A DNA stretch of 62,142 bases from a virus, in IMG/VR virus record IMGVR_UViG_3300042691_022332, positions 1 to 62,142 of that record. One strand, written 5' to 3'. Of this stretch, positions 1-62,142 are shown in pieces. The position numbers and the translations under genes are program-made. Under the pieces are notes generated by a model, which had not been told where the DNA came from, ran no database searches, and worked only from the letters and a program-made list of their open reading frames with translations. Within the stretch, counting starts at the first letter, position 1, and each line of letters begins with the position of its first letter.

Positions 1-599
1 CAAATAAATCACCAGTGCCTGTTGCAGATAGTGAAATACAAGAAATACTTGATATATTAAAACCTAAAAAATTTTTAGTTGAGTCGTGTAAGGAATTCTC
101 TCCATTTAGCGATACTCAGGCAATTACACACGGACCATTTATCAGTCAATTTTACGGCATCATGCGTTGTGCTAATTTAAAGAGGCAATACGAAATTGAA
201 AACAACCTACAATACAAAGCAGTCGTTCGTGCAAGGTATGACGCATTTTATACTCACAACATGACAGAGTTTTATAGAAATATTCAACCTATGACTATGC
301 ACGGGTTTCATATGGGATGGACTCCTACTGAATTCAAAGGACGCATGGGTGACATATTTTGGATCTCTGACAGCGACACGTATGACTTAATTTCTGATTA
401 CTATATTAATTTAGGTTATATTGATAAAAAATGGTTTACTAATCCTGGACAAACAACATTTACTCCAGAGTTTGTTTTCTTCCATTACTTAAAGAAAAAT
501 AATATTCGGTTGCAAAACAATCACTGGGATGTTAAACTGTTTAGACAAAGTGCAGAATTAAGTTGTGCAAAAAAGGAGGGCGGTTTTGAAGTCTGGTAA
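1..599 (+). CDS. Glycosyltransferase-like protein, 5' end cut by window edge
   Basis: The reading frame is open to the left edge (first full codon at position 3), so the GTG at 15 is probably internal. It is a paralog of the next gene: both share a block ending in YEIENN or HEIENN, followed by a basic residue, Y and a RARYD or KTRFD motif, then an IFWISDSD or IFWSDSQ motif. Compared with that paralog it lacks roughly 60 N-terminal residues. The arrangement resembles phage and giant-virus proteins annotated as putative glycosyltransferases. The position, at the head of genes for sugar activation, fits a role in glycan assembly. The family assignment is inference; the paralogy and the truncation are seen directly. 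Confidence 0.7.
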   Translation, partial: NKSPVPVADSEIQEILDILKPKKFLVESCKEFSPFSDTQAITHGPFISQFYGIMRCANLKRQYEIENNLQYKAVVRARYDAFYTHNMTEFYRNIQPMTMHGFHMGWTPTEFKGRMGDIFWISDSDTYDLISDYYINLGYIDKKWFTNPGQTTFTPEFVFFHYLKKNNIRLQNNHWDVKLFRQSAELSCAKKEGGFEVW

Positions 600-1320
600 A
601 GTTGCAATATGCATCAGCGGTCAACTTCGTACTGGCATTCTTGGACACGATGTTTTTCGTAGATTTTTTGGCAGTTTAGGTAACTATGACGTTTTCTATC
701 ATACCTGGACGTTGAAGCCGGACGATAGTTTGAAATTACAGTCCCTGTATAATCCAATAAGATTTGTTGAAGAGCCTCCTATTGATGTAGTCGAAGTTGG
801 TAATTTTGGCAGTATGCTTTATAGCATAATGATGGCTAATGAATTAAAGAAACAACACGAGATTGAAAATAATTTTAGATATGATCTTGTTATTAAGACT
901 AGATTTGATTTAATTTTTCACGAACATGCAAGATTTCCATTAACACCAGTGCTTCCAAGAACAATATATAGTGCCGGTGGCAATGTAGGTATTAACAATA
1001 CAGACTATGAGCATCATGGTATCAGCGATTTAATTTTTTGGAGTGATAGTCAAAGCATGGATATTGCATCCAACACTTTTAGATATTACAAGTACACAGC
1101 ATTATATAATGATATCTTTCTTAAAGAAGGTGTTAAGATGGATGTCAGCGACTATTATTTAAGTCCTGGCACAATGATATATCAAAAGACAATAGAAAAA
1201 AATATTGCACATATTAGATGGGTCCAAGGCATTAATGAAATACCTTGGAGAGAAGATGTTGCGCACTTAGACCCAACACAAGATTACGATAAAATAAGAG
1301 ATAGATATGCCAAATTTTAA
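586..1320 (+). CDS. Putative glycosyltransferase (paralog of preceding gene)
   Basis: I chose the TTG at 586 as start because a strong AGGAGG lies six bases upstream (574-579); a GTG at 565 is in frame but has no comparable site. The protein is about 244 residues and begins KSGKVAICISGQLRTG, a nucleotide-binding-like beta strand and loop. It contains YDVFYHTW, then YDLVIKTRFDL near the middle. It shares the central block with the partial upstream gene, so the two arose by duplication. It overlaps the upstream gene by 14 bases. Function as a sugar transferase is inferred from resemblance and from the neighbouring nucleotidyltransferase and epimerase genes. Confidence 0.65.
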   Translation: MKSGKVAICISGQLRTGILGHDVFRRFFGSLGNYDVFYHTWTLKPDDSLKLQSLYNPIRFVEEPPIDVVEVGNFGSMLYSIMMANELKKQHEIENNFRYDLVIKTRFDLIFHEHARFPLTPVLPRTIYSAGGNVGINNTDYEHHGISDLIFWSDSQSMDIASNTFRYYKYTALYNDIFLKEGVKMDVSDYYLSPGTMIYQKTIEKNIAHIRWVQGINEIPWREDVAHLDPTQDYDKIRDRYAKF

Positions 1321-2125
1321 AAGATTAGTTGTCAGCGGAGATAGTTGGACTTACGGTAGTGAAATACGTGATCCTAAACTACCAGAGAGTGTTAAAGATT
1401 GGGACGAACCAAATGATAGTTATCGCTTGCCGAAAATTTGGCCTACAAAGTTGGGCAATCATATTGGTGTGGATGATGTTGTAAATCTAAGTTACCCTGC
1501 TGCCAGCAATGATAGAATTGTTAGAAATCTTGTAGGGTGGCTTACACAAGAATACCTTGCCCCTAAACGAGATACCAGTGAACTTTTTGTTGTTGTGGGA
1601 TTTACTAGTCCTGAACGTAAAGATTTTTACTACAGAAACATTAATAACAAATTTGAACATTTTTGGTACACGTTATGGCCAATGTGGAAGCATCGCTATC
1701 CCCAAGAGCCGTTAAATGAATTTGCTGATCTATATGCCGCATATATGTGGAATCCTGAAGAGTATGTGCATAGATATCTTCAGCAAGTATTTTATTTGCA
1801 AACATTGTTTAATAACTACGGCATTAAACACTTATTTTTCCAAGCATTTTATCAGCGTAACGATATGCACATTCGTCAGTGGACTGACGATCCTTACAAT
1901 AGACACTATCAAGGCCAGCCTGACGAGATGGTATGGAACATGATTGATTCTACTCGCTTTATGCACAAGGATGATAAAATTCACAGTTTCCACAATTATA
2001 TTGTTAATAAAGATACTAGTCCTGGACAAAAAGACAGTATTCTAAATATGCATCCTAGTGAACTAGGACATACTTGGTGGGCCGACCATATGTATGAGTA
2101 CGGCAAGGAAAATAAACTATGGTAA
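1307..2125 (+). CDS. SGNH/GDSL hydrolase-like protein
   Basis: A 272-residue protein with the SGNH block I motif near the N-terminus (VVSGDSWTYGSE, Ser13), an Asn-containing block (AASNDRIVRN) around residue 66 and a C-terminal HPSELGHTWWADH that can supply the catalytic His. SGNH enzymes are esterases or acyl-transfer enzymes that often act on acyl groups of polysaccharides. It is the first of three tandem SGNH-like genes (1307-3578) with overlaps of a few bases, and shares the nearly identical GDSWT(Y/H)G start and an FTSPER/WTSPER block with the third. There is no signal peptide, so it probably acts in the cytoplasm. The substrate is unknown. Confidence 0.65.
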   Translation: MPNFKRLVVSGDSWTYGSEIRDPKLPESVKDWDEPNDSYRLPKIWPTKLGNHIGVDDVVNLSYPAASNDRIVRNLVGWLTQEYLAPKRDTSELFVVVGFTSPERKDFYYRNINNKFEHFWYTLWPMWKHRYPQEPLNEFADLYAAYMWNPEEYVHRYLQQVFYLQTLFNNYGIKHLFFQAFYQRNDMHIRQWTDDPYNRHYQGQPDEMVWNMIDSTRFMHKDDKIHSFHNYIVNKDTSPGQKDSILNMHPSELGHTWWADHMYEYGKENKLW

Positions 2126-2895
2126 CAGAAGTCGCAATCTGCGGAGATAGTTTTGCTTGTGGATCTGGTATAGATACAAAATATTGCTTTGAAAGAAGTT
2201 TTGGAGCATTAGTTGCCGACTCGTTGGATGCATCTTATAAGATTTATGCACGTAGTGGTTGCTGTAACTATATTATCTATTTGCAAGTTCAAAAAGTAAT
2301 AGAAGATTATAAACATAAAGACAAACCTTTAGTATTAATATCAACTACTAACCATAGCAGGTTTACATTTCCGTCTGATCATGTTACCAAGTCGTATAAT
2401 AACTATACATTAGAAGATGTTGAATATGATTTGCATGAACCCTATTGTGACAGGGAAGGTTGGCACCGCAGGGATATACCTTTCAAACCTAGTAAGACAC
2501 CTAAATTAATAAGTGAGACTATTAGTAATTTCCTTCATTTTGCTTCAGGGGACGGTCCTAATCTTGCATACCTATTTAAAGATGTTGATACAAAATTTGC
2601 GGCTATAAAAACATTCTATGAAGAATTGTACGACGATTCGATTAAGCAAACAAATGATACTGGTCTTATTTTAATGATGCACGTAATGTTAAAAGAAGCA
2701 GGATTTCCGCATGTTATAATGTCCCCAGATCAGCATCAAAATAGATTTATTGGCAAAGAAAACTTCTTACAAAATGACTGGGGAGTTTATTCTCGCAAGT
2801 ATCCCGATAAAGGTAACAGCGGGCACTGTGACGAGCGAGGGCATGTCGAAGTAGCAGAAAAAATAATCCACCATATTGAAAGAATTGTATCGTGA
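2119..2895 (+). CDS. SGNH/GDSL hydrolase-like protein
   Basis: A 258-residue protein starting VTEVAICGDSFACGSG, with the GDS nucleophile motif at residues 9-11, an RSGCCNYII block in the second position and a C-terminal GHCDERGHVEVAEKI that provides the D-x-x-G-H catalytic pair. It overlaps the previous gene by seven bases and the next by four (GTGA), so the three are translated together. It is more divergent than its two neighbours, which share SPER and GDSWT blocks that are absent here. No signal peptide or membrane segment is visible. The role (deacylase or acyltransferase on a glycan or lipid intermediate) is inference. Confidence 0.6.
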   Translation: MVTEVAICGDSFACGSGIDTKYCFERSFGALVADSLDASYKIYARSGCCNYIIYLQVQKVIEDYKHKDKPLVLISTTNHSRFTFPSDHVTKSYNNYTLEDVEYDLHEPYCDREGWHRRDIPFKPSKTPKLISETISNFLHFASGDGPNLAYLFKDVDTKFAAIKTFYEELYDDSIKQTNDTGLILMMHVMLKEAGFPHVIMSPDQHQNRFIGKENFLQNDWGVYSRKYPDKGNSGHCDERGHVEVAEKIIHHIERIVS

Positions 2896-3578
2896 AATAT
2901 CTATATGCTAACGGAGATAGTTGGACACACGGCGATGAGATTCCTGATCGCAGTGATATGAATTCTGCCTCAACTCGTTATTACAATACATGGCCATGGT
3001 TCCTCAGCCAAAATTTAAACATTCCAGTATGTGTAAATGATGCACAAGGCGGCGCCAGTAATGCAAGAATATTTAGAAGGACCAACGACTTCATTAATAA
3101 TTGGATTGGCCAAGGTAAAGATTCTAAAGATCTATTCATATGCATAGGGTGGACCAGTCCTGAACGTTCAGAAGTAAGTAGCGGCCAAGGCATTTATAGT
3201 GTAACAGTACAGCATTGTCTTAAATTACATAACTTACCAGTTGATGAAAAATCTTTAAAAAAATACCACGAAGCATTTTATGAAAATTACACCGACAGTT
3301 ATGGAGAACATATCACTGCAATGTATATGATTAATCTGAGAACGCTCTGTAAAGGGCTGGGAATCAAGTATTATGATTTTGTTGCAGTAGGAGAACCCCC
3401 GTATCTATGGCAAGAAATAATTAAGAAAAAGTGGAATTTAGAAATAGAAGACATGTACTTGAAATCTTCATGGTTAGAACAAGTATGGAAAAATAATTGG
3501 CCAATTTATCAGTATAAGCATCCGACTATCGAAACGCACAAAATTTGGGCAGATGAACTTGCAAAGGAAATCAAATGA
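2892..3578 (+). CDS. SGNH/GDSL hydrolase-like protein
   Basis: Starts with GTG at 2892, sharing bases with the TGA of the previous gene (GTGA). The 228-residue product has YANGDSWTHGDE (Ser10 as likely nucleophile), GGASNARIFRR as the second conserved block, and KHPTIETHKIWADEL near the C-terminus. GDSWT and WTSPER match the first tandem copy, so copies one and three are closer to each other than either is to the middle one. It ends overlapping the nucleotidyltransferase gene by four bases, which ties SGNH chemistry to sugar-nucleotide activation. Substrate unknown. Confidence 0.6.
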   Translation: MKYLYANGDSWTHGDEIPDRSDMNSASTRYYNTWPWFLSQNLNIPVCVNDAQGGASNARIFRRTNDFINNWIGQGKDSKDLFICIGWTSPERSEVSSGQGIYSVTVQHCLKLHNLPVDEKSLKKYHEAFYENYTDSYGEHITAMYMINLRTLCKGLGIKYYDFVAVGEPPYLWQEIIKKKWNLEIEDMYLKSSWLEQVWKNNWPIYQYKHPTIETHKIWADELAKEIK

Positions 3579-4297
3579 ATATCATAATGGGACTATGTGG
3601 CGATGGTAGTCGTTTTAAAAATGTGGGTGTATCGTTGCCTAAGTTTTTAATGATATATAACGGCGCTCCTATGATTTATCATGCAGTTGAAACTATCAAG
3701 ATACCGGGAAAAATACATTTTGTTGTTAGAGAAGATCAATTATTAGAAAACAAACATTTAGAAAAATTGCTTCTTGGTCTCGGAGATGAAATTATAGTTT
3801 CAAAAGGAAGAACTCGAGGTGCTGCCGAAAGTTTATTGTTGGCAAAAAACTATATCAAAGATTTAAACGCTCCCATGCTAAGTGCTAATTGTGATCAATA
3901 TTTGTCATGGAATCCGTTTAATTTAACAGATCAAATGCAACGAGAACCTGATGTAAATTTTATTGTTACCTACAAAGAAACAAGTCCAAAATGTAGTTAC
4001 GTTAAGGAGCAAGCCGGATTCGTAGTAGAAGTACGGGAAAAACGGGTAATTAGTAATGATGCAACAATAGGATTTTATCATTGGGCACATACTCGTGACT
4101 TTTTTCAAGACGCCGAACAAATGATAGCAGAAGATCATAAAGAAAATGGCGAGTACTATGTTGCACCTGTTTATAATTATTCTATACAACGTGGCTTAAA
4201 AGTTAAAAAATATGCCATTGATAATGCTGAGTTTTGGCCAGTAGGTACACCAGACGACTTTATGCATTTTACCGGCAACACTGCATTTTTTGATTAA
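3575..4297 (+). CDS. Sugar-nucleotide (NTP transferase family) nucleotidyltransferase
   Basis: A 240-residue protein with the N-terminal signature of sugar-phosphate nucleotidyltransferases: GLCGDGSRF at residues 6-14 followed by LPKFL, in place of the common GxGxRxxPLT...PKPLL. A later LSANCDQYL resembles the metal-binding Asp segment. Family members join a sugar-1-phosphate (or cyclitol-phosphate) to an NTP, giving NDP-sugar and pyrophosphate. The protein is short, lacking the left-handed beta-helix domain of GlmU-type enzymes. It lies directly ahead of a cupin, a RuBisCO-like protein, a kinase and a cyclase, so it may activate the product of that pathway. The substrate is inference. Confidence 0.75.
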   Translation: MNIIMGLCGDGSRFKNVGVSLPKFLMIYNGAPMIYHAVETIKIPGKIHFVVREDQLLENKHLEKLLLGLGDEIIVSKGRTRGAAESLLLAKNYIKDLNAPMLSANCDQYLSWNPFNLTDQMQREPDVNFIVTYKETSPKCSYVKEQAGFVVEVREKRVISNDATIGFYHWAHTRDFFQDAEQMIAEDHKENGEYYVAPVYNYSIQRGLKVKKYAIDNAEFWPVGTPDDFMHFTGNTAFFD

Positions 4298-4298
4298 T

Positions 4299-4631
4299 AT
4301 GAAACACGCACACATTAAAGATTTTGTTAAAGGATGGTTCGTAGGAAACTTCGAACCAAGTTTGCTAAAAGCAGACTTTGAAGTAGGTGTTGCAAAACAC
4401 AAAGCGGGTGAATTTCACCAAGACCATTTTCACAAGAAAGCCATTGAGATTAATGTTGTTCTAGAGGGTAGAATGACCATCAACGGTGAAGAGTTTGGCC
4501 CTGGAGACATTTTTGTATTACACCCATATGAGGTAAGCCAAGCCGAATTTATTACTGATGTCACTGTGGTCATTGTAAGAGATCGCAGTGATCCTTCGGA
4601 CAAATATGAATTCGATATCATTGACAAGTAA
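4299..4631 (+). CDS. Small cupin-domain protein
   Basis: I start it at ATG 4299, one base after the upstream TAA, rather than the in-frame TTG at 4290. The ~110-residue protein has the two cupin motifs: HKAGEFHQDHFHKKAIE (metal-ligand His residues) and GPGDIFVLHPYEVSQAEF. Small cupins of this type act as sugar isomerases or epimerases, or simply bind sugars. The context between a nucleotidyltransferase and a RuBisCO-like protein suggests a sugar-phosphate or NDP-sugar substrate. Its last bases (TTGACA) form the -35 box of the promoter for the next gene. Confidence 0.8.
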   Translation: MKHAHIKDFVKGWFVGNFEPSLLKADFEVGVAKHKAGEFHQDHFHKKAIEINVVLEGRMTINGEEFGPGDIFVLHPYEVSQAEFITDVTVVIVRDRSDPSDKYEFDIIDK

Positions 4632-4649
4632 GTTTTAGGATAGTATAAT
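4621..4649 (+). promoter_or_regulatory. Perfect-consensus sigma70-type promoter, leaderless
   Basis: TTGACA at 4621-4626, a spacer of exactly 17 bases, then TATAAT at 4644-4649. Both hexamers match the bacterial consensus. The -35 box lies in the last codons of the cupin gene. A start seven bases after the -10 box falls on position 4656, the A of the RuBisCO-like ATG, so the transcript would be leaderless or nearly so. The only Shine-Dalgarno-like sequence (AAAAG at 4651-4655) would then be missing from the mRNA. The match is observed; the start point is inferred from usual spacing. Confidence 0.85.
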
Positions 4650-4655
4650 TAAAAG

Positions 4656-5795
4656 ATGAAACTCTATTATAACGAAGTGCCTTCGGGGCACTATACTGCT
4701 ACATTTTATATTGAAAGTAGTACCAATCTTGCAGACGCTTGCGAGGGAGTAGCCATTGGTCAGACTATCGGCAATCCAACAGTTCGCATACCAAAATGGG
4801 AAACTGAGGACCTAGTAGAAAAATATAGTGCTAAAATTATTGGAACAAGACAAGATTTAGAAACAAAAAAAGCAGGAACAGTTGTAATTGCTTTTCCTTC
4901 AGAAAATATTAACTGGGACAAAGACGGATTCAGTCACTTGCTTTGTGTACTCCTAGGTGGACAATGTGACATAGATACTATTACAAAATGTCATGTATTA
5001 GATATTGACGACTGCGGATTGATTCCTAAACTTGCACCTAAGTTTGGATTATCCGGTATTAGAGAATTTACAGGACAATATAACAAGCCGTTACTAGGAT
5101 GTATTCTTAAACCTAAAATTGGTTTAAATCCAACTGATTATGCAAGTATTGTTAAAGAGATGGTCGATGGTGGCGCTGATATTATCAAGGAAGATGAAAT
5201 CCTTGGAAGCCCACTATTCTGTAGTTTAGAAGACCGTCTTGAAATTGTTCGTAGTGTAATTGGCGATAAGAAAATTATATATCTTACTGCCATTAACGGT
5301 GACGCCAACACTGTGCTTGAAAAAGCACACACAGTCAGTGCCGCAGGTATCAATGGAGTTCACGTTAATGTGTGGAGTGGATTAGGCACGTATCGTGCAG
5401 TCCGTAAACAGAACTTGCCTGTTGCTATTCACTATCAAAAGAGTGGTGACAAAGCATTTACTCACGAGGGTAATGCTTATAGATTTAGTTGGTATGCCCT
5501 ATGCAAGTTGGCCGCATGGAGTGGTGTTGATACAATTCATGCAGGCATGTGGGGCTCCTATCTAAGTGACGATCCCGTTGAACTTAAAAGACTTATGGAC
5601 ATGTTGACAAGTCATAATGTTGTGCCTGCACTAAGTTGCGGAATGAATGCTACGCTGATTCCTAAAGTAACAGAAAAGTTTGGTGTTGATTATCTAGCCA
5701 ACGTAGGTAGTGCATGTCATAGTCATCCTGATGGTGTATATGCAGGTGTTAAAAAATTAAGAGATGCAATTGATGCAACAGGTAATCACGCTTAA
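4656..5795 (+). CDS. RuBisCO-like protein (form IV RLP)
   Basis: A 379-residue member of the RuBisCO large-subunit superfamily. Visible landmarks are LKPKIGL (Lys152 and Lys154, equivalents of spinach Lys175 and Lys177) and DIIKEDE (Lys178 as the carbamylated lysine; Asp180 and Glu181 as Mg ligands). His259 (VAIHY), His295 (DTIHAG) and Ser327 (PALSCG) occupy the positions of the other active-site residues. The Arg after the first His is Tyr260, and the loop-6 Lys334 has no counterpart in AGMWGSYLSDD, so carboxylase activity is unlikely. Such RLPs perform enolisation or isomerisation of sugar phosphates or DK-MTP-1-P. No methionine salvage genes are near; the neighbours handle sugars and cyclitols. 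The gene has its own perfect promoter. Confidence 0.9.
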   Translation: MKLYYNEVPSGHYTATFYIESSTNLADACEGVAIGQTIGNPTVRIPKWETEDLVEKYSAKIIGTRQDLETKKAGTVVIAFPSENINWDKDGFSHLLCVLLGGQCDIDTITKCHVLDIDDCGLIPKLAPKFGLSGIREFTGQYNKPLLGCILKPKIGLNPTDYASIVKEMVDGGADIIKEDEILGSPLFCSLEDRLEIVRSVIGDKKIIYLTAINGDANTVLEKAHTVSAAGINGVHVNVWSGLGTYRAVRKQNLPVAIHYQKSGDKAFTHEGNAYRFSWYALCKLAAWSGVDTIHAGMWGSYLSDDPVELKRLMDMLTSHNVVPALSCGMNATLIPKVTEKFGVDYLANVGSACHSHPDGVYAGVKKLRDAIDATGNHA

Positions 5796-6738
5796 AGGCG
5801 GCAGTCTTAATTCGACTTCATTACACATAGATGGAGATAAGAAATTTGTAAGAAAACTTATCTCCACTAGTGCTGATAGAGAATATGGATATGTACGCTG
5901 GTACAGTCAGTTAAAAAAATTACAAAGATTCAATGCACTAGTTCCAGGGTGTGTTCCCCAAGTGTATGATGCCGGTATTACAGAAGACGGAGCATACTTC
6001 GATATTGAATATATTGATGCAAAAGATATTAAAACATTATTTAAAGAAAATGCACTAACGCGATATCAGACAGAAAGGATGCATAAATCTTTGTGGTTTA
6101 CTTTTGATAGATTACACAGCCACAAGTACGCACCAAACGTTAGTAGTCTTAAACTTTACTTCCAGGAAGAAGTTCTGCAAAAACTCAATGATGCTAGACA
6201 GTTTCTAGAGTTTGAGCAGTTTTATAATTTAGATGTATATGTACATCAAGGCGAAACTTTTAGCGGAATTAAAAATAAAATTGAACAATTTTCTAAATTG
6301 TTTGATGAAGTAATTTCCTCCGAATGCTATGTACACGGTAATCCTACATTGGAAAATATTCTATACAATCCAGATACTGATAAAATCGTGTTCATAGATT
6401 TGTACGAAGAAGGCATAGTCGACAGTCAGTTTATGGATTACAGCCAAGTACTTCAATGTAGCAATAGTTTGTATGGTTTGCTCAATGACGGAGTTCTTAA
6501 AGTTAACGGCAATATTACAGATTTTTCTATAGATCCAGTCCCTGAAAATCTCATATATTTTAATGAGTTATTCAATGACGAATTAAAATACAGATATCCT
6601 GCTCACTATAAATTGGTAAAACTATTTGAAGCAACTCAATTTTTCCGTATGTTGCCTTTTAAATGCCATGCAGATAACATAGAAGCAGCCAAGTTTTTTT
6701 ACGCCCATGCTTGCAGTCTAGTAAATAGATTACTATGA
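5764..6738 (+). CDS. APH/choline-kinase-like phosphotransferase, catalytic Asp replaced
   Basis: A ~324-residue protein with the fold signature of aminoglycoside phosphotransferase-type kinases: an N-lobe with KKFVRK, a Brenner-type loop HGNPTLENIL at residues 191-200 and KIVFIDL with Asp212 as the metal-binding residue. The usual HGD catalytic aspartate is Asn193 here, while the second Asn (198) and Asp212 are kept. Activity may therefore be altered or lost. It overlaps the RLP gene by 32 bases (starts possible at 5764 or 5773) and the cyclase gene by four. In C7-cyclitol clusters a kinase acts on the cyclitol; here this is an inference from position. Confidence 0.65.
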   Translation: MQLMQQVITLKGGSLNSTSLHIDGDKKFVRKLISTSADREYGYVRWYSQLKKLQRFNALVPGCVPQVYDAGITEDGAYFDIEYIDAKDIKTLFKENALTRYQTERMHKSLWFTFDRLHSHKYAPNVSSLKLYFQEEVLQKLNDARQFLEFEQFYNLDVYVHQGETFSGIKNKIEQFSKLFDEVISSECYVHGNPTLENILYNPDTDKIVFIDLYEEGIVDSQFMDYSQVLQCSNSLYGLLNDGVLKVNGNITDFSIDPVPENLIYFNELFNDELKYRYPAHYKLVKLFEATQFFRMLPFKCHADNIEAAKFFYAHACSLVNRLL

Positions 6739-7799
6739 CATGGCGTGTAAAAACTTCTCTTCCTATAGAATTTGAAATCAACAAAGTTCCTGATGCCCTA
6801 GACTTTTGGGTAATTCCAGGTCAGCGTCGTATTGCAATCGTTGATCAAATAGTGTATAATCTATATAAGGAAAGAATTCCCAAAGGTGTAGAATTATTCA
6901 TTATTGAATCTACAGAAGCCGAAAAACATTGGGCAAATGCAGAACGTGTATTGGCATTTTTTGAAGAGAAAAATGTCTTACGTAGAAGTGAACCTATTAT
7001 TGCAATAGGCGGTGGTGTACTATTAGATTTAGTTGGTTTTTGTTGTAGCATTTATCGCAGAGGTATTCCGTATGTTAGAATCCCTACAACATTGTTAGCC
7101 ATAGTCGACGCCAGTGTAGGTGCTAAGACTAGCATTAATCATTTTGGTCGTAGAAATCGTATTGGTAGTTTTTACCCTCCTGTGCAAACTCTTATTGATA
7201 CGAGTTTTATAAAAACACAGGACCGTAGGGAAATTTCCAACGGTATGGCAGAAATATTAAAGTTGGCAATTGTATTAGATCATCGTCTTTTTGAAATGAT
7301 GGAACTGGCTCCTCATCAGTTGTTAACACAGAAATTTCAAAATCTTGCTTTAGCAGATCAAATTATTGATCGTGCAATCACTGGTATGACGCAAGAGTTA
7401 AATGATAATCTGTGGGAACGAAATTTAAAACGACCAGTAGACTTTGGACATAGTTTTAGTCCAGTAGTTGAAATGAAGAATGTGCCCAACTTATTACACG
7501 GTGAAGCAGTTATTTTGGATTGTTTGTTGAGCAGTTGCATAAGCAATCTTAGAGGATATCTGTCCAACGAAGAGTTAGAACGTATTTTTACAGTAATTAA
7601 AAATTGTGGACTTGCTACAGAACACGAAGATTTTTATAACGTTGATTTATTATGGAGTGGTTTAAAAGACGTAATGAATCATAGAAATGATAATCAGTAT
7701 TTGCCTATACCTACTAGTATAGGACGTTGTGAAATTATCAACGATGTTACTTATAGCGAGATTCAACAAGCAACACAGAGATTAAAGAGTTTACAATGA
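6735..7799 (+). CDS. Sugar phosphate cyclase, sedoheptulose-7-phosphate cyclase type
   Basis: A 354-residue member of the 3-dehydroquinate synthase superfamily. NAD-binding GGGVLLDLVGF is at residues 92-102 and IPTTLLAIVDASVGAKT at 115-132. The Zn ligands are Glu173 (NGMAEILK), His239 (VDFGHSF) and His255 (LLHGEAV). DHQ synthases carry VGGKT and an (A/S)GxAE(V/I)IKYG segment. VGAKT, NRIGSFYPP and EILKLAIVLD instead match the sedoheptulose-7-phosphate cyclases (2-epi-5-epi-valiolone synthase and desmethyl-4-deoxygadusol synthase). These enzymes make C7 cyclitols from sedoheptulose 7-phosphate. Four-base overlaps join it to the kinase upstream and the dehydrogenase downstream. The subfamily is inferred from motifs; a 2-deoxy-scyllo-inosose synthase is the main alternative. 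Confidence 0.8.
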   Translation: MTWRVKTSLPIEFEINKVPDALDFWVIPGQRRIAIVDQIVYNLYKERIPKGVELFIIESTEAEKHWANAERVLAFFEEKNVLRRSEPIIAIGGGVLLDLVGFCCSIYRRGIPYVRIPTTLLAIVDASVGAKTSINHFGRRNRIGSFYPPVQTLIDTSFIKTQDRREISNGMAEILKLAIVLDHRLFEMMELAPHQLLTQKFQNLALADQIIDRAITGMTQELNDNLWERNLKRPVDFGHSFSPVVEMKNVPNLLHGEAVILDCLLSSCISNLRGYLSNEELERIFTVIKNCGLATEHEDFYNVDLLWSGLKDVMNHRNDNQYLPIPTSIGRCEIINDVTYSEIQQATQRLKSLQ

Positions 7800-8470
7800 A
7801 AACAGTAGTTATTACAGGAACAAGTAGAGGACTAGGCCTATCCATTGCTAAGAAGTTTATCAATGCAGGATGGCATGTTATTGGGTTGGGTAGAACGGCC
7901 CCTGACAAATTAGAAAATTATACGCATTACACAGCAGACATTGCGAATATGAGTCAAGTTTTTTCTACGTTCGATACCATACGTAAAACTAAAACTAATA
8001 TTGATTTGTTAGTTAATAACAGCGCGGCATTCCATGCCGGGTCGTTTGACACACTGGAGTACATTGATATCTGCACAATAATAGATACTAATGTTAAAGG
8101 TACAATGTATGTGACCATGGAAGCATTAAAATCCATGACCGCGGGTAGTAGAGTTATTTTTATTAATAGTGTCGCTGGCATTAGAGAAATACAAAATCAA
8201 AGTTTGTATTGTGCTAGTAAAGCCGCATTGAAAAGTTTTGCTGGCATTATTGGACAAGAACTACGCAGTAGAAAAATCAAAGTTTCTAGCATTCATCCCG
8301 GCGGCATCAATACCACATTGTGGAATGAACAAAATCCGTATCCATGTGGTCGTGCAGAAGATGCACTAGATCCAAACATAGTTGCTGATGCAGTATTTCA
8401 TATTGCAGAAGTTCCACACAATACAGAGATTAAAACAATTACAATGTTCCCAGAAGTGGAGTGGCACTAA
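7796..8470 (+). CDS. Short-chain dehydrogenase/reductase (SDR)
   Basis: A classical SDR of 224 residues. It has TGTSRGLG near the N-terminus for NAD(P) binding, LLVNNSA (the NNAG position), a catalytic Ser in FINSVAG, and YCASKAA with the catalytic Tyr and Lys. It starts inside the end of the cyclase gene (ATGA overlap), so it is probably translated with it and may reduce or oxidise the cyclitol ketone made by the cyclase. The C-terminus is slightly shorter than in typical SDRs (240-260 residues). Family assignment is firm; substrate is inferred from context. Confidence 0.88.
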   Translation: MKTVVITGTSRGLGLSIAKKFINAGWHVIGLGRTAPDKLENYTHYTADIANMSQVFSTFDTIRKTKTNIDLLVNNSAAFHAGSFDTLEYIDICTIIDTNVKGTMYVTMEALKSMTAGSRVIFINSVAGIREIQNQSLYCASKAALKSFAGIIGQELRSRKIKVSSIHPGGINTTLWNEQNPYPCGRAEDALDPNIVADAVFHIAEVPHNTEIKTITMFPEVEWH

Positions 8471-9165
8471 TGTACGATATTGTTTTTATTAGTTACGGCG
8501 AACCAAATGCCGAAGCAAATTGGGAACGTCTTAAAAAGCGTTTTCCTTTGGCTAAACGTGTTAAGGATGTTACAGGTATTCATCAAGCACACATTGCCGC
8601 GGCAAAAAAAGCATTTACCAAGATGTTTTGGGTAGTAGATGGCGATGCAGAAATATTAGACGATTTTAACTTTGATCATGAAGTCAGTGAATACGATTTA
8701 GATGTTGTGCATGTATGGCGCAGTCGTAATCCTATTAACGATTTAGAATACGGCTATGGTGGCGTCAAATTATTGCCACGTAAACTAACATTAGATATGG
8801 ACATTACTAAACCAGACATGACTACTAGTATTAGTACAAAGTTCAAAGCCATGGAACAAGTATCTAATATTACTGCATTTAATACTGATCCATTTAACAC
8901 CTGGAAATCAGCATTTAGAGAATGTGTAAAACTTGCCTCTAAAGTAATTGACGGTCAAGTAGATGAAGAAACAGAAGTACGATTAATGACTTGGTGTACC
9001 TATGCTGACAAACGACAGTTTAATGACTGGGCATTCCTTGGCGCGGAAGATGGCAAAATGTATGGAATGATGAAAGCAGGTGATATAGAAGCCTTAAGTA
9101 AAATAAATGATTTTAAGTGGTTGCATGAATTCTTTTCAAGATATCCCGTTTCAAAAAATAGTTAA
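8470..9165 (+). CDS. Phage-type GT-A glycosyltransferase-like protein
   Basis: The ATG at 8470 shares its A with the TAA of the SDR gene, and I prefer it over an in-frame GTG at 8461. The protein starts with YDIVFISYGEPNAEANWE and has VVDGDAEIL around residue 60, a DxD-like metal motif preceded by a hydrophobic strand, as in GT-A transferases. A VWRSRNPIND block and a C-terminal WAFLGAEDG follow. Similar proteins in marine T4-like phages are annotated as glycosyltransferases. It lies between the cyclitol genes and a radical SAM gene. The donor and acceptor cannot be read from the sequence. Confidence 0.6.
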   Translation: MYDIVFISYGEPNAEANWERLKKRFPLAKRVKDVTGIHQAHIAAAKKAFTKMFWVVDGDAEILDDFNFDHEVSEYDLDVVHVWRSRNPINDLEYGYGGVKLLPRKLTLDMDITKPDMTTSISTKFKAMEQVSNITAFNTDPFNTWKSAFRECVKLASKVIDGQVDEETEVRLMTWCTYADKRQFNDWAFLGAEDGKMYGMMKAGDIEALSKINDFKWLHEFFSRYPVSKNS

Positions 9166-10099
9166 GTTCGGACAGCGAACTATGCTGGATCGTCCCTTAT
9201 TCAACACTAGTTGGATACTGGGACGTTTTTGTAATTACAACTGTAGTTACTGTTGGCCTTATGCTCGTAGTGATAAAATTGATCACCAACCGCTTGAAGT
9301 ATATAAAACTACAATAGACAATATCAAGAGTCAAGCACGAGCCAACGGATTTAATCAGTTCCATTGGTCGTTCAGCGGAGGCGAACCTACCGCTTATAAA
9401 CAGTTACTAGATCTAGTAAAACATCTAGACGAAACAGAAAGTAGTTATCAGAGTATTCATATGACTACTAATCTAAGTCCTGGATCGAAATGGTGGAACA
9501 CCTGGTGTACTAATACATCACTGTTACAACGTAGAAGTATTACAGCATCTTTCCATGATGAGTTTGCCAAGGAGCAAGAGTTTGGAGACAAGTGTTTACA
9601 GTTAATGTATGAACTTGTTCATGTAACAGTTAATCAAGTTATGGTTCCTGAAAAGTTTTATGAACTATACGAGAGAATGGAACGTTTTCATAAACGTGGT
9701 ATTAACGTAACACTAAAACCGCAAAGCGACCCTACTGCTAGTGGTATTGTAGATGGCTACACTGAAGATATGATTCACAAGATGCAAACAGGATTTCCAC
9801 AAAGATCCAACGGCGAAGACATTTATCAAATTGCGTTATACGATGATAAAAAGGAATACTTATTTGATCAAGCAGAACGCTTTAATGCGTTTGGATTTAA
9901 TAAATTTACAGATTGGACTTGCAATGCAGGATATCAAAGTGTTATAATAAGAGGTACAGAAGTTAAACGAAGTTATAGTTGTCATGATCAATCATTGGGC
10001 AATATATTAACAGGGTTTGATTTGTTTGATACTCCTAAAAAATGTATTACTCCTAGTTGTGTTAGCAGTGCAGATAGTAAAATACCAAAAAGAAAATGA
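9125..10099 (+). CDS. Radical SAM enzyme with SPASM-like C-terminal cysteines
   Basis: CNYNCSYC gives Cys36, Cys40 and Cys43 (numbered from ATG 9125), the CxxxCxxC that binds the SAM-cleaving 4Fe-4S cluster; SFSGGEPT is the SAM-binding GGE motif. Further cysteines at the end (WTCNAGY, SYSCHD, KKCITPSC) look like an auxiliary cluster domain of the SPASM or twitch type. The start is uncertain: ATG 9125 overlaps the previous gene by 41 bases, and ATG 9182 would still leave the Cys motif intact. It resembles the enzymes at 22929 and 27411. Substrate unknown; such proteins modify peptides or small molecules by radical chemistry. Confidence 0.85.
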   Translation: MNSFQDIPFQKIVKFGQRTMLDRPLFNTSWILGRFCNYNCSYCWPYARSDKIDHQPLEVYKTTIDNIKSQARANGFNQFHWSFSGGEPTAYKQLLDLVKHLDETESSYQSIHMTTNLSPGSKWWNTWCTNTSLLQRRSITASFHDEFAKEQEFGDKCLQLMYELVHVTVNQVMVPEKFYELYERMERFHKRGINVTLKPQSDPTASGIVDGYTEDMIHKMQTGFPQRSNGEDIYQIALYDDKKEYLFDQAERFNAFGFNKFTDWTCNAGYQSVIIRGTEVKRSYSCHDQSLGNILTGFDLFDTPKKCITPSCVSSADSKIPKRK

Positions 10100-10758
10100 A
10101 TAGACTAATAGTATTTGGATGTTCTTTAGCCTACGGAGTAGGGTTGAAGGATTGCTGGCCAAACGCTATTAAACCTAGTAAACTAAGTTGGCCACAATTA
10201 GTTGCAGACGTAATGGGTCGAAAATTAATTAATAAATCAGCACCGGGGTCATCTAATAAACGAATATGGTACACACTTAGCAAATTTAAATTTAAACCGG
10301 ATGATATTGTTATAATTTCATGGACGTTTCCTAACAGACATTCAATTATTAGTTCTCCGTGGAAAGTACATGATTTACATCATAATCTTATCGACACTGA
10401 TGTTTCTTCGGAATCATATTTTAAAGACATATACTCTACGTACGATTCTTACATTACATCTAAGTTGTTAATAGATCATGCAAATAGATTGTTATTAGAA
10501 AAAAATATTACTACACATAATTTAATAGTTGAAAAATACTTTAAACATGTAATGGGCGACTATAAGGTACTCCCGTTATATATGGGTGTATACGAAGAAC
10601 TTTATCCTAGAGCGTTAGATGGTGATCATCTAGGACAAGAAGGACATACAGCATTTGCAAGAGATTTACTAAATGCAATTGGTATTAAGCATAATGTAGT
10701 TAGTAATACTAAACCTTACAGTTTTTTTAAACAATTAAAGAATTTAATATGCAAATAG
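10096..10758 (+). CDS. SGNH hydrolase-like protein with GCS in place of GDS
   Basis: A 220-residue protein starting NRLIVFGCSLAYGVG. The SGNH block I normally reads GDS; here the Asp is Cys while the nucleophilic Ser is kept. APGSSNKRIW (block II-like, with Asn) follows, and DGDHLGQEGHTAFA near the C-terminus supplies the Asp-His pair. It is the fourth SGNH-like protein of the island and sits directly after a radical SAM gene (ATGA overlap). Role inferred as acyl-group hydrolysis or transfer; substrate unknown. Confidence 0.6.
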   Translation: MNRLIVFGCSLAYGVGLKDCWPNAIKPSKLSWPQLVADVMGRKLINKSAPGSSNKRIWYTLSKFKFKPDDIVIISWTFPNRHSIISSPWKVHDLHHNLIDTDVSSESYFKDIYSTYDSYITSKLLIDHANRLLLEKNITTHNLIVEKYFKHVMGDYKVLPLYMGVYEELYPRALDGDHLGQEGHTAFARDLLNAIGIKHNVVSNTKPYSFFKQLKNLICK

Positions 10759-11339
10759 ATACAGAACATCTGCACCACTGGATGCAGGCCATTAGACAAA
10801 GTCCAGATCCTATGCGGACCATGGATGCCTTTTGGTCAGGTCAACTTAAAAGTAAAGAATGGTTGATAGTTAATCTTAGAGCACATGTAAAAAAGTTTGT
10901 TAGTATTGACATTCACGGTGGATGGGTTGGTGTACTAGCCAGTATGCTATTTCAAAGTGATGTTCCAATTATCAACATCCGTAGCATTGATATTGATCCT
11001 GCCTGCGAGCCTATTGCTGTTAACATGAACAAGATCGAAGAAATAGTAGGCAAATTTCGAGCAGTTACAGCAGATATGTGCGCTATTCGCAGTGATGCAG
11101 ATGTAGTTATTAACACTAGTTGTGAACATATAACTCAAGATCAATATGACATATGGTTAAGTGGCATGCCACATAACAGTCTTTTAGTACTACAAAGCAA
11201 TAATTACAATATAGAAGAGCATGTTAGGATTGCTAACAGTTTGGAAGAATTTAAACAACAATGCGGCATCAATGTAATTTGGGCCGGAGAGTTGGAATTA
11301 CCACTATACACTAGGTATATGGTTATAGGAAAACAATAA
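10749..11339 (+). CDS. Putative SAM-dependent methyltransferase-like protein
   Basis: A 196-residue protein with a Rossmann-like pattern: FVSIDIHGGWVGVLAS (motif I position, though without the classical GxGxG), then RSIDIDPACEPIAVNM with an acidic residue ending strand 2, then AVTADM and ADVVINTSCEHI in the motif IV position. This order fits a class I methyltransferase fold. The glycine-rich loop is atypical, so activity is uncertain. It lies between an SGNH-like gene and a sugar epimerase/dehydratase, so a sugar or lipid-linked substrate is possible. Confidence 0.55.
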   Translation: MQIDTEHLHHWMQAIRQSPDPMRTMDAFWSGQLKSKEWLIVNLRAHVKKFVSIDIHGGWVGVLASMLFQSDVPIINIRSIDIDPACEPIAVNMNKIEEIVGKFRAVTADMCAIRSDADVVINTSCEHITQDQYDIWLSGMPHNSLLVLQSNNYNIEEHVRIANSLEEFKQQCGINVIWAGELELPLYTRYMVIGKQ

Positions 11340-12262
11340 TGAAAATTTTAATGACAGGTACAAGTGGCTTTATAGGACAACACCTAGAGCCATTATTAAA
11401 AGAGCAACACGAAATTTATTCTTTAAAAAGTGACTTGCTAGATTTTGACGCAGTTACTAAAGAAGTGTTGGACTTTCAGCCTGACATTATTGTACACCTC
11501 GCCGCACGTACAGAAGTTGAAAAGAGTTTTTACGAACAAACAACTTTTAGTCAAATTAATTATGTGGGTAGTGTAAATTTGATCGAAGCCGCATCTAAGG
11601 TTCCTACACTGAAAAACTTTGTGTTTGCCAGCACAATGGAAGTCTACGGTTGGCAACCCATCAGTGATGTCGTACAGAGTGGACGAGTTCCTGAAGTATT
11701 TGAAGCATTCGATGAAAACACATATCCAAATCCTAATGCACCTTACGCTGTGGCCAAGTATGGAGTTGAGAAATATTTAGAATATGCACATCGTTGTTTA
11801 GATTTGCCCTTTACTGCTATTAGACAAACCAACTGTTACGGCCGCAAAGATAATGACTTCTTTGTTACTGAACAGTTTATCATGCAGATGCTGACTAATC
11901 CACATGAAGTAGAATTTGGTTATGCAGAGCCTTATCGTAACTTTATCTTTATTGACGACATGTTGAGTGCATGGACTACAATTATTAATAATCCCGCACT
12001 GGTAAACACAGGAAAGATTTTGACCATCGGGCCAGACAATCCAATTAAGATTAAACACTATGCAGATATGATTGCAACGAAACTTAATTGGACAGGTAAA
12101 ATTCATTGGCATCGTAAACTACATCGTCCTGGAGAAATCTATTGGTTAAACAGTAATCACAACTTGCTTACCAAGTTAACAGGGTGGATACCTCAAGTAA
12201 CTTTAAGTGACGGATTAGATAAAACTATTGAAATTTGGAGAGAGAAATTAAATGTTAAATGA
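11339..12262 (+). CDS. NAD-dependent epimerase/dehydratase (extended SDR)
   Basis: A 307-residue extended SDR. MTGTSGFIGQH gives the GxxGxxG NAD-binding loop, VHLAARTEV follows, FASTMEVYG holds the catalytic Ser/Thr, and APYAVAKYGVEKY holds the catalytic YxxxK. The C-terminal RPGEIYW and GW.PQ.SL-like segments match NDP-sugar epimerases and 4,6-dehydratases. It presumably converts an NDP-sugar, consistent with the nucleotidyltransferase at 3575 and the following sporadic carbohydrate cluster protein. TAATG overlap with the gene before it and an 11-base overlap with the gene after it. Confidence 0.88.
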   Translation: MKILMTGTSGFIGQHLEPLLKEQHEIYSLKSDLLDFDAVTKEVLDFQPDIIVHLAARTEVEKSFYEQTTFSQINYVGSVNLIEAASKVPTLKNFVFASTMEVYGWQPISDVVQSGRVPEVFEAFDENTYPNPNAPYAVAKYGVEKYLEYAHRCLDLPFTAIRQTNCYGRKDNDFFVTEQFIMQMLTNPHEVEFGYAEPYRNFIFIDDMLSAWTTIINNPALVNTGKILTIGPDNPIKIKHYADMIATKLNWTGKIHWHRKLHRPGEIYWLNSNHNLLTKLTGWIPQVTLSDGLDKTIEIWREKLNVK

Positions 12263-13373
12263 ATTACAAGTACACTGGGACAACAAAGTTGTTGACTACG
12301 ATTTAGAAAAGTATAACTGGCCTGCGTGGGCACTGGGTGTAATTCAAGAAGTCGCTCCGCAAATTAAAGAATTAGAAACAATGCACGAGTTTTTAACTCC
12401 TGCAGAAATTGTCAGAGTAGGACAGCATGTACAAAATGCATGTAGTCGTAGAGATTTTATGGAACGCTTTGATGAGTTTGCCGAAAGCATTGTGCCACAG
12501 CGTATTGGCAATAAGCGATATATGATTCAACGTCAAGGAACGCTACGAGTTGTCATTCCTAACCAAGCAAAGGTTGGACGTAGGCTTGCATTTCATCAAG
12601 GTATTTTCGTAGGCAATGGACGTGGATGCAGAACTATCTGGACGCCATTTACTCGTGCAGAAAAGACCAACACTATGTGGATGTTGGATCTAGCAGTTAG
12701 TCGTGAGATTACTAAAAAGGTGCTTGCTGAAAAGTGGAGCATGGAAAAGTTTGAAGAAGAAAGTTTAAAACATGCGTGGCCAGTGACATTAGATCCAGGG
12801 CAAAGTCATTTATTCTTTCAAGAACACATTCACGGTAACGTAAATAATGATGAAGGCTACACCCGTGTTAGTATGGACATGCGTATTCTAATTGAAGGTG
12901 AAGAATGGGGACGTAGACTACCAGGAGGTTTTATGCGTTTACCAGGCGACTACGAAGTTACAGAAGTAATGGATTATACAGGTAAGAGTTTTATTACTTA
13001 CGCCGGGTGGAATAGTAAATTCAGCAAAGACATTCCGTTACCCATGCAACGTGCTATCATCGAACCCTACTGCCAAAAGAATAAGATTTCTTACACAAGT
13101 TACGAATTTGAAAACGAACACCTTGACTGGCAACCGGGACTTGAGTATTATATTAAAGAACGTCCAGATGGTATTGTGTTATGTAGTATGTATTGTCTAA
13201 CAGATGATGTTCAACGCCGCAGTGAAATATTACAACTAGCATTAGACTTAGGTGTTGAACTACACTTTGCCAACGAACTAACAAGTTTAAAAACCAAAAA
13301 AGATTTAGAAAAGATCGAAACTTATCTAAACTTTGCAGTGCCTAAAAAAGGTCTTTACGTCTGGGAAGAATAA
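12252..13373 (+). CDS. Fusion: 2OG-Fe(II) oxygenase-like domain plus LIC12192-type domain
   Basis: A 373-residue protein with two parts. Residues 1 to about 255 resemble the 2OG-Fe(II) oxygenase of sporadic carbohydrate clusters: FHQGIFVG supplies the first His but with Gln where Asp is usual, and EHIHGNVNNDEGYTR contains the distal His and an Arg. From about residue 260 (IPLPMQRAIIEPYCQKN), with GIVLCSMYCL, RRSEILQLAL and GVELHFANEL, it matches the small LIC12192-family sporadic carbohydrate protein, usually a separate ~130-residue gene. The fusion implies the two act together. The domain calls come from remembered family patterns and are not verified by search. Confidence 0.68.
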   Translation: MLNELQVHWDNKVVDYDLEKYNWPAWALGVIQEVAPQIKELETMHEFLTPAEIVRVGQHVQNACSRRDFMERFDEFAESIVPQRIGNKRYMIQRQGTLRVVIPNQAKVGRRLAFHQGIFVGNGRGCRTIWTPFTRAEKTNTMWMLDLAVSREITKKVLAEKWSMEKFEEESLKHAWPVTLDPGQSHLFFQEHIHGNVNNDEGYTRVSMDMRILIEGEEWGRRLPGGFMRLPGDYEVTEVMDYTGKSFITYAGWNSKFSKDIPLPMQRAIIEPYCQKNKISYTSYEFENEHLDWQPGLEYYIKERPDGIVLCSMYCLTDDVQRRSEILQLALDLGVELHFANELTSLKTKKDLEKIETYLNFAVPKKGLYVWEE

Positions 13374-13882
13374 TGAGAGGACATATAACACCTCATTGGG
13401 CTAGAGATCAGTTGCCTTTTGTTAATTACGAAAGTCAGGAAAATATACAACGTGGGTTCTCTCCCATTGATTATGGAGATGTTTACTCACAAGTAGAAGT
13501 ATCTATGAATATACACAAAGGTCTACACTCTTTATTTGACATTTTTAAATTAGAAGATTCTTTTAATTGGTTGTCTAATATGATGTATGCTGTGCATTGT
13601 ATGAAACCCGGGTGTGCATTACCAGAACATTCAGACAAGTATCCTTACTTTATTAAAACAACTGGTGCTGATATCAATTCTATACAGCGTATAATTATAT
13701 TCCTTGAAGATAAAAAACCTGGACACAGATTTACACTTAATGGTGTTGATTTAGATAACTGGGTTGCTGGAGATTGGATTAGTTGGATCGGCACTGATAG
13801 TCACGGTGCTTACAATGAAGGTACTGAGAATCGTTACACTTTACAGATTACTGGAATTATTCGCGGATTAAATCCAAAGTAA
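13373..13882 (+). CDS. 2OG-Fe(II) oxygenase-like (aspartyl/asparaginyl hydroxylase-type)
   Basis: A 169-residue double-stranded beta-helix protein. His86 and Asp88 (LPEHSDKY) with His144 (DSHGAYN) form the Fe(II) facial triad, and Arg154 (ENRYTLQITG) is placed to bind 2-oxoglutarate. The order HxD, then NWVAGDWISW, then H, then R is typical of compact phage oxygenases. It follows the fusion oxygenase by a TAATG overlap and converges with the amidinotransferase gene (26-base 3' overlap). Likely reaction is hydroxylation; the substrate is unknown. Confidence 0.8.
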   Translation: MRGHITPHWARDQLPFVNYESQENIQRGFSPIDYGDVYSQVEVSMNIHKGLHSLFDIFKLEDSFNWLSNMMYAVHCMKPGCALPEHSDKYPYFIKTTGADINSIQRIIIFLEDKKPGHRFTLNGVDLDNWVAGDWISWIGTDSHGAYNEGTENRYTLQITGIIRGLNPK

Positions 13883-14840
13883 CACAGTGAAACCCGCCAC
13901 CTAATGTGCGTTGTTGTCTCGCTGGCAGCATCGCACATTCTATTTTGTGATTCTCTAATGCTTTTCTTAATTCGTGTTGATGATCTGGTATTGCCGCTAG
14001 ATTAGGATTTACAGAAAAGATATTCATTGCTACCCATTTACTACTATTGCAGTAACCAGGATAGTGTGCAATTTCTCCAGGATCAGGTGCCCACACAATA
14101 TCCCAATTTTGTAAAGGCTTGGGTAATTGATCAACGCTTTTTATTCTACTAGGATTCAGCAACATCAATCCTTCTCTTAGTAATGTAATAGTGCTGTCAA
14201 TGTGCATGTAACTATACACACCTTCCAATGTCCATACACGTTTATTACCTACTAGACTTTGTAGATATTCTGCACCTTGCTTATTACCACTGTTGCTAAC
14301 AAGATAGATTAAGTCATCGTTGACACGTAATATGTTTGCGGCATCAAAACACGGTTGCGTTTCATTTAAAGCAAGTGTGTCCTTATCTCCTAGACAGTTT
14401 AGATTATACAGTTCGTCGTTGCGATTTAATGGTGCTTCGATGTATCTTGCACCCAGCATGTGTAAAGGTTGAAAATGTTCGTGCATAGCCAAATACTCTT
14501 TGTGTCTTGCACGTAAAGGTTGTGGCGATGCTAGTATCATATCTCTATAAACTAGCACACTGTCTCTAGGACAATAATTATAATAGTTAGGTAATGGTGT
14601 ACGTTTTGGTCTTAGTACCTCTACACTTTCGCCTTTAAGGAAATTGCAAAACGCTTCTAGATCTTCGTTGGCTTCATCGATTACCTGTTGTGGATAAAGA
14701 CCTTGTGGTATATTCTTTTCGTCTTTTTTGTCTGCGTAATTGACTACACGCAAACTGATATCTAAAGGAGGAATAGTCGCACCATCGGCAACTCCTACAA
14801 TAACACTCTTTAAAGGACTCCACTCGTTTTTACTTAACAT
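13857..14840 (-). CDS. Glycine/inosamine-type amidinotransferase
   Basis: A 327-residue protein of the arginine:X amidinotransferase family. It starts with WSPLKSVIVGVADG, has CFDAANILR (the catalytic Asp segment), YMHIDSTITLLREG (catalytic His) and, close to the end, GGGFHCVTLD with Cys319 as nucleophile. The family moves the amidino group of arginine to an amine acceptor: glycine, or an aminocyclitol phosphate as in streptomycin synthesis (StrB-type). It is one of three in the window and overlaps a DegT/StrS-like aminotransferase by 11 bases, which would create an amine acceptor. The acceptor is inference. Confidence 0.88.
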   Translation of the reverse strand: MLSKNEWSPLKSVIVGVADGATIPPLDISLRVVNYADKKDEKNIPQGLYPQQVIDEANEDLEAFCNFLKGESVEVLRPKRTPLPNYYNYCPRDSVLVYRDMILASPQPLRARHKEYLAMHEHFQPLHMLGARYIEAPLNRNDELYNLNCLGDKDTLALNETQPCFDAANILRVNDDLIYLVSNSGNKQGAEYLQSLVGNKRVWTLEGVYSYMHIDSTITLLREGLMLLNPSRIKSVDQLPKPLQNWDIVWAPDPGEIAHYPGYCNSSKWVAMNIFSVNPNLAAIPDHQHELRKALENHKIECAMLPARQQRTLGGGFHCVTLDLIRE

Positions 14841-15429
14841 TTTTGAATACTTTCATTTTTGATAAATCTGGATAGTCATCGTTAGACCATATTTTAGGAG
14901 GAGTTTTCATTGCATTAACAATTTTATTCAATCCTAGTTCTGCTGTTTCCGGAGTCATATAATAATGATAACCTAACATAGATATATCTTGTTCAGCCCA
15001 CGGAACATTCGGAATACGTCCATCGTAACTCATCATTTTTAATACCATAGCCGCTTCAGGGTCGTCGCACAGTATTACACCCCCTCTACCGAGACTAAGG
15101 TGTTTTCTAAATTGAAAACTTATGCACATCAATGTGTCTTTAATATAACTGTCTTTATGCCAAAGCACTGCGGCATCGATAATTTGTTCTGTTATATAGT
15201 AATAGTCCTGCCACGTTTCTTTTCTAAAATTCCAGTCAAGATCTAATTTTACAAATGTCATAGGAACAGAAAGATATGTATTACTAGGGCAACTTGCTTG
15301 TTTTATATTTTTATATCTTAAACATAATTCAAGAGCATGTGTGCATGAATCTGTGGCTACAGCATATGGTGCAGAATAAAATTCTGCTACTACGTCTTCA
15401 AATTTAGAAACTACATCAAAGTTTGACAT
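14830..15429 (-). CDS. Compact DegT/DnrJ/EryC1/StrS-like PLP aminotransferase
   Basis: Only 199 residues against the usual 360-400. The PLP-binding core is present: FYSAPYAVATDSCTHALEL matches the N-terminal helix-loop, Asp85 (IDAAVLW) would contact the pyridine nitrogen, and Lys109 in SFQFRKHLSLGRGGVI is the candidate Schiff-base lysine. LGYHYYMTPETAELGL matches the GYN-R-T-QAA region. The C-terminal domain is missing. Family members aminate keto sugars and cyclitols. Its coupling to an amidinotransferase recalls guanidinated aminocyclitol pathways. It may be a minimal enzyme or a non-catalytic remnant. Confidence 0.72.
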   Translation of the reverse strand: MSNFDVVSKFEDVVAEFYSAPYAVATDSCTHALELCLRYKNIKQASCPSNTYLSVPMTFVKLDLDWNFRKETWQDYYYITEQIIDAAVLWHKDSYIKDTLMCISFQFRKHLSLGRGGVILCDDPEAAMVLKMMSYDGRIPNVPWAEQDISMLGYHYYMTPETAELGLNKIVNAMKTPPKIWSNDDYPDLSKMKVFKNVK

Positions 15430-16024
15430 AATCTTTCCTAGGGTCGTCAGCAGGAAACTCGCCAGGCCACATTTCGTACATTGCTAAACTTTTCTTCCAT
15501 TCGTCTACATTTAGTTCCCATACATTTTGATCGCATCCTCGATAGTGTGTTTCTTTAACCCACGAAAATCTTCCTAACTCGGCTTGCATAGGAAACCACA
15601 AATTATTAACCCGTTGTTGACTGCCCATTGGATTGGCGTTACTTGTAGCGAAAAATCTTTTACCCTCTCCGGCCCACTGAATACTTATAGGTATAAAAAA
15701 TTGTGTAGCACAACATTGTTGTTCTACAATAATTGTTTGCTTAGTATGCGGCCATGGCTTGTGAGTTTCGCTGGTAAATGTACAAGTTCTTGCTAGGATT
15801 CTATAAGTGTTAGGACCCATAACATCATCAAAACTATGTATACACACTCCTCCGATGAACTTGCCATTGTACTCTAACATCCAACCTGCCCATTCACGCT
15901 CGTTAAGAAAACAGTCAAACATTGTTTTTTGACTGTGGTTATTTTCATAACCACGTCGTCCTGCTTCGGAGTAGAACTCAGATAAATCTAAATCGGGGCT
16001 CCACGGAATAATTTTATACGTCAT
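15416..16024 (-). CDS. Putative acyltransferase-like protein (GNAT-like), uncertain
   Basis: I start it at ATG 16024 because that codon shares its A with the TAA of the upstream gene; an in-frame ATG at 16039 lies inside that gene. The ~202-residue protein has WAGWMLEYNGKFIGGVCIHSFDD, a pattern like the paired beta strands of GNAT acetyltransferases, followed by TYRILARTCTF and a TSNANPMGSQQR stretch. No clear acetyl-CoA loop is visible. It sits between a large unknown protein and the DegT-like gene. GNAT assignment is tentative. Confidence 0.45.
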   Translation of the reverse strand: MTYKIIPWSPDLDLSEFYSEAGRRGYENNHSQKTMFDCFLNEREWAGWMLEYNGKFIGGVCIHSFDDVMGPNTYRILARTCTFTSETHKPWPHTKQTIIVEQQCCATQFFIPISIQWAGEGKRFFATSNANPMGSQQRVNNLWFPMQAELGRFSWVKETHYRGCDQNVWELNVDEWKKSLAMYEMWPGEFPADDPRKDYVKL

Positions 16025-17331
16025 TAACTTTCCATCCAATTACCGTCTTGATTAGAACAATAAACATCTATTTTATTACGCAATTGATCAAGTTTTTCTT
16101 GATCGTGTCTAATGTTAGAAATGATAAAATAATTCATAATTGTACTAGTGTGTAAGAAAAAACGTTTCTTGTTTGCTAATAACAAATCAATGCTATCGAT
16201 AAAATCTACACAGTGAAATTCAATATCTAATAACTTAATTTTATTCCAGTTTTTAAATACTTGATCATTATCTCTCATTAATAATTCTGCACCGCCCTGA
16301 GCACTGTTTAGTCTAGGCTCCATATCCAAATTTTTAGATCGAGCCCAGTCTTCTGCAAACGTTTGATAATTCACACCATTCCAATTTTTGTAGAGATGTT
16401 GTTTGAACTCGATGTTGCGAGGATTTATATCGTAAAATACAATTTTATTAGCATTACTAGTCAGCGCCATATTTTCTCCAAGCAGTCCGTTGGCCGGAGC
16501 AATAACAACATCTGCTTGTATATGGGGAGCGTTTCCGTCCCATTGCCATACATTTACATATTCAAATGATAAAAATTTTCGTAAGATAGATATTACAAGT
16601 CTTTGTGTTTCTTCTAATTCGGAAGAAACTGTGAGTGTTTTTAAACATTCTTCAAATAGTTCTGAACCAGTTGTTGGATAACAATATCCCCTTGCGGCAA
16701 GTTTAAATCTGTCTTTGTCCAACTCTAAATTTTCTACTAAATCATCTATGGCTACAAAATCTTTATGAAAATCTGGATACCTCCATTCAGCATCAAAGTT
16801 AACTACCCTATAACCTTTTAGCAACGAATGTTCCATGACTTTTGTCCCAAATCCAATATCTCTTGTTACAACAGTTTCGGATAATCCAATGCTTAACGGA
16901 GCATGACCGTCGTTCATATCTCCCTGACCTCTAATAAATGCAGGTCCATTGTCTGTATATGTATTTTTAAAATTTAAATCACAGTCTTTAAAAATTTTAG
17001 TATTAAGTATAAAACATTGTTCGTGCAAGTGCGGAGTGCGATCTTCAGGATACCACATTAAATGTCCCATAAGTCCAACATCGTCTGGCATGTTGCGTAT
17101 TTTCTCCCAGAGATGATCACGATTAACAACAATATCTCCAGCCGTTTCAACAAACAACCAATCTGCTTGATCTAGATATTGTGCTATGTCTTCATAGTTG
17201 TCTACAACATGCATAGGGTACTTTCCTTCGCACAATTGATGTTGACCAGCCAACGTCAACTGTAGCATCTTTTTGTCTAACCATTCGCTGTTAGTATAAG
17301 TCTTGACTGTGATAAAAATAACCTGATTCAT
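16024..17331 (-). CDS. Large two-part protein of unknown function (possible transferase)
   Basis: A 435-residue protein. The N-terminal half begins VIFITVKTYTNSEWLDKKM and contains DWLFVETAGDIVV and GLMGHLMWYPED, loosely like glycosyltransferase strands. The C-terminal half has DVVIAPANGLLGENMAL and IVFYDINPRNIEF, which look like the glycine loop and acidic strand-2 end of a Rossmann methyltransferase-like fold. I do not recognise the family. It overlaps the oxygenase gene upstream by 41 bases. Related two-part proteins may exist in giant viruses and phages; no function is claimed. Confidence 0.5.
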   Translation of the reverse strand: MNQVIFITVKTYTNSEWLDKKMLQLTLAGQHQLCEGKYPMHVVDNYEDIAQYLDQADWLFVETAGDIVVNRDHLWEKIRNMPDDVGLMGHLMWYPEDRTPHLHEQCFILNTKIFKDCDLNFKNTYTDNGPAFIRGQGDMNDGHAPLSIGLSETVVTRDIGFGTKVMEHSLLKGYRVVNFDAEWRYPDFHKDFVAIDDLVENLELDKDRFKLAARGYCYPTTGSELFEECLKTLTVSSELEETQRLVISILRKFLSFEYVNVWQWDGNAPHIQADVVIAPANGLLGENMALTSNANKIVFYDINPRNIEFKQHLYKNWNGVNYQTFAEDWARSKNLDMEPRLNSAQGGAELLMRDNDQVFKNWNKIKLLDIEFHCVDFIDSIDLLLANKKRFFLHTSTIMNYFIISNIRHDQEKLDQLRNKIDVYCSNQDGNWMES

Positions 17332-17977
17332 CTTGTTTTTCCAATGCAGTGGTCATCATGTCTTTCCATTCTGGAGTTGAATCATGATGATGTATAATTA
17401 AATGATAACGATCTTCGTTGCTGTTGTTATAAACACTGTGTTCATAATTGAGATTCATAGCATACGCAGTACCAGGCGGAAAGTCTAAAATATCGCCAGT
17501 TCCCCATATCCAGTTACATCCCGGTGGGTTAGTCAGTGCCACATTTATCGGCTCTGGACAACTTATTGGACTGTCGTTGTGTAAAGAAATATATCCGCCC
17601 GCTTCTAACAACATAAATCTTACACGCCCGTATTTTTTACTAGGAAATATATTCTTAAGCCAATTTACAGTTATAGGACACTGATCGGCGATTTCGGTCC
17701 AGTGTAAGTCTTTAGCCGCCTCATTAGCGTTAGCGTATCCATACGCATCCCAACTCATAGGTTTGTCTAAACCTAGTCCGTGTATTGGCAAACTCCACCA
17801 TCCTTTATGATCGTACCCGTCGTTATCTCTATAAAGAATAAATTTTGATCGTAGTGCTTTGGCCTCTTCAGCCATTTCTTCAAACGGAACAGGTAAGTCA
17901 AGTTTTAAACACTTGGCATCACTAAACAAATATTGTCTAGAATTTGGTAAAGGGTCTTTGCTAAAGTTAAAGGTCAT
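17291..17977 (-). CDS. Aspartyl/asparaginyl beta-hydroxylase-like 2OG oxygenase
   Basis: A 228-residue protein with the full motif set: His133 and Asp135 (YISLHNDSP), then GCNWIWGTGDILDFPPG, His180 (NLNYEHSVYN) and Arg190 (EDRYHLIIH). These match the Fe(II) triad and 2-oxoglutarate Arg of aspartyl/asparaginyl beta-hydroxylases. It opens a minus-strand operon divergent from a radical SAM gene, with 52 bases between start codons. Predicted to hydroxylate a peptide or small molecule; the substrate is unknown. Confidence 0.82.
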   Translation of the reverse strand: MTFNFSKDPLPNSRQYLFSDAKCLKLDLPVPFEEMAEEAKALRSKFILYRDNDGYDHKGWWSLPIHGLGLDKPMSWDAYGYANANEAAKDLHWTEIADQCPITVNWLKNIFPSKKYGRVRFMLLEAGGYISLHNDSPISCPEPINVALTNPPGCNWIWGTGDILDFPPGTAYAMNLNYEHSVYNNSNEDRYHLIIHHHDSTPEWKDMMTTALEKQDESGYFYHSQDLY

Positions 17978-17985
17978 AATATACT
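17958..17985 (+). promoter_or_regulatory. Weak candidate sigma70-type promoter
   Basis: TTGCTA at 17958-17963, a 16-base spacer and TATACT at 17980-17985 point towards the radical SAM gene at 18030. The -35 box lies inside the start of the divergent oxygenase gene. The match is clearly poorer than the other promoters in the window, so this is a tentative call. I saw no convincing promoter for the minus-strand gene here. Confidence 0.35.
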
Positions 17986-18029
17986 TATTTTATTTTACCA
18001 CGGTGACAAATAAAAGTAAATATCATGAC

Positions 18030-19106
18030 ATGTTTAAATTTAACGAACTTCGTACTATCCATTTAGAAATAACCAATAACTGCCAAGCCAGTTGTCCAAT
18101 GTGTGCTAGAAATTATCATGGCGGACAAGACAATCCTTTATTAAAAATTAATAATTGGACACTTAAAGATTTTCAAGATATATTTACGTCTGAAGTGATT
18201 GCTCAAGTGCAAGGCATATACTTCTGCGGAAATTTTGGTGACCCGTTGTTGAACAACGATTTTTTAGATATGATCAAATGGATAGTACCTCAAAATCCAC
18301 ATTTAGTTATTAACATTCATACCAACGGTGGACTACGCAATACTGCATGGTGGAAAGACCTTGCACAAAGTTTGCCTCAGAATCACATGGTGGTATTTGG
18401 ACTAGACGGGTTAGAGGATACACTACCGTTATATAGAGTCGGAGTTAACTACAACAAAGTTATTCAAAATGCTCGAGCATTTATCACTGCCGGCGGCAAA
18501 GCCGAATGGGCATTTATTAAATTTAAACACAATGAGCATCAAGAAGAAGAAGCAAGACGCATTGCTAAAGCAATGAATTTTGCAGTATTCACTCTTAAAA
18601 ACTCTAGTAGATTTTTAGGAGAGCCTAAATATAGAGTGATTGACAAACATGGTGATGTAACGCATTACATTGAACCTCCTACAGATAACAAGATGCATTT
18701 TATCAGTAAGGATATGATTAACAACTACAAGACCACTGTACTTCCGTTAGAAATTAAATGTAAAGTTCAAAACGATAAAGAGATCTATATAGATGCTTAC
18801 AAGAATATTATGCCTTGCTGTTGGCTTGCAAGTATTCCTTATACACAATATGATTATGATAATGTAAACGCATCTTTACGTTACGAGATAAAACGTCAGC
18901 ATTCTGAGTTAGTTGCTGATTTGGGAGACACTAGTGCAGTAACAGTTGGTGTTAAGAATGTAATCGATTCAGATGTGTGGCAATCTGTTTGGGAAACTTA
19001 CTGGACTACTAAGAAATTAATCATGTGTGCTAGGATTTGTGGCCAAAGCGCAGAAATATCTCGCCCAGGTGATCAATTCTTAGAAAGACAAAATTTAGAC
19101 AGTTGA
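18030..19106 (+). CDS. Radical SAM enzyme (twitch/SPASM type)
   Basis: Start ATG 18030 gives MFKFNELRTIHLEITNNC. Cys18, Cys22 and Cys25 (CQASCPMC) bind the radical SAM cluster, YFCGNFGDPL takes the place of the GGE motif, and INIHTNGGL follows. Auxiliary cysteines are at IKCKVQ, IMPCCWL and MCARICGQ. It is paralogous to the enzyme at 30997: both share FxGNxGDP, THxNGG- or TNGG-type and GLEDT-RV blocks. It stands divergent to an oxygenase, while its paralog directly follows one. Monocistronic; substrate unknown. Confidence 0.88.
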   Translation: MFKFNELRTIHLEITNNCQASCPMCARNYHGGQDNPLLKINNWTLKDFQDIFTSEVIAQVQGIYFCGNFGDPLLNNDFLDMIKWIVPQNPHLVINIHTNGGLRNTAWWKDLAQSLPQNHMVVFGLDGLEDTLPLYRVGVNYNKVIQNARAFITAGGKAEWAFIKFKHNEHQEEEARRIAKAMNFAVFTLKNSSRFLGEPKYRVIDKHGDVTHYIEPPTDNKMHFISKDMINNYKTTVLPLEIKCKVQNDKEIYIDAYKNIMPCCWLASIPYTQYDYDNVNASLRYEIKRQHSELVADLGDTSAVTVGVKNVIDSDVWQSVWETYWTTKKLIMCARICGQSAEISRPGDQFLERQNLDS

Positions 19107-19772
19107 TGTCTTAATGATAAACCCTGCTTGTTCTCCTATACGAACAAGTTCATCCATGGCCGCTTGGTCTCGAGGATTTACTAACATTTCTCTGTCAGTT
19201 AATTTTTTGATACCAGTCATCTTGCCTTCTTTAAGGGCACGATTCATCCATCGTGTAATGGAGATTTGAATAATGTGTTTCCAATCATAGTCACCGCCTT
19301 CTACAGTAAAGCGAACCCACCCGTCTGTAACATCTGGCAACAGTACTCTGATGTTTAAATGAATACGCTCATGTGCTCCAAAGTTACTAGCAACATGTAC
19401 GTTACCGGTGTTCATTGACCACACAGTTCCGTCTACTGGTAAATGGTACATCTGATTTTCTTCTAAGTCTATGATCCTGCAATACTCGTTGGTAATAATA
19501 CTCATATGTAACCGATCATCGGGATCGCAGTGCGCCATGTAACTTTCTTCGGCTTTTAACTTTAGCAATCGTGCTTCGCCTACATTGCCCAACGCTTCTA
19601 AAACATTGCCCAGTGGAGTTCCTACGAACTCAGGTTTGGTTTGATACGGCCCATTAAATAAACGCCCTTCAGCAGTTTCATTTAATTGGATATACCGTTC
19701 GAAATAGGGCAATGCTTTAACTTGTTCTATAATTGGGTCTATCGGAAATGCATGGTCTAATTTTTTTAACAT
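19095..19772 (-). CDS. Aspartyl/asparaginyl hydroxylase-like 2OG oxygenase
   Basis: A 225-residue protein with His81 and Asp83 (MAHCDPDDR), VDGTVWSMNTGNVHVASN with His126, and Arg136 (HERIHLNIR). This spacing of HxD, H and R matches Fe(II)/2-oxoglutarate oxygenases of the aspartyl/asparaginyl hydroxylase group. It is a single-gene minus-strand unit: its 3' end overlaps the radical SAM gene by 12 bases, and its start codon is only 12 bases from the divergent QueC-like gene. Substrate unknown. Confidence 0.75.
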   Translation of the reverse strand: MLKKLDHAFPIDPIIEQVKALPYFERYIQLNETAEGRLFNGPYQTKPEFVGTPLGNVLEALGNVGEARLLKLKAEESYMAHCDPDDRLHMSIITNEYCRIIDLEENQMYHLPVDGTVWSMNTGNVHVASNFGAHERIHLNIRVLLPDVTDGWVRFTVEGGDYDWKHIIQISITRWMNRALKEGKMTGIKKLTDREMLVNPRDQAAMDELVRIGEQAGFIIKTSTV

Positions 19773-19784
19773 TTAAATACCTAT

Positions 19785-20555
19785 ATGAATATAAAACAGT
19801 TGTACGATTTAACACCCTACACCAATATCCTGCACGAAATAGATGGTGTTTATTTTCCACTTGATAAAGATTGGAAAAACATTGCTATTAGTGTCAGTGG
19901 CGGCGCAGATTCTGCACTACTTGCTTACTTATTATGCGACTTAATTCAAAAGAACAATTATGATATCACTGTTCATATTATCACGCATGTACGTTGCTGG
20001 AAAACTCGTCCTTGGCAACGGTACAACAGTTTAGATGTGTATACTGCACTTTTAGAGAAATTTAGACACATACGATTTGTAAGACATGAAAACTTTTTAC
20101 CACCTGATTTTGAATGGGGAAATAAAGGCCCCACAATAGTCGATGAGTATGGCGAACTTAATAGCGGAGATATTATTGAAATTAGAGCATTTGCTGAATA
20201 CATTGGGCACAAAGAAGACGTAGATGCTTACTTTAATGCAGTAACACATAATCCAGATATTGAAATCGAGGGATCAATGAGCCGTCGTGATATTGAACCT
20301 GTGCCAAATAACGTTAAGAAGATGATAACAACACATATGGGTAAAGTTAGTTCTCACCCTTTTAGATTTGTTGATAAGAGTTGGATCTATAAACAATATC
20401 AGAGTCTAGATATTTTAGATTTATACAATCAAACTAGAAGTTGTGAAGGCGAGTTTAATGAAATAACTTATGAAACTTATATACCAGGACAATATGTGCC
20501 TAAGTGTGGCAAATGTTTTTGGTGTTCTGAACGTGCATGGGCAGAAAAACAATAA
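19785..20555 (+). CDS. queC: PP-loop ATPase, 7-cyano-7-deazaguanine synthase-like (QueC-like)
   Basis: A 256-residue protein with the ATP-pyrophosphatase loop SVSGGADSALLAYLL (residues 36-50) and a C-terminal cysteine set SCEGEF...KCGKCFWCSERAWA that fits the Zn site of QueC (C, then CxxCxxC). QueC makes preQ0 from 7-carboxy-7-deazaguanine, ammonia and ATP. The other steps are present (FolE 45233, QueD-like 54298, QueE 43868). It lies far from them, among amidinotransferase and oxygenase genes, so a related sugar amidotransferase-type PP-loop enzyme is the main alternative. Confidence 0.65.
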   Translation: MNIKQLYDLTPYTNILHEIDGVYFPLDKDWKNIAISVSGGADSALLAYLLCDLIQKNNYDITVHIITHVRCWKTRPWQRYNSLDVYTALLEKFRHIRFVRHENFLPPDFEWGNKGPTIVDEYGELNSGDIIEIRAFAEYIGHKEDVDAYFNAVTHNPDIEIEGSMSRRDIEPVPNNVKKMITTHMGKVSSHPFRFVDKSWIYKQYQSLDILDLYNQTRSCEGEFNEITYETYIPGQYVPKCGKCFWCSERAWAEKQ

Positions 20556-20887
20556 TGGATATCTATCACATCTGGGCAGACAAACAGGGTGACATCAGCG
20601 ACCTGGACTGGGTCAACAACATGAAATCTTTTCTTGATCACTTAGTTGATGAAGACAAGATGGTAAGTTATAGAATTACTAGATGTAAAATGGGATTTCG
20701 TAGTATGGATATTCCTGAGTGGCATATTATGATGGAGTTCAATAATATGGCACAGTTAGAAACAGCATTCCAACGTGTAGCACCGTTAGAAGGTGAACTC
20801 GAAGACAAACACCGTAGTTTTAATCAATTTGTGTCGGGAAACATCCAACACGCATATTACAGGGATTGGCCAGATGGACAAAATTAA
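20555..20887 (+). CDS. DUF6614-like small ferredoxin-fold protein
   Basis: Starts at ATG 20555, sharing its A with the preceding TAA. The 110-residue protein begins MDIYHIWADKQGDISDLDW and has YRITRCKMGF, PEWHIMMEF, AQLETAF and a C-terminal YYRDWPD. This order resembles the DUF6614 family of small proteobacterial proteins (MD.YHIW, YRLTR, FHIMIE, YRDFPD), which I recall from family patterns. Function unknown. Its place between a PP-loop enzyme and an amidinotransferase suggests an accessory role in that pathway. Confidence 0.6.
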   Translation: MDIYHIWADKQGDISDLDWVNNMKSFLDHLVDEDKMVSYRITRCKMGFRSMDIPEWHIMMEFNNMAQLETAFQRVAPLEGELEDKHRSFNQFVSGNIQHAYYRDWPDGQN

Positions 20888-22043
20888 ATTAAATAGTTGG
20901 GATGAGTTGCAAAAGTTAGAAGCAGTTATTGTTGGTAGTGTCTATGACTCTACTTTTTTCGATGGTGTAAAAAATAATAGAATTGCTAGTGTACTTAAAA
21001 AGATTGTTGACGAAACTAACGAAGATATCGATTACTTTAAAAGTCAATTAAAAAGTCACGGTGTGCAGGTATTGCAAGCATTGCCCAAGGAGTTAGGTTA
21101 CAAAGATAGTATACTTGACTATGTGGATGTTAATGGTAAGATGGGATTTGCCAGTGGTAGACCCGATCTCATTAAAAAGAATATGATCCCTACTAGCCCA
21201 TTACAAGTCAGAGATGATAGTATAGTAATGGGCAATAAGTTATTAATTACTGATAGAACTTTTGAAGTAGAAGGATATGTTAAAAAATTTATAGAATGGT
21301 TTGGCGAGGATCAGATTGATCTTAGTATCTATAACGGCAAGATGGAGTTTAAACGTAGTGAGTTAAATCTTATTGCCGCAGCCAAAGACAGAGGGTTACC
21401 AGAAGATTACTTTATTAAAAATCCTGACCCCAATGTAATGAGTTTAATGGGATTTTGTAGTCCTAACTTAACACGAATAGGTACCACCTGTATGGTCGAC
21501 TTATGGCAGAGCGCCGACATCCTGGAGTTTCTGAATGAGCGTTATCCTCAGTTCTCTTATAAAGATGTTTGCATAGGCGGCCATCTAGATGGTATCTTTA
21601 GTGTAGTCAAGGAAGGAGTAGTGATTGCAGGTCCTTGGTTCAAAGGCTACGAAAAGTTATTCCCAGGTTGGGAAATAATCTACTTTAATGATCCTAACTG
21701 GGATAACGTTAAGCAGTGGTACAAACTAAGAGATAAAAATAGAGGGAATTGGTGGGTTCCAGGAGAAGAGAGCAATGATCAGTTCACTGAATTTGTTGAA
21801 AGTTTCTTACCTAACTGGACAGGATTCTGCGAAGAAACTATTTTTGACTTAAATTGTTTAGTCATTGATGACCGACATGTTGTAGTTAACAGCGACAACC
21901 CTGAGTTACTTAAACTATTAGAGTCAAAGGGCATTACTCCTATTGTATGTCCGTTACGTAACAGATTCTTCTGGGATGGCGGCTGGCATTGTCTTACATT
22001 AGATGTTAAACGTAGTGGAGGTCAACGTGATTATGGAGTATGA
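20874..22043 (+). CDS. Amidinotransferase family protein
   Basis: ATG 20874 is supported by AGGGA about ten bases upstream and a 14-base overlap with the previous gene. The 389-residue protein has LEAVIVGSVYDS at the start, GGHLDGIFSVVKEG (catalytic His region) and GGWHCLTLDVKR with Cys373 as nucleophile. It is longer than the other two copies, with an extra central part (about residues 140-225). A WVPGEESNDQF stretch is unusual. Probably transfers an amidino group from arginine to an unknown amine. Confidence 0.8.
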   Translation: MDKIKLNSWDELQKLEAVIVGSVYDSTFFDGVKNNRIASVLKKIVDETNEDIDYFKSQLKSHGVQVLQALPKELGYKDSILDYVDVNGKMGFASGRPDLIKKNMIPTSPLQVRDDSIVMGNKLLITDRTFEVEGYVKKFIEWFGEDQIDLSIYNGKMEFKRSELNLIAAAKDRGLPEDYFIKNPDPNVMSLMGFCSPNLTRIGTTCMVDLWQSADILEFLNERYPQFSYKDVCIGGHLDGIFSVVKEGVVIAGPWFKGYEKLFPGWEIIYFNDPNWDNVKQWYKLRDKNRGNWWVPGEESNDQFTEFVESFLPNWTGFCEETIFDLNCLVIDDRHVVVNSDNPELLKLLESKGITPIVCPLRNRFFWDGGWHCLTLDVKRSGGQRDYGV

Positions 22044-22521
22044 AGAATATCTAACCAAATGGGTAGAAGAAGTATTATCAGTTCCACATGATTTGTTAAA
22101 CAGTTTGCCTATTTGTCCTTTTGCAAAGTCTGCAATATTAAAGAATCAAGTTAAATTTATTCGCACATCTGATTATGTAAAAGACATAGTAGAAAAATTA
22201 ACAGCATGGGATGATAATGATCATGCTGTACTATTTGTTTGCGATGACGATGTAGATCCTATTAAGTTTGCAGAAGACATCAAACAACTCAACAAACAGT
22301 TTCTTCCTCAGGACTTAGTACTATTAGAAGATCATGTAAGCATTGAGGAATCATTTCACGGCATTAAATTTAATAACGGAAAATATAATATTGTTATTGT
22401 ACAAAGATTGCATAGTATTAATGAAGCCAGCCGTTCTTTAGAACGCGGTGGATATTATATCAACTGGAATGATGATATGTACAATGATGTAGTTAGATGG
22501 CGGTTTGAATCAAACACCTAA
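22033..22521 (+). CDS. Conserved hypothetical protein with CPFA motif
   Basis: A ~162-residue protein starting MEYEEYLTKWVEEVLSVPH and carrying LPICPFAKSAI, then FVCDDDVDPIKF and GKYNIVIVQRLHSINEASRSLE. An in-frame GTG at 22027 has GGAGG at ideal spacing, so it may start two codons earlier. I recall similar CPFA-containing proteins only as hypotheticals beside radical SAM or PLP genes. The 10-base overlap with the amidinotransferase suggests co-translation. It converges with the minus-strand acetyltransferase-like gene (12-base overlap). No function assigned. Confidence 0.55.
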   Translation: MEYEEYLTKWVEEVLSVPHDLLNSLPICPFAKSAILKNQVKFIRTSDYVKDIVEKLTAWDDNDHAVLFVCDDDVDPIKFAEDIKQLNKQFLPQDLVLLEDHVSIEESFHGIKFNNGKYNIVIVQRLHSINEASRSLERGGYYINWNDDMYNDVVRWRFESNT

Positions 22522-22932
22522 TATTTCAAAACCTTGTAGTTTGAACATATAGGACTCAATTGATTCAAAGTACATAAATCGATATCCTCGATTTCGGTAG
22601 ATTGCACATTCATTCTGCAAACTATTTAAACCTAGTCTTAGTTTAGGATTGCGATAATCCCATGCATGATGGTCTATAACAATGCTTTCGTTATCCCAAA
22701 TACGATACATGCTCCATGCTATTAATCGATCTTGCTCGTAGTAACCAAATACCTCAGTGCCTGGAACTAAGAATCTACCAGGTACCATTGGCATGATACT
22801 TTTAAAATTTTTATGCAGGCAATATGCTTTATAAACTCTGTTGATTTCGTCAACAGGCACTGGATTCAATAAGTGTGCATCCAATGTAACATTGTATGTA
22901 GTTTTTGTTAAATCTATACGAGCAAATCTCAT
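22510..22932 (-). CDS. GNAT-like acetyltransferase-type protein
   Basis: A 140-residue protein. VFGYYEQDRLIAWSMYRIWD followed by HHAWDYRNPKLRLGLNSLQN and YRFMYFES...QGFEILG looks like GNAT strands 4 and 5, the CoA-binding helix position and the C-terminal GF segment. It lies at the end of the minus-strand operon behind two radical SAM genes, with a four-base overlap. The substrate may be the radical SAM product; this is inference. Confidence 0.55.
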   Translation of the reverse strand: MRFARIDLTKTTYNVTLDAHLLNPVPVDEINRVYKAYCLHKNFKSIMPMVPGRFLVPGTEVFGYYEQDRLIAWSMYRIWDNESIVIDHHAWDYRNPKLRLGLNSLQNECAIYRNRGYRFMYFESIESYMFKLQGFEILGV

Positions 22933-23861
22933 TGCTTGGTCTTGGTTGCTTTGATATCAGTACCGCAGTGACAGTATTCTCTGGGGCACAAAAACGATTG
23001 CCCTAGCATATCGATTGTAAAATTGTTCCAATTTCCCAAATGTCTAGTTCCACATGTACCTAAACTAATATTACTGGTTGGATTAATTACAATAACCTCA
23101 CTGCCAACTTCGCAATCCCATCCTTGAAATTTATTTAAATCATTCTTCATTAATTGATCAGGGTCTAACCTATCTATAGAGCCATCGTTCCACATGATTG
23201 TTGAGCCTTGATCTTGCAACCAACTATATTTTATCAGCCCTTGTCTAACTTCTTCTTGAGTAAAATTTAAAATGGGTGCAGTATTTTCGTAAAAGTCTAA
23301 TTGTTCCTGTGTATAGTCATGGTAGAACCATCCAGAGTTACTCCAGTTATTAAGAGGTTTTAAGATAATAATTTTGATTCTTAGAATTTTCTTTAGTTCC
23401 TCGAACCAAGACATAGATAACTCCCAATGTCTTGGATCCGCCATCAAATAGACAACAGCATAACTGGAATGTGATATTGCTTTAATTTTATCTAAATCCA
23501 ATGTGTGTTCACTAGGATGTAAGGTCACGTTCCAATTATCGACCAATTGTGTTGCTTCTTCGTAGAATCTAACAGTTCTAGAAAGATTACTATCTGAGAT
23601 TACACTAAAATTACGCTTTTTTAACTCGCTCAGTATATCTAAATATTGTGGATGAACAGTAGGTTCTCCCCCAGTGAAACTAAACACTGGATTTCTATCT
23701 TTAATCTTATCTAAAAAAGTTTGTAATTCATCTAAATTAATTTGATGACTTTTACCTTGATTCAACTCAGTAGGACAATAAGAACACTTGTAGGTACAGG
23801 CGGTAGTTATTTGCCAAATTACTTTTAATTTTTTAGGAGAAATTATTTTTATTGGTATCAT
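22929..23861 (-). CDS. Radical SAM enzyme with C-terminal auxiliary-cluster cysteines
   Basis: Cys22, Cys26 and Cys29 (CTYKCSYC) bind the radical SAM cluster; FSFTGGEPTVHP is the SAM motif. A C-terminal set of GWDCEVGS, LGTCGTRH and FLCPREYCHCG forms a SPASM/twitch-type domain. It is most like the enzymes at 9125 and 27411 (CNY-CSYC). It overlaps the preceding N-twitch radical SAM gene by four bases, so two radical SAM enzymes are made together. The same two-enzyme order occurs on the other strand at 26156-28298. Confidence 0.88.
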   Translation of the reverse strand: MIPIKIISPKKLKVIWQITTACTYKCSYCPTELNQGKSHQINLDELQTFLDKIKDRNPVFSFTGGEPTVHPQYLDILSELKKRNFSVISDSNLSRTVRFYEEATQLVDNWNVTLHPSEHTLDLDKIKAISHSSYAVVYLMADPRHWELSMSWFEELKKILRIKIIILKPLNNWSNSGWFYHDYTQEQLDFYENTAPILNFTQEEVRQGLIKYSWLQDQGSTIMWNDGSIDRLDPDQLMKNDLNKFQGWDCEVGSEVIVINPTSNISLGTCGTRHLGNWNNFTIDMLGQSFLCPREYCHCGTDIKATKTKQ

Positions 23862-25243
23862 AATAAATGCGCTAAGTCTGGGAACACAGTTTTACTATCA
23901 GTTCCTCGAATCCTGTCTAGGTTTCTCATGTACTCTTGGAAGTCTGGTAGCAAGTGGCTGTGATCCTGTGCTTCTACAAACTTCAAGATAGCCTCGTATC
24001 GTTTCCAGCCATACGGGTTTACCTTCCAAAAATTGTCGTCTTGTCGATAATTGTTCCATAACCAGTCCTTAAACTCCATAAAATTTTCACGCACCTGTTG
24101 CTTGTCTTCTGCGGGCAGGATTCTAGCACTCAGGAATGTGGGGATATACAGCAAGTGCATATTAATAATGCCGCCGCCAGATTCAAAGTCTTCAAATTTG
24201 AATTTATTAATTTTCTTAAAGTCTTGCTCTAGTTTCCACTTGGCAAAATTTGTTACATTTTTAATATTCAGTGCCTGTACAGCACACGCAATACTAGTAT
24301 GAATGTGTGCAGGAGTATTATCCAACATTCTTAATGCACGTTCGATGTCGGTCCACTCAGCAGGATAACGTATGTAATGATTGCGTTGATCCATGTCATC
24401 GATACTAAACGCATATCGAACTTGCTTAAACTCAGTCCAAATATCTATCATGTTCTGATCAATAAGAACACCGTTGCTGTTGTAGCGCAAACTGATTTGT
24501 TTACTATAGCCTCTGCGTATAATTTCTTCTAAGAACCGTTTGTGTTCTTTAATCATTAATGGCTCACCACCGGCAAAGTATAGTTGCCTAATATGCGGAA
24601 TCTGACTAAACACTTGATCCCAAAACTCAGGCTTTTCATACCAGTAGTTATTAAATTCGCTGGCATGCCATTCTACTTGTTTAAGAATAATAGGACTCTT
24701 AGTAATGCTAGTTAGTTGTTTGTGATCCTGTACCCAACGGCTACTATCATGCGGACTACACATTACACATTTTAAATTACAGTTATGCCCTAGTCTTAAA
24801 TCCCAGTAAGGAACTTTAACAGGAATAGTACCGTCTTCTTTAGTATCTTTGGCCAACTGCTCAATATCTAAGCCGTCTTCAATCCATTCGTACAGTTCCC
24901 ACATGCGCTTACTAAACACACCGTTTGTTTCTTCTTCAAAACATTTAGTGCAACTTGCAGGCACTTGTCCGGCCAGCATGGTCTTACGAACACTTTGCAT
25001 ATATTCATTATTGAATGCCTCTAACGGCAAGTCAACGCCAAAGTTAGCAGGCTTGCCATTTACATTCTTAACTAGCCCAACAGTATGATCTCCAGTTTCT
25101 GCACCACTGGCATTGGTAACACAGCACAGTCTAGCATCACCGTTTGGCCTTGTAGCCAAATGAATCCACGGCAATGCACAGAATGTTTTGGATCCTGTTT
25201 TTTCTTCAACAATTTTAATTATTTTAGTTATTTTTTCATTCAT
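23858..25243 (-). CDS. Twitch-domain radical SAM protein (N-terminal twitch)
   Basis: A 461-residue protein. The N-terminal cysteines Cys22 (FCALPWIHL), Cys40-Cys41 (ARLCCV), Cys98 and Cys101 (CTKC) form a twitch-type auxiliary cluster domain placed before the radical SAM core. The core has Cys155, Cys159 and Cys162 (CNLKCVMC) and YFAGGEPLM. This N-terminal arrangement is that of the family annotated as twitch domain-containing radical SAM proteins. It is first in its operon, behind the minus-strand promoter at 25271-25299 (predicted leader about 20 bases). Substrate unknown. Confidence 0.88.
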   Translation of the reverse strand: MNEKITKIIKIVEEKTGSKTFCALPWIHLATRPNGDARLCCVTNASGAETGDHTVGLVKNVNGKPANFGVDLPLEAFNNEYMQSVRKTMLAGQVPASCTKCFEEETNGVFSKRMWELYEWIEDGLDIEQLAKDTKEDGTIPVKVPYWDLRLGHNCNLKCVMCSPHDSSRWVQDHKQLTSITKSPIILKQVEWHASEFNNYWYEKPEFWDQVFSQIPHIRQLYFAGGEPLMIKEHKRFLEEIIRRGYSKQISLRYNSNGVLIDQNMIDIWTEFKQVRYAFSIDDMDQRNHYIRYPAEWTDIERALRMLDNTPAHIHTSIACAVQALNIKNVTNFAKWKLEQDFKKINKFKFEDFESGGGIINMHLLYIPTFLSARILPAEDKQQVRENFMEFKDWLWNNYRQDDNFWKVNPYGWKRYEAILKFVEAQDHSHLLPDFQEYMRNLDRIRGTDSKTVFPDLAHLL

Positions 25244-25244
25244 G

Positions 25245-25273
25245 TTGATTACTTATCGTAGTGATGTTATAAT
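25245..25273 (+). promoter_or_regulatory. Sigma70-type promoter (plus), interlocked with the minus promoter
   Basis: TTGATT at 25245-25250, a 17-base spacer and TATAAT at 25268-25273, reading towards the PLP enzyme gene at 25312 (predicted leader about 32 bases). The -10 box shares three bases with the opposing -10 box, so the two promoters cannot both be opened by polymerase at once. An AATAAATA at 25298-25305 resembles a T4-late element but would give a leaderless start at 25312. Confidence 0.75.
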
Positions 25274-25299
25274 ATACACTCATGCTGACACAAAGTCAA
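25271..25299 (-). promoter_or_regulatory. Sigma70-type promoter (minus), interlocked with the plus promoter
   Basis: On the minus strand TTGACT (25299-25294), a 17-base spacer and TATATT (25276-25271) read towards the twitch radical SAM gene starting at 25243. The -10 boxes of the two opposing promoters overlap at 25271-25273. The geometry makes mutual exclusion likely; this is inference. Confidence 0.75.
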
Positions 25300-25311
25300 T
25301 AAATATCCTAC

Positions 25312-26163
25312 ATGCAGATTAAAATAGCAACAGATTATTCGCCAAAGTTTTTACAAGTAGAAAGACCCAAGCCTCTTTCGGATAGGTACATTGAGTCCGA
25401 GATTCAAGAGATCCTACACGGCAATTGGAGTCACGATATATCAGATCAAGTGTATGCAGATTTTAAAGAACAATGTGAGTCATGGTTAGTTGGATCTAAG
25501 TTAAACACCTTGACCGGTATTGATACATTTACACGTAAAGATATCATTATTGGCTGTACTCAATTTATTGATAACTTGTATATGCAAGGTCCTGTACAGG
25601 TCTTGCGTGGCGATTATAGATACCATGAAAGATTAGGATTAGCGTATGTTAAAGATGTGGGCTCGCTAATTCCAGATATTCCCTTAATTATAGCAATGCC
25701 GTTTCCTAACATTGGTGCTCCACATCAAGACATGGAGGAGATTTTACATGAGTGTAAAATTAAAAACATTGCAGTACATATTGACGGTGCTTGGATTAGT
25801 TGTTGCCGTGACGTTACTTTTGACTTTAACCATGTGGCTATTAGATCCGTTGGCATCAGTCTTAGCAAAGGTCTTGGTCTCGGTTGGAATCGAATAGGAC
25901 TAAGATGGACTAAAGAGATTAAACCAGATGCTATTACGATAATGAATGACTTTAATATGAACTGTCGTGTACTATCAAAGATAGGTTTACATTTTATTCG
26001 TAAGTTTCCCACAGATTATTTGTGGAACACTTATGGAAAATTAAATGCACAAGTTTGTAAAGACTTCGATTTAACACCTACACACAGTATCTATCTAGCA
26101 TTAAAGAATAGTGAGCCTGTAGGCATTGCTCCACTTATTAGGCACTTAGCAGAACATGAGTAA
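25312..26163 (+). CDS. Fold-type I PLP enzyme (aminotransferase-like)
   Basis: A 283-residue protein, shorter than ordinary aminotransferases. IAVHIDGAWISCC holds Asp158 for the pyridine nitrogen and SVGISLSKGLGLGWNRIGLRW holds Lys186 as the probable PLP lysine. It is distantly related to the enzyme at 49711, sharing the ID.A and S.SK..-R-G-R layout. It is first in a plus-strand operon with two radical SAM genes and an oxygenase. Probably an aminotransferase or decarboxylase; the reaction is unknown. Confidence 0.75.
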   Translation: MQIKIATDYSPKFLQVERPKPLSDRYIESEIQEILHGNWSHDISDQVYADFKEQCESWLVGSKLNTLTGIDTFTRKDIIIGCTQFIDNLYMQGPVQVLRGDYRYHERLGLAYVKDVGSLIPDIPLIIAMPFPNIGAPHQDMEEILHECKIKNIAVHIDGAWISCCRDVTFDFNHVAIRSVGISLSKGLGLGWNRIGLRWTKEIKPDAITIMNDFNMNCRVLSKIGLHFIRKFPTDYLWNTYGKLNAQVCKDFDLTPTHSIYLALKNSEPVGIAPLIRHLAEHE

Positions 26164-27418
26164 CAGTAAAACATTTTGTATGCATCCTTTTACAGGACTT
26201 GCTACTAGGGAGGACGGTGCTATTCAAGCCTGTTGTCGCAGTCATCCAGTGGGTTGGATACAAGAACAAACACTTGAAGAAATTTGGAACAACGATACAA
26301 TGACACGTATCCGTAAACAGGTATTGAACAACGAATGGCCAAAAGAATGTCACGCTTGCCAACTAGCAGAGTCAAATGGTGTTGAAAGTCTACGTCAACG
26401 TCACATCGAACCACGTATACCTGAAAGTCGTGTAACACTGTATCCAAATGCATTACTGTCTTTAAATAGCGACTATACAATGCCTTTTGAAATTCCTACA
26501 ATGGAAATTAAATTAAACAACTTGTGCAATCTTAAATGCCGTATGTGTCATCCTATGGATAGTACAAGTTGGAATGATTGGAAGGAAGTTGAACCTTTTT
26601 ATGAAAAAGAAGGTAACTTTATGGTCAAGGCAATCAAGGATCTTAACTTAGTTAATAAACCATACTTGGATAAGTTTGAAGACAATCTAGGATGGTGGGA
26701 AAGTTTTGAAAAACTACTTCCTTATTTTAGGCGTGTAGAGTTCGCAGGCGGCGAACCGTTAATGGATCCACAACACTATAAGATTTTAGATATGTTAAAA
26801 TCTTATGGGGCTAACATTGAAATTAAGTATGCTACAAACGGCACAACACTAGGCATTAAGGGTGGTAGAACCATTCACGATTATTGGCCACACTTTAGAA
26901 GTGTTGCTGTTAACGTGTCTATTGACGGCATAGGCGACTCGTATTCTTATATTAGAGGTAACGGCGATTATCAAGATGTGGTGGATAACCTAAGCATTAT
27001 TAAACAAATACCAAATGTTAGACGAATTGTTGGAGCAGTTGCAGTACAAGTTAGTAATATATTGATACTCGATAAGATGATTGAAGAATTTTTAGATAAA
27101 CTTGGCATCATCTTTTACACAAACATGGTTAACTATCCAAATGCTCTGTGCCCACAAGTATTGCCTCAAGAGTTAAAAGAGTTAGCCATAGAACGACTCG
27201 AACAAGTTAAACTACGTGTTCCTAATTTTAAACTAGTTAAGGACCAGCCGGCATTATTGGATATCACATTAGGACAAATACAAGGTGTTATCAACTTCTT
27301 AAAAGCAAAAGATCAACACGACAAATGGCAGGACTGTATTGAATTTAATCGTAAATTAGATGTTACACGTAAACAAAATTTTACAGATGTAACACCGGAG
27401 TTTAAATCGTATGTATAA
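26156..27418 (+). CDS. Twitch-domain radical SAM protein (N-terminal twitch)
   Basis: A 420-residue protein with N-terminal cluster cysteines Cys8 (FCMHPF), Cys26-Cys27 (IQACCRS), Cys65 and Cys68 (CHAC), followed by the radical SAM core with Cys124, Cys128 and Cys131 (CNLKCRMC), EFAGGEPLM and ATNGT. It matches the enzyme at 23858 in layout and is followed, as that one is, by a CNY-CSYC radical SAM gene overlapping by a few bases. It overlaps the PLP gene by eight bases. The substrate could be a peptide or small molecule. Confidence 0.88.
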   Translation: MSNSKTFCMHPFTGLATREDGAIQACCRSHPVGWIQEQTLEEIWNNDTMTRIRKQVLNNEWPKECHACQLAESNGVESLRQRHIEPRIPESRVTLYPNALLSLNSDYTMPFEIPTMEIKLNNLCNLKCRMCHPMDSTSWNDWKEVEPFYEKEGNFMVKAIKDLNLVNKPYLDKFEDNLGWWESFEKLLPYFRRVEFAGGEPLMDPQHYKILDMLKSYGANIEIKYATNGTTLGIKGGRTIHDYWPHFRSVAVNVSIDGIGDSYSYIRGNGDYQDVVDNLSIIKQIPNVRRIVGAVAVQVSNILILDKMIEEFLDKLGIIFYTNMVNYPNALCPQVLPQELKELAIERLEQVKLRVPNFKLVKDQPALLDITLGQIQGVINFLKAKDQHDKWQDCIEFNRKLDVTRKQNFTDVTPEFKSYV

Positions 27419-28298
27419 AGTTACCAGTCGTTGGCCGCATCAAGGTAGCATTAAGATTGAATGGAATCTTGGCAAACGCTGTAACTATGATTGCAGTTAT
27501 TGTCCGTCAAGTATACACGACCATACAAGTCCGCATACAGATATAGAGATACTTAAGAAAACTGTAGACAAGTTAATGACATTAGGCAAGCCTGTACGTC
27601 TTAGTTTTACAGGCGGCGAACCCTGTGTACATCCTAAATTTCTAGAACTAGTCAAGTATTGTAAACATGTCGGCATTACATGGGTCAGCGTAACAACCAA
27701 TGGTACACTGCCTTATGAATTTTATTCAGCATTAGAGGCAGATCAAATTGTGTTCAGCATACATTTAGAATACGATTGGAAGCGTGTTTTTAATACTGTA
27801 GAAAGTGTTGTTGATTCGACAACTAAGAAAGTTATAGCACAAATTATGGCGCATCACGATTATATGCCTGCTGTAGTACAATTACGTGCTAAGTGTTTGT
27901 TGGCGCACATTCCTAACACAGTTCGCCGCATACGTTGGACTGAAGGTGATCGAGACCTGTTTGACGACATGCGTTACAACGCAAACGATTTAGAATTGTT
28001 AAAAGAAATGGAATCGACTGTGCAGGGTAATTGTGTAGTAGATGATACACAAGTTATTCACGCCAACGATGTTATTAAATTGCATCTAAACAAATATAAA
28101 GATTGGAGTTGTAACGCAGGTATAGAAAGTCTAATGATAAACTGGGACGGTGAAGTACACCGTGCTACATGTCGTGTTGGCGGATCTTTAGGTAACATTT
28201 ATGAAAACACGTTTTTACAACCTGTTGATCCTGTTGTTTGTGACAGAAACTTTTGTACTTGCGCCGCTGATATACCAATTACAAAGGTAATATTATGA
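27411..28298 (+). CDS. Radical SAM enzyme with C-terminal auxiliary-cluster cysteines
   Basis: A 295-residue protein with Cys24, Cys28 and Cys31 (CNYDCSYC) and LSFTGGEPCVHP for SAM binding. The C-terminal set WSCNAGIES, HRATCRVGG, VVCDRNFCTC is the auxiliary cluster domain. Layout and motifs match the enzymes at 9125 and 22929. It overlaps the upstream twitch radical SAM by eight bases and the downstream oxygenase by four, so two radical SAM enzymes and an oxygenase form a translational unit. Confidence 0.88.
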   Translation: MYKVTSRWPHQGSIKIEWNLGKRCNYDCSYCPSSIHDHTSPHTDIEILKKTVDKLMTLGKPVRLSFTGGEPCVHPKFLELVKYCKHVGITWVSVTTNGTLPYEFYSALEADQIVFSIHLEYDWKRVFNTVESVVDSTTKKVIAQIMAHHDYMPAVVQLRAKCLLAHIPNTVRRIRWTEGDRDLFDDMRYNANDLELLKEMESTVQGNCVVDDTQVIHANDVIKLHLNKYKDWSCNAGIESLMINWDGEVHRATCRVGGSLGNIYENTFLQPVDPVVCDRNFCTCAADIPITKVIL

Positions 28299-28792
28299 AT
28301 TACGTAGGAAACTTTTCTAGTTGGATTGATCCGGAAATTATTACGACTATAATGGTCAATAAAGGCGAACGCCGACCTAAGACAAATATAGAAGGATATG
28401 AAGATATCACTTTAACACAGTGGCAAAGTGCTGGCTACGATTTATCAAAATTAGGCTGGGAATTTTTCTATAATCAACATATTAATAGAGATCATATTGA
28501 TTTGCCTATTAGTACTACTGGCAGAAAATACAAGTGGTGGTTTAGCAAATTAAATCCTGGCGATTTCTTTCCTATGCATGTTGACCATTTTAAAACTGAA
28601 AAAAATGTACAACGATTCTGGATGGCTTGTCAAGATCATCAAATGGGTCATGTATTTGCCTATGATAATTCTGTATTACAAGAGTATCGTGCAGGAGATA
28701 TGTACGAATTTACAGATGCTAATATGTGGCATGCCGCCGCAAATTTAGGATTTGTTCCTAAGATTAGTTTGCAAATAATATTGTTTGATTAG
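28295..28792 (+). CDS. 2OG-Fe(II) oxygenase-like protein
   Basis: A 165-residue beta-helix protein. FFPMHVDHF gives His95 and Asp97, and NMWHAAANLG gives His146 for the Fe triad; PKISLQIILF puts Lys156 where an Arg usually binds 2-oxoglutarate. It resembles the protein at 50642 (HFDSY, TWHGAANFG). It is last in the operon and converges on the next minus-strand oxygenase gene (four-base overlap). Probably hydroxylates the radical SAM product or a related molecule. Confidence 0.7.
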   Translation: MNYVGNFSSWIDPEIITTIMVNKGERRPKTNIEGYEDITLTQWQSAGYDLSKLGWEFFYNQHINRDHIDLPISTTGRKYKWWFSKLNPGDFFPMHVDHFKTEKNVQRFWMACQDHQMGHVFAYDNSVLQEYRAGDMYEFTDANMWHAAANLGFVPKISLQIILFD

Positions 28793-29568
28793 TATTGATC
28801 TAAATGATCAATGCCTACTTGTTTTCTAAATTCTTCTGAAAACACACCGTCGATTCTCATACTGTAAGTCTGCACCTTACTACTACCGCCTGAATGCCAA
28901 TCTAAGTCGTTAAAGAAGCAAGCACGACTTTTTACAGGAACAGCAGTATTTTTTTCAGGATCTTGTATATAAAACGGTTTATCTAAGTTAGGACGTAAGT
29001 GAATAAACTCATGCCTGTGTGGATAATAGTCACTTTCGCCTTCTAGCAAGTCTCTATGTACTTGCATTTTGCAATCATGTTCTGCTTTAAAAATAATAAT
29101 ACGTCCAATAGTTTTAAAAACTTTATCTTGTATTTCTTGCTCAATCCATGTTTTTACTTTTGGAAAATAATTAATAGCATCGGCAGTCCACGCTTTTTCT
29201 TCAAATCTAGTTTCCCAGCCACCGTCTTCTGTCTTTAAGAACACAAACTGATACGGATCGTATGCGCCCATGGCAAGTTTCAAGAACAGCATAAACTTGT
29301 CACGGTTATTGTATTCTCCAATTTCAATACCTATCTTTTTAATTTCGTGATCATCCGGCAGTGCATGATATTCTTCCAGTGCTTTAAACAGAGGTTTGAA
29401 TTCAAACTTATATTGTTCCACAGCCGCAGGCTTGACCATGTTGCCTTCTTTCTTATGTTCTGCCAACACAAGTCCCTTACATATTTCATAATGCAATGCT
29501 GAGAAGCCCTCTACGTCAATGTGAAGGTCTAAGTTAATATAAGGTAGAGAATTTATTCCGCGGATCAT
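28789..29568 (-). CDS. 2OG-Fe(II) oxygenase-like protein (phage type)
   Basis: A 259-residue protein in which the C-terminal half carries the motifs: His171 and Asp173 (MQVHRDLLEG), KPFYIQDPEKNTAVPVKSRACFFNDLDWHSGG with His225, and Arg238 (YSMRIDG). Proteins with this layout are common in marine T4-like phages as putative 2OG oxygenases. It is a single-gene minus unit whose start is 42 bases from the divergent gene at 29611. Substrate unknown. Confidence 0.72.
   Translation of the reverse strand: MIRGINSLPYINLDLHIDVEGFSALHYEICKGLVLAEHKKEGNMVKPAAVEQYKFEFKPLFKALEEYHALPDDHEIKKIGIEIGEYNNRDKFMLFLKLAMGAYDPYQFVFLKTEDGGWETRFEEKAWTADAINYFPKVKTWIEQEIQDKVFKTIGRIIIFKAEHDCKMQVHRDLLEGESDYYPHRHEFIHLRPNLDKPFYIQDPEKNTAVPVKSRACFFNDLDWHSGGSSKVQTYSMRIDGVFSEEFRKQVGIDHLDQY
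28794..28812. repeat. Perfect inverted repeat at convergent gene ends
   Basis: ATTGATC (28794-28800), a five-base loop and GATCAAT (28806-28812). The 7-bp stem lies in the 3' end of the minus-strand gene, just after the plus-strand stop. No T-run follows on either strand, so it is not a canonical intrinsic terminator, but it could weakly pause both convergent transcripts. Confidence 0.45.
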
Positions 29569-29574
29569 ATGGTC

Positions 29575-29582
29575 TATAAATA
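29575..29582 (+). promoter_or_regulatory. T4-late-type promoter element (TATAAATA)
   Basis: An exact TATAAATA, the T4 late -10 consensus, in the 42-base gap between divergent genes, oriented towards the gene at 29611. A TATAAT follows at 29591-29596 without a recognisable -35 box. It would place late expression on the 29611-35795 operon. One exact octamer in AT-rich DNA can occur by chance. Confidence 0.5.
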
Positions 29583-29594
29583 TAGTATACTATA
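29581..29594. repeat. Perfect 14-base palindrome between divergent genes
   Basis: TATAGTATACTATA reads identically on both strands and sits centrally in the short spacer between the divergent genes at 29568 and 29611, overlapping the last bases of the TATAAATA element. It could be an operator for a dimeric regulator. No regulator gene is recognisable in the window. Confidence 0.5.
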
Positions 29595-29610
29595 ATTTAT
29601 CACAAAAAAC

Positions 29611-30306
29611 ATGATTGATACTTCAAACTGGAGCCTATATTGGAACACCGAAAACGGTCAAACTGTTCGCGGCAATTTAGTCTACAGTGCTTATGTTAGT
29701 CCATCGGGAAAACATTACTGCCAAAAATTTCAACGTGATATACGCTATCATCCTTTTGAGGAAGAAAATGCACAGTGGACTGATGCACTGTTAGAAGACA
29801 GATTTCGTAAAGAATTAAAATACCATGCTAGGGCAAAAGAAACAATGCCTGTGTTAGAAATAGTAGATGTAGATGAAACATCGAGAACTATAGTTTATCG
29901 TTGGCCAGGTGATGACTTTCTCATGCAAGGAATACATGCAGGTAATTACGAAGCAGTATTACCTAATTGGAAAGAACAATGGATAGCACGTATTAAAGAA
30001 ATGCGTCTAGCAAACATTGTTAAACTAAGTCTGCATCCAAACAGTTGGACAGTAAGCAACGGATCACTAGTACCATTGAATTGGTTTTATTGTTACGATG
30101 CTGATACAGGTTACGATAGTTTTGCCAACATGAACATACAAATTAGCAGTGGACGTAGAGAAAATTTGTATCCTATATTAGAAAAATATAATATAAACTT
30201 TGATATAGATTACCCTGCTACACAGTTACAAGTAATTGCTTTTAACAGTTTTCGTAAAAACTACCCAAACGATTTAATAGATAGGATTTTAGAAGAAACA
30301 AAATGA
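29611..30306 (+). CDS. Hypothetical protein, possible degenerate kinase-like fold
   Basis: A 231-residue protein. EFKYHA-like RKELKYHARAKETMPVLEIVDVDE and RTIVYRWPGDDFLM loosely follow an N-lobe and hinge of small-molecule kinases. LSLHPNSWTVSNGSLVPLNW sits where the catalytic loop would be, but lacks the Asp. A kinase-derived, catalytically dead protein is one reading; I do not firmly recognise the family. It is first in a plus operon with oxygenase, radical SAM and glycosyltransferase-like genes, and has no clear Shine-Dalgarno. Confidence 0.4.
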   Translation: MIDTSNWSLYWNTENGQTVRGNLVYSAYVSPSGKHYCQKFQRDIRYHPFEEENAQWTDALLEDRFRKELKYHARAKETMPVLEIVDVDETSRTIVYRWPGDDFLMQGIHAGNYEAVLPNWKEQWIARIKEMRLANIVKLSLHPNSWTVSNGSLVPLNWFYCYDADTGYDSFANMNIQISSGRRENLYPILEKYNINFDIDYPATQLQVIAFNSFRKNYPNDLIDRILEETK

Positions 30307-31016
30307 CTATAGCATGTATGCCCGTTGACATTGATGTGTCTTTGCCTGATGAACAGAAAATTTTAGATTATGTTCGAGAGTATCAGTTCCCGTCAATGTT
30401 ACATTTACCAAGTCCAAGATTTGATCCATGGACCGTATCTCCTATTCTAGGGCGTATGCCTAGTAAAGATTGGAACGACCCTGATAAAATTCGCAATTTA
30501 ATTTTTAACAGGCAAAACCCCAACTACGGTGGCAAGGTTGAATATGCAAATGACTTTGATAAACTGTTTCCTGAAGTAGTTGACATGATTAATCAAATAC
30601 CTATCCTTAATCCTATTTGTATTTTTATGAAACAAAATGCACTATCAACTTCCCATGTAGATACTCATGGTGTAAATGATGTTAGAAATATTCCTAACTT
30701 ATGGGAGTTAAACACTGAGCCTAGACGATATAATATTCAAATGACAAAGTTTGATTATCAAAGTTTCTTTGTTAGCAAGACTAGAGAAAGCGAACGTATT
30801 CCTTATACACACATTAGTAAAGAATTACCGGCATATCTATTTTGTGAAGATCATTATTTTCATGGAGCAGAATTCTGCGGAGAAGATAAAGTAAGTCTGT
30901 GTTTCTTAGGAACACCTGACCGAGACAAACACAATGCACTAATTAAAAAATCGTTAGAAAAGCATAGAGATAAAGCAATTATATTTGAGGATGACAATGG
31001 CTTTTTACACAACTGA
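30303..31016 (+). CDS. 2OG-Fe(II) oxygenase-like protein
   Basis: A 237-residue protein with LSTSHVDTHG (His118, Asp120), RRYNIQMTKF and EDHYFHGAEFC (His187), the HxD...H triad layout of double-stranded beta-helix oxygenases. The C-terminal Arg is less clear. It overlaps the radical SAM gene at 30997 by 20 bases; the paralogous radical SAM enzyme at 18030 is also beside an oxygenase. Likely hydroxylation of an unknown substrate. Confidence 0.6.
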   Translation: MTIACMPVDIDVSLPDEQKILDYVREYQFPSMLHLPSPRFDPWTVSPILGRMPSKDWNDPDKIRNLIFNRQNPNYGGKVEYANDFDKLFPEVVDMINQIPILNPICIFMKQNALSTSHVDTHGVNDVRNIPNLWELNTEPRRYNIQMTKFDYQSFFVSKTRESERIPYTHISKELPAYLFCEDHYFHGAEFCGEDKVSLCFLGTPDRDKHNALIKKSLEKHRDKAIIFEDDNGFLHN

Positions 31017-32070
31017 TTTAATTGAAATCCAAATCGAAAACAGTAGCATCTGTAACGCTGCCTGCCCTCAATGTATTAGAGAGTTTAAAGAGCCTACCAA
31101 AGACTGGATAAACGAAACTTATCTAGACATATCATTCTTTGAAAATATTCCAGATGAAGTTTATCAGAAATTAAAAATATTCTACTTCACTGGTAATATT
31201 GGTGATCCATGCACTGCTCCTAATTTTTTAGAAGTATGTAAATTTGTAAGGGAAAAGAATCCCGACATGTTTATTAAAGTTAGTACTAACGGCGGAATGA
31301 AGAGTCCCGAGTTCTGGACACAGTTAGGCACTGTACTTGGATCAAAGTCAGAGGTAGTATTTGCCATCGACGGCTTAGAAGATACCAATCACATTTACAG
31401 AGTTAATGTAAAGTGGGATAAAGTAATGGCCAATGCTCGTGCATTCATTGACGCAGGCGGACAAGCATTTTGGCAATTTATTGCTTTCAAACATAATCAA
31501 CATCAAGTAGAACAAGCAAGAACATTAGCAACAGAAATGGGCTTTGCTAAATTTATGATGAAACCTAGTCATAGATTTGCATTAGATGCAGTACTTGGCG
31601 CAGAACGTTTTAACAAATCTGATACAAAGATCGAACCGCCAGATGATGCGGCATTAACACATACTGTGGTAATTGATAGAACTGCTAAAAACCTTAAAGA
31701 ATTAAAAGAACAATCAAATACATCTTGCATTGATTGTCATGTAAAAAATACATATCAAAGCGTATACATTGACCATCAAGGAAGATTATGGCCATGCTGT
31801 TACCTTGCCGCTGGCCTATATGTAACAGACGGATTACCAACGCATGATGGTTGGTTAAACTTATGGCGTACATACGGTGATGATAAAATTAATCTTAAAA
31901 ATTATCAGTGGCACGACATTCTAAATGGCGGTTTCTTTAATGCTATACAAGACAGTTGGACAAAAGATTACAGCAGTGGCCGTGTTATTACTTGCGCAAT
32001 TACTTGTTCAAAATTTCAAAGCCGTGTAAATATTCCTTCAGAAATGAATAGGATTATTGAGGACGCATAA
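30997..32070 (+). CDS. Radical SAM enzyme (twitch/SPASM type)
   Basis: I choose ATG 30997, with GAGG six bases upstream. Cys19, Cys23 and Cys26 (CNAACPQC) bind the cluster, FTGNIGDPC replaces GGE, and VSTNGGM follows. Auxiliary cysteines are at TSCIDCHVK, LWPCCYL and ITCAITC. It is a paralog of the protein at 18030. The TAATG junction couples it to a large glycosyltransferase-like gene, an arrangement repeated at 33386-35795. Confidence 0.87.
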   Translation: MAFYTTDLIEIQIENSSICNAACPQCIREFKEPTKDWINETYLDISFFENIPDEVYQKLKIFYFTGNIGDPCTAPNFLEVCKFVREKNPDMFIKVSTNGGMKSPEFWTQLGTVLGSKSEVVFAIDGLEDTNHIYRVNVKWDKVMANARAFIDAGGQAFWQFIAFKHNQHQVEQARTLATEMGFAKFMMKPSHRFALDAVLGAERFNKSDTKIEPPDDAALTHTVVIDRTAKNLKELKEQSNTSCIDCHVKNTYQSVYIDHQGRLWPCCYLAAGLYVTDGLPTHDGWLNLWRTYGDDKINLKNYQWHDILNGGFFNAIQDSWTKDYSSGRVITCAITCSKFQSRVNIPSEMNRIIEDA

Positions 32071-33389
32071 TGTATCAGGACGGATATAGCCCAACTGCTT
32101 ACGATAACTTTGTCTTATATGAAAAATTATTTGACAAGCCTTGTGTTACTCTAGTAGATGGTACACAAGTATTTGATGAAGATAAGGCTTACTATTTTCA
32201 TTTTTATCGTTGGGCAATAGCACCTACTTGGGTAGGTACTGAAACAACCCCGCACATGATATTTGGATCAAAGGGTTATATTCCTCAATTAGAAGATCGT
32301 ATACTTGATAACGAAACTCAAAATTATCTAAACAACAATGGCCTAAATATATACCTGTATGAAACACTGACTTTTGCTAAAAAGTTATCACCGCGCCCTA
32401 ATTTTAAACTTGAAAAAGATTCTAAATTAATTGACACAATTATAGAAAGTTATGGCTCATCAATGATTTTTGAATGTGTTGAGTCAGAGTATGATACTTT
32501 ACAATGTTACGAACTAGAGTCGATTAGTAAATTTGCAGAACAGAATAACCTAACTAATGTAACAGTAAACACTTGCCATTATAACATTGAATTTATACAA
32601 AGCAAGTATCCTAACATTAAATTACGTTGTCGGGATTTACATTTAGCATCTATGGTAGATTTTCCTAAAGAGGATCTTTACCCTATACAACAAATAGAAA
32701 ATCCTATAGATTTAATTGATACAAAATTCGCATGTCCTAACTGGAGATATCACAGTACTAGACATCTAGTTATGAGTTACCTAATAGACAAGCCCGGGAA
32801 TTACTCATGGTATTATAAAAGTAAATTTGATACTTTAGAAAAAAACTTATGGTTTGATATAACAAAATTTCCATTGTATGATACTATACGTACAGGTGCA
32901 GAAATATTAAATGTTCAAACGCCGTTAGAGATTAATGAGACTTGTAAAACTACATCACTGACTGGTAAAGTTGATTACTTAAAATATCCAAATGGATCGC
33001 AAGGCAGTCCTAGTGATTATAGAATGGACGAAGCATACTTGCGTAGTTTTTGTGTAGTAGTTACTGAAAGTTTCTTTGCATTGCCAACGGGCATTGTAAG
33101 TGAAAAAGTTATGAACGCAGTTAAACTAGGAAGACCTTTTATAATTGTAGGTCCGCCTAGGACGTTAGAATATATGCATAAGTTAGGATTTCAAACTTTT
33201 GAACGTTACTGGGATGAAGACTATGACAGTGAAGAAAATCACGAAATGCGTTTATTAAAAATATTCAAAGTAATTGATTATATCAACAGCATGGACATGG
33301 ACCAATTAAAAGTATGGTACTCTAATATGGAAGATATTATCCAACACAATGTTAATCTATTAAAAAATTTAAAAGGACCTTTATCATGA
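32070..33389 (+). CDS. Large glycosyltransferase-like protein (paralog 1)
   Basis: A 439-residue protein. The C-terminal third holds FCVVVTESFFA, IVSEKVMNAVKLGRPFIIVG, YMHKLGFQTFERYWDEDYD. The order TES, SEK, RPFI and GF-TF-WDE-YD resembles the donor-binding region of GT10/exostosin-like transferases (TEK...P). It is a clear paralog of 34455-35795. Both follow a radical SAM gene, so a radical SAM plus transferase unit appears to have been duplicated. The N-terminal part is unrecognised. Confidence 0.6.
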   Translation: MYQDGYSPTAYDNFVLYEKLFDKPCVTLVDGTQVFDEDKAYYFHFYRWAIAPTWVGTETTPHMIFGSKGYIPQLEDRILDNETQNYLNNNGLNIYLYETLTFAKKLSPRPNFKLEKDSKLIDTIIESYGSSMIFECVESEYDTLQCYELESISKFAEQNNLTNVTVNTCHYNIEFIQSKYPNIKLRCRDLHLASMVDFPKEDLYPIQQIENPIDLIDTKFACPNWRYHSTRHLVMSYLIDKPGNYSWYYKSKFDTLEKNLWFDITKFPLYDTIRTGAEILNVQTPLEINETCKTTSLTGKVDYLKYPNGSQGSPSDYRMDEAYLRSFCVVVTESFFALPTGIVSEKVMNAVKLGRPFIIVGPPRTLEYMHKLGFQTFERYWDEDYDSEENHEMRLLKIFKVIDYINSMDMDQLKVWYSNMEDIIQHNVNLLKNLKGPLS

Positions 33390-34471
33390 CATGGTGTTCG
33401 TGGCCTTTTAGAACTATAATGATACAAGCAGATCAAACGTATAAGGTCTGTTGTAATGGTACTGAATTTTCTAATCTAACCACACATACTGCTACTGCAA
33501 ATGAAGCATTCTATAGTAGTGAATTTGAAAATATTAGAACAAATTTAAAAAATGGCATTAAAGACCCCCATTGTGATAAATGTTGGAAATTAGAGGAAAG
33601 CGGTGCAGAAAGTTTACGTCTGCAAAATATATCAACAAGCGATTACAATACTGAAGAAATAACAACGTCTCCAAGAATAGAAGAAATATTTGTTGGACTT
33701 GGAAATACATGCAATCTTAAATGCAGGACATGCGGCCCTGGAGAAAGTAGTATGTGGGTTAACGAAATAGAAAAATCTGACGGAATTAAAAACCCTATAT
33801 ATTTAGAGCCAGATACTAGCAACTTTTTTAAAAGTTTTAAGCAAGATGTAATGCCACATTTAAAAGAAATACATTTTACTGGAGGCGAACCGACTTTATT
33901 AAAAAGTACAAATAAAATTTTAGAACTATTAGATCCGACCGTGCAGGTCAGCATGAACACCAACTGTACAATGAAGTTACCAGATAGTTTAAATAAATTT
34001 AACGAAGTAGAAATTTTTGCAAGTATTGACGCAACAGGTGATAGATTTAATTACATACGTCACCCGGGTAATTGGGATGAAGTATATGCCAATTTAAAAG
34101 TAATGACTTCTAATTTTAATGTGATTATTGCCTGCACCATCAGTGTCTATAATGTATTTTATATTGACGAAATTGAAGAACTAGCAACTGAGTTAGGCAT
34201 ACCATTTTATGCTCATATCTTATATGATCCTAATCATCTGTCAGTGCATGTTATACCAACAGAAGTTCGACAAGAAATTATTAAAAAATTAAGTATTAAT
34301 TCTAGTATACAAAAAGACAAAGTTATTGCACATCTAAATGAACAAACGTATCTTGATTGGAATACCTTTGTTTTGGAAGTAAATAAACGAGATCAAATTA
34401 GAGGTGAAGATTTTAAAACTACTTTTCCTGAATTCTACGATCTATTAGTAAAGTATGGTAAAACAATTTAA
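33386..34471 (+). CDS. Twitch-domain radical SAM protein (N-terminal twitch)
   Basis: A 361-residue protein with N-terminal cluster cysteines Cys4 (MTWCSWPF), Cys22-Cys23 (KVCCNG), Cys63 and Cys66 (CDKC), then Cys109, Cys113 and Cys116 (CNLKCRTC) and HFTGGEPTL. It has the same layout as 23858, 26156 and 51700 but belongs to a different neighbourhood, followed by a glycosyltransferase-like gene (17-base overlap) and preceded by another (ATGA). Substrate unknown. Confidence 0.87.
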   Translation: MTWCSWPFRTIMIQADQTYKVCCNGTEFSNLTTHTATANEAFYSSEFENIRTNLKNGIKDPHCDKCWKLEESGAESLRLQNISTSDYNTEEITTSPRIEEIFVGLGNTCNLKCRTCGPGESSMWVNEIEKSDGIKNPIYLEPDTSNFFKSFKQDVMPHLKEIHFTGGEPTLLKSTNKILELLDPTVQVSMNTNCTMKLPDSLNKFNEVEIFASIDATGDRFNYIRHPGNWDEVYANLKVMTSNFNVIIACTISVYNVFYIDEIEELATELGIPFYAHILYDPNHLSVHVIPTEVRQEIIKKLSINSSIQKDKVIAHLNEQTYLDWNTFVLEVNKRDQIRGEDFKTTFPEFYDLLVKYGKTI

Positions 34472-35795
34472 CGAACGAGACGAAACTTATTTTTGTGTAG
34501 TATATGAAAATTTATACCCAAGAATTCGCGGAACACGAAATTTACTATTAGAAGATGGTACAGTATTCAACGAACGAGATATTACAGAGTCGTATTCCTT
34601 TCTCGATTACTATAACGATTATTACAGAGATACCATCCTAGATAAAGAAACAAGCCCGCATTTGCTATACACTGGCATGGGCTCTATTAAACAATTTGAA
34701 ACATTACAGTATAGCAACGATACAGTTGATTACCTAAACAAAATAGGTTTAAAAATTTATCTATATGAAACTACTGTAGTTGATCTACGACCTGCAAAAA
34801 AATTCTATGTAAGCCAGAACAAGGAATACAGTGCAGATTATCTACAGTTTAGATTTGAGTCTGATAAAGACTTTTATGTAACTGAATTTGAAAGTATAGA
34901 ACAGTTTGTAACACACAACAAATTAACCAATGTCACTGTATATACCTGTGAGGGCAATACTTCTAGTGTTGCCAATCAATATAGTTTCGACATTAACAGC
35001 AAAGAAATATTTTTAGTATCACTGTTAAACGAAACTGATAAGGATATCAACGGATACGAAATCAGTAGTAAATTAGTTGAAAGTTTTGATTCTAATATTA
35101 TCACACACAAGTTCTGGTTAGGCAATTGGAGATATGATGTACACAGACATGTACTATGTGCATACATGGCTGACAAGTCTGTAAAGATGTCTTGGTATTA
35201 TAATTCAACATTCGATGATGTTAAACAGTTTTTTTGGTTTGACATACATGCATGGCAACAAACAAATCATGACATGTATGTCAAACTAATCAACGGAGTT
35301 AATTTACTTAACGATAAAACCCCATGGGTACTAGATATTACAGCGCCAGCAATACCTGTAGCATTGGATCAAATGTGGACAATACCAACAGAAGAATTTT
35401 ATTGTCCTAGCAGTTCTTCTACCCCATACGACAGTTACATTAACAGTTTCTGTGCCATAGTAACTGAAAGTAACTTTGCACATCCTTTTCCTATGTTTAG
35501 TGAAAAAACTATCAATGCAATGAAAGCAGGCCGACCATTTATTATTGCCAGTAGTGCAGGCACATTAGCATACTTACGTCAACATGGATTTAAAACATTT
35601 GGTGAATTTTGGGATGAAAGTTATGACGAAGAACCTAATCACGAATTACGTTTACAAAAGATATTGAAGTTAATTGACTATATTGATAGTATGAGCATAG
35701 ACGAACTTAAGACGCTATACTCAAAAATAAAGCCAACGGTTGAATATAACTTCCGTTGGCTTAAAGAGATACGAGATAAAGACTTGAGTTTTTAA
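34455..35795 (+). CDS. Large glycosyltransferase-like protein (paralog 2)
   Basis: A 446-residue paralog of the protein at 32070. It has [50 protein letters not shown] and a shared C-terminal KLIDYIDSM helix. Its N-terminal portion is much less conserved, suggesting different acceptor specificity. The 3' end holds an inverted repeat that acts on the opposite strand as a terminator, and its TAA overlaps the ThyA stop codon across strands. Confidence 0.6.
35720..35762 (-). terminator. Intrinsic terminator of the thyA operon, inside the opposing gene
   Basis: AAGCCAACGG (35730-35739) and CCGTTGGCTT (35753-35762) form a perfect 10-bp stem with a 13-base loop. Read on the minus strand the stem is followed by TATTTTTGAG, a U-rich tail. 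It lies about 30 bases beyond the thyA stop and within the last 80 bases of the plus-strand glycosyltransferase gene. On the plus strand no T-run follows, so it should stop only minus-strand transcripts. Confidence 0.8.
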
Positions 35796-36619
35796 ACTGC
35801 CATCTCTGCTTTGATTGCAGGATGTGGGTCGTATTTTTCTAATACAAAATCTTCTAAAACATACTCGTTCCACTTCTTGTTTACTGTCATAAACAATGTA
35901 GGAAGTGCTCGTTCTTCTCTAGCAAGTTGTTCTTTGACAGCATCAACGTGATTAGTGTATATATGGCAGTCTCCACCGGTCCAAACAAAGTCTCCCACCT
36001 TTAAACCGCACTCGCGAGCAATTATGTGTGTAAGCAATGAATAACTGGCAATGTTAAAAGGCACACCTAAAAACATATCGCAACTACGTTGATATAACTG
36101 ACAACTTAGATAACCATCTGTTACATCAAACTGACTTAGTACATGACATGGTGGCAAAGCCATGTCGTTGAGTTCCGCAGGATTCCATGCAGTTAAGATA
36201 TGTCTGCGTCCACTTGGATCTCGTTTAATGCCATCGATTAATTGTTGTATTTGATCAACACCAAAGAAGTCTCTCCATTGTACACCATAAACCCGACCTA
36301 AGTCGCCTTCATACTGTGCTTTGGGTAACCAATAGTCTGCCTTGGCATTAGCAGTCCAAATAGTTGTTTTAGATAAATCTCGTGTGCCGTATAGTATTTC
36401 TGCAAGACGTCTTTCGTCACCGCTGCCTTCTAAGAACCATAATAGTTCAGAAACAACGGCTTTCCATGCTAACTTTTTAGTAGTGATAGCAGGAAAGCCG
36501 GTTCTCAGATCGAAGCGCATTTGATGGCCAAATACGCTTATGGTGCCTATACCAGTTCGATCAGTCTTCTGTTTTCCGTTTTCTAGTATGTGTTCTAGTG
36601 CTTGATGATATTGTTTCAT
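35792..36619 (-). CDS. thyA: Thymidylate synthase
   Basis: A 275-residue ThyA that methylates dUMP with methylene-tetrahydrofolate. [11 protein letters not shown] at the N-terminus, the catalytic Cys158 in [30 protein letters not shown] and [10 protein letters not shown] are all present; length is close to the bacterial enzyme. It is the last gene of a minus-strand operon and overlaps the DHFR gene by 59 bases in another frame, as frd and td are linked in T4. It supplies dTMP for phage replication. Confidence 0.97.
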
Positions 36620-37094
36620 TATTATATTCCTCTACGATACACGAACCAAGATTTATAGTGTTTACTAAAGTCATACCTTGTAAAAACTCGTCTACATTGA
36701 TATATGTGTCGTGAATAAATTCGCCTTTGATTCTTGTAACAAACACTTTTTCTAAAACAGGTTTGCTTTGTAGTAGTAAATTTGGACCACCAATAACAAA
36801 TATTTTTTTCTTTTTATGATGATGTTTCAAAGCCTTGAGTGCTTCGCATACATCTCCTCTTACTTGTTCTACAGTTTCAGAGTCAAAAAAATTGTTAGTG
36901 AATATTACATTGAATCTTCCAGGCAATGGTTTTGGCATATCGGGGCTATCCCAAGTTTTACGTCCCATGACTACAATTTCGTTCTGTGTCTGGGTCTTAA
37001 ACCATGTCATATCATCTTTATTATGAGGCCAAGATAACTGTCCCTTGAACCCCATTCCACCGATATTGTCTACTGCAAACAATGCTGTTATCAT
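36561..37094 (-). CDS. folA: Dihydrofolate reductase
   Basis: A 177-residue [26 protein letters not shown] (interrupted here for length) is the N-terminal strand and Met20-type loop, DDMTWFK supplies the acidic substrate contact, [10 protein letters not shown] is the NADPH-binding segment, and IFVIGGPNL carries the GG motif. It regenerates tetrahydrofolate consumed by ThyA. About 20 C-terminal residues, rich in Thr, Arg and Lys, extend beyond the usual fold and exist because the gene runs into thyA. Confidence 0.93.
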
Positions 37095-37420
37095 TCGTTT
37101 TTCTTAGGTCGTTTTTTTTTAAGAAAGCGAGTTGTTTCTTTAATAACATCCTTCTTAACCTTTTCAACATCTAATCGAAAATCGATATGTTCGATTTCGT
37201 CTTCGTAGTTTGATAAAAGTTCTCTTAAATGTTCTTCAAGATTATCTGCGCCATGTGCCCGCGCCTGTCCAGCAATATTAACATCCCATATTTTTCCACC
37301 TTTAAAGATGATTCTTAATGAATGCAAATATGCTAACGGCACTGCCTCAACATTGATTTCTCCAAAGACTTCAGGCCACTGGTCTATGACATCTTTGGGA
37401 AAAGGTTTTCCTTTAGTCAC
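37091..37420 (-). CDS. Conserved T4-like phage hypothetical protein
   Basis: A 109-residue protein starting TKGKPFPKDVIDQWPEVFGE, with LHSLRIIFKGGKIWDV, a charged middle and a very basic C-terminus ([11 protein letters not shown]). The pattern is familiar from marine T4-like phages, always unnamed. The four-base overlap with DHFR and position in a nucleotide-metabolism operon are the only context. The basic tail could bind nucleic acid; that is speculation. Confidence 0.7.
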   Translation of the reverse strand: MTKGKPFPKDVIDQWPEVFGEINVEAVPLAYLHSLRIIFKGGKIWDVNIAGQARAHGADNLEEHLRELLSNYEDEIEHIDFRLDVEKVKKDVIKETTRFLKKKRPKKNE

Positions 37421-38034
37421 TCTTCTTTAACAGTTGCCTTCTTTTTAGAAGGTGCAAGTTCTTCTGCTTGAGCACGTAGTTTAGCGGCTTCTTTATACAT
37501 AGCGTCTGCTTGGCTACGAAGTTGTCTTGCAATGTCGGCATCGCTAAGAGGTTCTTTTGATTCAGCCACAGGCGCTTTAACTTCAAAGGGCTCTGCTTTA
37601 CCAGCAGGAACTTCGTTGACAGTGCCAACAGTCTTACTTTCAAAACTGTTACCTAGTGCAAGATCGTTTACACTGATGCCTTTTTGTTCTGCAATTATCT
37701 GATTAAGTTGTGCCAAGTCAATCGATGCTTGAATATTAGGAATCATTTCAACTTCGGAAGTTTTGACCTTTGTTAATTTGCCAGCGAAGTGCAAATGGTT
37801 AAGCATGACTCTACCATCTGGAAAATGTGACCTGCCCAGAACTTCTGCAAATTCGTAGGCGCTTTGTCCTGCATTTCCTTCAACTAACTTGATTAATGAA
37901 TCGTGTTGTTCAGGAGTTAGGCTTTCTGTAAAAATTACAAGTGCAGAGTCGCTTTCTCCAGGTAGTGTTCTATATGCGACCACTACCTTTCTACCGGTAG
38001 ATTTCATTCTACCAATATGCTTAATATCAGCCAT
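37417..38034 (-). CDS. Conserved T4-like phage hypothetical protein
   Basis: A 205-residue protein: MADIKHIGRMKSTGRKVVVAYRTLPGE, then ALVIFTESLTPEQHDSLIKLVE and GRVMLNHLHFAGKLTKV, ending in an Ala-, Glu- and Lys-rich coiled-coil-like segment (about residues 160-205). It looks like a small conserved protein common in marine T4-like phages, possibly virion- or replication-associated. No function assigned. It overlaps the next gene by four bases. Confidence 0.7.
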   Translation of the reverse strand: MADIKHIGRMKSTGRKVVVAYRTLPGESDSALVIFTESLTPEQHDSLIKLVEGNAGQSAYEFAEVLGRSHFPDGRVMLNHLHFAGKLTKVKTSEVEMIPNIQASIDLAQLNQIIAEQKGISVNDLALGNSFESKTVGTVNEVPAGKAEPFEVKAPVAESKEPLSDADIARQLRSQADAMYKEAAKLRAQAEELAPSKKKATVKEE

Positions 38035-38269
38035 TTGTCTTACTCCCTTGTTTACTTACAGCATCCAAGAATCCTGAAAGTTTGTTATATACTGTACCGA
38101 CTGCCTGCATTTCGGCTGGCTTAAATGCACCACGTTGTGCCGCAACATCGATAATGTTTTTAATAGCACTCAGATCTTGTACAGTTAGATCATAATTTTG
38201 TTCAGTTGCTTGTGCTTCTTGAGCGGGTACTTCTGTTGCTGATGTTTCTACGTTTTGGTCTTCGGCCAT
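38027..38269 (-). CDS. Small conserved T4-like phage protein
   Basis: I start at ATG 38269, which has GGAG at proper spacing; an upstream in-frame codon at 38299 would add ten residues with no ribosome site. The 80-residue protein has an acidic Ala-rich N-terminus followed by a compact conserved part (LTVQDLSAIKNIIDVAAQRGAF and VGTVYNKLSGFLDAV). I recall this type in cyanophage genomes as a hypothetical. Function unknown. Confidence 0.68.
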   Translation of the reverse strand: MAEDQNVETSATEVPAQEAQATEQNYDLTVQDLSAIKNIIDVAAQRGAFKPAEMQAVGTVYNKLSGFLDAVSKQGSKTNG

Positions 38270-38311
38270 AATATTACTCCTTCTGATGTATAGGCACAAC
38301 TATATATCAGA

Positions 38312-38596
38312 CTAAACCGAAGAGTATTTTAAATGTGGACAAGCAATTAGGAAGAAACTGGCTTCTTTAGGCTCTTCAAAGCCAATTCTAAGTTTAGAAA
38401 TAAACTGATTGTTTTCTAAGACTAGGCTTTCACCAATATAGAATCGATTTTTAAGATTTAAGTTAATCCACTCGTGTATATGCTTTTGGGTATTGTATTT
38501 CAAATCTAAATAAAGATAATGAAAATGTACCGGCGGGTCTCTCAATTCCCTACAATCCAAAACATTGAGTGGATTAACTTTATCTGCTAAACTCAT
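38312..38596 (-). CDS. Conserved T4-like phage hypothetical protein
   Basis: A 94-residue protein (MSLADKVNPLNVLDCRELRDPP at the start, FYIGESLVLENN and EASFFLIACPHLKY at the end). It is typical of the small conserved proteins beside the VWA/MoxR genes in marine T4-like phages. It overlaps the VWA gene by four bases. No catalytic motif visible. Confidence 0.65.
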   Translation of the reverse strand: MSLADKVNPLNVLDCRELRDPPVHFHYLYLDLKYNTQKHIHEWINLNLKNRFYIGESLVLENNQFISKLRIGFEEPKEASFFLIACPHLKYSSV

Positions 38597-39768
38597 TTTT
38601 GACTAGGTGGTTCGTAGTAAGCGTGAGTTCCAAACGGAGGAACAATAGTATCGTTACCGTGGATGATAAAGATAGTATCGCAATAATCTTCGTCACCCCA
38701 ACTGTCCCAAGGATATCCGTCTGTAAACATGATAAACTTCTTAGGGTTAATATCATGCTCTTTCATGTAATCCCAGTTACAGGTAAAGTCAGTACCACCA
38801 CCGCCCATAATTTCGTATTCAGAAATCTCTTCTGCGGTGTAACTATTAAAATCTTGCTCGTTATACACGCGAGTATCAAAACACCAAATCTTAATGTTAA
38901 AGTCTTTGAACTCTTCCATAATGCCTTTGACTTCACCAAGGAAGTCTGCACCCATTGCATCAGTAATACTACCTGACATGTCCAAAGACACACAGATATC
39001 AATACTAGTATCAAAGTTACAGCCTGGCAAAATTGCACCGGTCATTTGACCTTTGCGACTAGGACGTGAGAATGAAAAATCATTTTTAACAGTACTTTGA
39101 ATTTGTTGACGCAACAGTTCGCGCCAATTCATTTTAGGCTCTGTCATTTCTTTGATCATACGACCAATTTCTCCAGGCACGTTGCCAGCACCTGCGGCTT
39201 GTGCGGCCTGAATCATTGCTTCTTTGATCTCGTCGCGAATCTTTTTCAATTCTTCTTGACTGTGCTTTGGCTGTCCATCTTTACCGTCACCTTCGCCGTC
39301 CAAATGTTGATCTAACATTTCACCCAACTGTTTAAGTTGTTCTTCGTCATACTTGTTGAAGATTTCGTCGTATACTTGTTCAGCACTCCAGCCGTCATAC
39401 TTGCGATCATGGAAGAATTTAACAGGAGGATCGTCACCGATACGTTCGCGCTTTAGCAAACCGTTAACACAATAGTCAGCGGCAATATTCCAAATTTGAC
39501 GATCACGTCCTTCCACACGCAACATGTGATCAAAGACGCAGTGCAAAATTTCGTGAGCAACAACAAACTCTACTTGACGTGGAGTCATCTTTTCAAAGAA
39601 CTCGCGATTGTAATAAAAGTTACGGAAGTCAGTAGCGGCAGTGGGCAACCAATCACTAGCATCAACTAGTTTCATACGGGTAGCCATATTACCAAAAAAT
39701 GGATGACGTAGCAGTAAGCCTACTCGGGCTACAACAATTTTATCGACGATGGGATCTAGATAACTCAT
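38593..39768 (-). CDS. VWA-domain metallopeptidase-like protein (DUF2201 type)
   Basis: A 391-residue protein with two parts. Residues about 1-130 contain VVAHEILHCVFDHM, a HExxH Zn motif (His72, Glu73, His76). The C-terminal part is a VWA-like domain with the MIDAS DxSxS in VSLDMSGSI, a Thr in GGGGTDFT and an Asp in MFTDGYP. An acidic Glu/Gln-rich linker lies between. Such proteins pair with MoxR AAA ATPases, here the gene just upstream at 39860. The pair is thought to work as a chaperone or remodelling machine. It has its own promoter. Confidence 0.88.
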   Translation of the reverse strand: MSYLDPIVDKIVVARVGLLLRHPFFGNMATRMKLVDASDWLPTAATDFRNFYYNREFFEKMTPRQVEFVVAHEILHCVFDHMLRVEGRDRQIWNIAADYCVNGLLKRERIGDDPPVKFFHDRKYDGWSAEQVYDEIFNKYDEEQLKQLGEMLDQHLDGEGDGKDGQPKHSQEELKKIRDEIKEAMIQAAQAAGAGNVPGEIGRMIKEMTEPKMNWRELLRQQIQSTVKNDFSFSRPSRKGQMTGAILPGCNFDTSIDICVSLDMSGSITDAMGADFLGEVKGIMEEFKDFNIKIWCFDTRVYNEQDFNSYTAEEISEYEIMGGGGTDFTCNWDYMKEHDINPKKFIMFTDGYPWDSWGDEDYCDTIFIIHGNDTIVPPFGTHAYYEPPSQK

Positions 39769-39793
39769 AAATGCTCCTGTTTACAATGTATAT

Positions 39794-39822
39794 ATTATAC
39801 TGTCTTTTGACTACTTAGTCAA
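39794..39822 (-). promoter_or_regulatory. Sigma70-type promoter for the VWA to ThyA operon
   Basis: On the minus strand TTGACT (39822-39817), a 17-base spacer and TATAAT (39799-39794). The predicted start is near 39787, leaving a leader of about 19 bases with CAGGAG before the ATG at 39768. The -35 box begins one base beyond the T-run of the terminator at 39824-39845, so terminator and promoter abut. Confidence 0.85.
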
Positions 39823-39823
39823 G

Positions 39824-39845
39824 AAAAAAGGTGCATTTCTGCACC
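39824..39845 (-). terminator. Intrinsic terminator of the MoxR gene
   Basis: GGTGCA (39830-39835), TTTC loop and TGCACC (39840-39845). On the minus strand the hairpin is preceded by GAAAG and followed by TTTTTTC, a classic intrinsic terminator 15 bases past the MoxR stop. On the plus strand it is also followed by a T-rich run (CTTTCTTTTTT), so it could work in both directions. Confidence 0.85.
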
Positions 39846-39859
39846 CTTTCTTTTTTGGA

Positions 39860-40960
39860 TTAACGACCTTTGTCTTGTGCGGCCGCAATGTACTTGCCGT
39901 ACTTGTCGTGGAACTCGTCAAAGCAGTCGATCTCGTCTGGATCCAACGGCAGTTGATATTGGGTAAGAGCAACTTTGGTACCCATAACCACCAACTCAGT
40001 TTCAAAATTATCCATCATGAAACGGAAGAAATGGTTGACCATATCGTTGAACTTTTTATCGTTCTTATCAGCCGCATCTTTCAATTCATAGCACAAGGAT
40101 ACAGTCAAAGAGTACATGGCCGAAATCTCTTTCGAATCCATTTTCTTAACCTTGCCTGCCAAAATATCTTCAGGCTTAGGCATCTTACTTGAAATCTTGC
40201 GATGAGCCATGAACTTGATAGCCAACCCTTCGCCAACAGCACCGCTGACAAGATCCATCATTGTGGTATCGTCAGTGTCGTCTTCTTCCAACAACTCGCT
40301 GACAAAACTCCAACTACGGGGAGTAGCAAAACTACGGCTTGCTGACTTTGGATCAAAGTCGTACAAGTCTTTCTTAGCGAAAGTGCAGTAACCCACTACG
40401 TCTTTGTGAATACGGTTGTTAGTAGCCCACTGACTCCAGTCGTCAAAATCTACACGCATTTCCAAATGTAGGAAACGGTTAGCCAACGGAGCAGGCATAC
40501 GATAAGTAACACCCTTATCTGCTTCACGGTTACCAGCGGCAACGATTAGAACGTTGTCTGGCAGTTTGTATTGACCGACACGGCGATTCAAAATCAACTG
40601 ATAGGCCGCCGCTTGTACGCTAGGAGCCGCACTGTTCATTTCATCAAGGAACAAAATTACATGCGGATGTTTACTAGCCAATTCTTGGTCAGGCAGTTCG
40701 CTCGGACTACCCCAAACCATTTTACCTTGATTAGGATCAAAATATGGAATACCTTTGATGTCTGTAGGTTCCCACAAACTCAAACGGATATCAATTACGT
40801 GGGCAGACATCTCTCCACCAATTTGGTGAATGATATCAGACTTACCAATTCCTGGAGGACCCCACAGGAAGATTGGACGCTTCTTTTTGAACGCTTTGCG
40901 GATTGCGTTCTTAGCACCATTTGGGCTAACTTGACGGTTGATGATTTCTACTTTTGCCAT
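39860..40960 (-). CDS. MoxR-family AAA+ ATPase
   Basis: A 366-residue ATPase with Walker A GPPGIGKS at residues 34-41, Walker B VILFLDEMNSA, a sensor AAGNREAD and a downstream PAPLANRF arginine-finger region typical of MoxR proteins. MoxR ATPases work with VWA-domain partners, and such a partner is the next gene. The gene stands alone between a perfect-consensus promoter and a terminator, so its level is set independently of the VWA operon. Confidence 0.93.
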   Translation of the reverse strand: MAKVEIINRQVSPNGAKNAIRKAFKKKRPIFLWGPPGIGKSDIIHQIGGEMSAHVIDIRLSLWEPTDIKGIPYFDPNQGKMVWGSPSELPDQELASKHPHVILFLDEMNSAAPSVQAAAYQLILNRRVGQYKLPDNVLIVAAGNREADKGVTYRMPAPLANRFLHLEMRVDFDDWSQWATNNRIHKDVVGYCTFAKKDLYDFDPKSASRSFATPRSWSFVSELLEEDDTDDTTMMDLVSGAVGEGLAIKFMAHRKISSKMPKPEDILAGKVKKMDSKEISAMYSLTVSLCYELKDAADKNDKKFNDMVNHFFRFMMDNFETELVVMGTKVALTQYQLPLDPDEIDCFDEFHDKYGKYIAAAQDKGR

Positions 40961-41007
40961 TAAATGCTCCTGTTAAGGGTGTGTTAAAACTGTTTCGCAG
41001 TACCACT

Positions 41008-41036
41008 ATTATATGGCAAAACGGCACTAATGTCAA
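41008..41036 (-). promoter_or_regulatory. Perfect-consensus sigma70-type promoter for the MoxR gene
   Basis: On the minus strand TTGACA (41036-41031), a 17-base spacer and TATAAT (41013-41008), an exact consensus match. The predicted start near 41001 gives a leader of about 40 bases, with CAGGAG before the ATG at 40960. It starts seven bases past the stop codon of the gene ending at 41043. Confidence 0.88.
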
Positions 41037-41042
41037 CTACTT

Positions 41043-41435
41043 TTAGGAGATTTGGGCAGACTTTTTTCGAGTCATGGCTTTGTTTAAGCCGTATTGGCGA
41101 ACATCACCTGAAAATAAGTGTAGTTCAAATGCTTTTCGCTCTGCCAAAACCGTAATGGTTTCAGGAGTAAGGAAGTATGGACAGTCAATGAACTTGTCCA
41201 AAAAAAGAATAACTTGAGGTTTTAAATCCAAACTGGCAGGAAACGGTATTTCGTAAACTCTAAGATCCAAGTTTGTCTTTAGAAAATCAAAACCGTCTTC
41301 TGTTAATCGTAAGCCGCCCTCTTCTTTTTTACGATTATTCATAAACCATTTTCTAGAATACGTTAAGATATTTTCTTCAGTCACGGCCAAATTGCCTGCC
41401 TTCAAAAAAATCTTAGTATAGGTTTCCTGATTCAT
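41043..41435 (-). CDS. Conserved T4-like phage hypothetical protein
   Basis: A 130-residue protein: MNQETYTKIFLKAGNLAV, SRKWFMNNRK, GLRLTEDGFDFLKTNLDL, VILFLDKFIDCPYFLTPET, and a basic C-terminus with MTRKKSAQIS. The middle looks like a winged-helix-type helix pattern (GLRLTEDGFDFL). The family is familiar from marine T4-like phages without function. It overlaps the gene upstream by one base. Confidence 0.7.
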   Translation of the reverse strand: MNQETYTKIFLKAGNLAVTEENILTYSRKWFMNNRKKEEGGLRLTEDGFDFLKTNLDLRVYEIPFPASLDLKPQVILFLDKFIDCPYFLTPETITVLAERKAFELHLFSGDVRQYGLNKAMTRKKSAQIS

Positions 41436-41716
41436 TAAATTTCTTCGCCGTGCGTTAACTTAACAACTTTGAAATCTGTTGAATCAAACAATGAGTTTAG
41501 TTTTTTAGCCAAATTAAGTGCATGTCCAGGATTTGAAAAACTAACTTTTTTATATTTGCTTCCAGAATAGCCGCTTAGACTATCTTGACTTTTCAAATTA
41601 AAAGGCTGTCCTTTATAAAAGACAGCCCAAATGGCCTCGGCCTCGAGGATTTGATTACTTTTAAAAGTATTCTTGTTGATGTTTTCTAAAATTATTTTGG
41701 GTCTAGGTCTGCTCAT
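41435..41716 (-). CDS. Small conserved T4-like phage protein
   Basis: I start at ATG 41716 (MSRPRPKIILENINKNTFKS). An in-frame TTG at 41767 would extend into the upstream gene with a weak site. The product is 93 residues, with AIWAVFYKGQPFNLK and a Lys-rich, Ser-rich middle. A 7-bp inverted repeat and an AATAAATA late-like element lie in the 35 bases upstream. Function unknown. Confidence 0.62.
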   Translation of the reverse strand: MSRPRPKIILENINKNTFKSNQILEAEAIWAVFYKGQPFNLKSQDSLSGYSGSKYKKVSFSNPGHALNLAKKLNSLFDSTDFKVVKLTHGEEI

Positions 41717-41719
41717 ATT

Positions 41720-41744
41720 ATGCGTATCCAAATTATGTACGCAT
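41720..41744. repeat. Inverted repeat immediately upstream of a start codon
   Basis: ATGCGTA (41720-41726), an 11-base loop and TACGCAT (41738-41744), ending three bases before the ATG at 41716 on the minus strand. In mRNA it would fold just 5' of the start and could control its access. On the minus strand a TAATAAATA (41754-41746), similar to the T4 late -10, lies right upstream, so it could also be an operator-like site. No T-run, so not a terminator. Confidence 0.5.
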
Positions 41745-41751
41745 ATATTTA

Positions 41752-41994
41752 TTACTTTTCGTCCCAATTTCCCCCGTCCATTTTTACTTGAACTTCTGGC
41801 TCTACACGTTGCACAGACTGTATTAGACCTTCGTAATTTCCTGCTAACCTTGTCATAACTAGGGACAATGTATGACTAAGTGTTTTTGCAGTGGCTATGT
41901 CTAACCGTATTTCCCTTTGATTACCAAGTTCTGCTCCTCGAACTTGATTAATAAAGGTTTGCAATGCTATCGTGTTTATATTATCTTTTTGCAT
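41752..41994 (-). CDS. Small conserved T4-like phage protein
   Basis: An 80-residue protein, MQKDNINTIALQTFINQVRG then ALSLTRLAG-like helices (KTLSHTLSLVMTRLAGNYE) and a C-terminal VQVKMDGGNWDEK. Helical and probably oligomeric by appearance. Overlaps the upstream gene by 14 bases. No family function known to me. Confidence 0.65.
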   Translation of the reverse strand: MQKDNINTIALQTFINQVRGAELGNQREIRLDIATAKTLSHTLSLVMTRLAGNYEGLIQSVQRVEPEVQVKMDGGNWDEK

Positions 41995-42454
41995 TAGAAA
42001 GCCTTTGTTTCATCTCAATGTCTGTTTTAAAAGGCCCTTCATAGGGATATCTCTCAATGGTGATTAATTTAGGACAAAAACTCTTGACCCACCCTTTTTC
42101 AAATTTGATAATGTAATAGCCAGCACAATATACGCTTTTACTTTTTTCACTCTTTGTAAACAATGGTAAATTTTTTCGCACATCGAACATTGGATTGTGC
42201 GGAGTTGAACTTGTAGAGTATCCATGTACTTCTGTGTCGATTTCTTTTTCAGATGAGAACCCTCTCGAAATAAAAAAGTCTTTGCCAAATGTCTCGAACA
42301 ATTTCTTTTTATTATCAAAAGTTGCAACTTTGTCTTTGCTACTGAACACATATTTCTTTTGTTCGGTGACTTTCAAAATACCAACTTTATTTCCTTGATC
42401 TTCTACGATCCAAAACTTTCCGTCTATCACGGGTTTAGCATGTAATTCAGTCAT
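41981..42454 (-). CDS. Conserved T4-like phage hypothetical protein
   Basis: A 157-residue protein beginning MTELHAKPVIDGKFWIVED, with KVGILKVTEQKKYVF, a FETFGKDFFI segment and HNPMFDVRKNLPLFTKSEKS, then YYIIKFEKGWVKSFCPKL. Familiar as a conserved hypothetical of marine T4-like phages next to the RNase H gene. Overlaps that gene by four bases. No motif suggests an enzyme. Confidence 0.68.
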   Translation of the reverse strand: MTELHAKPVIDGKFWIVEDQGNKVGILKVTEQKKYVFSSKDKVATFDNKKKLFETFGKDFFISRGFSSEKEIDTEVHGYSTSSTPHNPMFDVRKNLPLFTKSEKSKSVYCAGYYIIKFEKGWVKSFCPKLITIERYPYEGPFKTDIEMKQRLSNAKR

Positions 42455-43419
42455 TGATGATACCTCGCATTAAGTGGTTCTGCATATTGCTGTGCTTGAT
42501 CTGAAATCTTTTTCAAATCATATAATTGACAAAATTTTAAAAGTCTAATTCCGACTTGGCTGACATTCTTTTCTTTTTCAATATTGTCTTTGATAGTTGC
42601 AAAGATTTTTTCTTTAATATCAGCAGGCTGTTCAGACAAGTCTATGAGTCGGCGATTGCGTTCGTAGTCTTCTAGTACACGATGTTCGTCACCGTTATGA
42701 TCGACCCAACGCTGAAGCATGAGATTGTTCCAAGCAAATCCGCGATTATCTTTGTCTTTAAATGCATCTTCTAATTTGTTTTTACGCACCTTAGGATAGG
42801 CACTAAACACATTATCGCTACTGTCGCCACGAATACATTTTTCAAAAAGCAGCCATTTAGGATCGGGAATAGCCTTAGGTTCTTTTGTTTTATTGTCTAT
42901 GACCATTTTGCCTTTTTTATCAAAAACACCTTCGTAGGTAATATGATGTTCTTGTACACCGTTATACTGACTTACGTTGGGAGATATCAGTTGATAAAAA
43001 TCGCTATCTGTCGAAATGATCACATGTTTGTCACTAGGATGACTTTGAATCCATCCTGCAATCAAATCATCTGCTTCTAATTCTTTATGTTGCAATACAG
43101 TGCAGTTGGTCTTTTCTTCGATGAAAGTTTTAAACATATCAAAACTTTCCCAGAACAGTTGATCTTCTTCTTGTTCTTTTACAGTAAGTGCCGCACGGGC
43201 ATCACTTCGATTACGCTTATATGGCTCGTAGTAATCCTTACGCCACGAACGACCTTCGAGACAGAACACCACATGGCTACCACCAAAGTCTTGCCATGCC
43301 TTTTTGATACTGTTTAAAGTAATATGAAAGGCCATGCCCAACTTAATGTCAGCATCGCCTTTAATGACGTGTCTAGCACGAAAGAATGTGTTAGCAGTAT
43401 CAACTATAATATATGTCAT
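42451..43419 (-). CDS. rnh: T4-type RNase H / 5'-3' exonuclease (FEN family)
   Basis: A 322-residue FEN/5'-nuclease. The N-terminal YIIVDTANTFFRARH holds the first metal Asp, KELEADDLIAGW the acidic cluster, VIISTDSDFYQLIS the DxD metal site and IRGDSSDNV the helix-hairpin entry. In T4 the homologous RNase H removes RNA primers from Okazaki fragments. It lies upstream of small conserved proteins, in the same minus-strand block as gp45 and gp43. Confidence 0.9.
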   Translation of the reverse strand: MTYIIVDTANTFFRARHVIKGDADIKLGMAFHITLNSIKKAWQDFGGSHVVFCLEGRSWRKDYYEPYKRNRSDARAALTVKEQEEDQLFWESFDMFKTFIEEKTNCTVLQHKELEADDLIAGWIQSHPSDKHVIISTDSDFYQLISPNVSQYNGVQEHHITYEGVFDKKGKMVIDNKTKEPKAIPDPKWLLFEKCIRGDSSDNVFSAYPKVRKNKLEDAFKDKDNRGFAWNNLMLQRWVDHNGDEHRVLEDYERNRRLIDLSEQPADIKEKIFATIKDNIEKEKNVSQVGIRLLKFCQLYDLKKISDQAQQYAEPLNARYHQ

Positions 43420-43868
43420 GAAACTTCCGATTTACCTTCAGCAATTTTCTTAACGTTGATATAACCAGCGCCTCTCTCGGTCATATCAACACCTTCTTCT
43501 CCGGCAATGTCTCTGCACAATGTTCTGAACCAACGATCTACAATCTCTTCGTCTGGATCACCATCGAAACCGTAACCTTGTTGTTTCAATTGTAACACAA
43601 ACTCATCGTTCCAGTCAAGTTCCAAAAAGCCGTTACGCAGATTTTCTTTATTAACATGTGTCTCCAAAACAGCAATATACGGTTCGCCTTTGGCAGTGGC
43701 ACGTTGTTTAGGAGTTTGTTTAGCAGTTTCTTCTGCTTGTTTAGCACGTTCGGCGGCTTTAGTTGCTTTGGTTGCAGTTTCAGCAGCCTCTGCGGCAATA
43801 GCCAACGATCTTTCGGCTTGCGCTTCGATCTTATCTATTCCAAATAACTTTTTAATAATTTTCTTCAT
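43416..43868 (-). CDS. Conserved T4-like phage protein with Ala-rich helix
   Basis: I start at ATG 43868, which overlaps the QueE stop (TAATG). The 150-residue protein has a basic N-terminus (MKKIIKKLFGIDKIEA), a long Ala/Lys/Glu-rich helix likely to form a coiled coil (about residues 15-55), then a conserved domain GEPYIAVLETHVN, LELDWNDEFV, DEEIVDRWFRTLCRDIAGEEG. The second domain is widely seen in marine T4-like phages; function unknown. Confidence 0.7.
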   Translation of the reverse strand: MKKIIKKLFGIDKIEAQAERSLAIAAEAAETATKATKAAERAKQAEETAKQTPKQRATAKGEPYIAVLETHVNKENLRNGFLELDWNDEFVLQLKQQGYGFDGDPDEEIVDRWFRTLCRDIAGEEGVDMTERGAGYINVKKIAEGKSEVS

Positions 43869-44731
43869 TAGGTCCCCCACTCATTTTTAAATAACGGTAC
43901 TTGTAAACGGTCACTGTAACGCAGTCCGTTTTTCATTGCCAAGTCTGCCACTGTGCGGTTGTTTAGTGCATAGACACTTTCAACACCGCCCACTGGCATT
44001 AGATAAACATGTCCTTTGAATCCTGCTTTACGATAAGCGGCAATAGCACACTCAGCATCAGCAAAGTCTTGTTCAGTAGCAATAACAAATTTCAAATATG
44101 CTGTACCAAACTCTTCGTACTCACATACTACTTCTGGAAGGATTGCTTCCTCCCACTTCTCACCACTACATGGAAGTTTAGCACTTACGCTAAATGTAAC
44201 TTCTCTAGAAAAATCCATGTTAGGCATTTGCCATTCTACTAGATATTCTTTAAACTCTTCTGTAAGTTTTTGAGTACCGTTTGTTTCAAAAGTAATTTCT
44301 CTAAGACGCCACATACTAGGATGATCTAGTAAGTCTGGATAAGCACGTTGCCAACCTAGCAAAGGTTCACCACCTGTAATAACTAGATGCTCATCTTCCC
44401 AACGCTTGTGAGGAAGTATCTCCATAATACGATTTACAATAGCGTTACTTTCTAACATTGGACTTAGATCTTTAAACTCTGGCATCCAACTAGCATAACT
44501 GTCACAGCCTGTACTAACTAGTGGAAGATCTTCATATTTCATAAATGACTCAATCATTGTATGTGTTGCCGCAATGTCTGTTGCTTCGTGACTTACTTCG
44601 CCACGTGGCATTCCAAATCCAGCACACTTAAAGTTACAGCCAAATGTGCGTAGAAACACAGACGGGACACCCATGTAGCGTCCTTCTCCTTGGATACTGT
44701 AAAACAGTTCCGCAATTTTAATTTTACTCAT
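43868..44731 (-). CDS. queE: 7-carboxy-7-deazaguanine synthase QueE, radical SAM, atypical Cys motif
   Basis: A 287-residue QueE. IAELFYSIQGEGRYMG and SVFLRTFGC are typical of the family, and HLVITGGEPLL is the SAM-binding GGE motif. The enzyme converts CPH4 to 7-carboxy-7-deazaguanine. The usual CxxxCxxC is absent: Cys32 and Cys36 (CNFKCAGFG) have no third Cys three residues on, and the likely third ligand is Cys76 in LVSTGCDSYASW (C-x3-C-x39-C). An insertion therefore splits the cluster motif. Neighbours include FolE, the earlier step in preQ0 synthesis. Confidence 0.88.
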   Translation of the reverse strand: MSKIKIAELFYSIQGEGRYMGVPSVFLRTFGCNFKCAGFGMPRGEVSHEATDIAATHTMIESFMKYEDLPLVSTGCDSYASWMPEFKDLSPMLESNAIVNRIMEILPHKRWEDEHLVITGGEPLLGWQRAYPDLLDHPSMWRLREITFETNGTQKLTEEFKEYLVEWQMPNMDFSREVTFSVSAKLPCSGEKWEEAILPEVVCEYEEFGTAYLKFVIATEQDFADAECAIAAYRKAGFKGHVYLMPVGGVESVYALNNRTVADLAMKNGLRYSDRLQVPLFKNEWGT

Positions 44732-45060
44732 TGTTTAAATAATTCCAGGTTAATAATCTTTGCTACACGTTCTCCAACATCTTCTCCGTTGGGTATAACG
44801 TATGTCTGACTATCATGTCTGTCTTTACGATCATCGTAATGACGTACATTAAGAATCTTACCGCCTACTGCGGTGCTTAGTTCAAATGTAATGCGACCTT
44901 CGCCTTCTGCACGGCCACGTTCCACCATTGCTGTTCCCATACCAATTGCCATTTTATGTTTATCCTGTAACCATTTGTTTGATGAATCTTGTTCGTACTT
45001 GTCTCGATTATCCCACATATCTCGAGTCTTTTTGTAAAGCCATTTGTCAAACCAGTTCAT
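44728..45060 (-). CDS. Conserved T4-like phage hypothetical protein
   Basis: A 110-residue protein: MNWFDKWLYKKTRDMWDN, a charged helix, KMAIGMGTAMVERG, then GRITFELSTAVGGKILNVRHYD and EDVGERVAKIINLELFKQ. A helix-plus-beta-sheet small domain. Common among marine T4-like phages without a name. It overlaps QueE by four bases and the CDGSH-like miniprotein by four. Confidence 0.68.
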   Translation of the reverse strand: MNWFDKWLYKKTRDMWDNRDKYEQDSSNKWLQDKHKMAIGMGTAMVERGRAEGEGRITFELSTAVGGKILNVRHYDDRKDRHDSQTYVIPNGEDVGERVAKIINLELFKQ

Positions 45061-45224
45061 ACAGGGTCACCTTTTGTGTCTGTTTGATTTGTCATGTACT
45101 TTTCAAGCGCATCTTTGTATTGTTCTTCCGTCAAGCCATGCCATCCGATACACTTACCGTTTGGACTACGACCGCATCCACACTTACCAAATTCTTCTAG
45201 ATTTTCTTTTACTCTAATTTGCAT
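45057..45224 (-). CDS. CDGSH-like iron-sulfur miniprotein (55 residues)
   Basis: This short gene fills the gap between FolE and the next gene: ATG at 45224, TGA ending at 45057 and a four-base overlap (ATGA) with the downstream start. The 55-residue product has KCGCGRSPNGKCIGWHGL. The spacing C-x-C-x2-S-x4-C-x-G-x-H is one residue shorter than the CDGSH signature (C-x-C-x2-S-x3-P-x-C-D-G-S-H). A 2Fe-2S or Zn site formed by Cys15, Cys17, Cys25 and His29 is likely. Its placement between QueE and FolE suggests an electron-transfer or metal role; that is inference. Confidence 0.75.
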   Translation of the reverse strand: MQIRVKENLEEFGKCGCGRSPNGKCIGWHGLTEEQYKDALEKYMTNQTDTKGDPV

Positions 45225-45232
45225 ATTATTCC

Positions 45233-46069
45233 TTATCGTGGAGCGAAATCTTGTTGGAGTTTAATGTTGTCAAAAAACTCTTTCTTAGTACCCATGTCAT
45301 CTTTGAACGCACCTTTGAGTACAGTAGTTTGTGTCAACGAACTATGTGCCATAATGCCACGATTTTCACAACATCCATGTACAGCCTGTACATAAACTCC
45401 TACATCTGTAGCATCAGTGGCCTTTTGAATTTCACGTGCGATGTCGTTGGCAAGTTCTTCTTGTAGTGTGCCACGTCTAGCACACCATTGTGCAATGCGT
45501 GTATACTTTGAAAGACCAATTAGTTTTTGTGCCGCAATAATGCCAATATAAGCAACCCCAGTAACGGGTTGGTGATGATGACTACACATACTGCGAAGTT
45601 CACTGCGAACCACGAGCATGCCTTCGTAACGGTCTGCCGAATCATTTGGAAACGCTGTAGCGTCTGGTGCTGGTTCATATCTTCCTGCCATTATTTCATT
45701 AAAATACATTTTAGCAAGGCGTCTTGCTGTGCCTTTACTATTGGGATCGTTCTCTCGATCAATCAACAAACGATCCAGCACTTGTTCAAATGCCGGCGTT
45801 GCTTCGTCAATTAGTTTTTCTATGTCGCCTTCATGCAAGTAATCGCTGATGTTATCACCTGCCCAGAAACGTTTTTGATCACGTTTCATTTTAAAGCGAA
45901 TATGATCGCCTAGGTATGCTTCTTGATATCCGCCATCACCTGCCATTGCGTCAAGTCCTGTTTCTTTTTTAACATAAACCGGTTTACCTAACGGTTCATA
46001 TTTGTCCTCAACAAACTCCTTATTATAGGGACCGTTCATTGTTGGATCTGGTTTAAATTCTTGTGTCAA
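45233..46069 (-). CDS. folE: GTP cyclohydrolase I
   Basis: A 278-residue FolE with an N-terminal extension of about 80 residues. The Zn ligands are Cys162 and His165 (RSMCSHHHQP) and Cys233/Cys234 (HGCCENRG); GVAYIGIIAAQKLIGLSKYTRI (split here) and LANDIAREIQKATDATDVGV are core segments. It makes dihydroneopterin triphosphate from GTP, entering either folate or, via QueD/QueE/QueC, deazaguanine synthesis. A TTGACA promoter with 17-base spacing precedes it at 46111-46139. Confidence 0.95.
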   Translation of the reverse strand: MTQEFKPDPTMNGPYNKEFVEDKYEPLGKPVYVKKETGLDAMAGDGGYQEAYLGDHIRFKMKRDQKRFWAGDNISDYLHEGDIEKLIDEATPAFEQVLDRLLIDRENDPNSKGTARRLAKMYFNEIMAGRYEPAPDATAFPNDSADRYEGMLVVRSELRSMCSHHHQPVTGVAYIGIIAAQKLIGLSKYTRIAQWCARRGTLQEELANDIAREIQKATDATDVGVYVQAVHGCCENRGIMAHSSLTQTTVLKGAFKDDMGTKKEFFDNIKLQQDFAPR

Positions 46070-46110
46070 TTTGTTCTCCGAGTTAACGAGGTGGTTCTCG
46101 TGTTTGTATT

Positions 46111-46139
46111 ATAATACATTCTTATTTAGGTTTTGTCAA
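46111..46139 (-). promoter_or_regulatory. Sigma70-type promoter for the folE operon
   Basis: On the minus strand TTGACA (46139-46134), a 17-base spacer and TATTAT (46116-46111). The -35 box lies in the stem of a small inverted repeat (GTTTTG, TTGA loop, CAAAAC). The leader would be about 35 bases. It would drive folE, the CDGSH-like gene, queE and the genes after them. Confidence 0.8.
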
Positions 46140-46152
46140 CAAAACACCAAAA

Positions 46153-46431
46153 TTATTTGCCGTATGCTTGCCAATCTTCTACTTCACTGTCCCAGTGACG
46201 ATTGTCGTAAAATTGTAAATTGACAGCATATCCAAAAACGCCTAACCACAACTCTGCTCCGGCATGATCTTGCCTTGCAGTCACACGTAGATCAATAGTT
46301 AATAGATCGTCGCTTTTCATAATCTGCACTTCCCAAAACTTATTTTTAAACGGTGTCTTACCTGCCCAGCATTTGATATTGGCAAATCTATTCCACCAGG
46401 GATTGGTTACACTAAATTTTAGAGTTATCAT
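46153..46431 (-). CDS. Conserved phage hypothetical protein
   Basis: A 92-residue protein: MITLKFSVTNPWWNRFANIK, KNKFWEVQIMKSDDLLTIDLRV, HAGAELWLGVFGYAVNLQFYDN, and WDSEVEDWQAYGK. The alternating hydrophobic pattern suggests an all-beta small domain. It overlaps the next gene by four bases. No function known. Confidence 0.62.
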   Translation of the reverse strand: MITLKFSVTNPWWNRFANIKCWAGKTPFKNKFWEVQIMKSDDLLTIDLRVTARQDHAGAELWLGVFGYAVNLQFYDNRHWDSEVEDWQAYGK

Positions 46432-46652
46432 GTTCTTATAATTTTCTTATCTAGTTCTTCTTGTTCAATTCTGCGCCGTTCTTGTCGATACAAATCAAGA
46501 CATTGTTCTTTAACACCAACAGGATAATCTGGATGCCAGTGCGCTTCCCTACAGTCGTAATATCTTCCAGATTCTCCAAAATCTGAATTTATCAAAATCA
46601 ATACAGCAACAAATACTGTAAAAATAATTAGAAAATTACGCCAGTGCTCCAT
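46428..46652 (-). CDS. Small single-pass membrane protein
   Basis: I start at ATG 46652 because AGGA stands about eight bases upstream. The 74-residue product has one N-terminal membrane segment (NFLIIFTVFVAVLILI), followed by an acidic to basic tail with two Cys and a Glu/Arg-rich end (RQERRRIEQEELDKK). Probably an inner-membrane protein of unknown role. It overlaps the DUF3307-like membrane gene by 25 bases. Confidence 0.6.
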   Translation of the reverse strand: MEHWRNFLIIFTVFVAVLILINSDFGESGRYYDCREAHWHPDYPVGVKEQCLDLYRQERRRIEQEELDKKIIRT

Positions 46653-47002
46653 GCAACTATTCCTATATATGTGAGGTAATGTAAATATTGATCTAAACCT
46701 AGCAACCACCAAAATTGTTCATGAGTGTTGGGCGTCCATTTTAGTTTTGCATTTAAATTCATTTTGGCCCAGTCAATGTGATAATGTATTACACCGTCAG
46801 CAAAGCCTAATAGTATGGCCATGTAAGGCGGGACAAAGAAAACCAACACTAGAAATGTACCAATATAGTGCAATAAGGCGTGAAGTACACCGCCAGGGTG
46901 CCCGTAAGTTCCTTTATTGCTCCACTGAAACTTTGTTTGTAAAGGAAAGTCTACAATAAAGTGTTTGGTTACAAGTAACGTCAAGATAATTAATATTTCC
47001 AT
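46628..47002 (-). CDS. DUF3307-like multi-pass membrane protein
   Basis: A 124-residue hydrophobic protein: ILIILTLLVTKHFIVDFPLQT at the start, GHPGGVLHALLHYIGTFLVL, YMAILLGFADGVIHYHIDW and YLHYLTYIGIVAWSTGVIF. The KHFIVDF and HALLH motifs and three to four membrane segments match DUF3307 proteins. The function is unknown. Conserved His/Asp residues in the membrane are notable. Confidence 0.7.
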   Translation of the reverse strand: MEILIILTLLVTKHFIVDFPLQTKFQWSNKGTYGHPGGVLHALLHYIGTFLVLVFFVPPYMAILLGFADGVIHYHIDWAKMNLNAKLKWTPNTHEQFWWLLGLDQYLHYLTYIGIVAWSTGVIF

Positions 47003-47205
47003 TATAGTCTTTCACTTAATAAAATGCGACACAAGTCTGCATCTCGTTTGTTTTTAAAAGTAAATGACATATAATCAGTCTCGGGCCTTGACTCGTATCT
47101 GCCGCCCGGTAAACCAAATACTTCTAGTACCATAGCACAAGTTTCATTCCACCAGAATCCAGTCTGACGTTCATTCCATGCTACAGTAACAGTATTATCT
47201 GTCAT
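47002..47205 (-). CDS. Small conserved T4-like phage protein
   Basis: A 67-residue protein, MTDNTVTVAWNERQTGFWWNE, CAMVLEVFGLPGGRYESRPETDY, MSFTFKNKRDADLCRILLSERL. A compact alpha/beta fold with Trp-rich N-terminus. One base overlap upstream. Seen as a hypothetical in marine T4-like phages. Confidence 0.62.
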   Translation of the reverse strand: MTDNTVTVAWNERQTGFWWNETCAMVLEVFGLPGGRYESRPETDYMSFTFKNKRDADLCRILLSERL

Positions 47206-47570
47206 TTCTTGTAGTTTCCTTTTTCTGGAATAACGTGTCTAACACCGCCGCGGGGATCAGCCATGTCACCTTTACGTCTTGGAATCATATGAATGTGTGG
47301 ATACATCACAGTTTGCCCAGCACTTTCTCCAAAGTTTTGTCCAACGTTAAATCCATCCCACTGTTCAGCAATCACACCTTCCATGCCCATACTGTATGCG
47401 GCTTCATAGCATTTCATAACACAGGCATAATTTTCGTGTGCTGGAACAAACAGTAAGTGACCCTCAGTCACAGGATATTTGTCATAGAATACCCATACAC
47501 TGTCAGTCTTGTGTGCAAGGTCAGTCCATACTGCACGACCTTCGTTCATTGCTTGTTCAATATCAGTCAT
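47202..47570 (-). CDS. HIT-family nucleotide hydrolase/transferase-like protein
   Basis: Starts at ATG 47570 just inside the PRTase gene, with GAGGAG upstream. The 122-residue protein has FYDKYPVTEGHLLFVPAHE and GQTVMYPHIHMIPRRKGD. The HIT motif H-x-H-x-H-x-x reads Tyr-Pro-His-Ile-His-Met-Ile here: the second (nucleophilic) and third His remain but the first is Tyr. HIT enzymes act on nucleoside phosphoramidates or dinucleotides. Its pairing with a phosphoribosyltransferase suggests nucleotide metabolism. Confidence 0.8.
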   Translation of the reverse strand: MTDIEQAMNEGRAVWTDLAHKTDSVWVFYDKYPVTEGHLLFVPAHENYACVMKCYEAAYSMGMEGVIAEQWDGFNVGQNFGESAGQTVMYPHIHMIPRRKGDMADPRGGVRHVIPEKGNYKK

Positions 47571-48087
47571 GATGTTGCTCCTCTGGATTCCATTTACGCC
47601 ACCATTCTTCCCACGGAAATACAATCCATTGTGGGTCTTCGTATTTGTTAATATTTTCAGCAGAATAATCTACTTCTAATGTGCTTTCACTTACTGCGTT
47701 GTCGTACAGTACAGCAACACGTACATTTTTGTTCCAAACATCTTTCCATTTGTCGTCGTTGGGAAAACATCCGCTAGGCCAATCGGACTTAATCCAACTC
47801 AATGTTGCACCGCTGTCGTTGATATCGTCGACGATTAGAATTTTCTTGCCGTTGAATGCATCCTCGGCCATCCATAGATTACTTTCACACTGACTGCCGT
47901 CTCTAAGACTGACCTTAAGTGTTTCCATAGGACGTCCAAGGTATTGACTAACGAGATTGGCTGGAGTTAACCCGCCTCTGGTAATGCCTACGACATAGTC
48001 AGGAGTCCATCCATCGATCCACATTTGTCGAATTAATTCTTGAACTTGACGTTGTACGTCATTCCAACTAACGTAGACTTTTTTCAT
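47563..48087 (-). CDS. Phosphoribosyltransferase (PRTase type I)
   Basis: A 174-residue protein with the PRPP loop ILIVDDINDSGAT at residues 84-96, and YVVGITRGGLTPANLVSQYL upstream as the N-terminal pyrophosphate-binding loop. It looks like a hypoxanthine/xanthine PRTase-type enzyme for salvage. It overlaps the HIT gene by eight bases. Purine salvage supports phage replication or the preQ0 pathway; the base is unknown. Confidence 0.85.
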   Translation of the reverse strand: MKKVYVSWNDVQRQVQELIRQMWIDGWTPDYVVGITRGGLTPANLVSQYLGRPMETLKVSLRDGSQCESNLWMAEDAFNGKKILIVDDINDSGATLSWIKSDWPSGCFPNDDKWKDVWNKNVRVAVLYDNAVSESTLEVDYSAENINKYEDPQWIVFPWEEWWRKWNPEEQHHD

Positions 48088-48320
48088 AGTGTAAGAGCGT
48101 ATGCTAAACGTTGAAGTTCTTCTTTGGTCATGAAGTAATTGTAAGTACTTGCATCTCTTACAAGACCGTCTTGGTCCAGTGATTCGTTAATCAACTCAAT
48201 ACTAAACAAGCCTTTTGGGTTCAGCACTTCGTGCTTGACCAACCGTACTCGAAAACCTCCACTTTCTTTAACAGTTGATTCGATTCGTGTGCTACGCACT
48301 GATTCATGTAGTTCCATCAT
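48084..48320 (-). CDS. Small conserved phage hypothetical protein
   Basis: A 78-residue protein (MMELHESVRSTRIESTVKES, FRVRLVKHEVLNPKGLFSIELIN, TYNYFMTKEELQRLAYAL). A beta-strand-rich centre and C-terminal helix. It overlaps both neighbours by four bases. No function recognised. Confidence 0.6.
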   Translation of the reverse strand: MMELHESVRSTRIESTVKESGGFRVRLVKHEVLNPKGLFSIELINESLDQDGLVRDASTYNYFMTKEELQRLAYALTL

Positions 48321-48679
48321 TCATCTCCTTTAATTGCTTCGAATGTTCTATACTTTGCCAAAGCCTTGATGTAGTCGTCGTACATCTTTTTAAGTTTTGG
48401 ATGTTTAGACTCTAGTTTAACATCTCTTTCAGGAATTTGCAATACCTTTTCAATTGTATCTAACCGTTCTTCTAAGTCTCTACCATTAACGATCATCTTA
48501 CCTTTAACTTCTAAACTAGCAGGATTATCTTTAGCAGTTAGTATATTAGAATTACTGATACCATTATTAGCCCAATTGAAACTGGATCCGGTATTATTAG
48601 TAGTATAAACTTGTCCAACTATTAGAGGCGCAGTAGACACAGAAGGTACTGCACCGTACCCAGGTTGCTTAATCCCCAA
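48317..48679 (-). CDS. Conserved T4-like phage protein
   Basis: A 120-residue protein. The N-terminus is Gly/Ser/Pro/Asn-rich and extended (MGIKQPGYGAVPSVSTAPL). The C-terminal part, PASLEVKGKMIVNGRDLEERL then TIEKVLQIPERDVKLE and LKKMYDDYIKALAKYRTFE, is a conserved domain of marine T4-like phages, related to the end of the protein at 52646 in spirit (VYEHMKAYYN). Function unknown, possibly structural. Confidence 0.65.
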   Translation of the reverse strand: MGIKQPGYGAVPSVSTAPLIVGQVYTTNNTGSSFNWANNGISNSNILTAKDNPASLEVKGKMIVNGRDLEERLDTIEKVLQIPERDVKLESKHPKLKKMYDDYIKALAKYRTFEAIKGDE

Positions 48680-49730
48680 AGTAACTCTCCAAACTGCCTT
48701 TGCGCTTGACGTCTAATGTTTGGCAATGAAAACCACCGCTCATTGTACGTGCTTGGCGCTGTGGCAAGCCGATAGATTCGATACCGTGCTTCTCTAATAC
48801 TCTGCGCATTACATCTTGATCCTTGTCAATAATAACCAAGTTTGGATTAACACTTAGCATGTTCATACCAATCCAAGGACTACAAGGAGGAATACCGCCA
48901 GGTAATTGTGTCGGCGCAGTATACATCATTTCTGGAGTAATCCAAATCTTATCCCAGTCTTTAAAGATTTGTGGGTAATGGTCTTCACGCAGACGAGCAC
49001 CATTAAACATAACCAGGCCTGGACGCAATGGAATAACTGTTGAATCAAAGTGTGCAAAGAAGTAAAAGCCTTCTGCCAAATGTAGTTTGTAACCACGCTT
49101 TTCAACAATGTTCTTCATCCACTGGTAACCTTTAAGTGTACCTGTGTTAGAAACTTGATACAATAAATCCTTACCAAGGCGCACAACGTTAGGCGCTTCC
49201 CAGATAATTTCGTGATTGTTAACTGTGGGCTTGCTTAGGTCTTCTACTTGATATAAGTCATCTAGCAAAATAGGCTTGGGTGCTGAAATCCATTCTACAC
49301 CTTCTTCCACTTGCTGTGTTAGGTAGTCGTAGTAAGCACGACTTTCATATTGCCGGCAACGTCCTGGACTTGCGGCCTCTAGTACTAGATTATCTAATGG
49401 CAATAACAAGTCACGTGGACAGAATGTATACCAACCAGTTGTAGTCCAGTCAGGACTACTAAACTCTTTACTGTGGTCAACACTTCGAGGACGATGCACT
49501 TTAACACCTAATCCACGAAGTGTGTCAGCAAGTATTTCTAAGTCTTCGTTGGCTTCGTCACGGATGCGTTGATCGTGCGGGCCTTGCAATACTTGTAGTT
49601 CTTCCAAGCCATATTCTGCGTAACTAAACGCTTGTACTGCTTTACTCATTGTTGGTAACATTGAGTGGTCTGCGGTGCCTACAATGATCTCCTCTAATGG
49701 ATCCCAATCGTTATGTGAGCAAATTGCCAT
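48669..49730 (-). CDS. Amidinotransferase family protein
   Basis: A 353-residue protein starting WDPLEEIIVGTADHS. AHFDSTVIPLRPG holds the catalytic His and SGGFHCQTLD holds Cys336, the nucleophile. In the Asp segment, where the copy at 13857 has CFDAANILR, this one has WEAPNVVRLG, so the acid is Glu-Ala instead of Asp. Probably L-arginine:X amidinotransferase. It overlaps the PLP gene by 20 bases, echoing the aminotransferase-amidinotransferase pair at 13857-15429. Confidence 0.87.
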   Translation of the reverse strand: MAICSHNDWDPLEEIIVGTADHSMLPTMSKAVQAFSYAEYGLEELQVLQGPHDQRIRDEANEDLEILADTLRGLGVKVHRPRSVDHSKEFSSPDWTTTGWYTFCPRDLLLPLDNLVLEAASPGRCRQYESRAYYDYLTQQVEEGVEWISAPKPILLDDLYQVEDLSKPTVNNHEIIWEAPNVVRLGKDLLYQVSNTGTLKGYQWMKNIVEKRGYKLHLAEGFYFFAHFDSTVIPLRPGLVMFNGARLREDHYPQIFKDWDKIWITPEMMYTAPTQLPGGIPPCSPWIGMNMLSVNPNLVIIDKDQDVMRRVLEKHGIESIGLPQRQARTMSGGFHCQTLDVKRKGSLESYFGD

Positions 49731-50649
49731 ATTTTTCCTTTATTATTGTTATGAATTCATCTTTATCTAGATGCAGATACTTGTGGAAACTCAATCGATT
49801 CATCGAGCCTCCGCGATTATATTCCTGCCATTTACCATCGCCCAGTGCAAACATAACAGTATTAGATGGTTCAACATTTAAAATGTCTGCAAATTCTAAT
49901 TGCTTGTTTTTGTAGTTGACTGTAATATAGTCTGGCGAAAATTGTTGTAAAAAATAACTACCTAGTTTTGCACCGTACTTGTTATTGTAACTTCTATACT
50001 GGTAAACAAACAATGGGTCGTCATCATTTATTCTTGTCAAACGCATACCTACTCTTGCATGTGCAATAGGAAAGTATTTGCTAACACTGAATGCAATGTC
50101 TGTGATGCATGGGTATGTAAAGTCGTAGATCATATTTGAACTAATGCCATAGTAGGCACAGTCTATGAGAACAGGAATTTTTAACTCTGTACATTTATTC
50201 ATGAGCCATTCATATGACTCGTGTTTGTTACCTGTATCTGCGAATGGAAAACTAATGACAACTGCATCGTTGACATGCAGTAAATCGTCTTCCAAATATT
50301 TCCAATCGGGCCAACTGTTGCGCCATGCCAATTGGTGATACATGTATTCGCCTTTGAAACAACGGAATCTACGTGTGTGATTCTTCATGTAAAATTTATC
50401 AAAGGCTTCTGTAGTGCCTGCACTGAATACAGAATGTTTAAAATCTTCCAAGCCAACAAATCTACTTAGGCTTGTGCTTTTAATCCATGCTAGGTATTGT
50501 TCACAAAATTCGTCAGTGGTATACTTGCCAAAGAATGTGTGTTCATTATAAGCATCATAGGAGATCAGTGCATTTATAAAATTAGGATCCTCTATGGCAA
50601 ATGCACCACCTAGAGGCTTGTCGCGATGATCGTAGGTAATCTTAGTCAT
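49711..50649 (-). CDS. Fold-type I PLP enzyme (aminotransferase-like)
   Basis: A 312-residue protein. IPVLIDCAYYG carries Asp163 and IAFSVSKYFPIAHARVGMRL carries Lys191 as the Schiff-base lysine, with Arg downstream. VFSAGTTEAFDKFY in the N-terminal third is the PLP-phosphate region. It is the upstream partner of an amidinotransferase, so it may generate the amine acceptor. Distantly similar to the enzyme at 25312. Overlap of eight bases with the oxygenase upstream. Confidence 0.75.
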   Translation of the reverse strand: MTKITYDHRDKPLGGAFAIEDPNFINALISYDAYNEHTFFGKYTTDEFCEQYLAWIKSTSLSRFVGLEDFKHSVFSAGTTEAFDKFYMKNHTRRFRCFKGEYMYHQLAWRNSWPDWKYLEDDLLHVNDAVVISFPFADTGNKHESYEWLMNKCTELKIPVLIDCAYYGISSNMIYDFTYPCITDIAFSVSKYFPIAHARVGMRLTRINDDDPLFVYQYRSYNNKYGAKLGSYFLQQFSPDYITVNYKNKQLEFADILNVEPSNTVMFALGDGKWQEYNRGGSMNRLSFHKYLHLDKDEFITIIKEKYGNLLT

Positions 50650-51247
50650 TTAAATGAGTTACCTGCATGACTGTAAAATCTTGAATACCAAAGTTTGCGG
50701 CACCGTGCCAAGTGTCGCCGTACCAAGTATAAACATCACCGGCATTCCACTCACTGATGACATTGCGTCCAATTTGTAGTACTTGCCCAAAACTCCAATC
50801 AGTCAGCATAACTGCCGAACGACCTATTTTCTTTTGATGCTCTGGTCCTAAATTATGCTCTTTGATAAATGTAGCATAACTGTCAAAATGCCAAAAACTT
50901 AGATAACCTGGCGTGATTTTTAAAAAGTTATAGTGCTTCTTACCGTAGTCAAATTTATCATAGGCCTGTTTCAGACCTTTAGATAGTTCAGGACTAAGAC
51001 ACATATAATGTAGTGTAGGTTCTTTGGGAACTTGCCACTCTGCGTATAAATCTTCTAATTGGAGTTTGAGATCAGTGGCATGCGTATTCCACTTGTCCTC
51101 TTTGGGAACTTCATGTGTTTGATAAGTTTCTAACCATGTAAAGTTAGAAAGGTCTGCGGGCAACCAAGTTACCGGCAGACTACTTTTAATTGCTCCAGTT
51201 TTAAACCAATTTTTAAATCCCAGAGATTCCAGCAACGGATTTTTCAT
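50642..51247 (-). CDS. 2OG-Fe(II) oxygenase-like protein
   Basis: ATG 51247 has AGGA nine bases upstream; an in-frame ATG at 51280 is an alternative. The ~201-residue protein has LSFWHFDSY (His120, Asp122), a NAGDVYTWYG strand, and DTWHGAANFG (His181), the HxD...H set for Fe. It resembles the oxygenase at 28295. No clear 2-oxoglutarate Arg is visible (DFTVMQVTHL at the expected position). It sits between the PLP and cupin genes. Confidence 0.62.
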   Translation of the reverse strand: MKNPLLESLGFKNWFKTGAIKSSLPVTWLPADLSNFTWLETYQTHEVPKEDKWNTHATDLKLQLEDLYAEWQVPKEPTLHYMCLSPELSKGLKQAYDKFDYGKKHYNFLKITPGYLSFWHFDSYATFIKEHNLGPEHQKKIGRSAVMLTDWSFGQVLQIGRNVISEWNAGDVYTWYGDTWHGAANFGIQDFTVMQVTHLND

Positions 51248-51707
51248 TGTTATTTTTCCTGCTTTCCAAATATTGTTCATTGTGTATCCACCGGTTATTT
51301 ACTAGGAACCCCCACTCTCTGCGTTGTGGTCCAGGCATAAACATTGTCCAACATTCTACACTTGGATCTAATTCAATACGATGATAACTGTTGGCACTGC
51401 AAAATCTAAAATGACCGGGACCACGCCAATGCTGTGTTTCTCCAATCTTGGAACCTTTGCTATCGAATACAGGAGTCCATTCGTAATAGCCGCCTTTTAA
51501 AATTAAAGTAGCGTAAGGCCATGGATGATCATGCACATCATCGGGGTCTGATTTAAGAAACTTGTGTATAAACACATTAAATGGAAATTTTCTTCGTTCT
51601 TTAAGAAAAACATAATACCTTTCTAGATATGGTTCGTTGGATTCTCGATCCATTATAATACGTTTACGACCGATGTTGTTGAGCCAGTTTAAAAATGCTT
51701 TAATCAT
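51213..51707 (-). CDS. Cupin-fold protein
   Basis: A 164-residue protein. FNVFIHKFLKSDPDDVHDHPW and ATLILKGGYYEW give the first cupin motif (HxH region DVHDHPW), GPGHFRFCSANSYHRIEL the second. Cupins of this kind may be metal-dependent isomerases or dioxygenases. A long charged tail (KNNNEKSVAGISGI) overlaps the oxygenase start. Its place between a radical SAM gene and an oxygenase suggests a partner role. Confidence 0.65.
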   Translation of the reverse strand: MIKAFLNWLNNIGRKRIIMDRESNEPYLERYYVFLKERRKFPFNVFIHKFLKSDPDDVHDHPWPYATLILKGGYYEWTPVFDSKGSKIGETQHWRGPGHFRFCSANSYHRIELDPSVECWTMFMPGPQRREWGFLVNNRWIHNEQYLESRKNNNEKSVAGISGI

Positions 51708-52659
51708 ACGTGCCTTTTTTGATGTGATTCAAAATGTAGTCTTTGTTGGGTACATTTATTTGTTCGAGTATTGCCTGAAGTTCAATTTTATCTTCTGCCG
51801 ATAGGTTCATTATATCTAATTTTTTAGGATAAGTCAAGACATTAGTTGTCCAAGTGAGTTTCATTCTTTCCACGAACTTTGACAAGTCTACAATTCCAAA
51901 CCAGTTGTTGACGTGTATAGTGGTATGAATAGAAATATCAAAGTCTAAATCATCAATTTGATCGATAAATTTAATAATATCGGCCCATTTACTACCTGAA
52001 CGAACTCTTTCATTGAGTGCTCCAAATCCGTCTATGCTAACAATGAAATTTACATTTTTAAATTCATCTAATAACTCTATTGTTTCGCTGTCAAGATCAA
52101 ATGTGCCGTTGGTATTATAAGTCACTGTGACCAAGTGTTTGTTCTTGATCTTTTTAAGAAACTTTTTATGACGATTAGTCATCAAAGGTTCACCTCCCAA
52201 GAACATTACTTTTTTTATAGATCTTGGAACAGAAGTTATTTCTTTGGTTTTAGTAATCAATAATTTTTTAGGAGTATCGGGGTTGTTCTTTTCAGCCCAT
52301 GCTGAACTAAATTCATCAAAGCACCCGTCACAGGTTAGATTACAGATATTATCAAAGCCAACTTCGAAATATTCTAACTTAATGGAGTCTCTATTGTATT
52401 CTTTGTTAAATTGTTGACGTAGGCTTTCTTTACCTAGACTTTCTTCGTGATAGCATTTTTCACATCCTGTAATAGGAATACCGGCTGTGCTTTGTTCCCT
52501 TAATAATTTGTATTCGTCTGACGAAAGTATTTTGACTAACGAGCCCGTGAAAACACCTGCCGGCGTTTTAAAACGACAGCAGGGAAAAATCCTGTCATCA
52601 CCTCTTAGATTAGCGTGTCGCCAGAATGCAGAACAAACAACTCCATTATCCTTCATCAT
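51700..52659 (-). CDS. Twitch-domain radical SAM protein (N-terminal twitch)
   Basis: A 319-residue protein. N-terminal cluster cysteines are Cys9 (VVCSAFW), Cys27-Cys28 (FPCCRF), Cys66 and Cys69 (CEKC). The radical SAM core is Cys106, Cys110 and Cys113 (CNLTCDGC), MFLGGEPLM and VTYNTNGTFD. It lies in the second biosynthetic insert, away from the other radical SAM cluster. Overlaps the cupin gene by eight bases. Confidence 0.87.
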   Translation of the reverse strand: MMKDNGVVCSAFWRHANLRGDDRIFPCCRFKTPAGVFTGSLVKILSSDEYKLLREQSTAGIPITGCEKCYHEESLGKESLRQQFNKEYNRDSIKLEYFEVGFDNICNLTCDGCFDEFSSAWAEKNNPDTPKKLLITKTKEITSVPRSIKKVMFLGGEPLMTNRHKKFLKKIKNKHLVTVTYNTNGTFDLDSETIELLDEFKNVNFIVSIDGFGALNERVRSGSKWADIIKFIDQIDDLDFDISIHTTIHVNNWFGIVDLSKFVERMKLTWTTNVLTYPKKLDIMNLSAEDKIELQAILEQINVPNKDYILNHIKKGTYD

Positions 52660-53047
52660 CCTTTTTCTTTGATTCCCAGTCGTCCTTGCACATATTGTAG
52701 TATGCCTTCATATGTTCGTAGACTTTTTCTAATCCAGGATATTCTTTACACATATTATTAAATTCTTCCCAGTCGGGAAATCCATTAACAAATGGTTCTG
52801 GAGGTCTCCACAATCCACTAGGATGACCAAACGGTATATCGTTACCGGTTATAGTTATAGTATCAATGACACCGTTGACTATAGTATACATGGACTGTGC
52901 GGCACTGTAGTCACTCACATCAATAGTAATTGATCCAAAATCCAAGTCTGCAGGACTACTTGAGATTGTTATACAGTCCGTTGGCACTAAAGAACTGCTC
53001 TGTAAGGTCTCTGGTTTGTTTTCTGAGTTGTGGTAAGAATTTGTCAT
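52646..53047 (-). CDS. Conserved T4-like phage protein with Gly/Trp-rich C-terminal segment
   Basis: I start at ATG 53047, with GGAAAA upstream; longer starts lie inside the glycosyltransferase gene, which this gene overlaps by 92 bases. The ~133-residue protein has a Ser-rich N-terminus, IDTITITGNDIPFG, and a distinct GLWRPPEPFVNGFPDWEEF part, followed by a helix YPGLEKVYEHMKAYYN. The latter resembles the C-terminal helix of the protein at 48317. Possibly structural; no firm function. Confidence 0.6.
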   Translation of the reverse strand: MTNSYHNSENKPETLQSSSLVPTDCITISSSPADLDFGSITIDVSDYSAAQSMYTIVNGVIDTITITGNDIPFGHPSGLWRPPEPFVNGFPDWEEFNNMCKEYPGLEKVYEHMKAYYNMCKDDWESKKKDDEG

Positions 53048-54050
53048 AGTTTTCCATATACTGTATAATTTTTCCACACAGTTCTGGACGATGAGCATTG
53101 TACGCTTCAAAACTTTCAGTCCAATGTGACGGATACTTGAATGTATCGTAGGCCATTTCGCTGTAACTTAAACGATCCGGAACCATAGGAATAGCATCTA
53201 CTACTGCACCTTCGTACCAACTGATGCCAAGTGTTTCCTGCAAGTTGGCACTGAACACTAGTTTAGCCTCACCTAACAAATTATGATATTCATTTTTTGT
53301 CAGTTGTTGATCCTGACACACAACAAATTCATATTGTGGCAAGTGTTCTTTTAAGTCGCGGAAGATTTCAACTTGCTTCTCTGGAGCAATACGATGCGGG
53401 AATAAAATTAAATTCCGCTTGGTCATTCCTTTGTAAGGAACTAAGATATCATCCATATACTCCATGGGCCAGCCTGTGCGTACAACCTTGTTGTTGAACA
53501 ACGTATCGTCAAATACAGTCTTATACATACTTACTTTACGATCCGGATCAGGTTGGATCAAGTTTTTGTAAAACATGTGAATGTGAAAGTCTGTGGCAAA
53601 GTAGTTGTGATCAAACGCATGGTAAAAACTTTTCTCTGCATGCCTTACCCAAGGTTTATCTCCAACTAAGCGTCCGAGAAAGTCTTGAGGATCATAACTG
53701 CCAGCATGCCATAAGCCATGTATGGTTACTGGAATGCCCAGCAACTCACTCATATACTTTAAGTTGACGACACCAGGATGCCAAGCATCTGTAAAGATAA
53801 AATGGTCACCAGCAAGTACTTTACCCCCAGTGAAGAGTCTACCCATTTCTTCAACTTGTGCAGACTTGTAAATGTTGGTGCCACCAAAATTGAGAAAAGC
53901 ACCAGGAGTAGTAGCACTTGGGATATCAGTAGGACCTGAAATAATGTGGACATTATGTCCTGCCTTTCGTAAGATAGCAGGTAAGTGAGTCTTCCACTCG
54001 CCTGTGTAGCGAGTGGAAACTGCTTCGAGATCTACTAAGTAGATGGTCAC
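52956..54050 (-). CDS. GT-B glycosyltransferase (GT4-like)
   Basis: A 364-residue protein. The N-terminal domain has LPAILRKAGHNVHIISGP, and the C-terminal domain has NLILFPHRIAPEKQVEIFRDL (the glycosyl-transfer linker) and ETLGISWYEGAVVDAIPMVP, the E-x7-E-type donor motif of GT4. It may transfer a sugar to phage or host components. Similar genes occur in marine T4-like phages. It overlaps the gene upstream by four bases. Confidence 0.82.
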   Translation of the reverse strand: MTIYLVDLEAVSTRYTGEWKTHLPAILRKAGHNVHIISGPTDIPSATTPGAFLNFGGTNIYKSAQVEEMGRLFTGGKVLAGDHFIFTDAWHPGVVNLKYMSELLGIPVTIHGLWHAGSYDPQDFLGRLVGDKPWVRHAEKSFYHAFDHNYFATDFHIHMFYKNLIQPDPDRKVSMYKTVFDDTLFNNKVVRTGWPMEYMDDILVPYKGMTKRNLILFPHRIAPEKQVEIFRDLKEHLPQYEFVVCQDQQLTKNEYHNLLGEAKLVFSANLQETLGISWYEGAVVDAIPMVPDRLSYSEMAYDTFKYPSHWTESFEAYNAHRPELCGKIIQYMENYDKFLPQLRKQTRDLTEQFFSANGLYNNLK

Positions 54051-54289
54051 TGACGACCATTCCTGTAGTTATTGTTATAACCGTTGTTGTGACGAGGCTT
54101 GTCGCTGTTAAAGCGAGGCTTGTCGTTATTCCAAGCACGTTTAGGCTTCTTGGAATACTCAAAGTCACGATAGACCTTAGAGTTACGGTTGTACAAATCT
54201 GCCGGATTAAACGGCAGGAGTTCGAATCTGCAAAAATCTAGCAGTGCGTCGAGATCGTCAAATACTTGAGCGACTTCTTTTTTCATCAT
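54047..54289 (-). CDS. Small hypothetical protein with Asn/Arg-rich tail
   Basis: An 80-residue protein. The N-terminal half (MKKEVAQVFDDLDALLDFCRFELLPFNP) looks like a small helical domain. The C-terminal half is low-complexity, rich in Asn, Arg and Lys (WNNDKPRFNSDKPRHNN), suggesting nucleic acid binding or a flexible tail. Overlaps the glycosyltransferase start by four bases. Confidence 0.55.
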   Translation of the reverse strand: MMKKEVAQVFDDLDALLDFCRFELLPFNPADLYNRNSKVYRDFEYSKKPKRAWNNDKPRFNSDKPRHNNGYNNNYRNGRQ

Positions 54290-54297
54290 TGTTTCCT

Positions 54298-54693
54298 TTA
54301 ATATTTGATGAATGAACCATTTTCTCCGTCTTCGGAGACCTCAATCCAAACCTCGCGGTCTGGATACTTTGCATGAATCTGAGCGTATAAATCATCGCTC
54401 ATCATCTCACAACTTTTGTAGTCTAGCGACAATACACCTTGGTTGCTAGAATACAGTTTTTCGAGCCATCGCTTGAATTGTATAAATTCCACATCTCTGT
54501 CATTGTGGGTGACACTAAGCCATACCCTAAAATGAAAAATATGGCGATGGGGATTAGCCAAAAACGAAACATCATATTCATCTCCTGTTGCTAGGTTGGG
54601 ATCTGTTGCGGCTGCGGGATATTTGTGAATACCTTCTTTACGAAAGGTAACCCAAATCATTTTAAGTGGTCGAATGTCTTGTTTAATAATCAT
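54298..54693 (-). CDS. queD: QueD-like 6-pyruvoyltetrahydropterin synthase-type protein
   Basis: A 131-residue protein fitting the T-fold. PHRHIFHFRVWLSVTH holds the Zn His pair, VEFIQFKRWLEKLY matches the DF..LK segment, SLDYKSCEMM carries a Cys, and VWIEVSEDGENGS is at the Glu position. QueD turns dihydroneopterin triphosphate (from FolE) into CPH4, the QueE substrate. The sequence is divergent from bacterial QueD, so the call rests partly on the presence of the other pathway genes. Confidence 0.65.
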   Translation of the reverse strand: MIIKQDIRPLKMIWVTFRKEGIHKYPAAATDPNLATGDEYDVSFLANPHRHIFHFRVWLSVTHNDRDVEFIQFKRWLEKLYSSNQGVLSLDYKSCEMMSDDLYAQIHAKYPDREVWIEVSEDGENGSFIKY

Positions 54694-55205
54694 GTTGGTG
54701 TATCTTGTGTATATTGATCCCAGTAAGTAAATTTATCTTTACTCATTAGGCTTTGGAGGTGATGTGTCCATACACCTGGGTTTGTTTTGCCCCAAGTAAT
54801 GTCATCGAGTTTGAGTGTAGCATTGTAGTTAAGTTGATTAATATAAGGCAATTTTACACTAATCATAGGAACGAATTTAGGCCATTCGGAGTATCCGCTT
54901 TCGATAACACCTTCGACGTGTTCAACACCGAAGTCCAAACTGACCCAATAGTCGTGTTGCAAGCAGGTACGAATAACATCGTCCCACGGAGCATATTCTT
55001 CCATGCTAATGGATTTAGGATTAAAACTTTGACTAGTGCCAAAGTAGATATGCTGTACTTCGTGCTGTTTAGCCTTGTTGAGGATTTCTTGTACAGGCGG
55101 TGTGCCAACAACAAAAAGTGTTTTCATGCCGTAACAAATAGTATGCTCGACTTCATACCCTGTAAAGTAAACAACGTCTTGTCGTTCTTCAGTGTTTAGT
55201 CCCAT
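54690..55205 (-). CDS. Conserved hypothetical protein beside the deazaguanine genes
   Basis: A 171-residue protein: RQDVVYFTGYEVEHTICYGMKTLFVVG, then IYFGTSQSFNPKSIS, DDVIRTCLQHDYWVSLDFGVEH, and FVPMISVKLPYI. The alternating strands and helices suggest an alpha/beta (TIM- or Rossmann-like) fold. It is encoded between the QueD-like and MDR genes with four- and ten-base overlaps, so a role in the deazaguanine branch is plausible but unproved. Confidence 0.6.
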   Translation of the reverse strand: MGLNTEERQDVVYFTGYEVEHTICYGMKTLFVVGTPPVQEILNKAKQHEVQHIYFGTSQSFNPKSISMEEYAPWDDVIRTCLQHDYWVSLDFGVEHVEGVIESGYSEWPKFVPMISVKLPYINQLNYNATLKLDDITWGKTNPGVWTHHLQSLMSKDKFTYWDQYTQDTPT

Positions 55206-56092
55206 TTGATATAACCTCTGCTGTAACCGCTTGGACGATCCTTACCATCCGCAAACGCTTGTTGCCATTCAGTTGTACGATTATAACTTCTAGTCCAAAA
55301 ATTGTCAACTACTATGTCGCCTCTTTCTATCCAAATGGCAGCATCTTTCATACAATCGTAAAATCTGTCAGTTCTCGGACTTGGAAATACCATAGTACAG
55401 GCTTTCCAAAGTAAGTTACTAAAGTCTGTGGTAACAGTCTTTTGGCTACCAAACACAACCAATGCTTCATTATTCAAAATTGGCATATCAAATACATCTG
55501 TTCGACTGCTTAAATCTATAACAACATCAAATGTACCTTTATATGTTTGACTGAGTGTATCGCCCCAAAGTTCTTTATTATTATTGCCAACTACAGTAAC
55601 GTCAAAATCGAAACAATTTAGTTGAATGGTCTTATAAGCAATCCATGCCAAAAATCCACTGCCCAAAATTAATAGTCGTTTACCCTCGCCGCTTCTTTTA
55701 TAGATATCAGAAACTGCTTGTTGTACAATATTGATGCCACATGCAACTGGTTCTAAAATGTATTTAGGATCTGCTTCTGGTATACGTACAAATTCATCTT
55801 GTCGTACATTATAAAAGTCAGCATATGCAGGTTCACCGCGTGTGGCAACATAGTCGCCTTCTTTGACATCAGTTACCAATGCACCAACCTTTGTTACTTG
55901 ACCAATACCTTCATGCCCTTGCATTTCTAAAGGAAGTGGACTAAAGTTACCTTGCATCATATCGATGTCACTGCGACAAACACCAGTCATAACTGCTCTT
56001 ACTTCGATTTGATCCGAAGCGGGTTCGGGTTTATCGTAGGATACCTCTTCAAAGTATCCCTGTCCTGTAGTTTGTAAACACTTAACTATCAT
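55196..56092 (-). CDS. MDR-family (zinc alcohol dehydrogenase-like) oxidoreductase
   Basis: Starts at ATG 56092, overlapping the Gfo/Idh gene stop (ATGA). The ~298-residue protein has MTGVCRSDIDMMQGNF (catalytic Zn Cys), MQGHEGIGQVTKVG (GHE) and RLLILGSGFLAWIAYKTI (nucleotide-binding strand). The usual four-Cys structural Zn lobe is missing and the protein is some 40 residues short, so it is a compact MDR. It is linked to a Gfo/Idh/MocA enzyme, so a two-step sugar or alcohol oxidation is possible. Confidence 0.8.
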   Translation of the reverse strand: MIVKCLQTTGQGYFEEVSYDKPEPASDQIEVRAVMTGVCRSDIDMMQGNFSPLPLEMQGHEGIGQVTKVGALVTDVKEGDYVATRGEPAYADFYNVRQDEFVRIPEADPKYILEPVACGINIVQQAVSDIYKRSGEGKRLLILGSGFLAWIAYKTIQLNCFDFDVTVVGNNNKELWGDTLSQTYKGTFDVVIDLSSRTDVFDMPILNNEALVVFGSQKTVTTDFSNLLWKACTMVFPSPRTDRFYDCMKDAAIWIERGDIVVDNFWTRSYNRTTEWQQAFADGKDRPSGYSRGYIKWD

Positions 56093-56970
56093 AAGTTCTC
56101 TATCTGTTCGTGGATCCAAAGATCCTGTTTAAGTTGTTTATTCCAAAATTCATTGTTATTTAGGTTACTGACAGCAGTTTCTATCATCTTTTTATAAGCA
56201 GATTCTGGACACAGGCCTAATGCATGCCTAACAGCACTATTTTTCATACTGAACGCAATACTGCTATCGTCGTGGTCTAGATTAGTTTTCCAATTAGCAC
56301 TCAACACCCATGTAATATCGCCATTTTTAAATTCAAGTTTACAAAAGTCGTCTACGTCATATACACCATTGGGATTAATTGTACCATAGTCCGTGCTAGT
56401 TATATCAGACAAAAGATAATTTTGCACAGACACTGCATCAAGTTTACTGCCTTTTGTGTAGTCTGTCAACTCGCAATAGTAACTGAGCATATGGGGAATC
56501 AAATCTCTACTAACACCACCAAACGCTAGTTCTTTATTAGTAAACCAACTGCCGGGACTAGGAATTCGATTAGCGTTGTTCCAACGAATATAAACTTTAT
56601 CACTTTGGTCTGCAAGACTTTTAAACTGTTTGATTTCTTCTCTGTACTGATTATTCTTAACCATCATAAATCTAGTCTTTGGAAAGTCTTCGACCAAGCA
56701 CTGCCAACATTTACTATCTTGAACCCCGGGCTTTTCTACAAAGACAATATATGCATGGGGAGCCACAGTCCTTGCTAGAAGTTCATGTGTAAAGTTTGGA
56801 GTACAGATGTTTACAGTATCAAAGTGTTTATGTTCAGCAATGGCTTCTTCTACAGTTTTAAAATCTGCAGGTCTGACAGAGTCTACAGTAACGACTGTAG
56901 ATCCCATTTGCTCCAATACAGGCTTGTATACAGCATTGCCAAACCCCATGCCTATAATTAAACTTTTCAT
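56089..56970 (-). CDS. Gfo/Idh/MocA-family oxidoreductase
   Basis: A 293-residue protein. LIIGMGFGNAVYKPV at the N-terminus is a Rossmann start, VNICTPNFTHELLA matches the family block and VFVEKPGVQD contains the catalytic EKP Lys. The C-terminal domain has GGVSRDLIPHMLSYY in the place of the GG..D.G.H motif. Family members oxidise or reduce sugars and cyclitols with NAD(P). It lies between DpdA-like and MDR genes with four-base overlaps on both sides. Confidence 0.87.
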   Translation of the reverse strand: MKSLIIGMGFGNAVYKPVLEQMGSTVVTVDSVRPADFKTVEEAIAEHKHFDTVNICTPNFTHELLARTVAPHAYIVFVEKPGVQDSKCWQCLVEDFPKTRFMMVKNNQYREEIKQFKSLADQSDKVYIRWNNANRIPSPGSWFTNKELAFGGVSRDLIPHMLSYYCELTDYTKGSKLDAVSVQNYLLSDITSTDYGTINPNGVYDVDDFCKLEFKNGDITWVLSANWKTNLDHDDSSIAFSMKNSAVRHALGLCPESAYKKMIETAVSNLNNNEFWNKQLKQDLWIHEQIENL

Positions 56971-58673
56971 TTGACTTCGTTTTCTAAATCATCTAGTTTA
57001 TGAATTGCATCTTCGCCGAATTCTTCACTGTCTGTGTCGTCAGTATCTGCTGTTGCAGAGTCTTCTTCAAAGAATTTACTAAAGTTAGTACTGGCATTGA
57101 TAGTCTTTTTGCCGGTAGCACCACGAGTACCAGGAATAGCCATCCAAAACTTACTGAAATTTTCAATAACAGCATCTGCTGTAGCCCTATCAGTGGCACT
57201 AAAAATTGCATCCACTACATCTTTAAAATATAGTCTGTCGAACTTTTCTTGTACTAACATAGTTGGACATAATCCTGCATCGTATTGACGATTGGCTTCT
57301 TGAACAGAATTCAAATGCATCCAAACATTGTGACCCATTAAAATAGCATAGGTAAAACTATCCCAAGATGTTTTGTTTTCTTTACCCATTCTATTTAGGT
57401 TACCAGGAGCGTACACACAAATATCGTTGGTTTTTACTCCGTCTAGAATAGGACTCTTTTCTACATATTTAAAAACACCATCTTGTACTAGTGTATCTAA
57501 AAATAGTCTAGTATCTCCAGCATACTTCTTGTCGTCAAGTGTTGGCAACATTCTGTACAGCCATTTTTTCCTATCTTCTGTTTCTGTCTGAATATACATC
57601 TGTCCGTTAGCAGTAGCCAAGAACGGACTTGCACAGTCGAAACTGATTGTGAAGTTAGGATTGTGATATTTACGAATCGCACGTTGAATGTCTGTTAGTA
57701 GCAATGCCCACTCTAGTTTACTTGTGCCCAAGAAATGCATCCAGTCCTGATGACCTTGTTCTAATAGTCCGTCGAAGCGTAATGCTACAAGACGCTTTAG
57801 CACCAAGTGTACATCGCACATATTTTGTCCGCCCATGGCCCAACCATTAAATGCTTTGTCGCCGTAGACTTTTGGATCACAAAAGTGTTTCATTTTGTCA
57901 TACCAATCATCTGCTTGTGCGTGATTCTCACCTTGTAAAACATTTAAGAACTTGCAATTGCCATTGCGGTGTTTAATAAAATATTCGTTGTTGTACTTTG
58001 TTGCCTCAACGGCTTGCTCGTAACTGCCGACCCCACTGTTCTTAGCGCCTACAGGACTACGACCAACCCATGCTGGAATATCAAGCACCATGCCGTAATC
58101 CATAAGACTGTCCATCCAGTTTAGTACTTGCTCACGTTTTTTCTGAGCCGCATCTAGTTTTGCTTGATACAACTTAACATGGTCAACTTTTGTATATTTA
58201 GGATTGCCGTTCTTGTCAGTTTTAGGATTGCCAGTAGGATCGATTTGTGGAACCAACTCAACACCTTTGGCAATGGCTTCGGCCATAAGTGCCGCAACTT
58301 CAGGACCAGTAGGATCCTTCCATTCGCCTTCCCATACACCTTTACCTATCTGGAATCCGCCAGAGTCACCTAATACCCAACTAGATCCGTCACGTTTACG
58401 ATTTCTAAACAAGGATTCACGATCATCGTTTTTATTAAGATCTAAGTTAGCATGTCCTGCTGAGTACAAGCACCATTTATAATTAAATAGTCCTGCTCCA
58501 GGCTCTAGAAAGTTTAAACTTTCTACGTCATTGACAAAGTTTGTCGGTATACGACTTGCCTGTACATACGGATAACGATGTCGCTGATATCCAATGAAAG
58601 ACGCATAAAAACTCGACGTGGCTGGCAAGAACAATGCGTAATCATTTTGTGCTGATGTTAAGTCTTTATTCAT
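56967..58673 (-). CDS. dpdA: DpdA-like tRNA-guanine transglycosylase family DNA-modification protein
   Basis: A 568-residue protein of the TGT superfamily. LGDSGGFQIG (Asp103) matches the (D/S)SGGFQ active-site region, MVLDIPAW the second Asp, FLNVLQGEN the QG segment and GWAMGGQN the GG loop. In phages with preQ0 genes, DpdA exchanges guanine in DNA for a 7-deazaguanine. A C-terminal acidic Asp/Thr/Ser-rich tail (from about residue 535) is present. FolE, QueD-like, QueE and QueC-like genes in this window supply the base. DNA rather than tRNA specificity is inferred. Confidence 0.82.
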   Translation of the reverse strand: MNKDLTSAQNDYALFLPATSSFYASFIGYQRHRYPYVQASRIPTNFVNDVESLNFLEPGAGLFNYKWCLYSAGHANLDLNKNDDRESLFRNRKRDGSSWVLGDSGGFQIGKGVWEGEWKDPTGPEVAALMAEAIAKGVELVPQIDPTGNPKTDKNGNPKYTKVDHVKLYQAKLDAAQKKREQVLNWMDSLMDYGMVLDIPAWVGRSPVGAKNSGVGSYEQAVEATKYNNEYFIKHRNGNCKFLNVLQGENHAQADDWYDKMKHFCDPKVYGDKAFNGWAMGGQNMCDVHLVLKRLVALRFDGLLEQGHQDWMHFLGTSKLEWALLLTDIQRAIRKYHNPNFTISFDCASPFLATANGQMYIQTETEDRKKWLYRMLPTLDDKKYAGDTRLFLDTLVQDGVFKYVEKSPILDGVKTNDICVYAPGNLNRMGKENKTSWDSFTYAILMGHNVWMHLNSVQEANRQYDAGLCPTMLVQEKFDRLYFKDVVDAIFSATDRATADAVIENFSKFWMAIPGTRGATGKKTINASTNFSKFFEEDSATADTDDTDSEEFGEDAIHKLDDLENEVK

Positions 58674-58937
58674 TTAAATCCACCCACCGGCTCTAACAAT
58701 GCCTATAATACCCACTAAGATCCAAAAGCCGTTAAGCAATGTATATGCGTTGTCTTTCTTTATTATAGCGCAATATGTTAGTAGAATAGCATCTAAAGTA
58801 TTAACAATCCAAACAAACATAAATGGGCTTGCTGGACCTAACCACGATACTAAACTAAAACATATAATGCGCATAATGACCCCAGCCATTTCAAACTGAG
58901 GTATATGTGCTTTGATATAATCTAGTATAAATGTCAT
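58674..58937 (-). CDS. Small membrane protein of T4-like phages
   Basis: An 87-residue protein with three predicted membrane segments (IMRIICFSLVSWLG, FMFVWIVNTLDAILLTYCAI, LNGFWILVGIIGIVRAG). It lies between gp45 and the DpdA-like gene. Similar small membrane proteins sit by the clamp gene in marine T4-like phages. Function unknown. Confidence 0.65.
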   Translation of the reverse strand: MTFILDYIKAHIPQFEMAGVIMRIICFSLVSWLGPASPFMFVWIVNTLDAILLTYCAIIKKDNAYTLLNGFWILVGIIGIVRAGGWI

Positions 58938-58939
58938 AA

Positions 58940-59671
58940 TTATTTGCTCTGCGCTGGAAGAATATAGTTATATTCAGCAACACCGCTGTCTACAGTAATT
59001 TGCATAGCACCGGCATCTGCGATCTTCATAGTGATCTTGCCACCTAGATTAAGAATACTACGAACTTGTGTAACAGGCCACGCCCAAGTGTGTTTGAGTT
59101 TGCCAGTAATATTTGATTGGAAAACAAAACTACCTGCGTGGCTTGCGGCATCGCCGAAGAACACTACTAGGTTTCCATTTTCGGTACGAACTTGGAATAC
59201 GTTTTCTTCGTTGTGTGCCTCAGCCTGCAACTTCAAACGTTGAATAGCACTGATGCTAGGTTCAAACTCTACCTCCCAACTAGCACCTTTGAACTTGACA
59301 GTCTTCAATTTTTCATTGATGATATCACTGTTCATGAAGCGATAGTCGTTTTGAAAGTCGCCTGCTTGATTTTTAAAGTGTAGACCTGTAGGAATCACAG
59401 TGCCATTACGGTCTGCGGTAACAACATTAATCTGTGCGTTTTCTTTGTACTCTGGATTTTTCAAGTGTAGATTCAACTTGTCCAGATTAGGCATACCAAA
59501 TGTGCCTTTAAACTCTACCACTGGTGTATGTGCAGTGGCACTAACAATAACACTACGGTCTTCAGCCATAGATTCGATAGTGGTAGTTTTATCCTCACCA
59601 CTAATTTTAACCAAAGGCAGGAAGCCTAGGCTGTGCGTATGTGCTACGATGTCTTGTAGAATGTCTTTCAT
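58940..59671 (-). CDS. 45: DNA polymerase sliding clamp (gp45)
   Basis: A 243-residue protein of the T4 clamp family: MKDILQDIVAHTHSLGFLPL at the N-terminus, SVIVSATAHTPVVEFKGTFGM, a central beta-rich domain with GDFQNDYRFMNSDI, and a C-terminal MQITVDSGVAEYNYILPAQ. It forms a trimeric ring that tethers gp43 to DNA and activates late transcription. It follows gp43 in the same strand and has its own promoter at 59693-59721. Confidence 0.93.
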   Translation of the reverse strand: MKDILQDIVAHTHSLGFLPLVKISGEDKTTTIESMAEDRSVIVSATAHTPVVEFKGTFGMPNLDKLNLHLKNPEYKENAQINVVTADRNGTVIPTGLHFKNQAGDFQNDYRFMNSDIINEKLKTVKFKGASWEVEFEPSISAIQRLKLQAEAHNEENVFQVRTENGNLVVFFGDAASHAGSFVFQSNITGKLKHTWAWPVTQVRSILNLGGKITMKIADAGAMQITVDSGVAEYNYILPAQSK

Positions 59672-59692
59672 TTTATATTTCTCCTTAGTTTT

Positions 59693-59721
59693 AGTATATA
59701 GGTTTTTTTAAGAAAAGTCAA
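59693..59721 (-). promoter_or_regulatory. Sigma70-type promoter for gp45
   Basis: On the minus strand TTGACT (59721-59716), a 17-base spacer and TATACT (59698-59693). The -35 box lies in the last codons of the polymerase gene. AAGGAG sits ahead of the gp45 ATG (59671). Confidence 0.78.
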
Positions 59722-62142
59722 ACAATTTATTGAATGTATTTTTCTCTTCGGTACTGCCAATGTCCCAATTAAGAACACCAATCAGATTCTCTAGTTTGTT
59801 GTCGATAATGGTTTGTTCCATTTCTGCATCATTGAACGGAAGTTCCATGAACCATTTTGGCAAACGCAATTCGTCAACAGGGTATGCAACACTGGTAAAT
59901 CCAATAGGATTAGATTTTAGTTTACAAACAATGACCTTCATTCCGTCTACAATCTGCATACTGTATTTGTCACTGCTCATTCGACGTAGAGTGTTCCAAT
60001 TAATACTTGCACGAACGTGTCCGGGCATATTGGCCTTGCCTTGTTTCTTTTCCTTGGCTTCATATTCTGTAATATTATTAGCACGTTTTGGACTACCTTT
60101 CTCCCAACCAGGTCTTGCTTTAAACTCTGTACGGAATTTAGTAATATGATCTAATACCTGTTCCTCAGTGGCACCAGTTAGAACTTTTTCAAGAACATCA
60201 CTTAAGAAGTCTTGGATAAATGCTGGTGTGTCACTGCGTTTAAGGTCAAGCCCCATTGCTTTAATTTTTCCGGGCTTGCCGTCAATATCGCTACGTTTTC
60301 CTTCCTTGTCGTAGTAGAGCACTGCGTATCGTTTTTTGGTAATGAATAACCCTTTGGAAGCAACAATCTCGCGACCTGCTTTAATGACTTCCCCTCTGCT
60401 TGGTGGGCAGTGAAAGGCTTCTTCCATGAATTTGACAAATGTTCCATTGACTTCTTCTCCTATTTGATCGTATAGAGTAATAACATTTTCCTTGTTCCAA
60501 GGAATAACGCCTGCTTCAATATCTTTCTTCAGAGTGGTGTACGCTGAAAAATAACAACTGTCTGTGTCACCATAGATGACTGCTTTACCGCGATAGTCAT
60601 ATTCACCGGTGACGATTTCATTAACTTTAGCCGCCATGTGCTTGACAATTTGACGACCACTTAGTGTAGTACTTTGTCCAATACGCTTGTCAAAGAATCT
60701 ACAACCGGGATTAAGAATAGCACCGTACAAACTATTTAGGTTAATCTTTTTAACCAACTGTCGTTTATCCCAGTATTCTTCCTCTACTTTATTACCTGCT
60801 TTGATACAGTCTTTGAGTTTGGCCTGCATTTCTTTACGTTCAGCATACCACCGCTTTAACAGTCCAGGAATAATACCTTCCTTCTCGTAGGTAAAGATTG
60901 TACCATTGGCACTGATAGTCCATGGCTGGTTACTGTCAAAGATTAACTTGTAAACTTCAGCGGCACTGTGTACAGTATTTTCTCCGTCTTCCCAGTCAAT
61001 GGTAATTTCCACATCTTTACGCTGTGCCATTACTGCTTCGTATTCGTCACTACCGAACTTACCTTCCCACGATGCCGCAAATGATTTCTTCTTAAGAGTC
61101 ATTTGTTCATGAATGTATGCTTCGGTAATTGTTGGACGTAGTTGTCCTACAATAGTTTCTGGACCCATGTTCAGCGCACGAATAGCACTGGGATACAGAC
61201 TGTTAATGTCTAAAGAACCGATCCAGTCTTGTAGACCTTCTTTGGGATAGGCAACGTATGCTCCTGCGGCCGCAGTATTTTCTTCTCTATCGTCCATTTT
61301 AGTACGATTAGGAACTTGAAAACCTCTACGATGGCATTCGTTAATAATGGCCTGTTCAGTAACAGCCACGGCACCCATTGTTGTCTGTAGCAATACAGTA
61401 CATTCGTGTGCCAGTTTATTAGCAAGGTCGATAAACTTTAACTTATCGTCTAGTTTGTTTAACAGCAAAGTATCTTGTCTGTTGTAGACAATAAACTTAT
61501 GAAAGTCATTGTTGTACAACTGATCCAGCGTACCTTCGTAGACAGTTTTGTTTTCGCCAATTTCCATCTCGCCAATAGCGTCCAGTCGATAAGTGTGACG
61601 TTCTTCATAGGTGTACTTGCGATACAGTTCAAGACTGTCTAAGTGTACACGACCGTGAAAGTCATATGTTACGGCTTTCTTACCATATTTTTCGTATTCA
61701 CGACGTTTAGGAAATTGATCCCATAAACAGAATCTGCGTGTGTCTTCTTTACTCAACACTTGTGTAACACGGTTAACAGTATAAGGAACGTCATAACCTT
61801 CGCTGTTCCATCCACTGATAATATCAGCATCTTGAATTAAGTCTAGGAATGTTTCCAACATATCTGCTTCGTTGTCAAACAAATGTGTGTCTGGAATATC
61901 TTCAAGTAATTTTTTAGCATCATCCATCTTCATGCCATTAGGAGGCATTGCCAACGTAATCAACTTGCCAAGCCATTTTAGGTAAACAGTAATCGCAGTG
62001 ATTGGCATGAAAGCATCTTCTGGAGTGCTGTAGCCACGTTCGGGATCAAAGTCTACCTCAATGTCGAAGAAGCAGATGTTTAGTTTAGGTCCATCTTGAT
62101 TAAGATAGTTTTCGCTTAGATGTACGAAAATTGGATTGATGT
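59708..62142 (-). CDS. 43: Family B DNA polymerase (gp43), N-terminus beyond right edge
   Basis: The reading frame stays open to the window edge, so the ATG at 62008 is internal: upstream of it the frame encodes NICFFDIEVDFD, the exonuclease I motif. Exo II (NSEGYDVPY) and Exo III (YNRQDTLLL), polymerase motif A (DINSLYPSAIR), motif B (KKINLNSLYGAI) and motif C (YGDTDSCYF) are all intact. About 810 residues lie in the window, so roughly the first 100 are missing compared with T4 gp43. It is the replicative polymerase and works with gp45 and the T4-type RNase H. Confidence 0.96.
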   Translation of the reverse strand, partial: INPIFVHLSENYLNQDGPKLNICFFDIEVDFDPERGYSTPEDAFMPITAITVYLKWLGKLITLAMPPNGMKMDDAKKLLEDIPDTHLFDNEADMLETFLDLIQDADIISGWNSEGYDVPYTVNRVTQVLSKEDTRRFCLWDQFPKRREYEKYGKKAVTYDFHGRVHLDSLELYRKYTYEERHTYRLDAIGEMEIGENKTVYEGTLDQLYNNDFHKFIVYNRQDTLLLNKLDDKLKFIDLANKLAHECTVLLQTTMGAVAVTEQAIINECHRRGFQVPNRTKMDDREENTAAAGAYVAYPKEGLQDWIGSLDINSLYPSAIRALNMGPETIVGQLRPTITEAYIHEQMTLKKKSFAASWEGKFGSDEYEAVMAQRKDVEITIDWEDGENTVHSAAEVYKLIFDSNQPWTISANGTIFTYEKEGIIPGLLKRWYAERKEMQAKLKDCIKAGNKVEEEYWDKRQLVKKINLNSLYGAILNPGCRFFDKRIGQSTTLSGRQIVKHMAAKVNEIVTGEYDYRGKAVIYGDTDSCYFSAYTTLKKDIEAGVIPWNKENVITLYDQIGEEVNGTFVKFMEEAFHCPPSRGEVIKAGREIVASKGLFITKKRYAVLYYDKEGKRSDIDGKPGKIKAMGLDLKRSDTPAFIQDFLSDVLEKVLTGATEEQVLDHITKFRTEFKARPGWEKGSPKRANNITEYEAKEKKQGKANMPGHVRASINWNTLRRMSSDKYSMQIVDGMKVIVCKLKSNPIGFTSVAYPVDELRLPKWFMELPFNDAEMEQTIIDNKLENLIGVLNWDIGSTEEKNTFNKLFDFS

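Follow-up and report, generated by a model that had tools for sequence, protein, structure and literature searches.

A phage gene block that probably joins a C7-cyclitol cassette and a RuBisCO-like protein module around one nucleotidyltransferase

Described systems and the phage block

The validamycin and acarbose pathways, with the EEVS cyclases ValA and AcbC, are the closest described counterparts of part of the phage gene block reported here. The phage cyclase carries all tested ValA fingerprint residues, and its partners are likewise a kinase or kinase-like protein, a reductase (here an SDR) and a nucleotidyltransferase (NT), encoded here in one operon. The phage genes differ in that the putative kinase is APH-like instead of ROK, the genes are carried by a virus and the window cyclase is ~40% identical to the bacterial enzymes. 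Furthermore, no aminotransferase or pseudoglycosyltransferase was recognised in the cassette surroundings with Pfam. The sedoheptulose-7-phosphate (SH7P) cyclase operons of rhizobial plasmids (A. vitis, L129; R. rhizogenes, L130) also place a kinase after the cyclase, with an SDR in L129, but they have a ROK kinase, an MDR and a sugar isomerase, and neither an NT nor a RuBisCO-like protein (RLP) is listed there.

The RLP encoded in the same block has relatives of its own. MtnW (the DK-MTP-1P enolase) and OiaX share its fold and its KxDE carbamate/metal site, whereas the phage protein scores far below their curated cut-offs, forms a separate long-stemmed clade and lies in a glycan-type context. 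Form III RuBisCO is the best structural match (2d69, TM 0.87, for an AF2 model with pLDDT 90), but the equivalents of Lys334, His294 and Asn123 are replaced in the phage RLP, which gives no sign of being a carboxylase. IV-GOS, a clade of form IV RLPs from ocean metagenomes (PMC10173188), resembles the phage RLP in being aquatic, uncultured and uncharacterised, and going by that published description the phage clade may be this group.

For phages, both the cyclitol kit and the RLP kit seem to be undescribed so far. Among the INPHARED phages, tblastn detected no counterpart of the RLP up to E = 1 and no EEVS-type cyclase above ~33% identity was seen, and none of the PHROGs families corresponds to either protein. 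Searches of open-access full text found no paper joining a phage with a sedoheptulose 7-phosphate cyclase, and literature searches on viral RLPs turned up nothing specific.

The window, that is, the whole stretch of DNA analysed, is IMG/VR virus record IMGVR_UViG_3300042691_022332, positions 1 to 62,142 (62,142 bases). The block occupies 3575-8470, and the features discussed below are:

3-599 (open at 5') and 565-1320, + strand: two tandem ORFs of one family, weak DUF7796
3575..4297, + strand: nucleotidyltransferase (NT) of sugar-1-phosphate type, first gene common to both modules (PF00483, E 1e-4)
4290..4631, + strand: cupin, pairs with the RLP; conserved start ATG 4299; conserved HxH and Glu
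4656..5795, + strand: RuBisCO-like protein (RLP) of a distinct clade (PF00016, RuBisCO_large, 4e-33)
5764..6738, + strand: APH/fructosamine-kinase-like protein, putative cyclitol kinase (PF01636, APH, 2e-6)
6735..7799, + strand: sedoheptulose-7-phosphate cyclase of EEVS type (DHQ_synthase 6e-36; best PDB match 4p53, ValA, 5e-76)
7796..8470, + strand: SDR oxidoreductase, which closes the cyclitol cassette (PF00106, adh_short, 8e-38)

ORF positions and family matches bear out the six consecutive families named in a preliminary description made from the sequence alone. The overlapping starts that it also described hold for five of the genes: the NT start sits within the preceding stop codon (ATGA), the cupin ORF overlaps the NT, the kinase overlaps the RLP by at most 32 nt (conserved kinase start ~5776), and overlaps of 4 nt link the kinase to the cyclase and the cyclase to the SDR. 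The RLP is the exception, as it begins 24 nt after the cupin. The block is under purifying selection, with dN/dS of 0.03-0.15 against relatives in most gene pairs that allow dS to be computed and 0.2-0.3 in the most diverged pairs. A search for the gene order, suggested in the preliminary description, found it in many related viral contigs, so the block is not a chance arrangement.

Around the block, the window carries phage genes, namely a B-family DNA polymerase, thymidylate synthase, DHFR and HNH, with the T4-type DNA polymerase, thymidylate synthase and DHFR in its right half. The closest named records for the polymerase (47-50% identity) are the very large phages Phosso of Sinorhizobium and Atu_ph07 of Agrobacterium. 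Bacterial contamination was rejected on the strength of these genes and of the gp23 and terminase genes found on several RLP-only contigs and on one EEVS-only contig, a 146-kb, RLP-less sequence with a T4 gp23 capsid gene.

The cyclase and its viral cassette

Among PDB structures, the cyclase matches ValA (the validamycin EEVS, 4p53; see above) more closely than a DDGS structure (2e-57) or DHQ synthases (4e-42). The viral cyclases form one clade (100/100) in a maximum-likelihood tree, within a SH7P-cyclase group that also holds ValA, Streptomyces and rhizobial SH7P cyclases and DDGS. This group is split from the DHQ synthases with support of 99/95, the branching order of EEVS and DDGS being unsupported. 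Aligned with ValA, the viral enzymes have M263, L267, N270, D281, P288, D307 and H360, which are EEVS-like and distinguish them from DHQS at all of these positions and from DDGS at 267, 281 and 360. 3-dehydroquinate synthase (AroB) was rejected from the tree position, from a TIGR01357 score of 211 against the curated 305 bits, and from Asp at ValA 281 and Pro at ValA 288, where DHQS has Asn and His. The phylogenetic check proposed in the preliminary description thus sets the cyclase apart from the DHQ synthases, and the residues agree.

We take ValA D281 and H360 to be the EEVS fingerprint sites, the numbering reportedly coming from the 2014 work of Kean et al.; the difference itself is visible directly in the alignment. 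The corresponding residues are D236 and H316 in the window, and they are present in 73 of 73 viral homologues. DDGS identity was rejected because its Ala/Thr fingerprint is absent from the window cyclase; two fingerprint sites are known to separate EEVS from DDGS (PMC4426668). The equivalents of K171, N175, N181, E213, K216, H284 and H300 are retained, and the single fixed departure noted at a conserved site is K180, an Arg in all 73 viral forms.

How widespread is this cyclase among viruses, and in what company? In IMG/VR, an EEVS profile scan with viral and bacterial seeds turned up 108 viral relatives; the best 80 were retrieved, yielding the 74 newly retrieved loci analysed here. Two viral "EEVS" matches lacking an RLP (L241 and L262) have DHQS-type residues and were left out of the counts. 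The order NT-APH-EEVS-SDR occurs at 53 of the 74 loci and NT-APH-EEVS at a contig end at 2 more, and none of these 55 has an RLP or cupin inside the cassette. An RLP stands immediately ahead of the kinase in 14 of the 74, and the remaining loci are cut off. The SDR lies directly downstream of the cyclase in 71 of 74 loci, and the modal overlap between cassette genes is 4 bp. An RLP profile that succeeded on all eight known-positive genomes found no RLP in 12 EEVS-only records searched whole. Most EEVS-only cassettes have a DUF7796 gene just upstream of the NT, and some EEVS phages have a methyltransferase nearby. NT, APH-like kinase, EEVS and SDR are therefore a recurrent compact viral cassette, which probably makes an activated C7 cyclitol (a carbon-ring sugar mimic) in uncultured phages. 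The cyclase clade, its residues and the recurrence of the cassette uphold the earlier proposal of a phage pathway of C7-cyclitol type. An origin from a SAR11 host was rejected: of 247 Pelagibacterales genomes, 2 have an RLP, and no close EEVS turned up in the SAR11 genomes, the best matches being AroB and a fused DDGS-branch protein.

The kinase is the least certain member. Its fold match to APH(3') is weak (Foldseek, 2e-7 at low TM), a profile search found no PDB match, and the catalytic-loop Asp of HGDxxxxN, expected of an APH-type small-molecule kinase, is replaced by Asn (HGNPTLEN) in all 70 motif-bearing homologues. The phosphorylation step is consequently uncertain, and may be absent or different. 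Hence the earlier sequence of making, phosphorylating, redox-adjusting and activating a cyclitol stands as a cyclitol-type cassette, with its phosphorylation step in doubt.

From the enzyme families we infer the following route. EEVS would very probably convert host sedoheptulose 7-phosphate to 2-epi-5-epi-valiolone. The chances are even that the APH-like protein phosphorylates this product. Reduction of the ketone by the SDR is somewhat favoured, and much the same can be said of the NT coupling the phosphate to a nucleotide. The output would be an NDP-cyclitol for a phage glycosyltransferase.

The RuBisCO-like protein and its module

The phage RLP belongs to the RuBisCO superfamily by its fold and is of form IV type, with the KxDE carbamate/metal motif. 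In alignments it keeps the equivalents of K175, K177, the carbamylated K201, D203, E204, H327, S379 and G381, while those of K334, H294, R295, N123 and T173 are replaced. The loop-6 Lys334 is a Tyr, invariant in 20 RLPs, and His294 is a Gln. With its carbamate/Mg and phosphate sites retained and the loop-6 Lys lost, the protein fits an enolisation-type chemistry on a phosphorylated ketose, with no carboxylation. A true RuBisCO was rejected on the loss of Lys334 and His294, and MtnW and OiaX on NCBIfam equivalog scores of 129.5 of 409 and 115 of 700 bits, respectively. The RLP clade (support 100/99, stem of 1.5 changes per site) lies outside both the MtnW-like RLPs and form III.

A close RLP is encoded in 77 viral contigs of IMG/VR. 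The NT adjoins it in 72, the other five being at contig ends, and in most RLP loci a cupin lies between the two. The cupin family is weak from a single sequence and clear as a profile (HxH..E). A scan seeded with it found an RLP in 71 of 79 loci, an NT in 78, a GDPD-like phosphodiesterase in 53 and EEVS in 13. The GDPD-like gene, present in 58 RLP loci, has the motifs HRG/EN/ExD/LGHD and a glycerophosphodiesterase as its best PDB profile match (9e-5); judging from the near-identical contig L005 (4759-5193), it would lie ~150 nt beyond the left edge of the window. More than 50 other viral contigs have NT-cupin-RLP without a cyclase, usually with this phosphodiesterase, and 45 loci have a member of the tandem-ORF family (3..1320 in the window) in the vicinity of the RLP module.

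A scan seeded with the GDPD-like gene found an NT in 71 of 80 loci and an RLP in 5 of 80. In these loci, fusions of the NT with a HAD phosphatase are frequent, as are accompanying genes for a KdsC-like phosphatase and a PfkB-like kinase (named by sequence inspection). With NT common and RLP rare, NT-GDPD looks like a general activated-sugar core, one that would accept different precursor-making enzymes, RLP-cupin among them. The module, whole or in part, also occurs in SAR11, where it is rare (2 of 247 genomes, as above), in an alphaproteobacterium, and in Patescibacteria, Elusimicrobia, Verrucomicrobia, Bacteroidota and nano-sized archaea (DPANN). Annotated neighbours in the cellular loci are O-antigen ligase, glycosyltransferases, RmlA, a dehydratase and DegT, a surface-glycan setting.

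In this second module (GDPD-like protein, NT, cupin and RLP), it is fairly likely that RLP and cupin yield a separate, unusual sugar phosphate. With Mg, the RLP would enolise, isomerise or decarboxylate a ketose phosphate; isomerisation or epimerisation would fall to the cupin and activation of the product to the NT.

A probable merger of two modules around one nucleotidyltransferase

Why, then, do these gene sets share a block? With a probability of about two in three, the block is a merger of two biosynthetic modules with a single nucleotidyltransferase at its centre, the RLP most likely belonging to a separate module that uses the same NT as the cyclitol branch. The NT profile (A3) matches 4evw best (1e-35), followed by M1P-GTase, RmlA and HddC, and the protein falls in phrog_3980, annotated as of unknown function. 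In the NT tree the window protein lies in the RLP-module clade, and most EEVS-only phages have a distant sister NT (branch 2.4; hhalign 99.8%). With the EEVS-only NTs forming so distant a family, the window NT is no more than a candidate for accepting a cyclitol, an activity favoured by one RLP-less cassette with a window-type NT (L331). Since cupin and RLP in this lineage occupy the slot between an RLP-type NT and the kinase, the two branches probably converge on a single activated-sugar step, for surface or virion glycans.

That slot is filled by two types of RLP, ~50% identical, within the EEVS-bearing lineage. Compared at the nucleotide level with L023, L019 and L018, the window is 84-90% identical in the NT and 84-91% in the kinase, against 70-75% in the cupin and 57-58% in the RLP. 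Against L003 the pattern is reversed, with 86% in the cupin, 85% in the RLP, 67% in the NT and 74% in the kinase. Cupin and RLP have thus been exchanged together, regardless of the cyclitol genes.

This exchange between otherwise near-identical clusters bears on the idea, held in the preliminary description, of a single pathway in which RLP and cupin are dedicated C7-cyclitol steps, for example enolising or epimerising a phosphate of the EEVS product. The tight coupling of RLP and cupin, nested inside the cassette in 14 loci, would suit such a pathway, as would the occurrence of the window's NT clade with EEVS alone in L331. We nevertheless regard it as unlikely. Most EEVS cassettes do without the RLP, as the 55 cassettes free of RLP and cupin illustrate, and in most RLP viruses and in bacteria cupin-RLP stands with an NT and without EEVS. 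Moreover, the interchange of RLPs that are only ~50% identical within the same EEVS cluster suggests a common function independent of EEVS. The separate-module reading is therefore preferred over the RLP and cupin steps proposed earlier.

Two further explanations concern the end product, and both are considerably less probable. EEVS, SDR and a neighbouring methyltransferase might yield a gadusol-like UV protectant in place of a sugar nucleotide: gadusol in fish is made by EEVS with an oxidoreductase/methyltransferase (PMC4426668), and some of the phages do have a methyltransferase near the cyclase. This methyltransferase is not constant, though, and MT-Ox is a fused enzyme, while the constant partners, NT and kinase-like protein, have no role in the gadusol route, so that a sunscreen is a very improbable product. 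T4 glucosylates its own DNA, and several contigs are of T4 type (gp23), which would allow an activated cyclitol or sugar to be placed on phage DNA and not on a surface glycan. The chance of this is just as slight, as bacterial versions of the RLP module are found in an O-antigen/capsule setting and nearby phage genes resemble glycosyltransferases and methyltransferases of the surface-glycan type. Judged by the same context, a surface or virion glycan is the somewhat likelier destination of activated sugars from the two merged modules.

More tentatively, the RLP could catalyse a reaction new to the RuBisCO superfamily, its product being activated by the NT for glycans, with phages adding the C7-cyclitol branch and so making carba-sugar nucleotides of their own. 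The RLP module is a defined gene set (NT, cupin and GDPD) whose conservation extends from phages to SAR11 and DPANN, and this makes the function of an orphan RuBisCO-like clade directly testable. C7 cyclitols have so far been familiar from antibiotics and animal sunscreens; the viral cassette, present in ~70 contigs of uncultured viruses, would add phages to the makers of pseudo-sugars, perhaps for recoating their hosts or virions.

Active site and integrity of the block's genes

The APH-like protein of the cyclitol block (5764-6738, plus strand) carries Asn in place of the catalytic-loop Asp (motif HGNPTLEN), a replacement found in all of its motif-bearing homologues (n = 70, viral). The protein would be a kinase of an unusual kind or else a pseudokinase that has been conserved. 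The gene for the RuBisCO-like protein (RLP) is unbroken in the window and in contigs L001 and L002. A frameshift splits it in the otherwise identical viral contig L005 (L005:10001-11112), possibly through an assembly error.

Genes around the cyclitol block

Both flanks of the block (1307-3578 and 10096-10758) encode several SGNH/GDSL-like or DUF6071 proteins, and related genes lie upstream of the nucleotidyltransferase (NT) in L370, a virus with an NT-kinase-cyclase cassette without RLP. The interval separating the block from the replication genes (9107-34471) contains two Asp/Asn beta-hydroxylase-like genes and codes for no fewer than seven radical-SAM proteins.

Other cyclases and viral NT pairs

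In SAR11 genomes of the Pelagibacterales (L145-L149), a DDGS-branch sugar phosphate cyclase, with Ala and Lys at ValA positions 281 and 360, is apparently part of a fusion protein of 582-587 aa. The viral locus L241 encodes consecutively a HAD-NT fusion, a DHQS-like cyclase and an SDR (603-3863); its cyclase has DHQS-type residues, differing from the EEVS-type enzyme of the block, and the locus is a second, independent NT-cyclase-SDR arrangement. Among loci L236-L315 are many pairs of a GDPD-like phosphodiesterase gene and an NT, the latter often as a HAD-NT fusion. GDPD relatives in viral contigs number at least 479, and such pairs are very common there, a probable glycan core of viruses that seems not to have been described.
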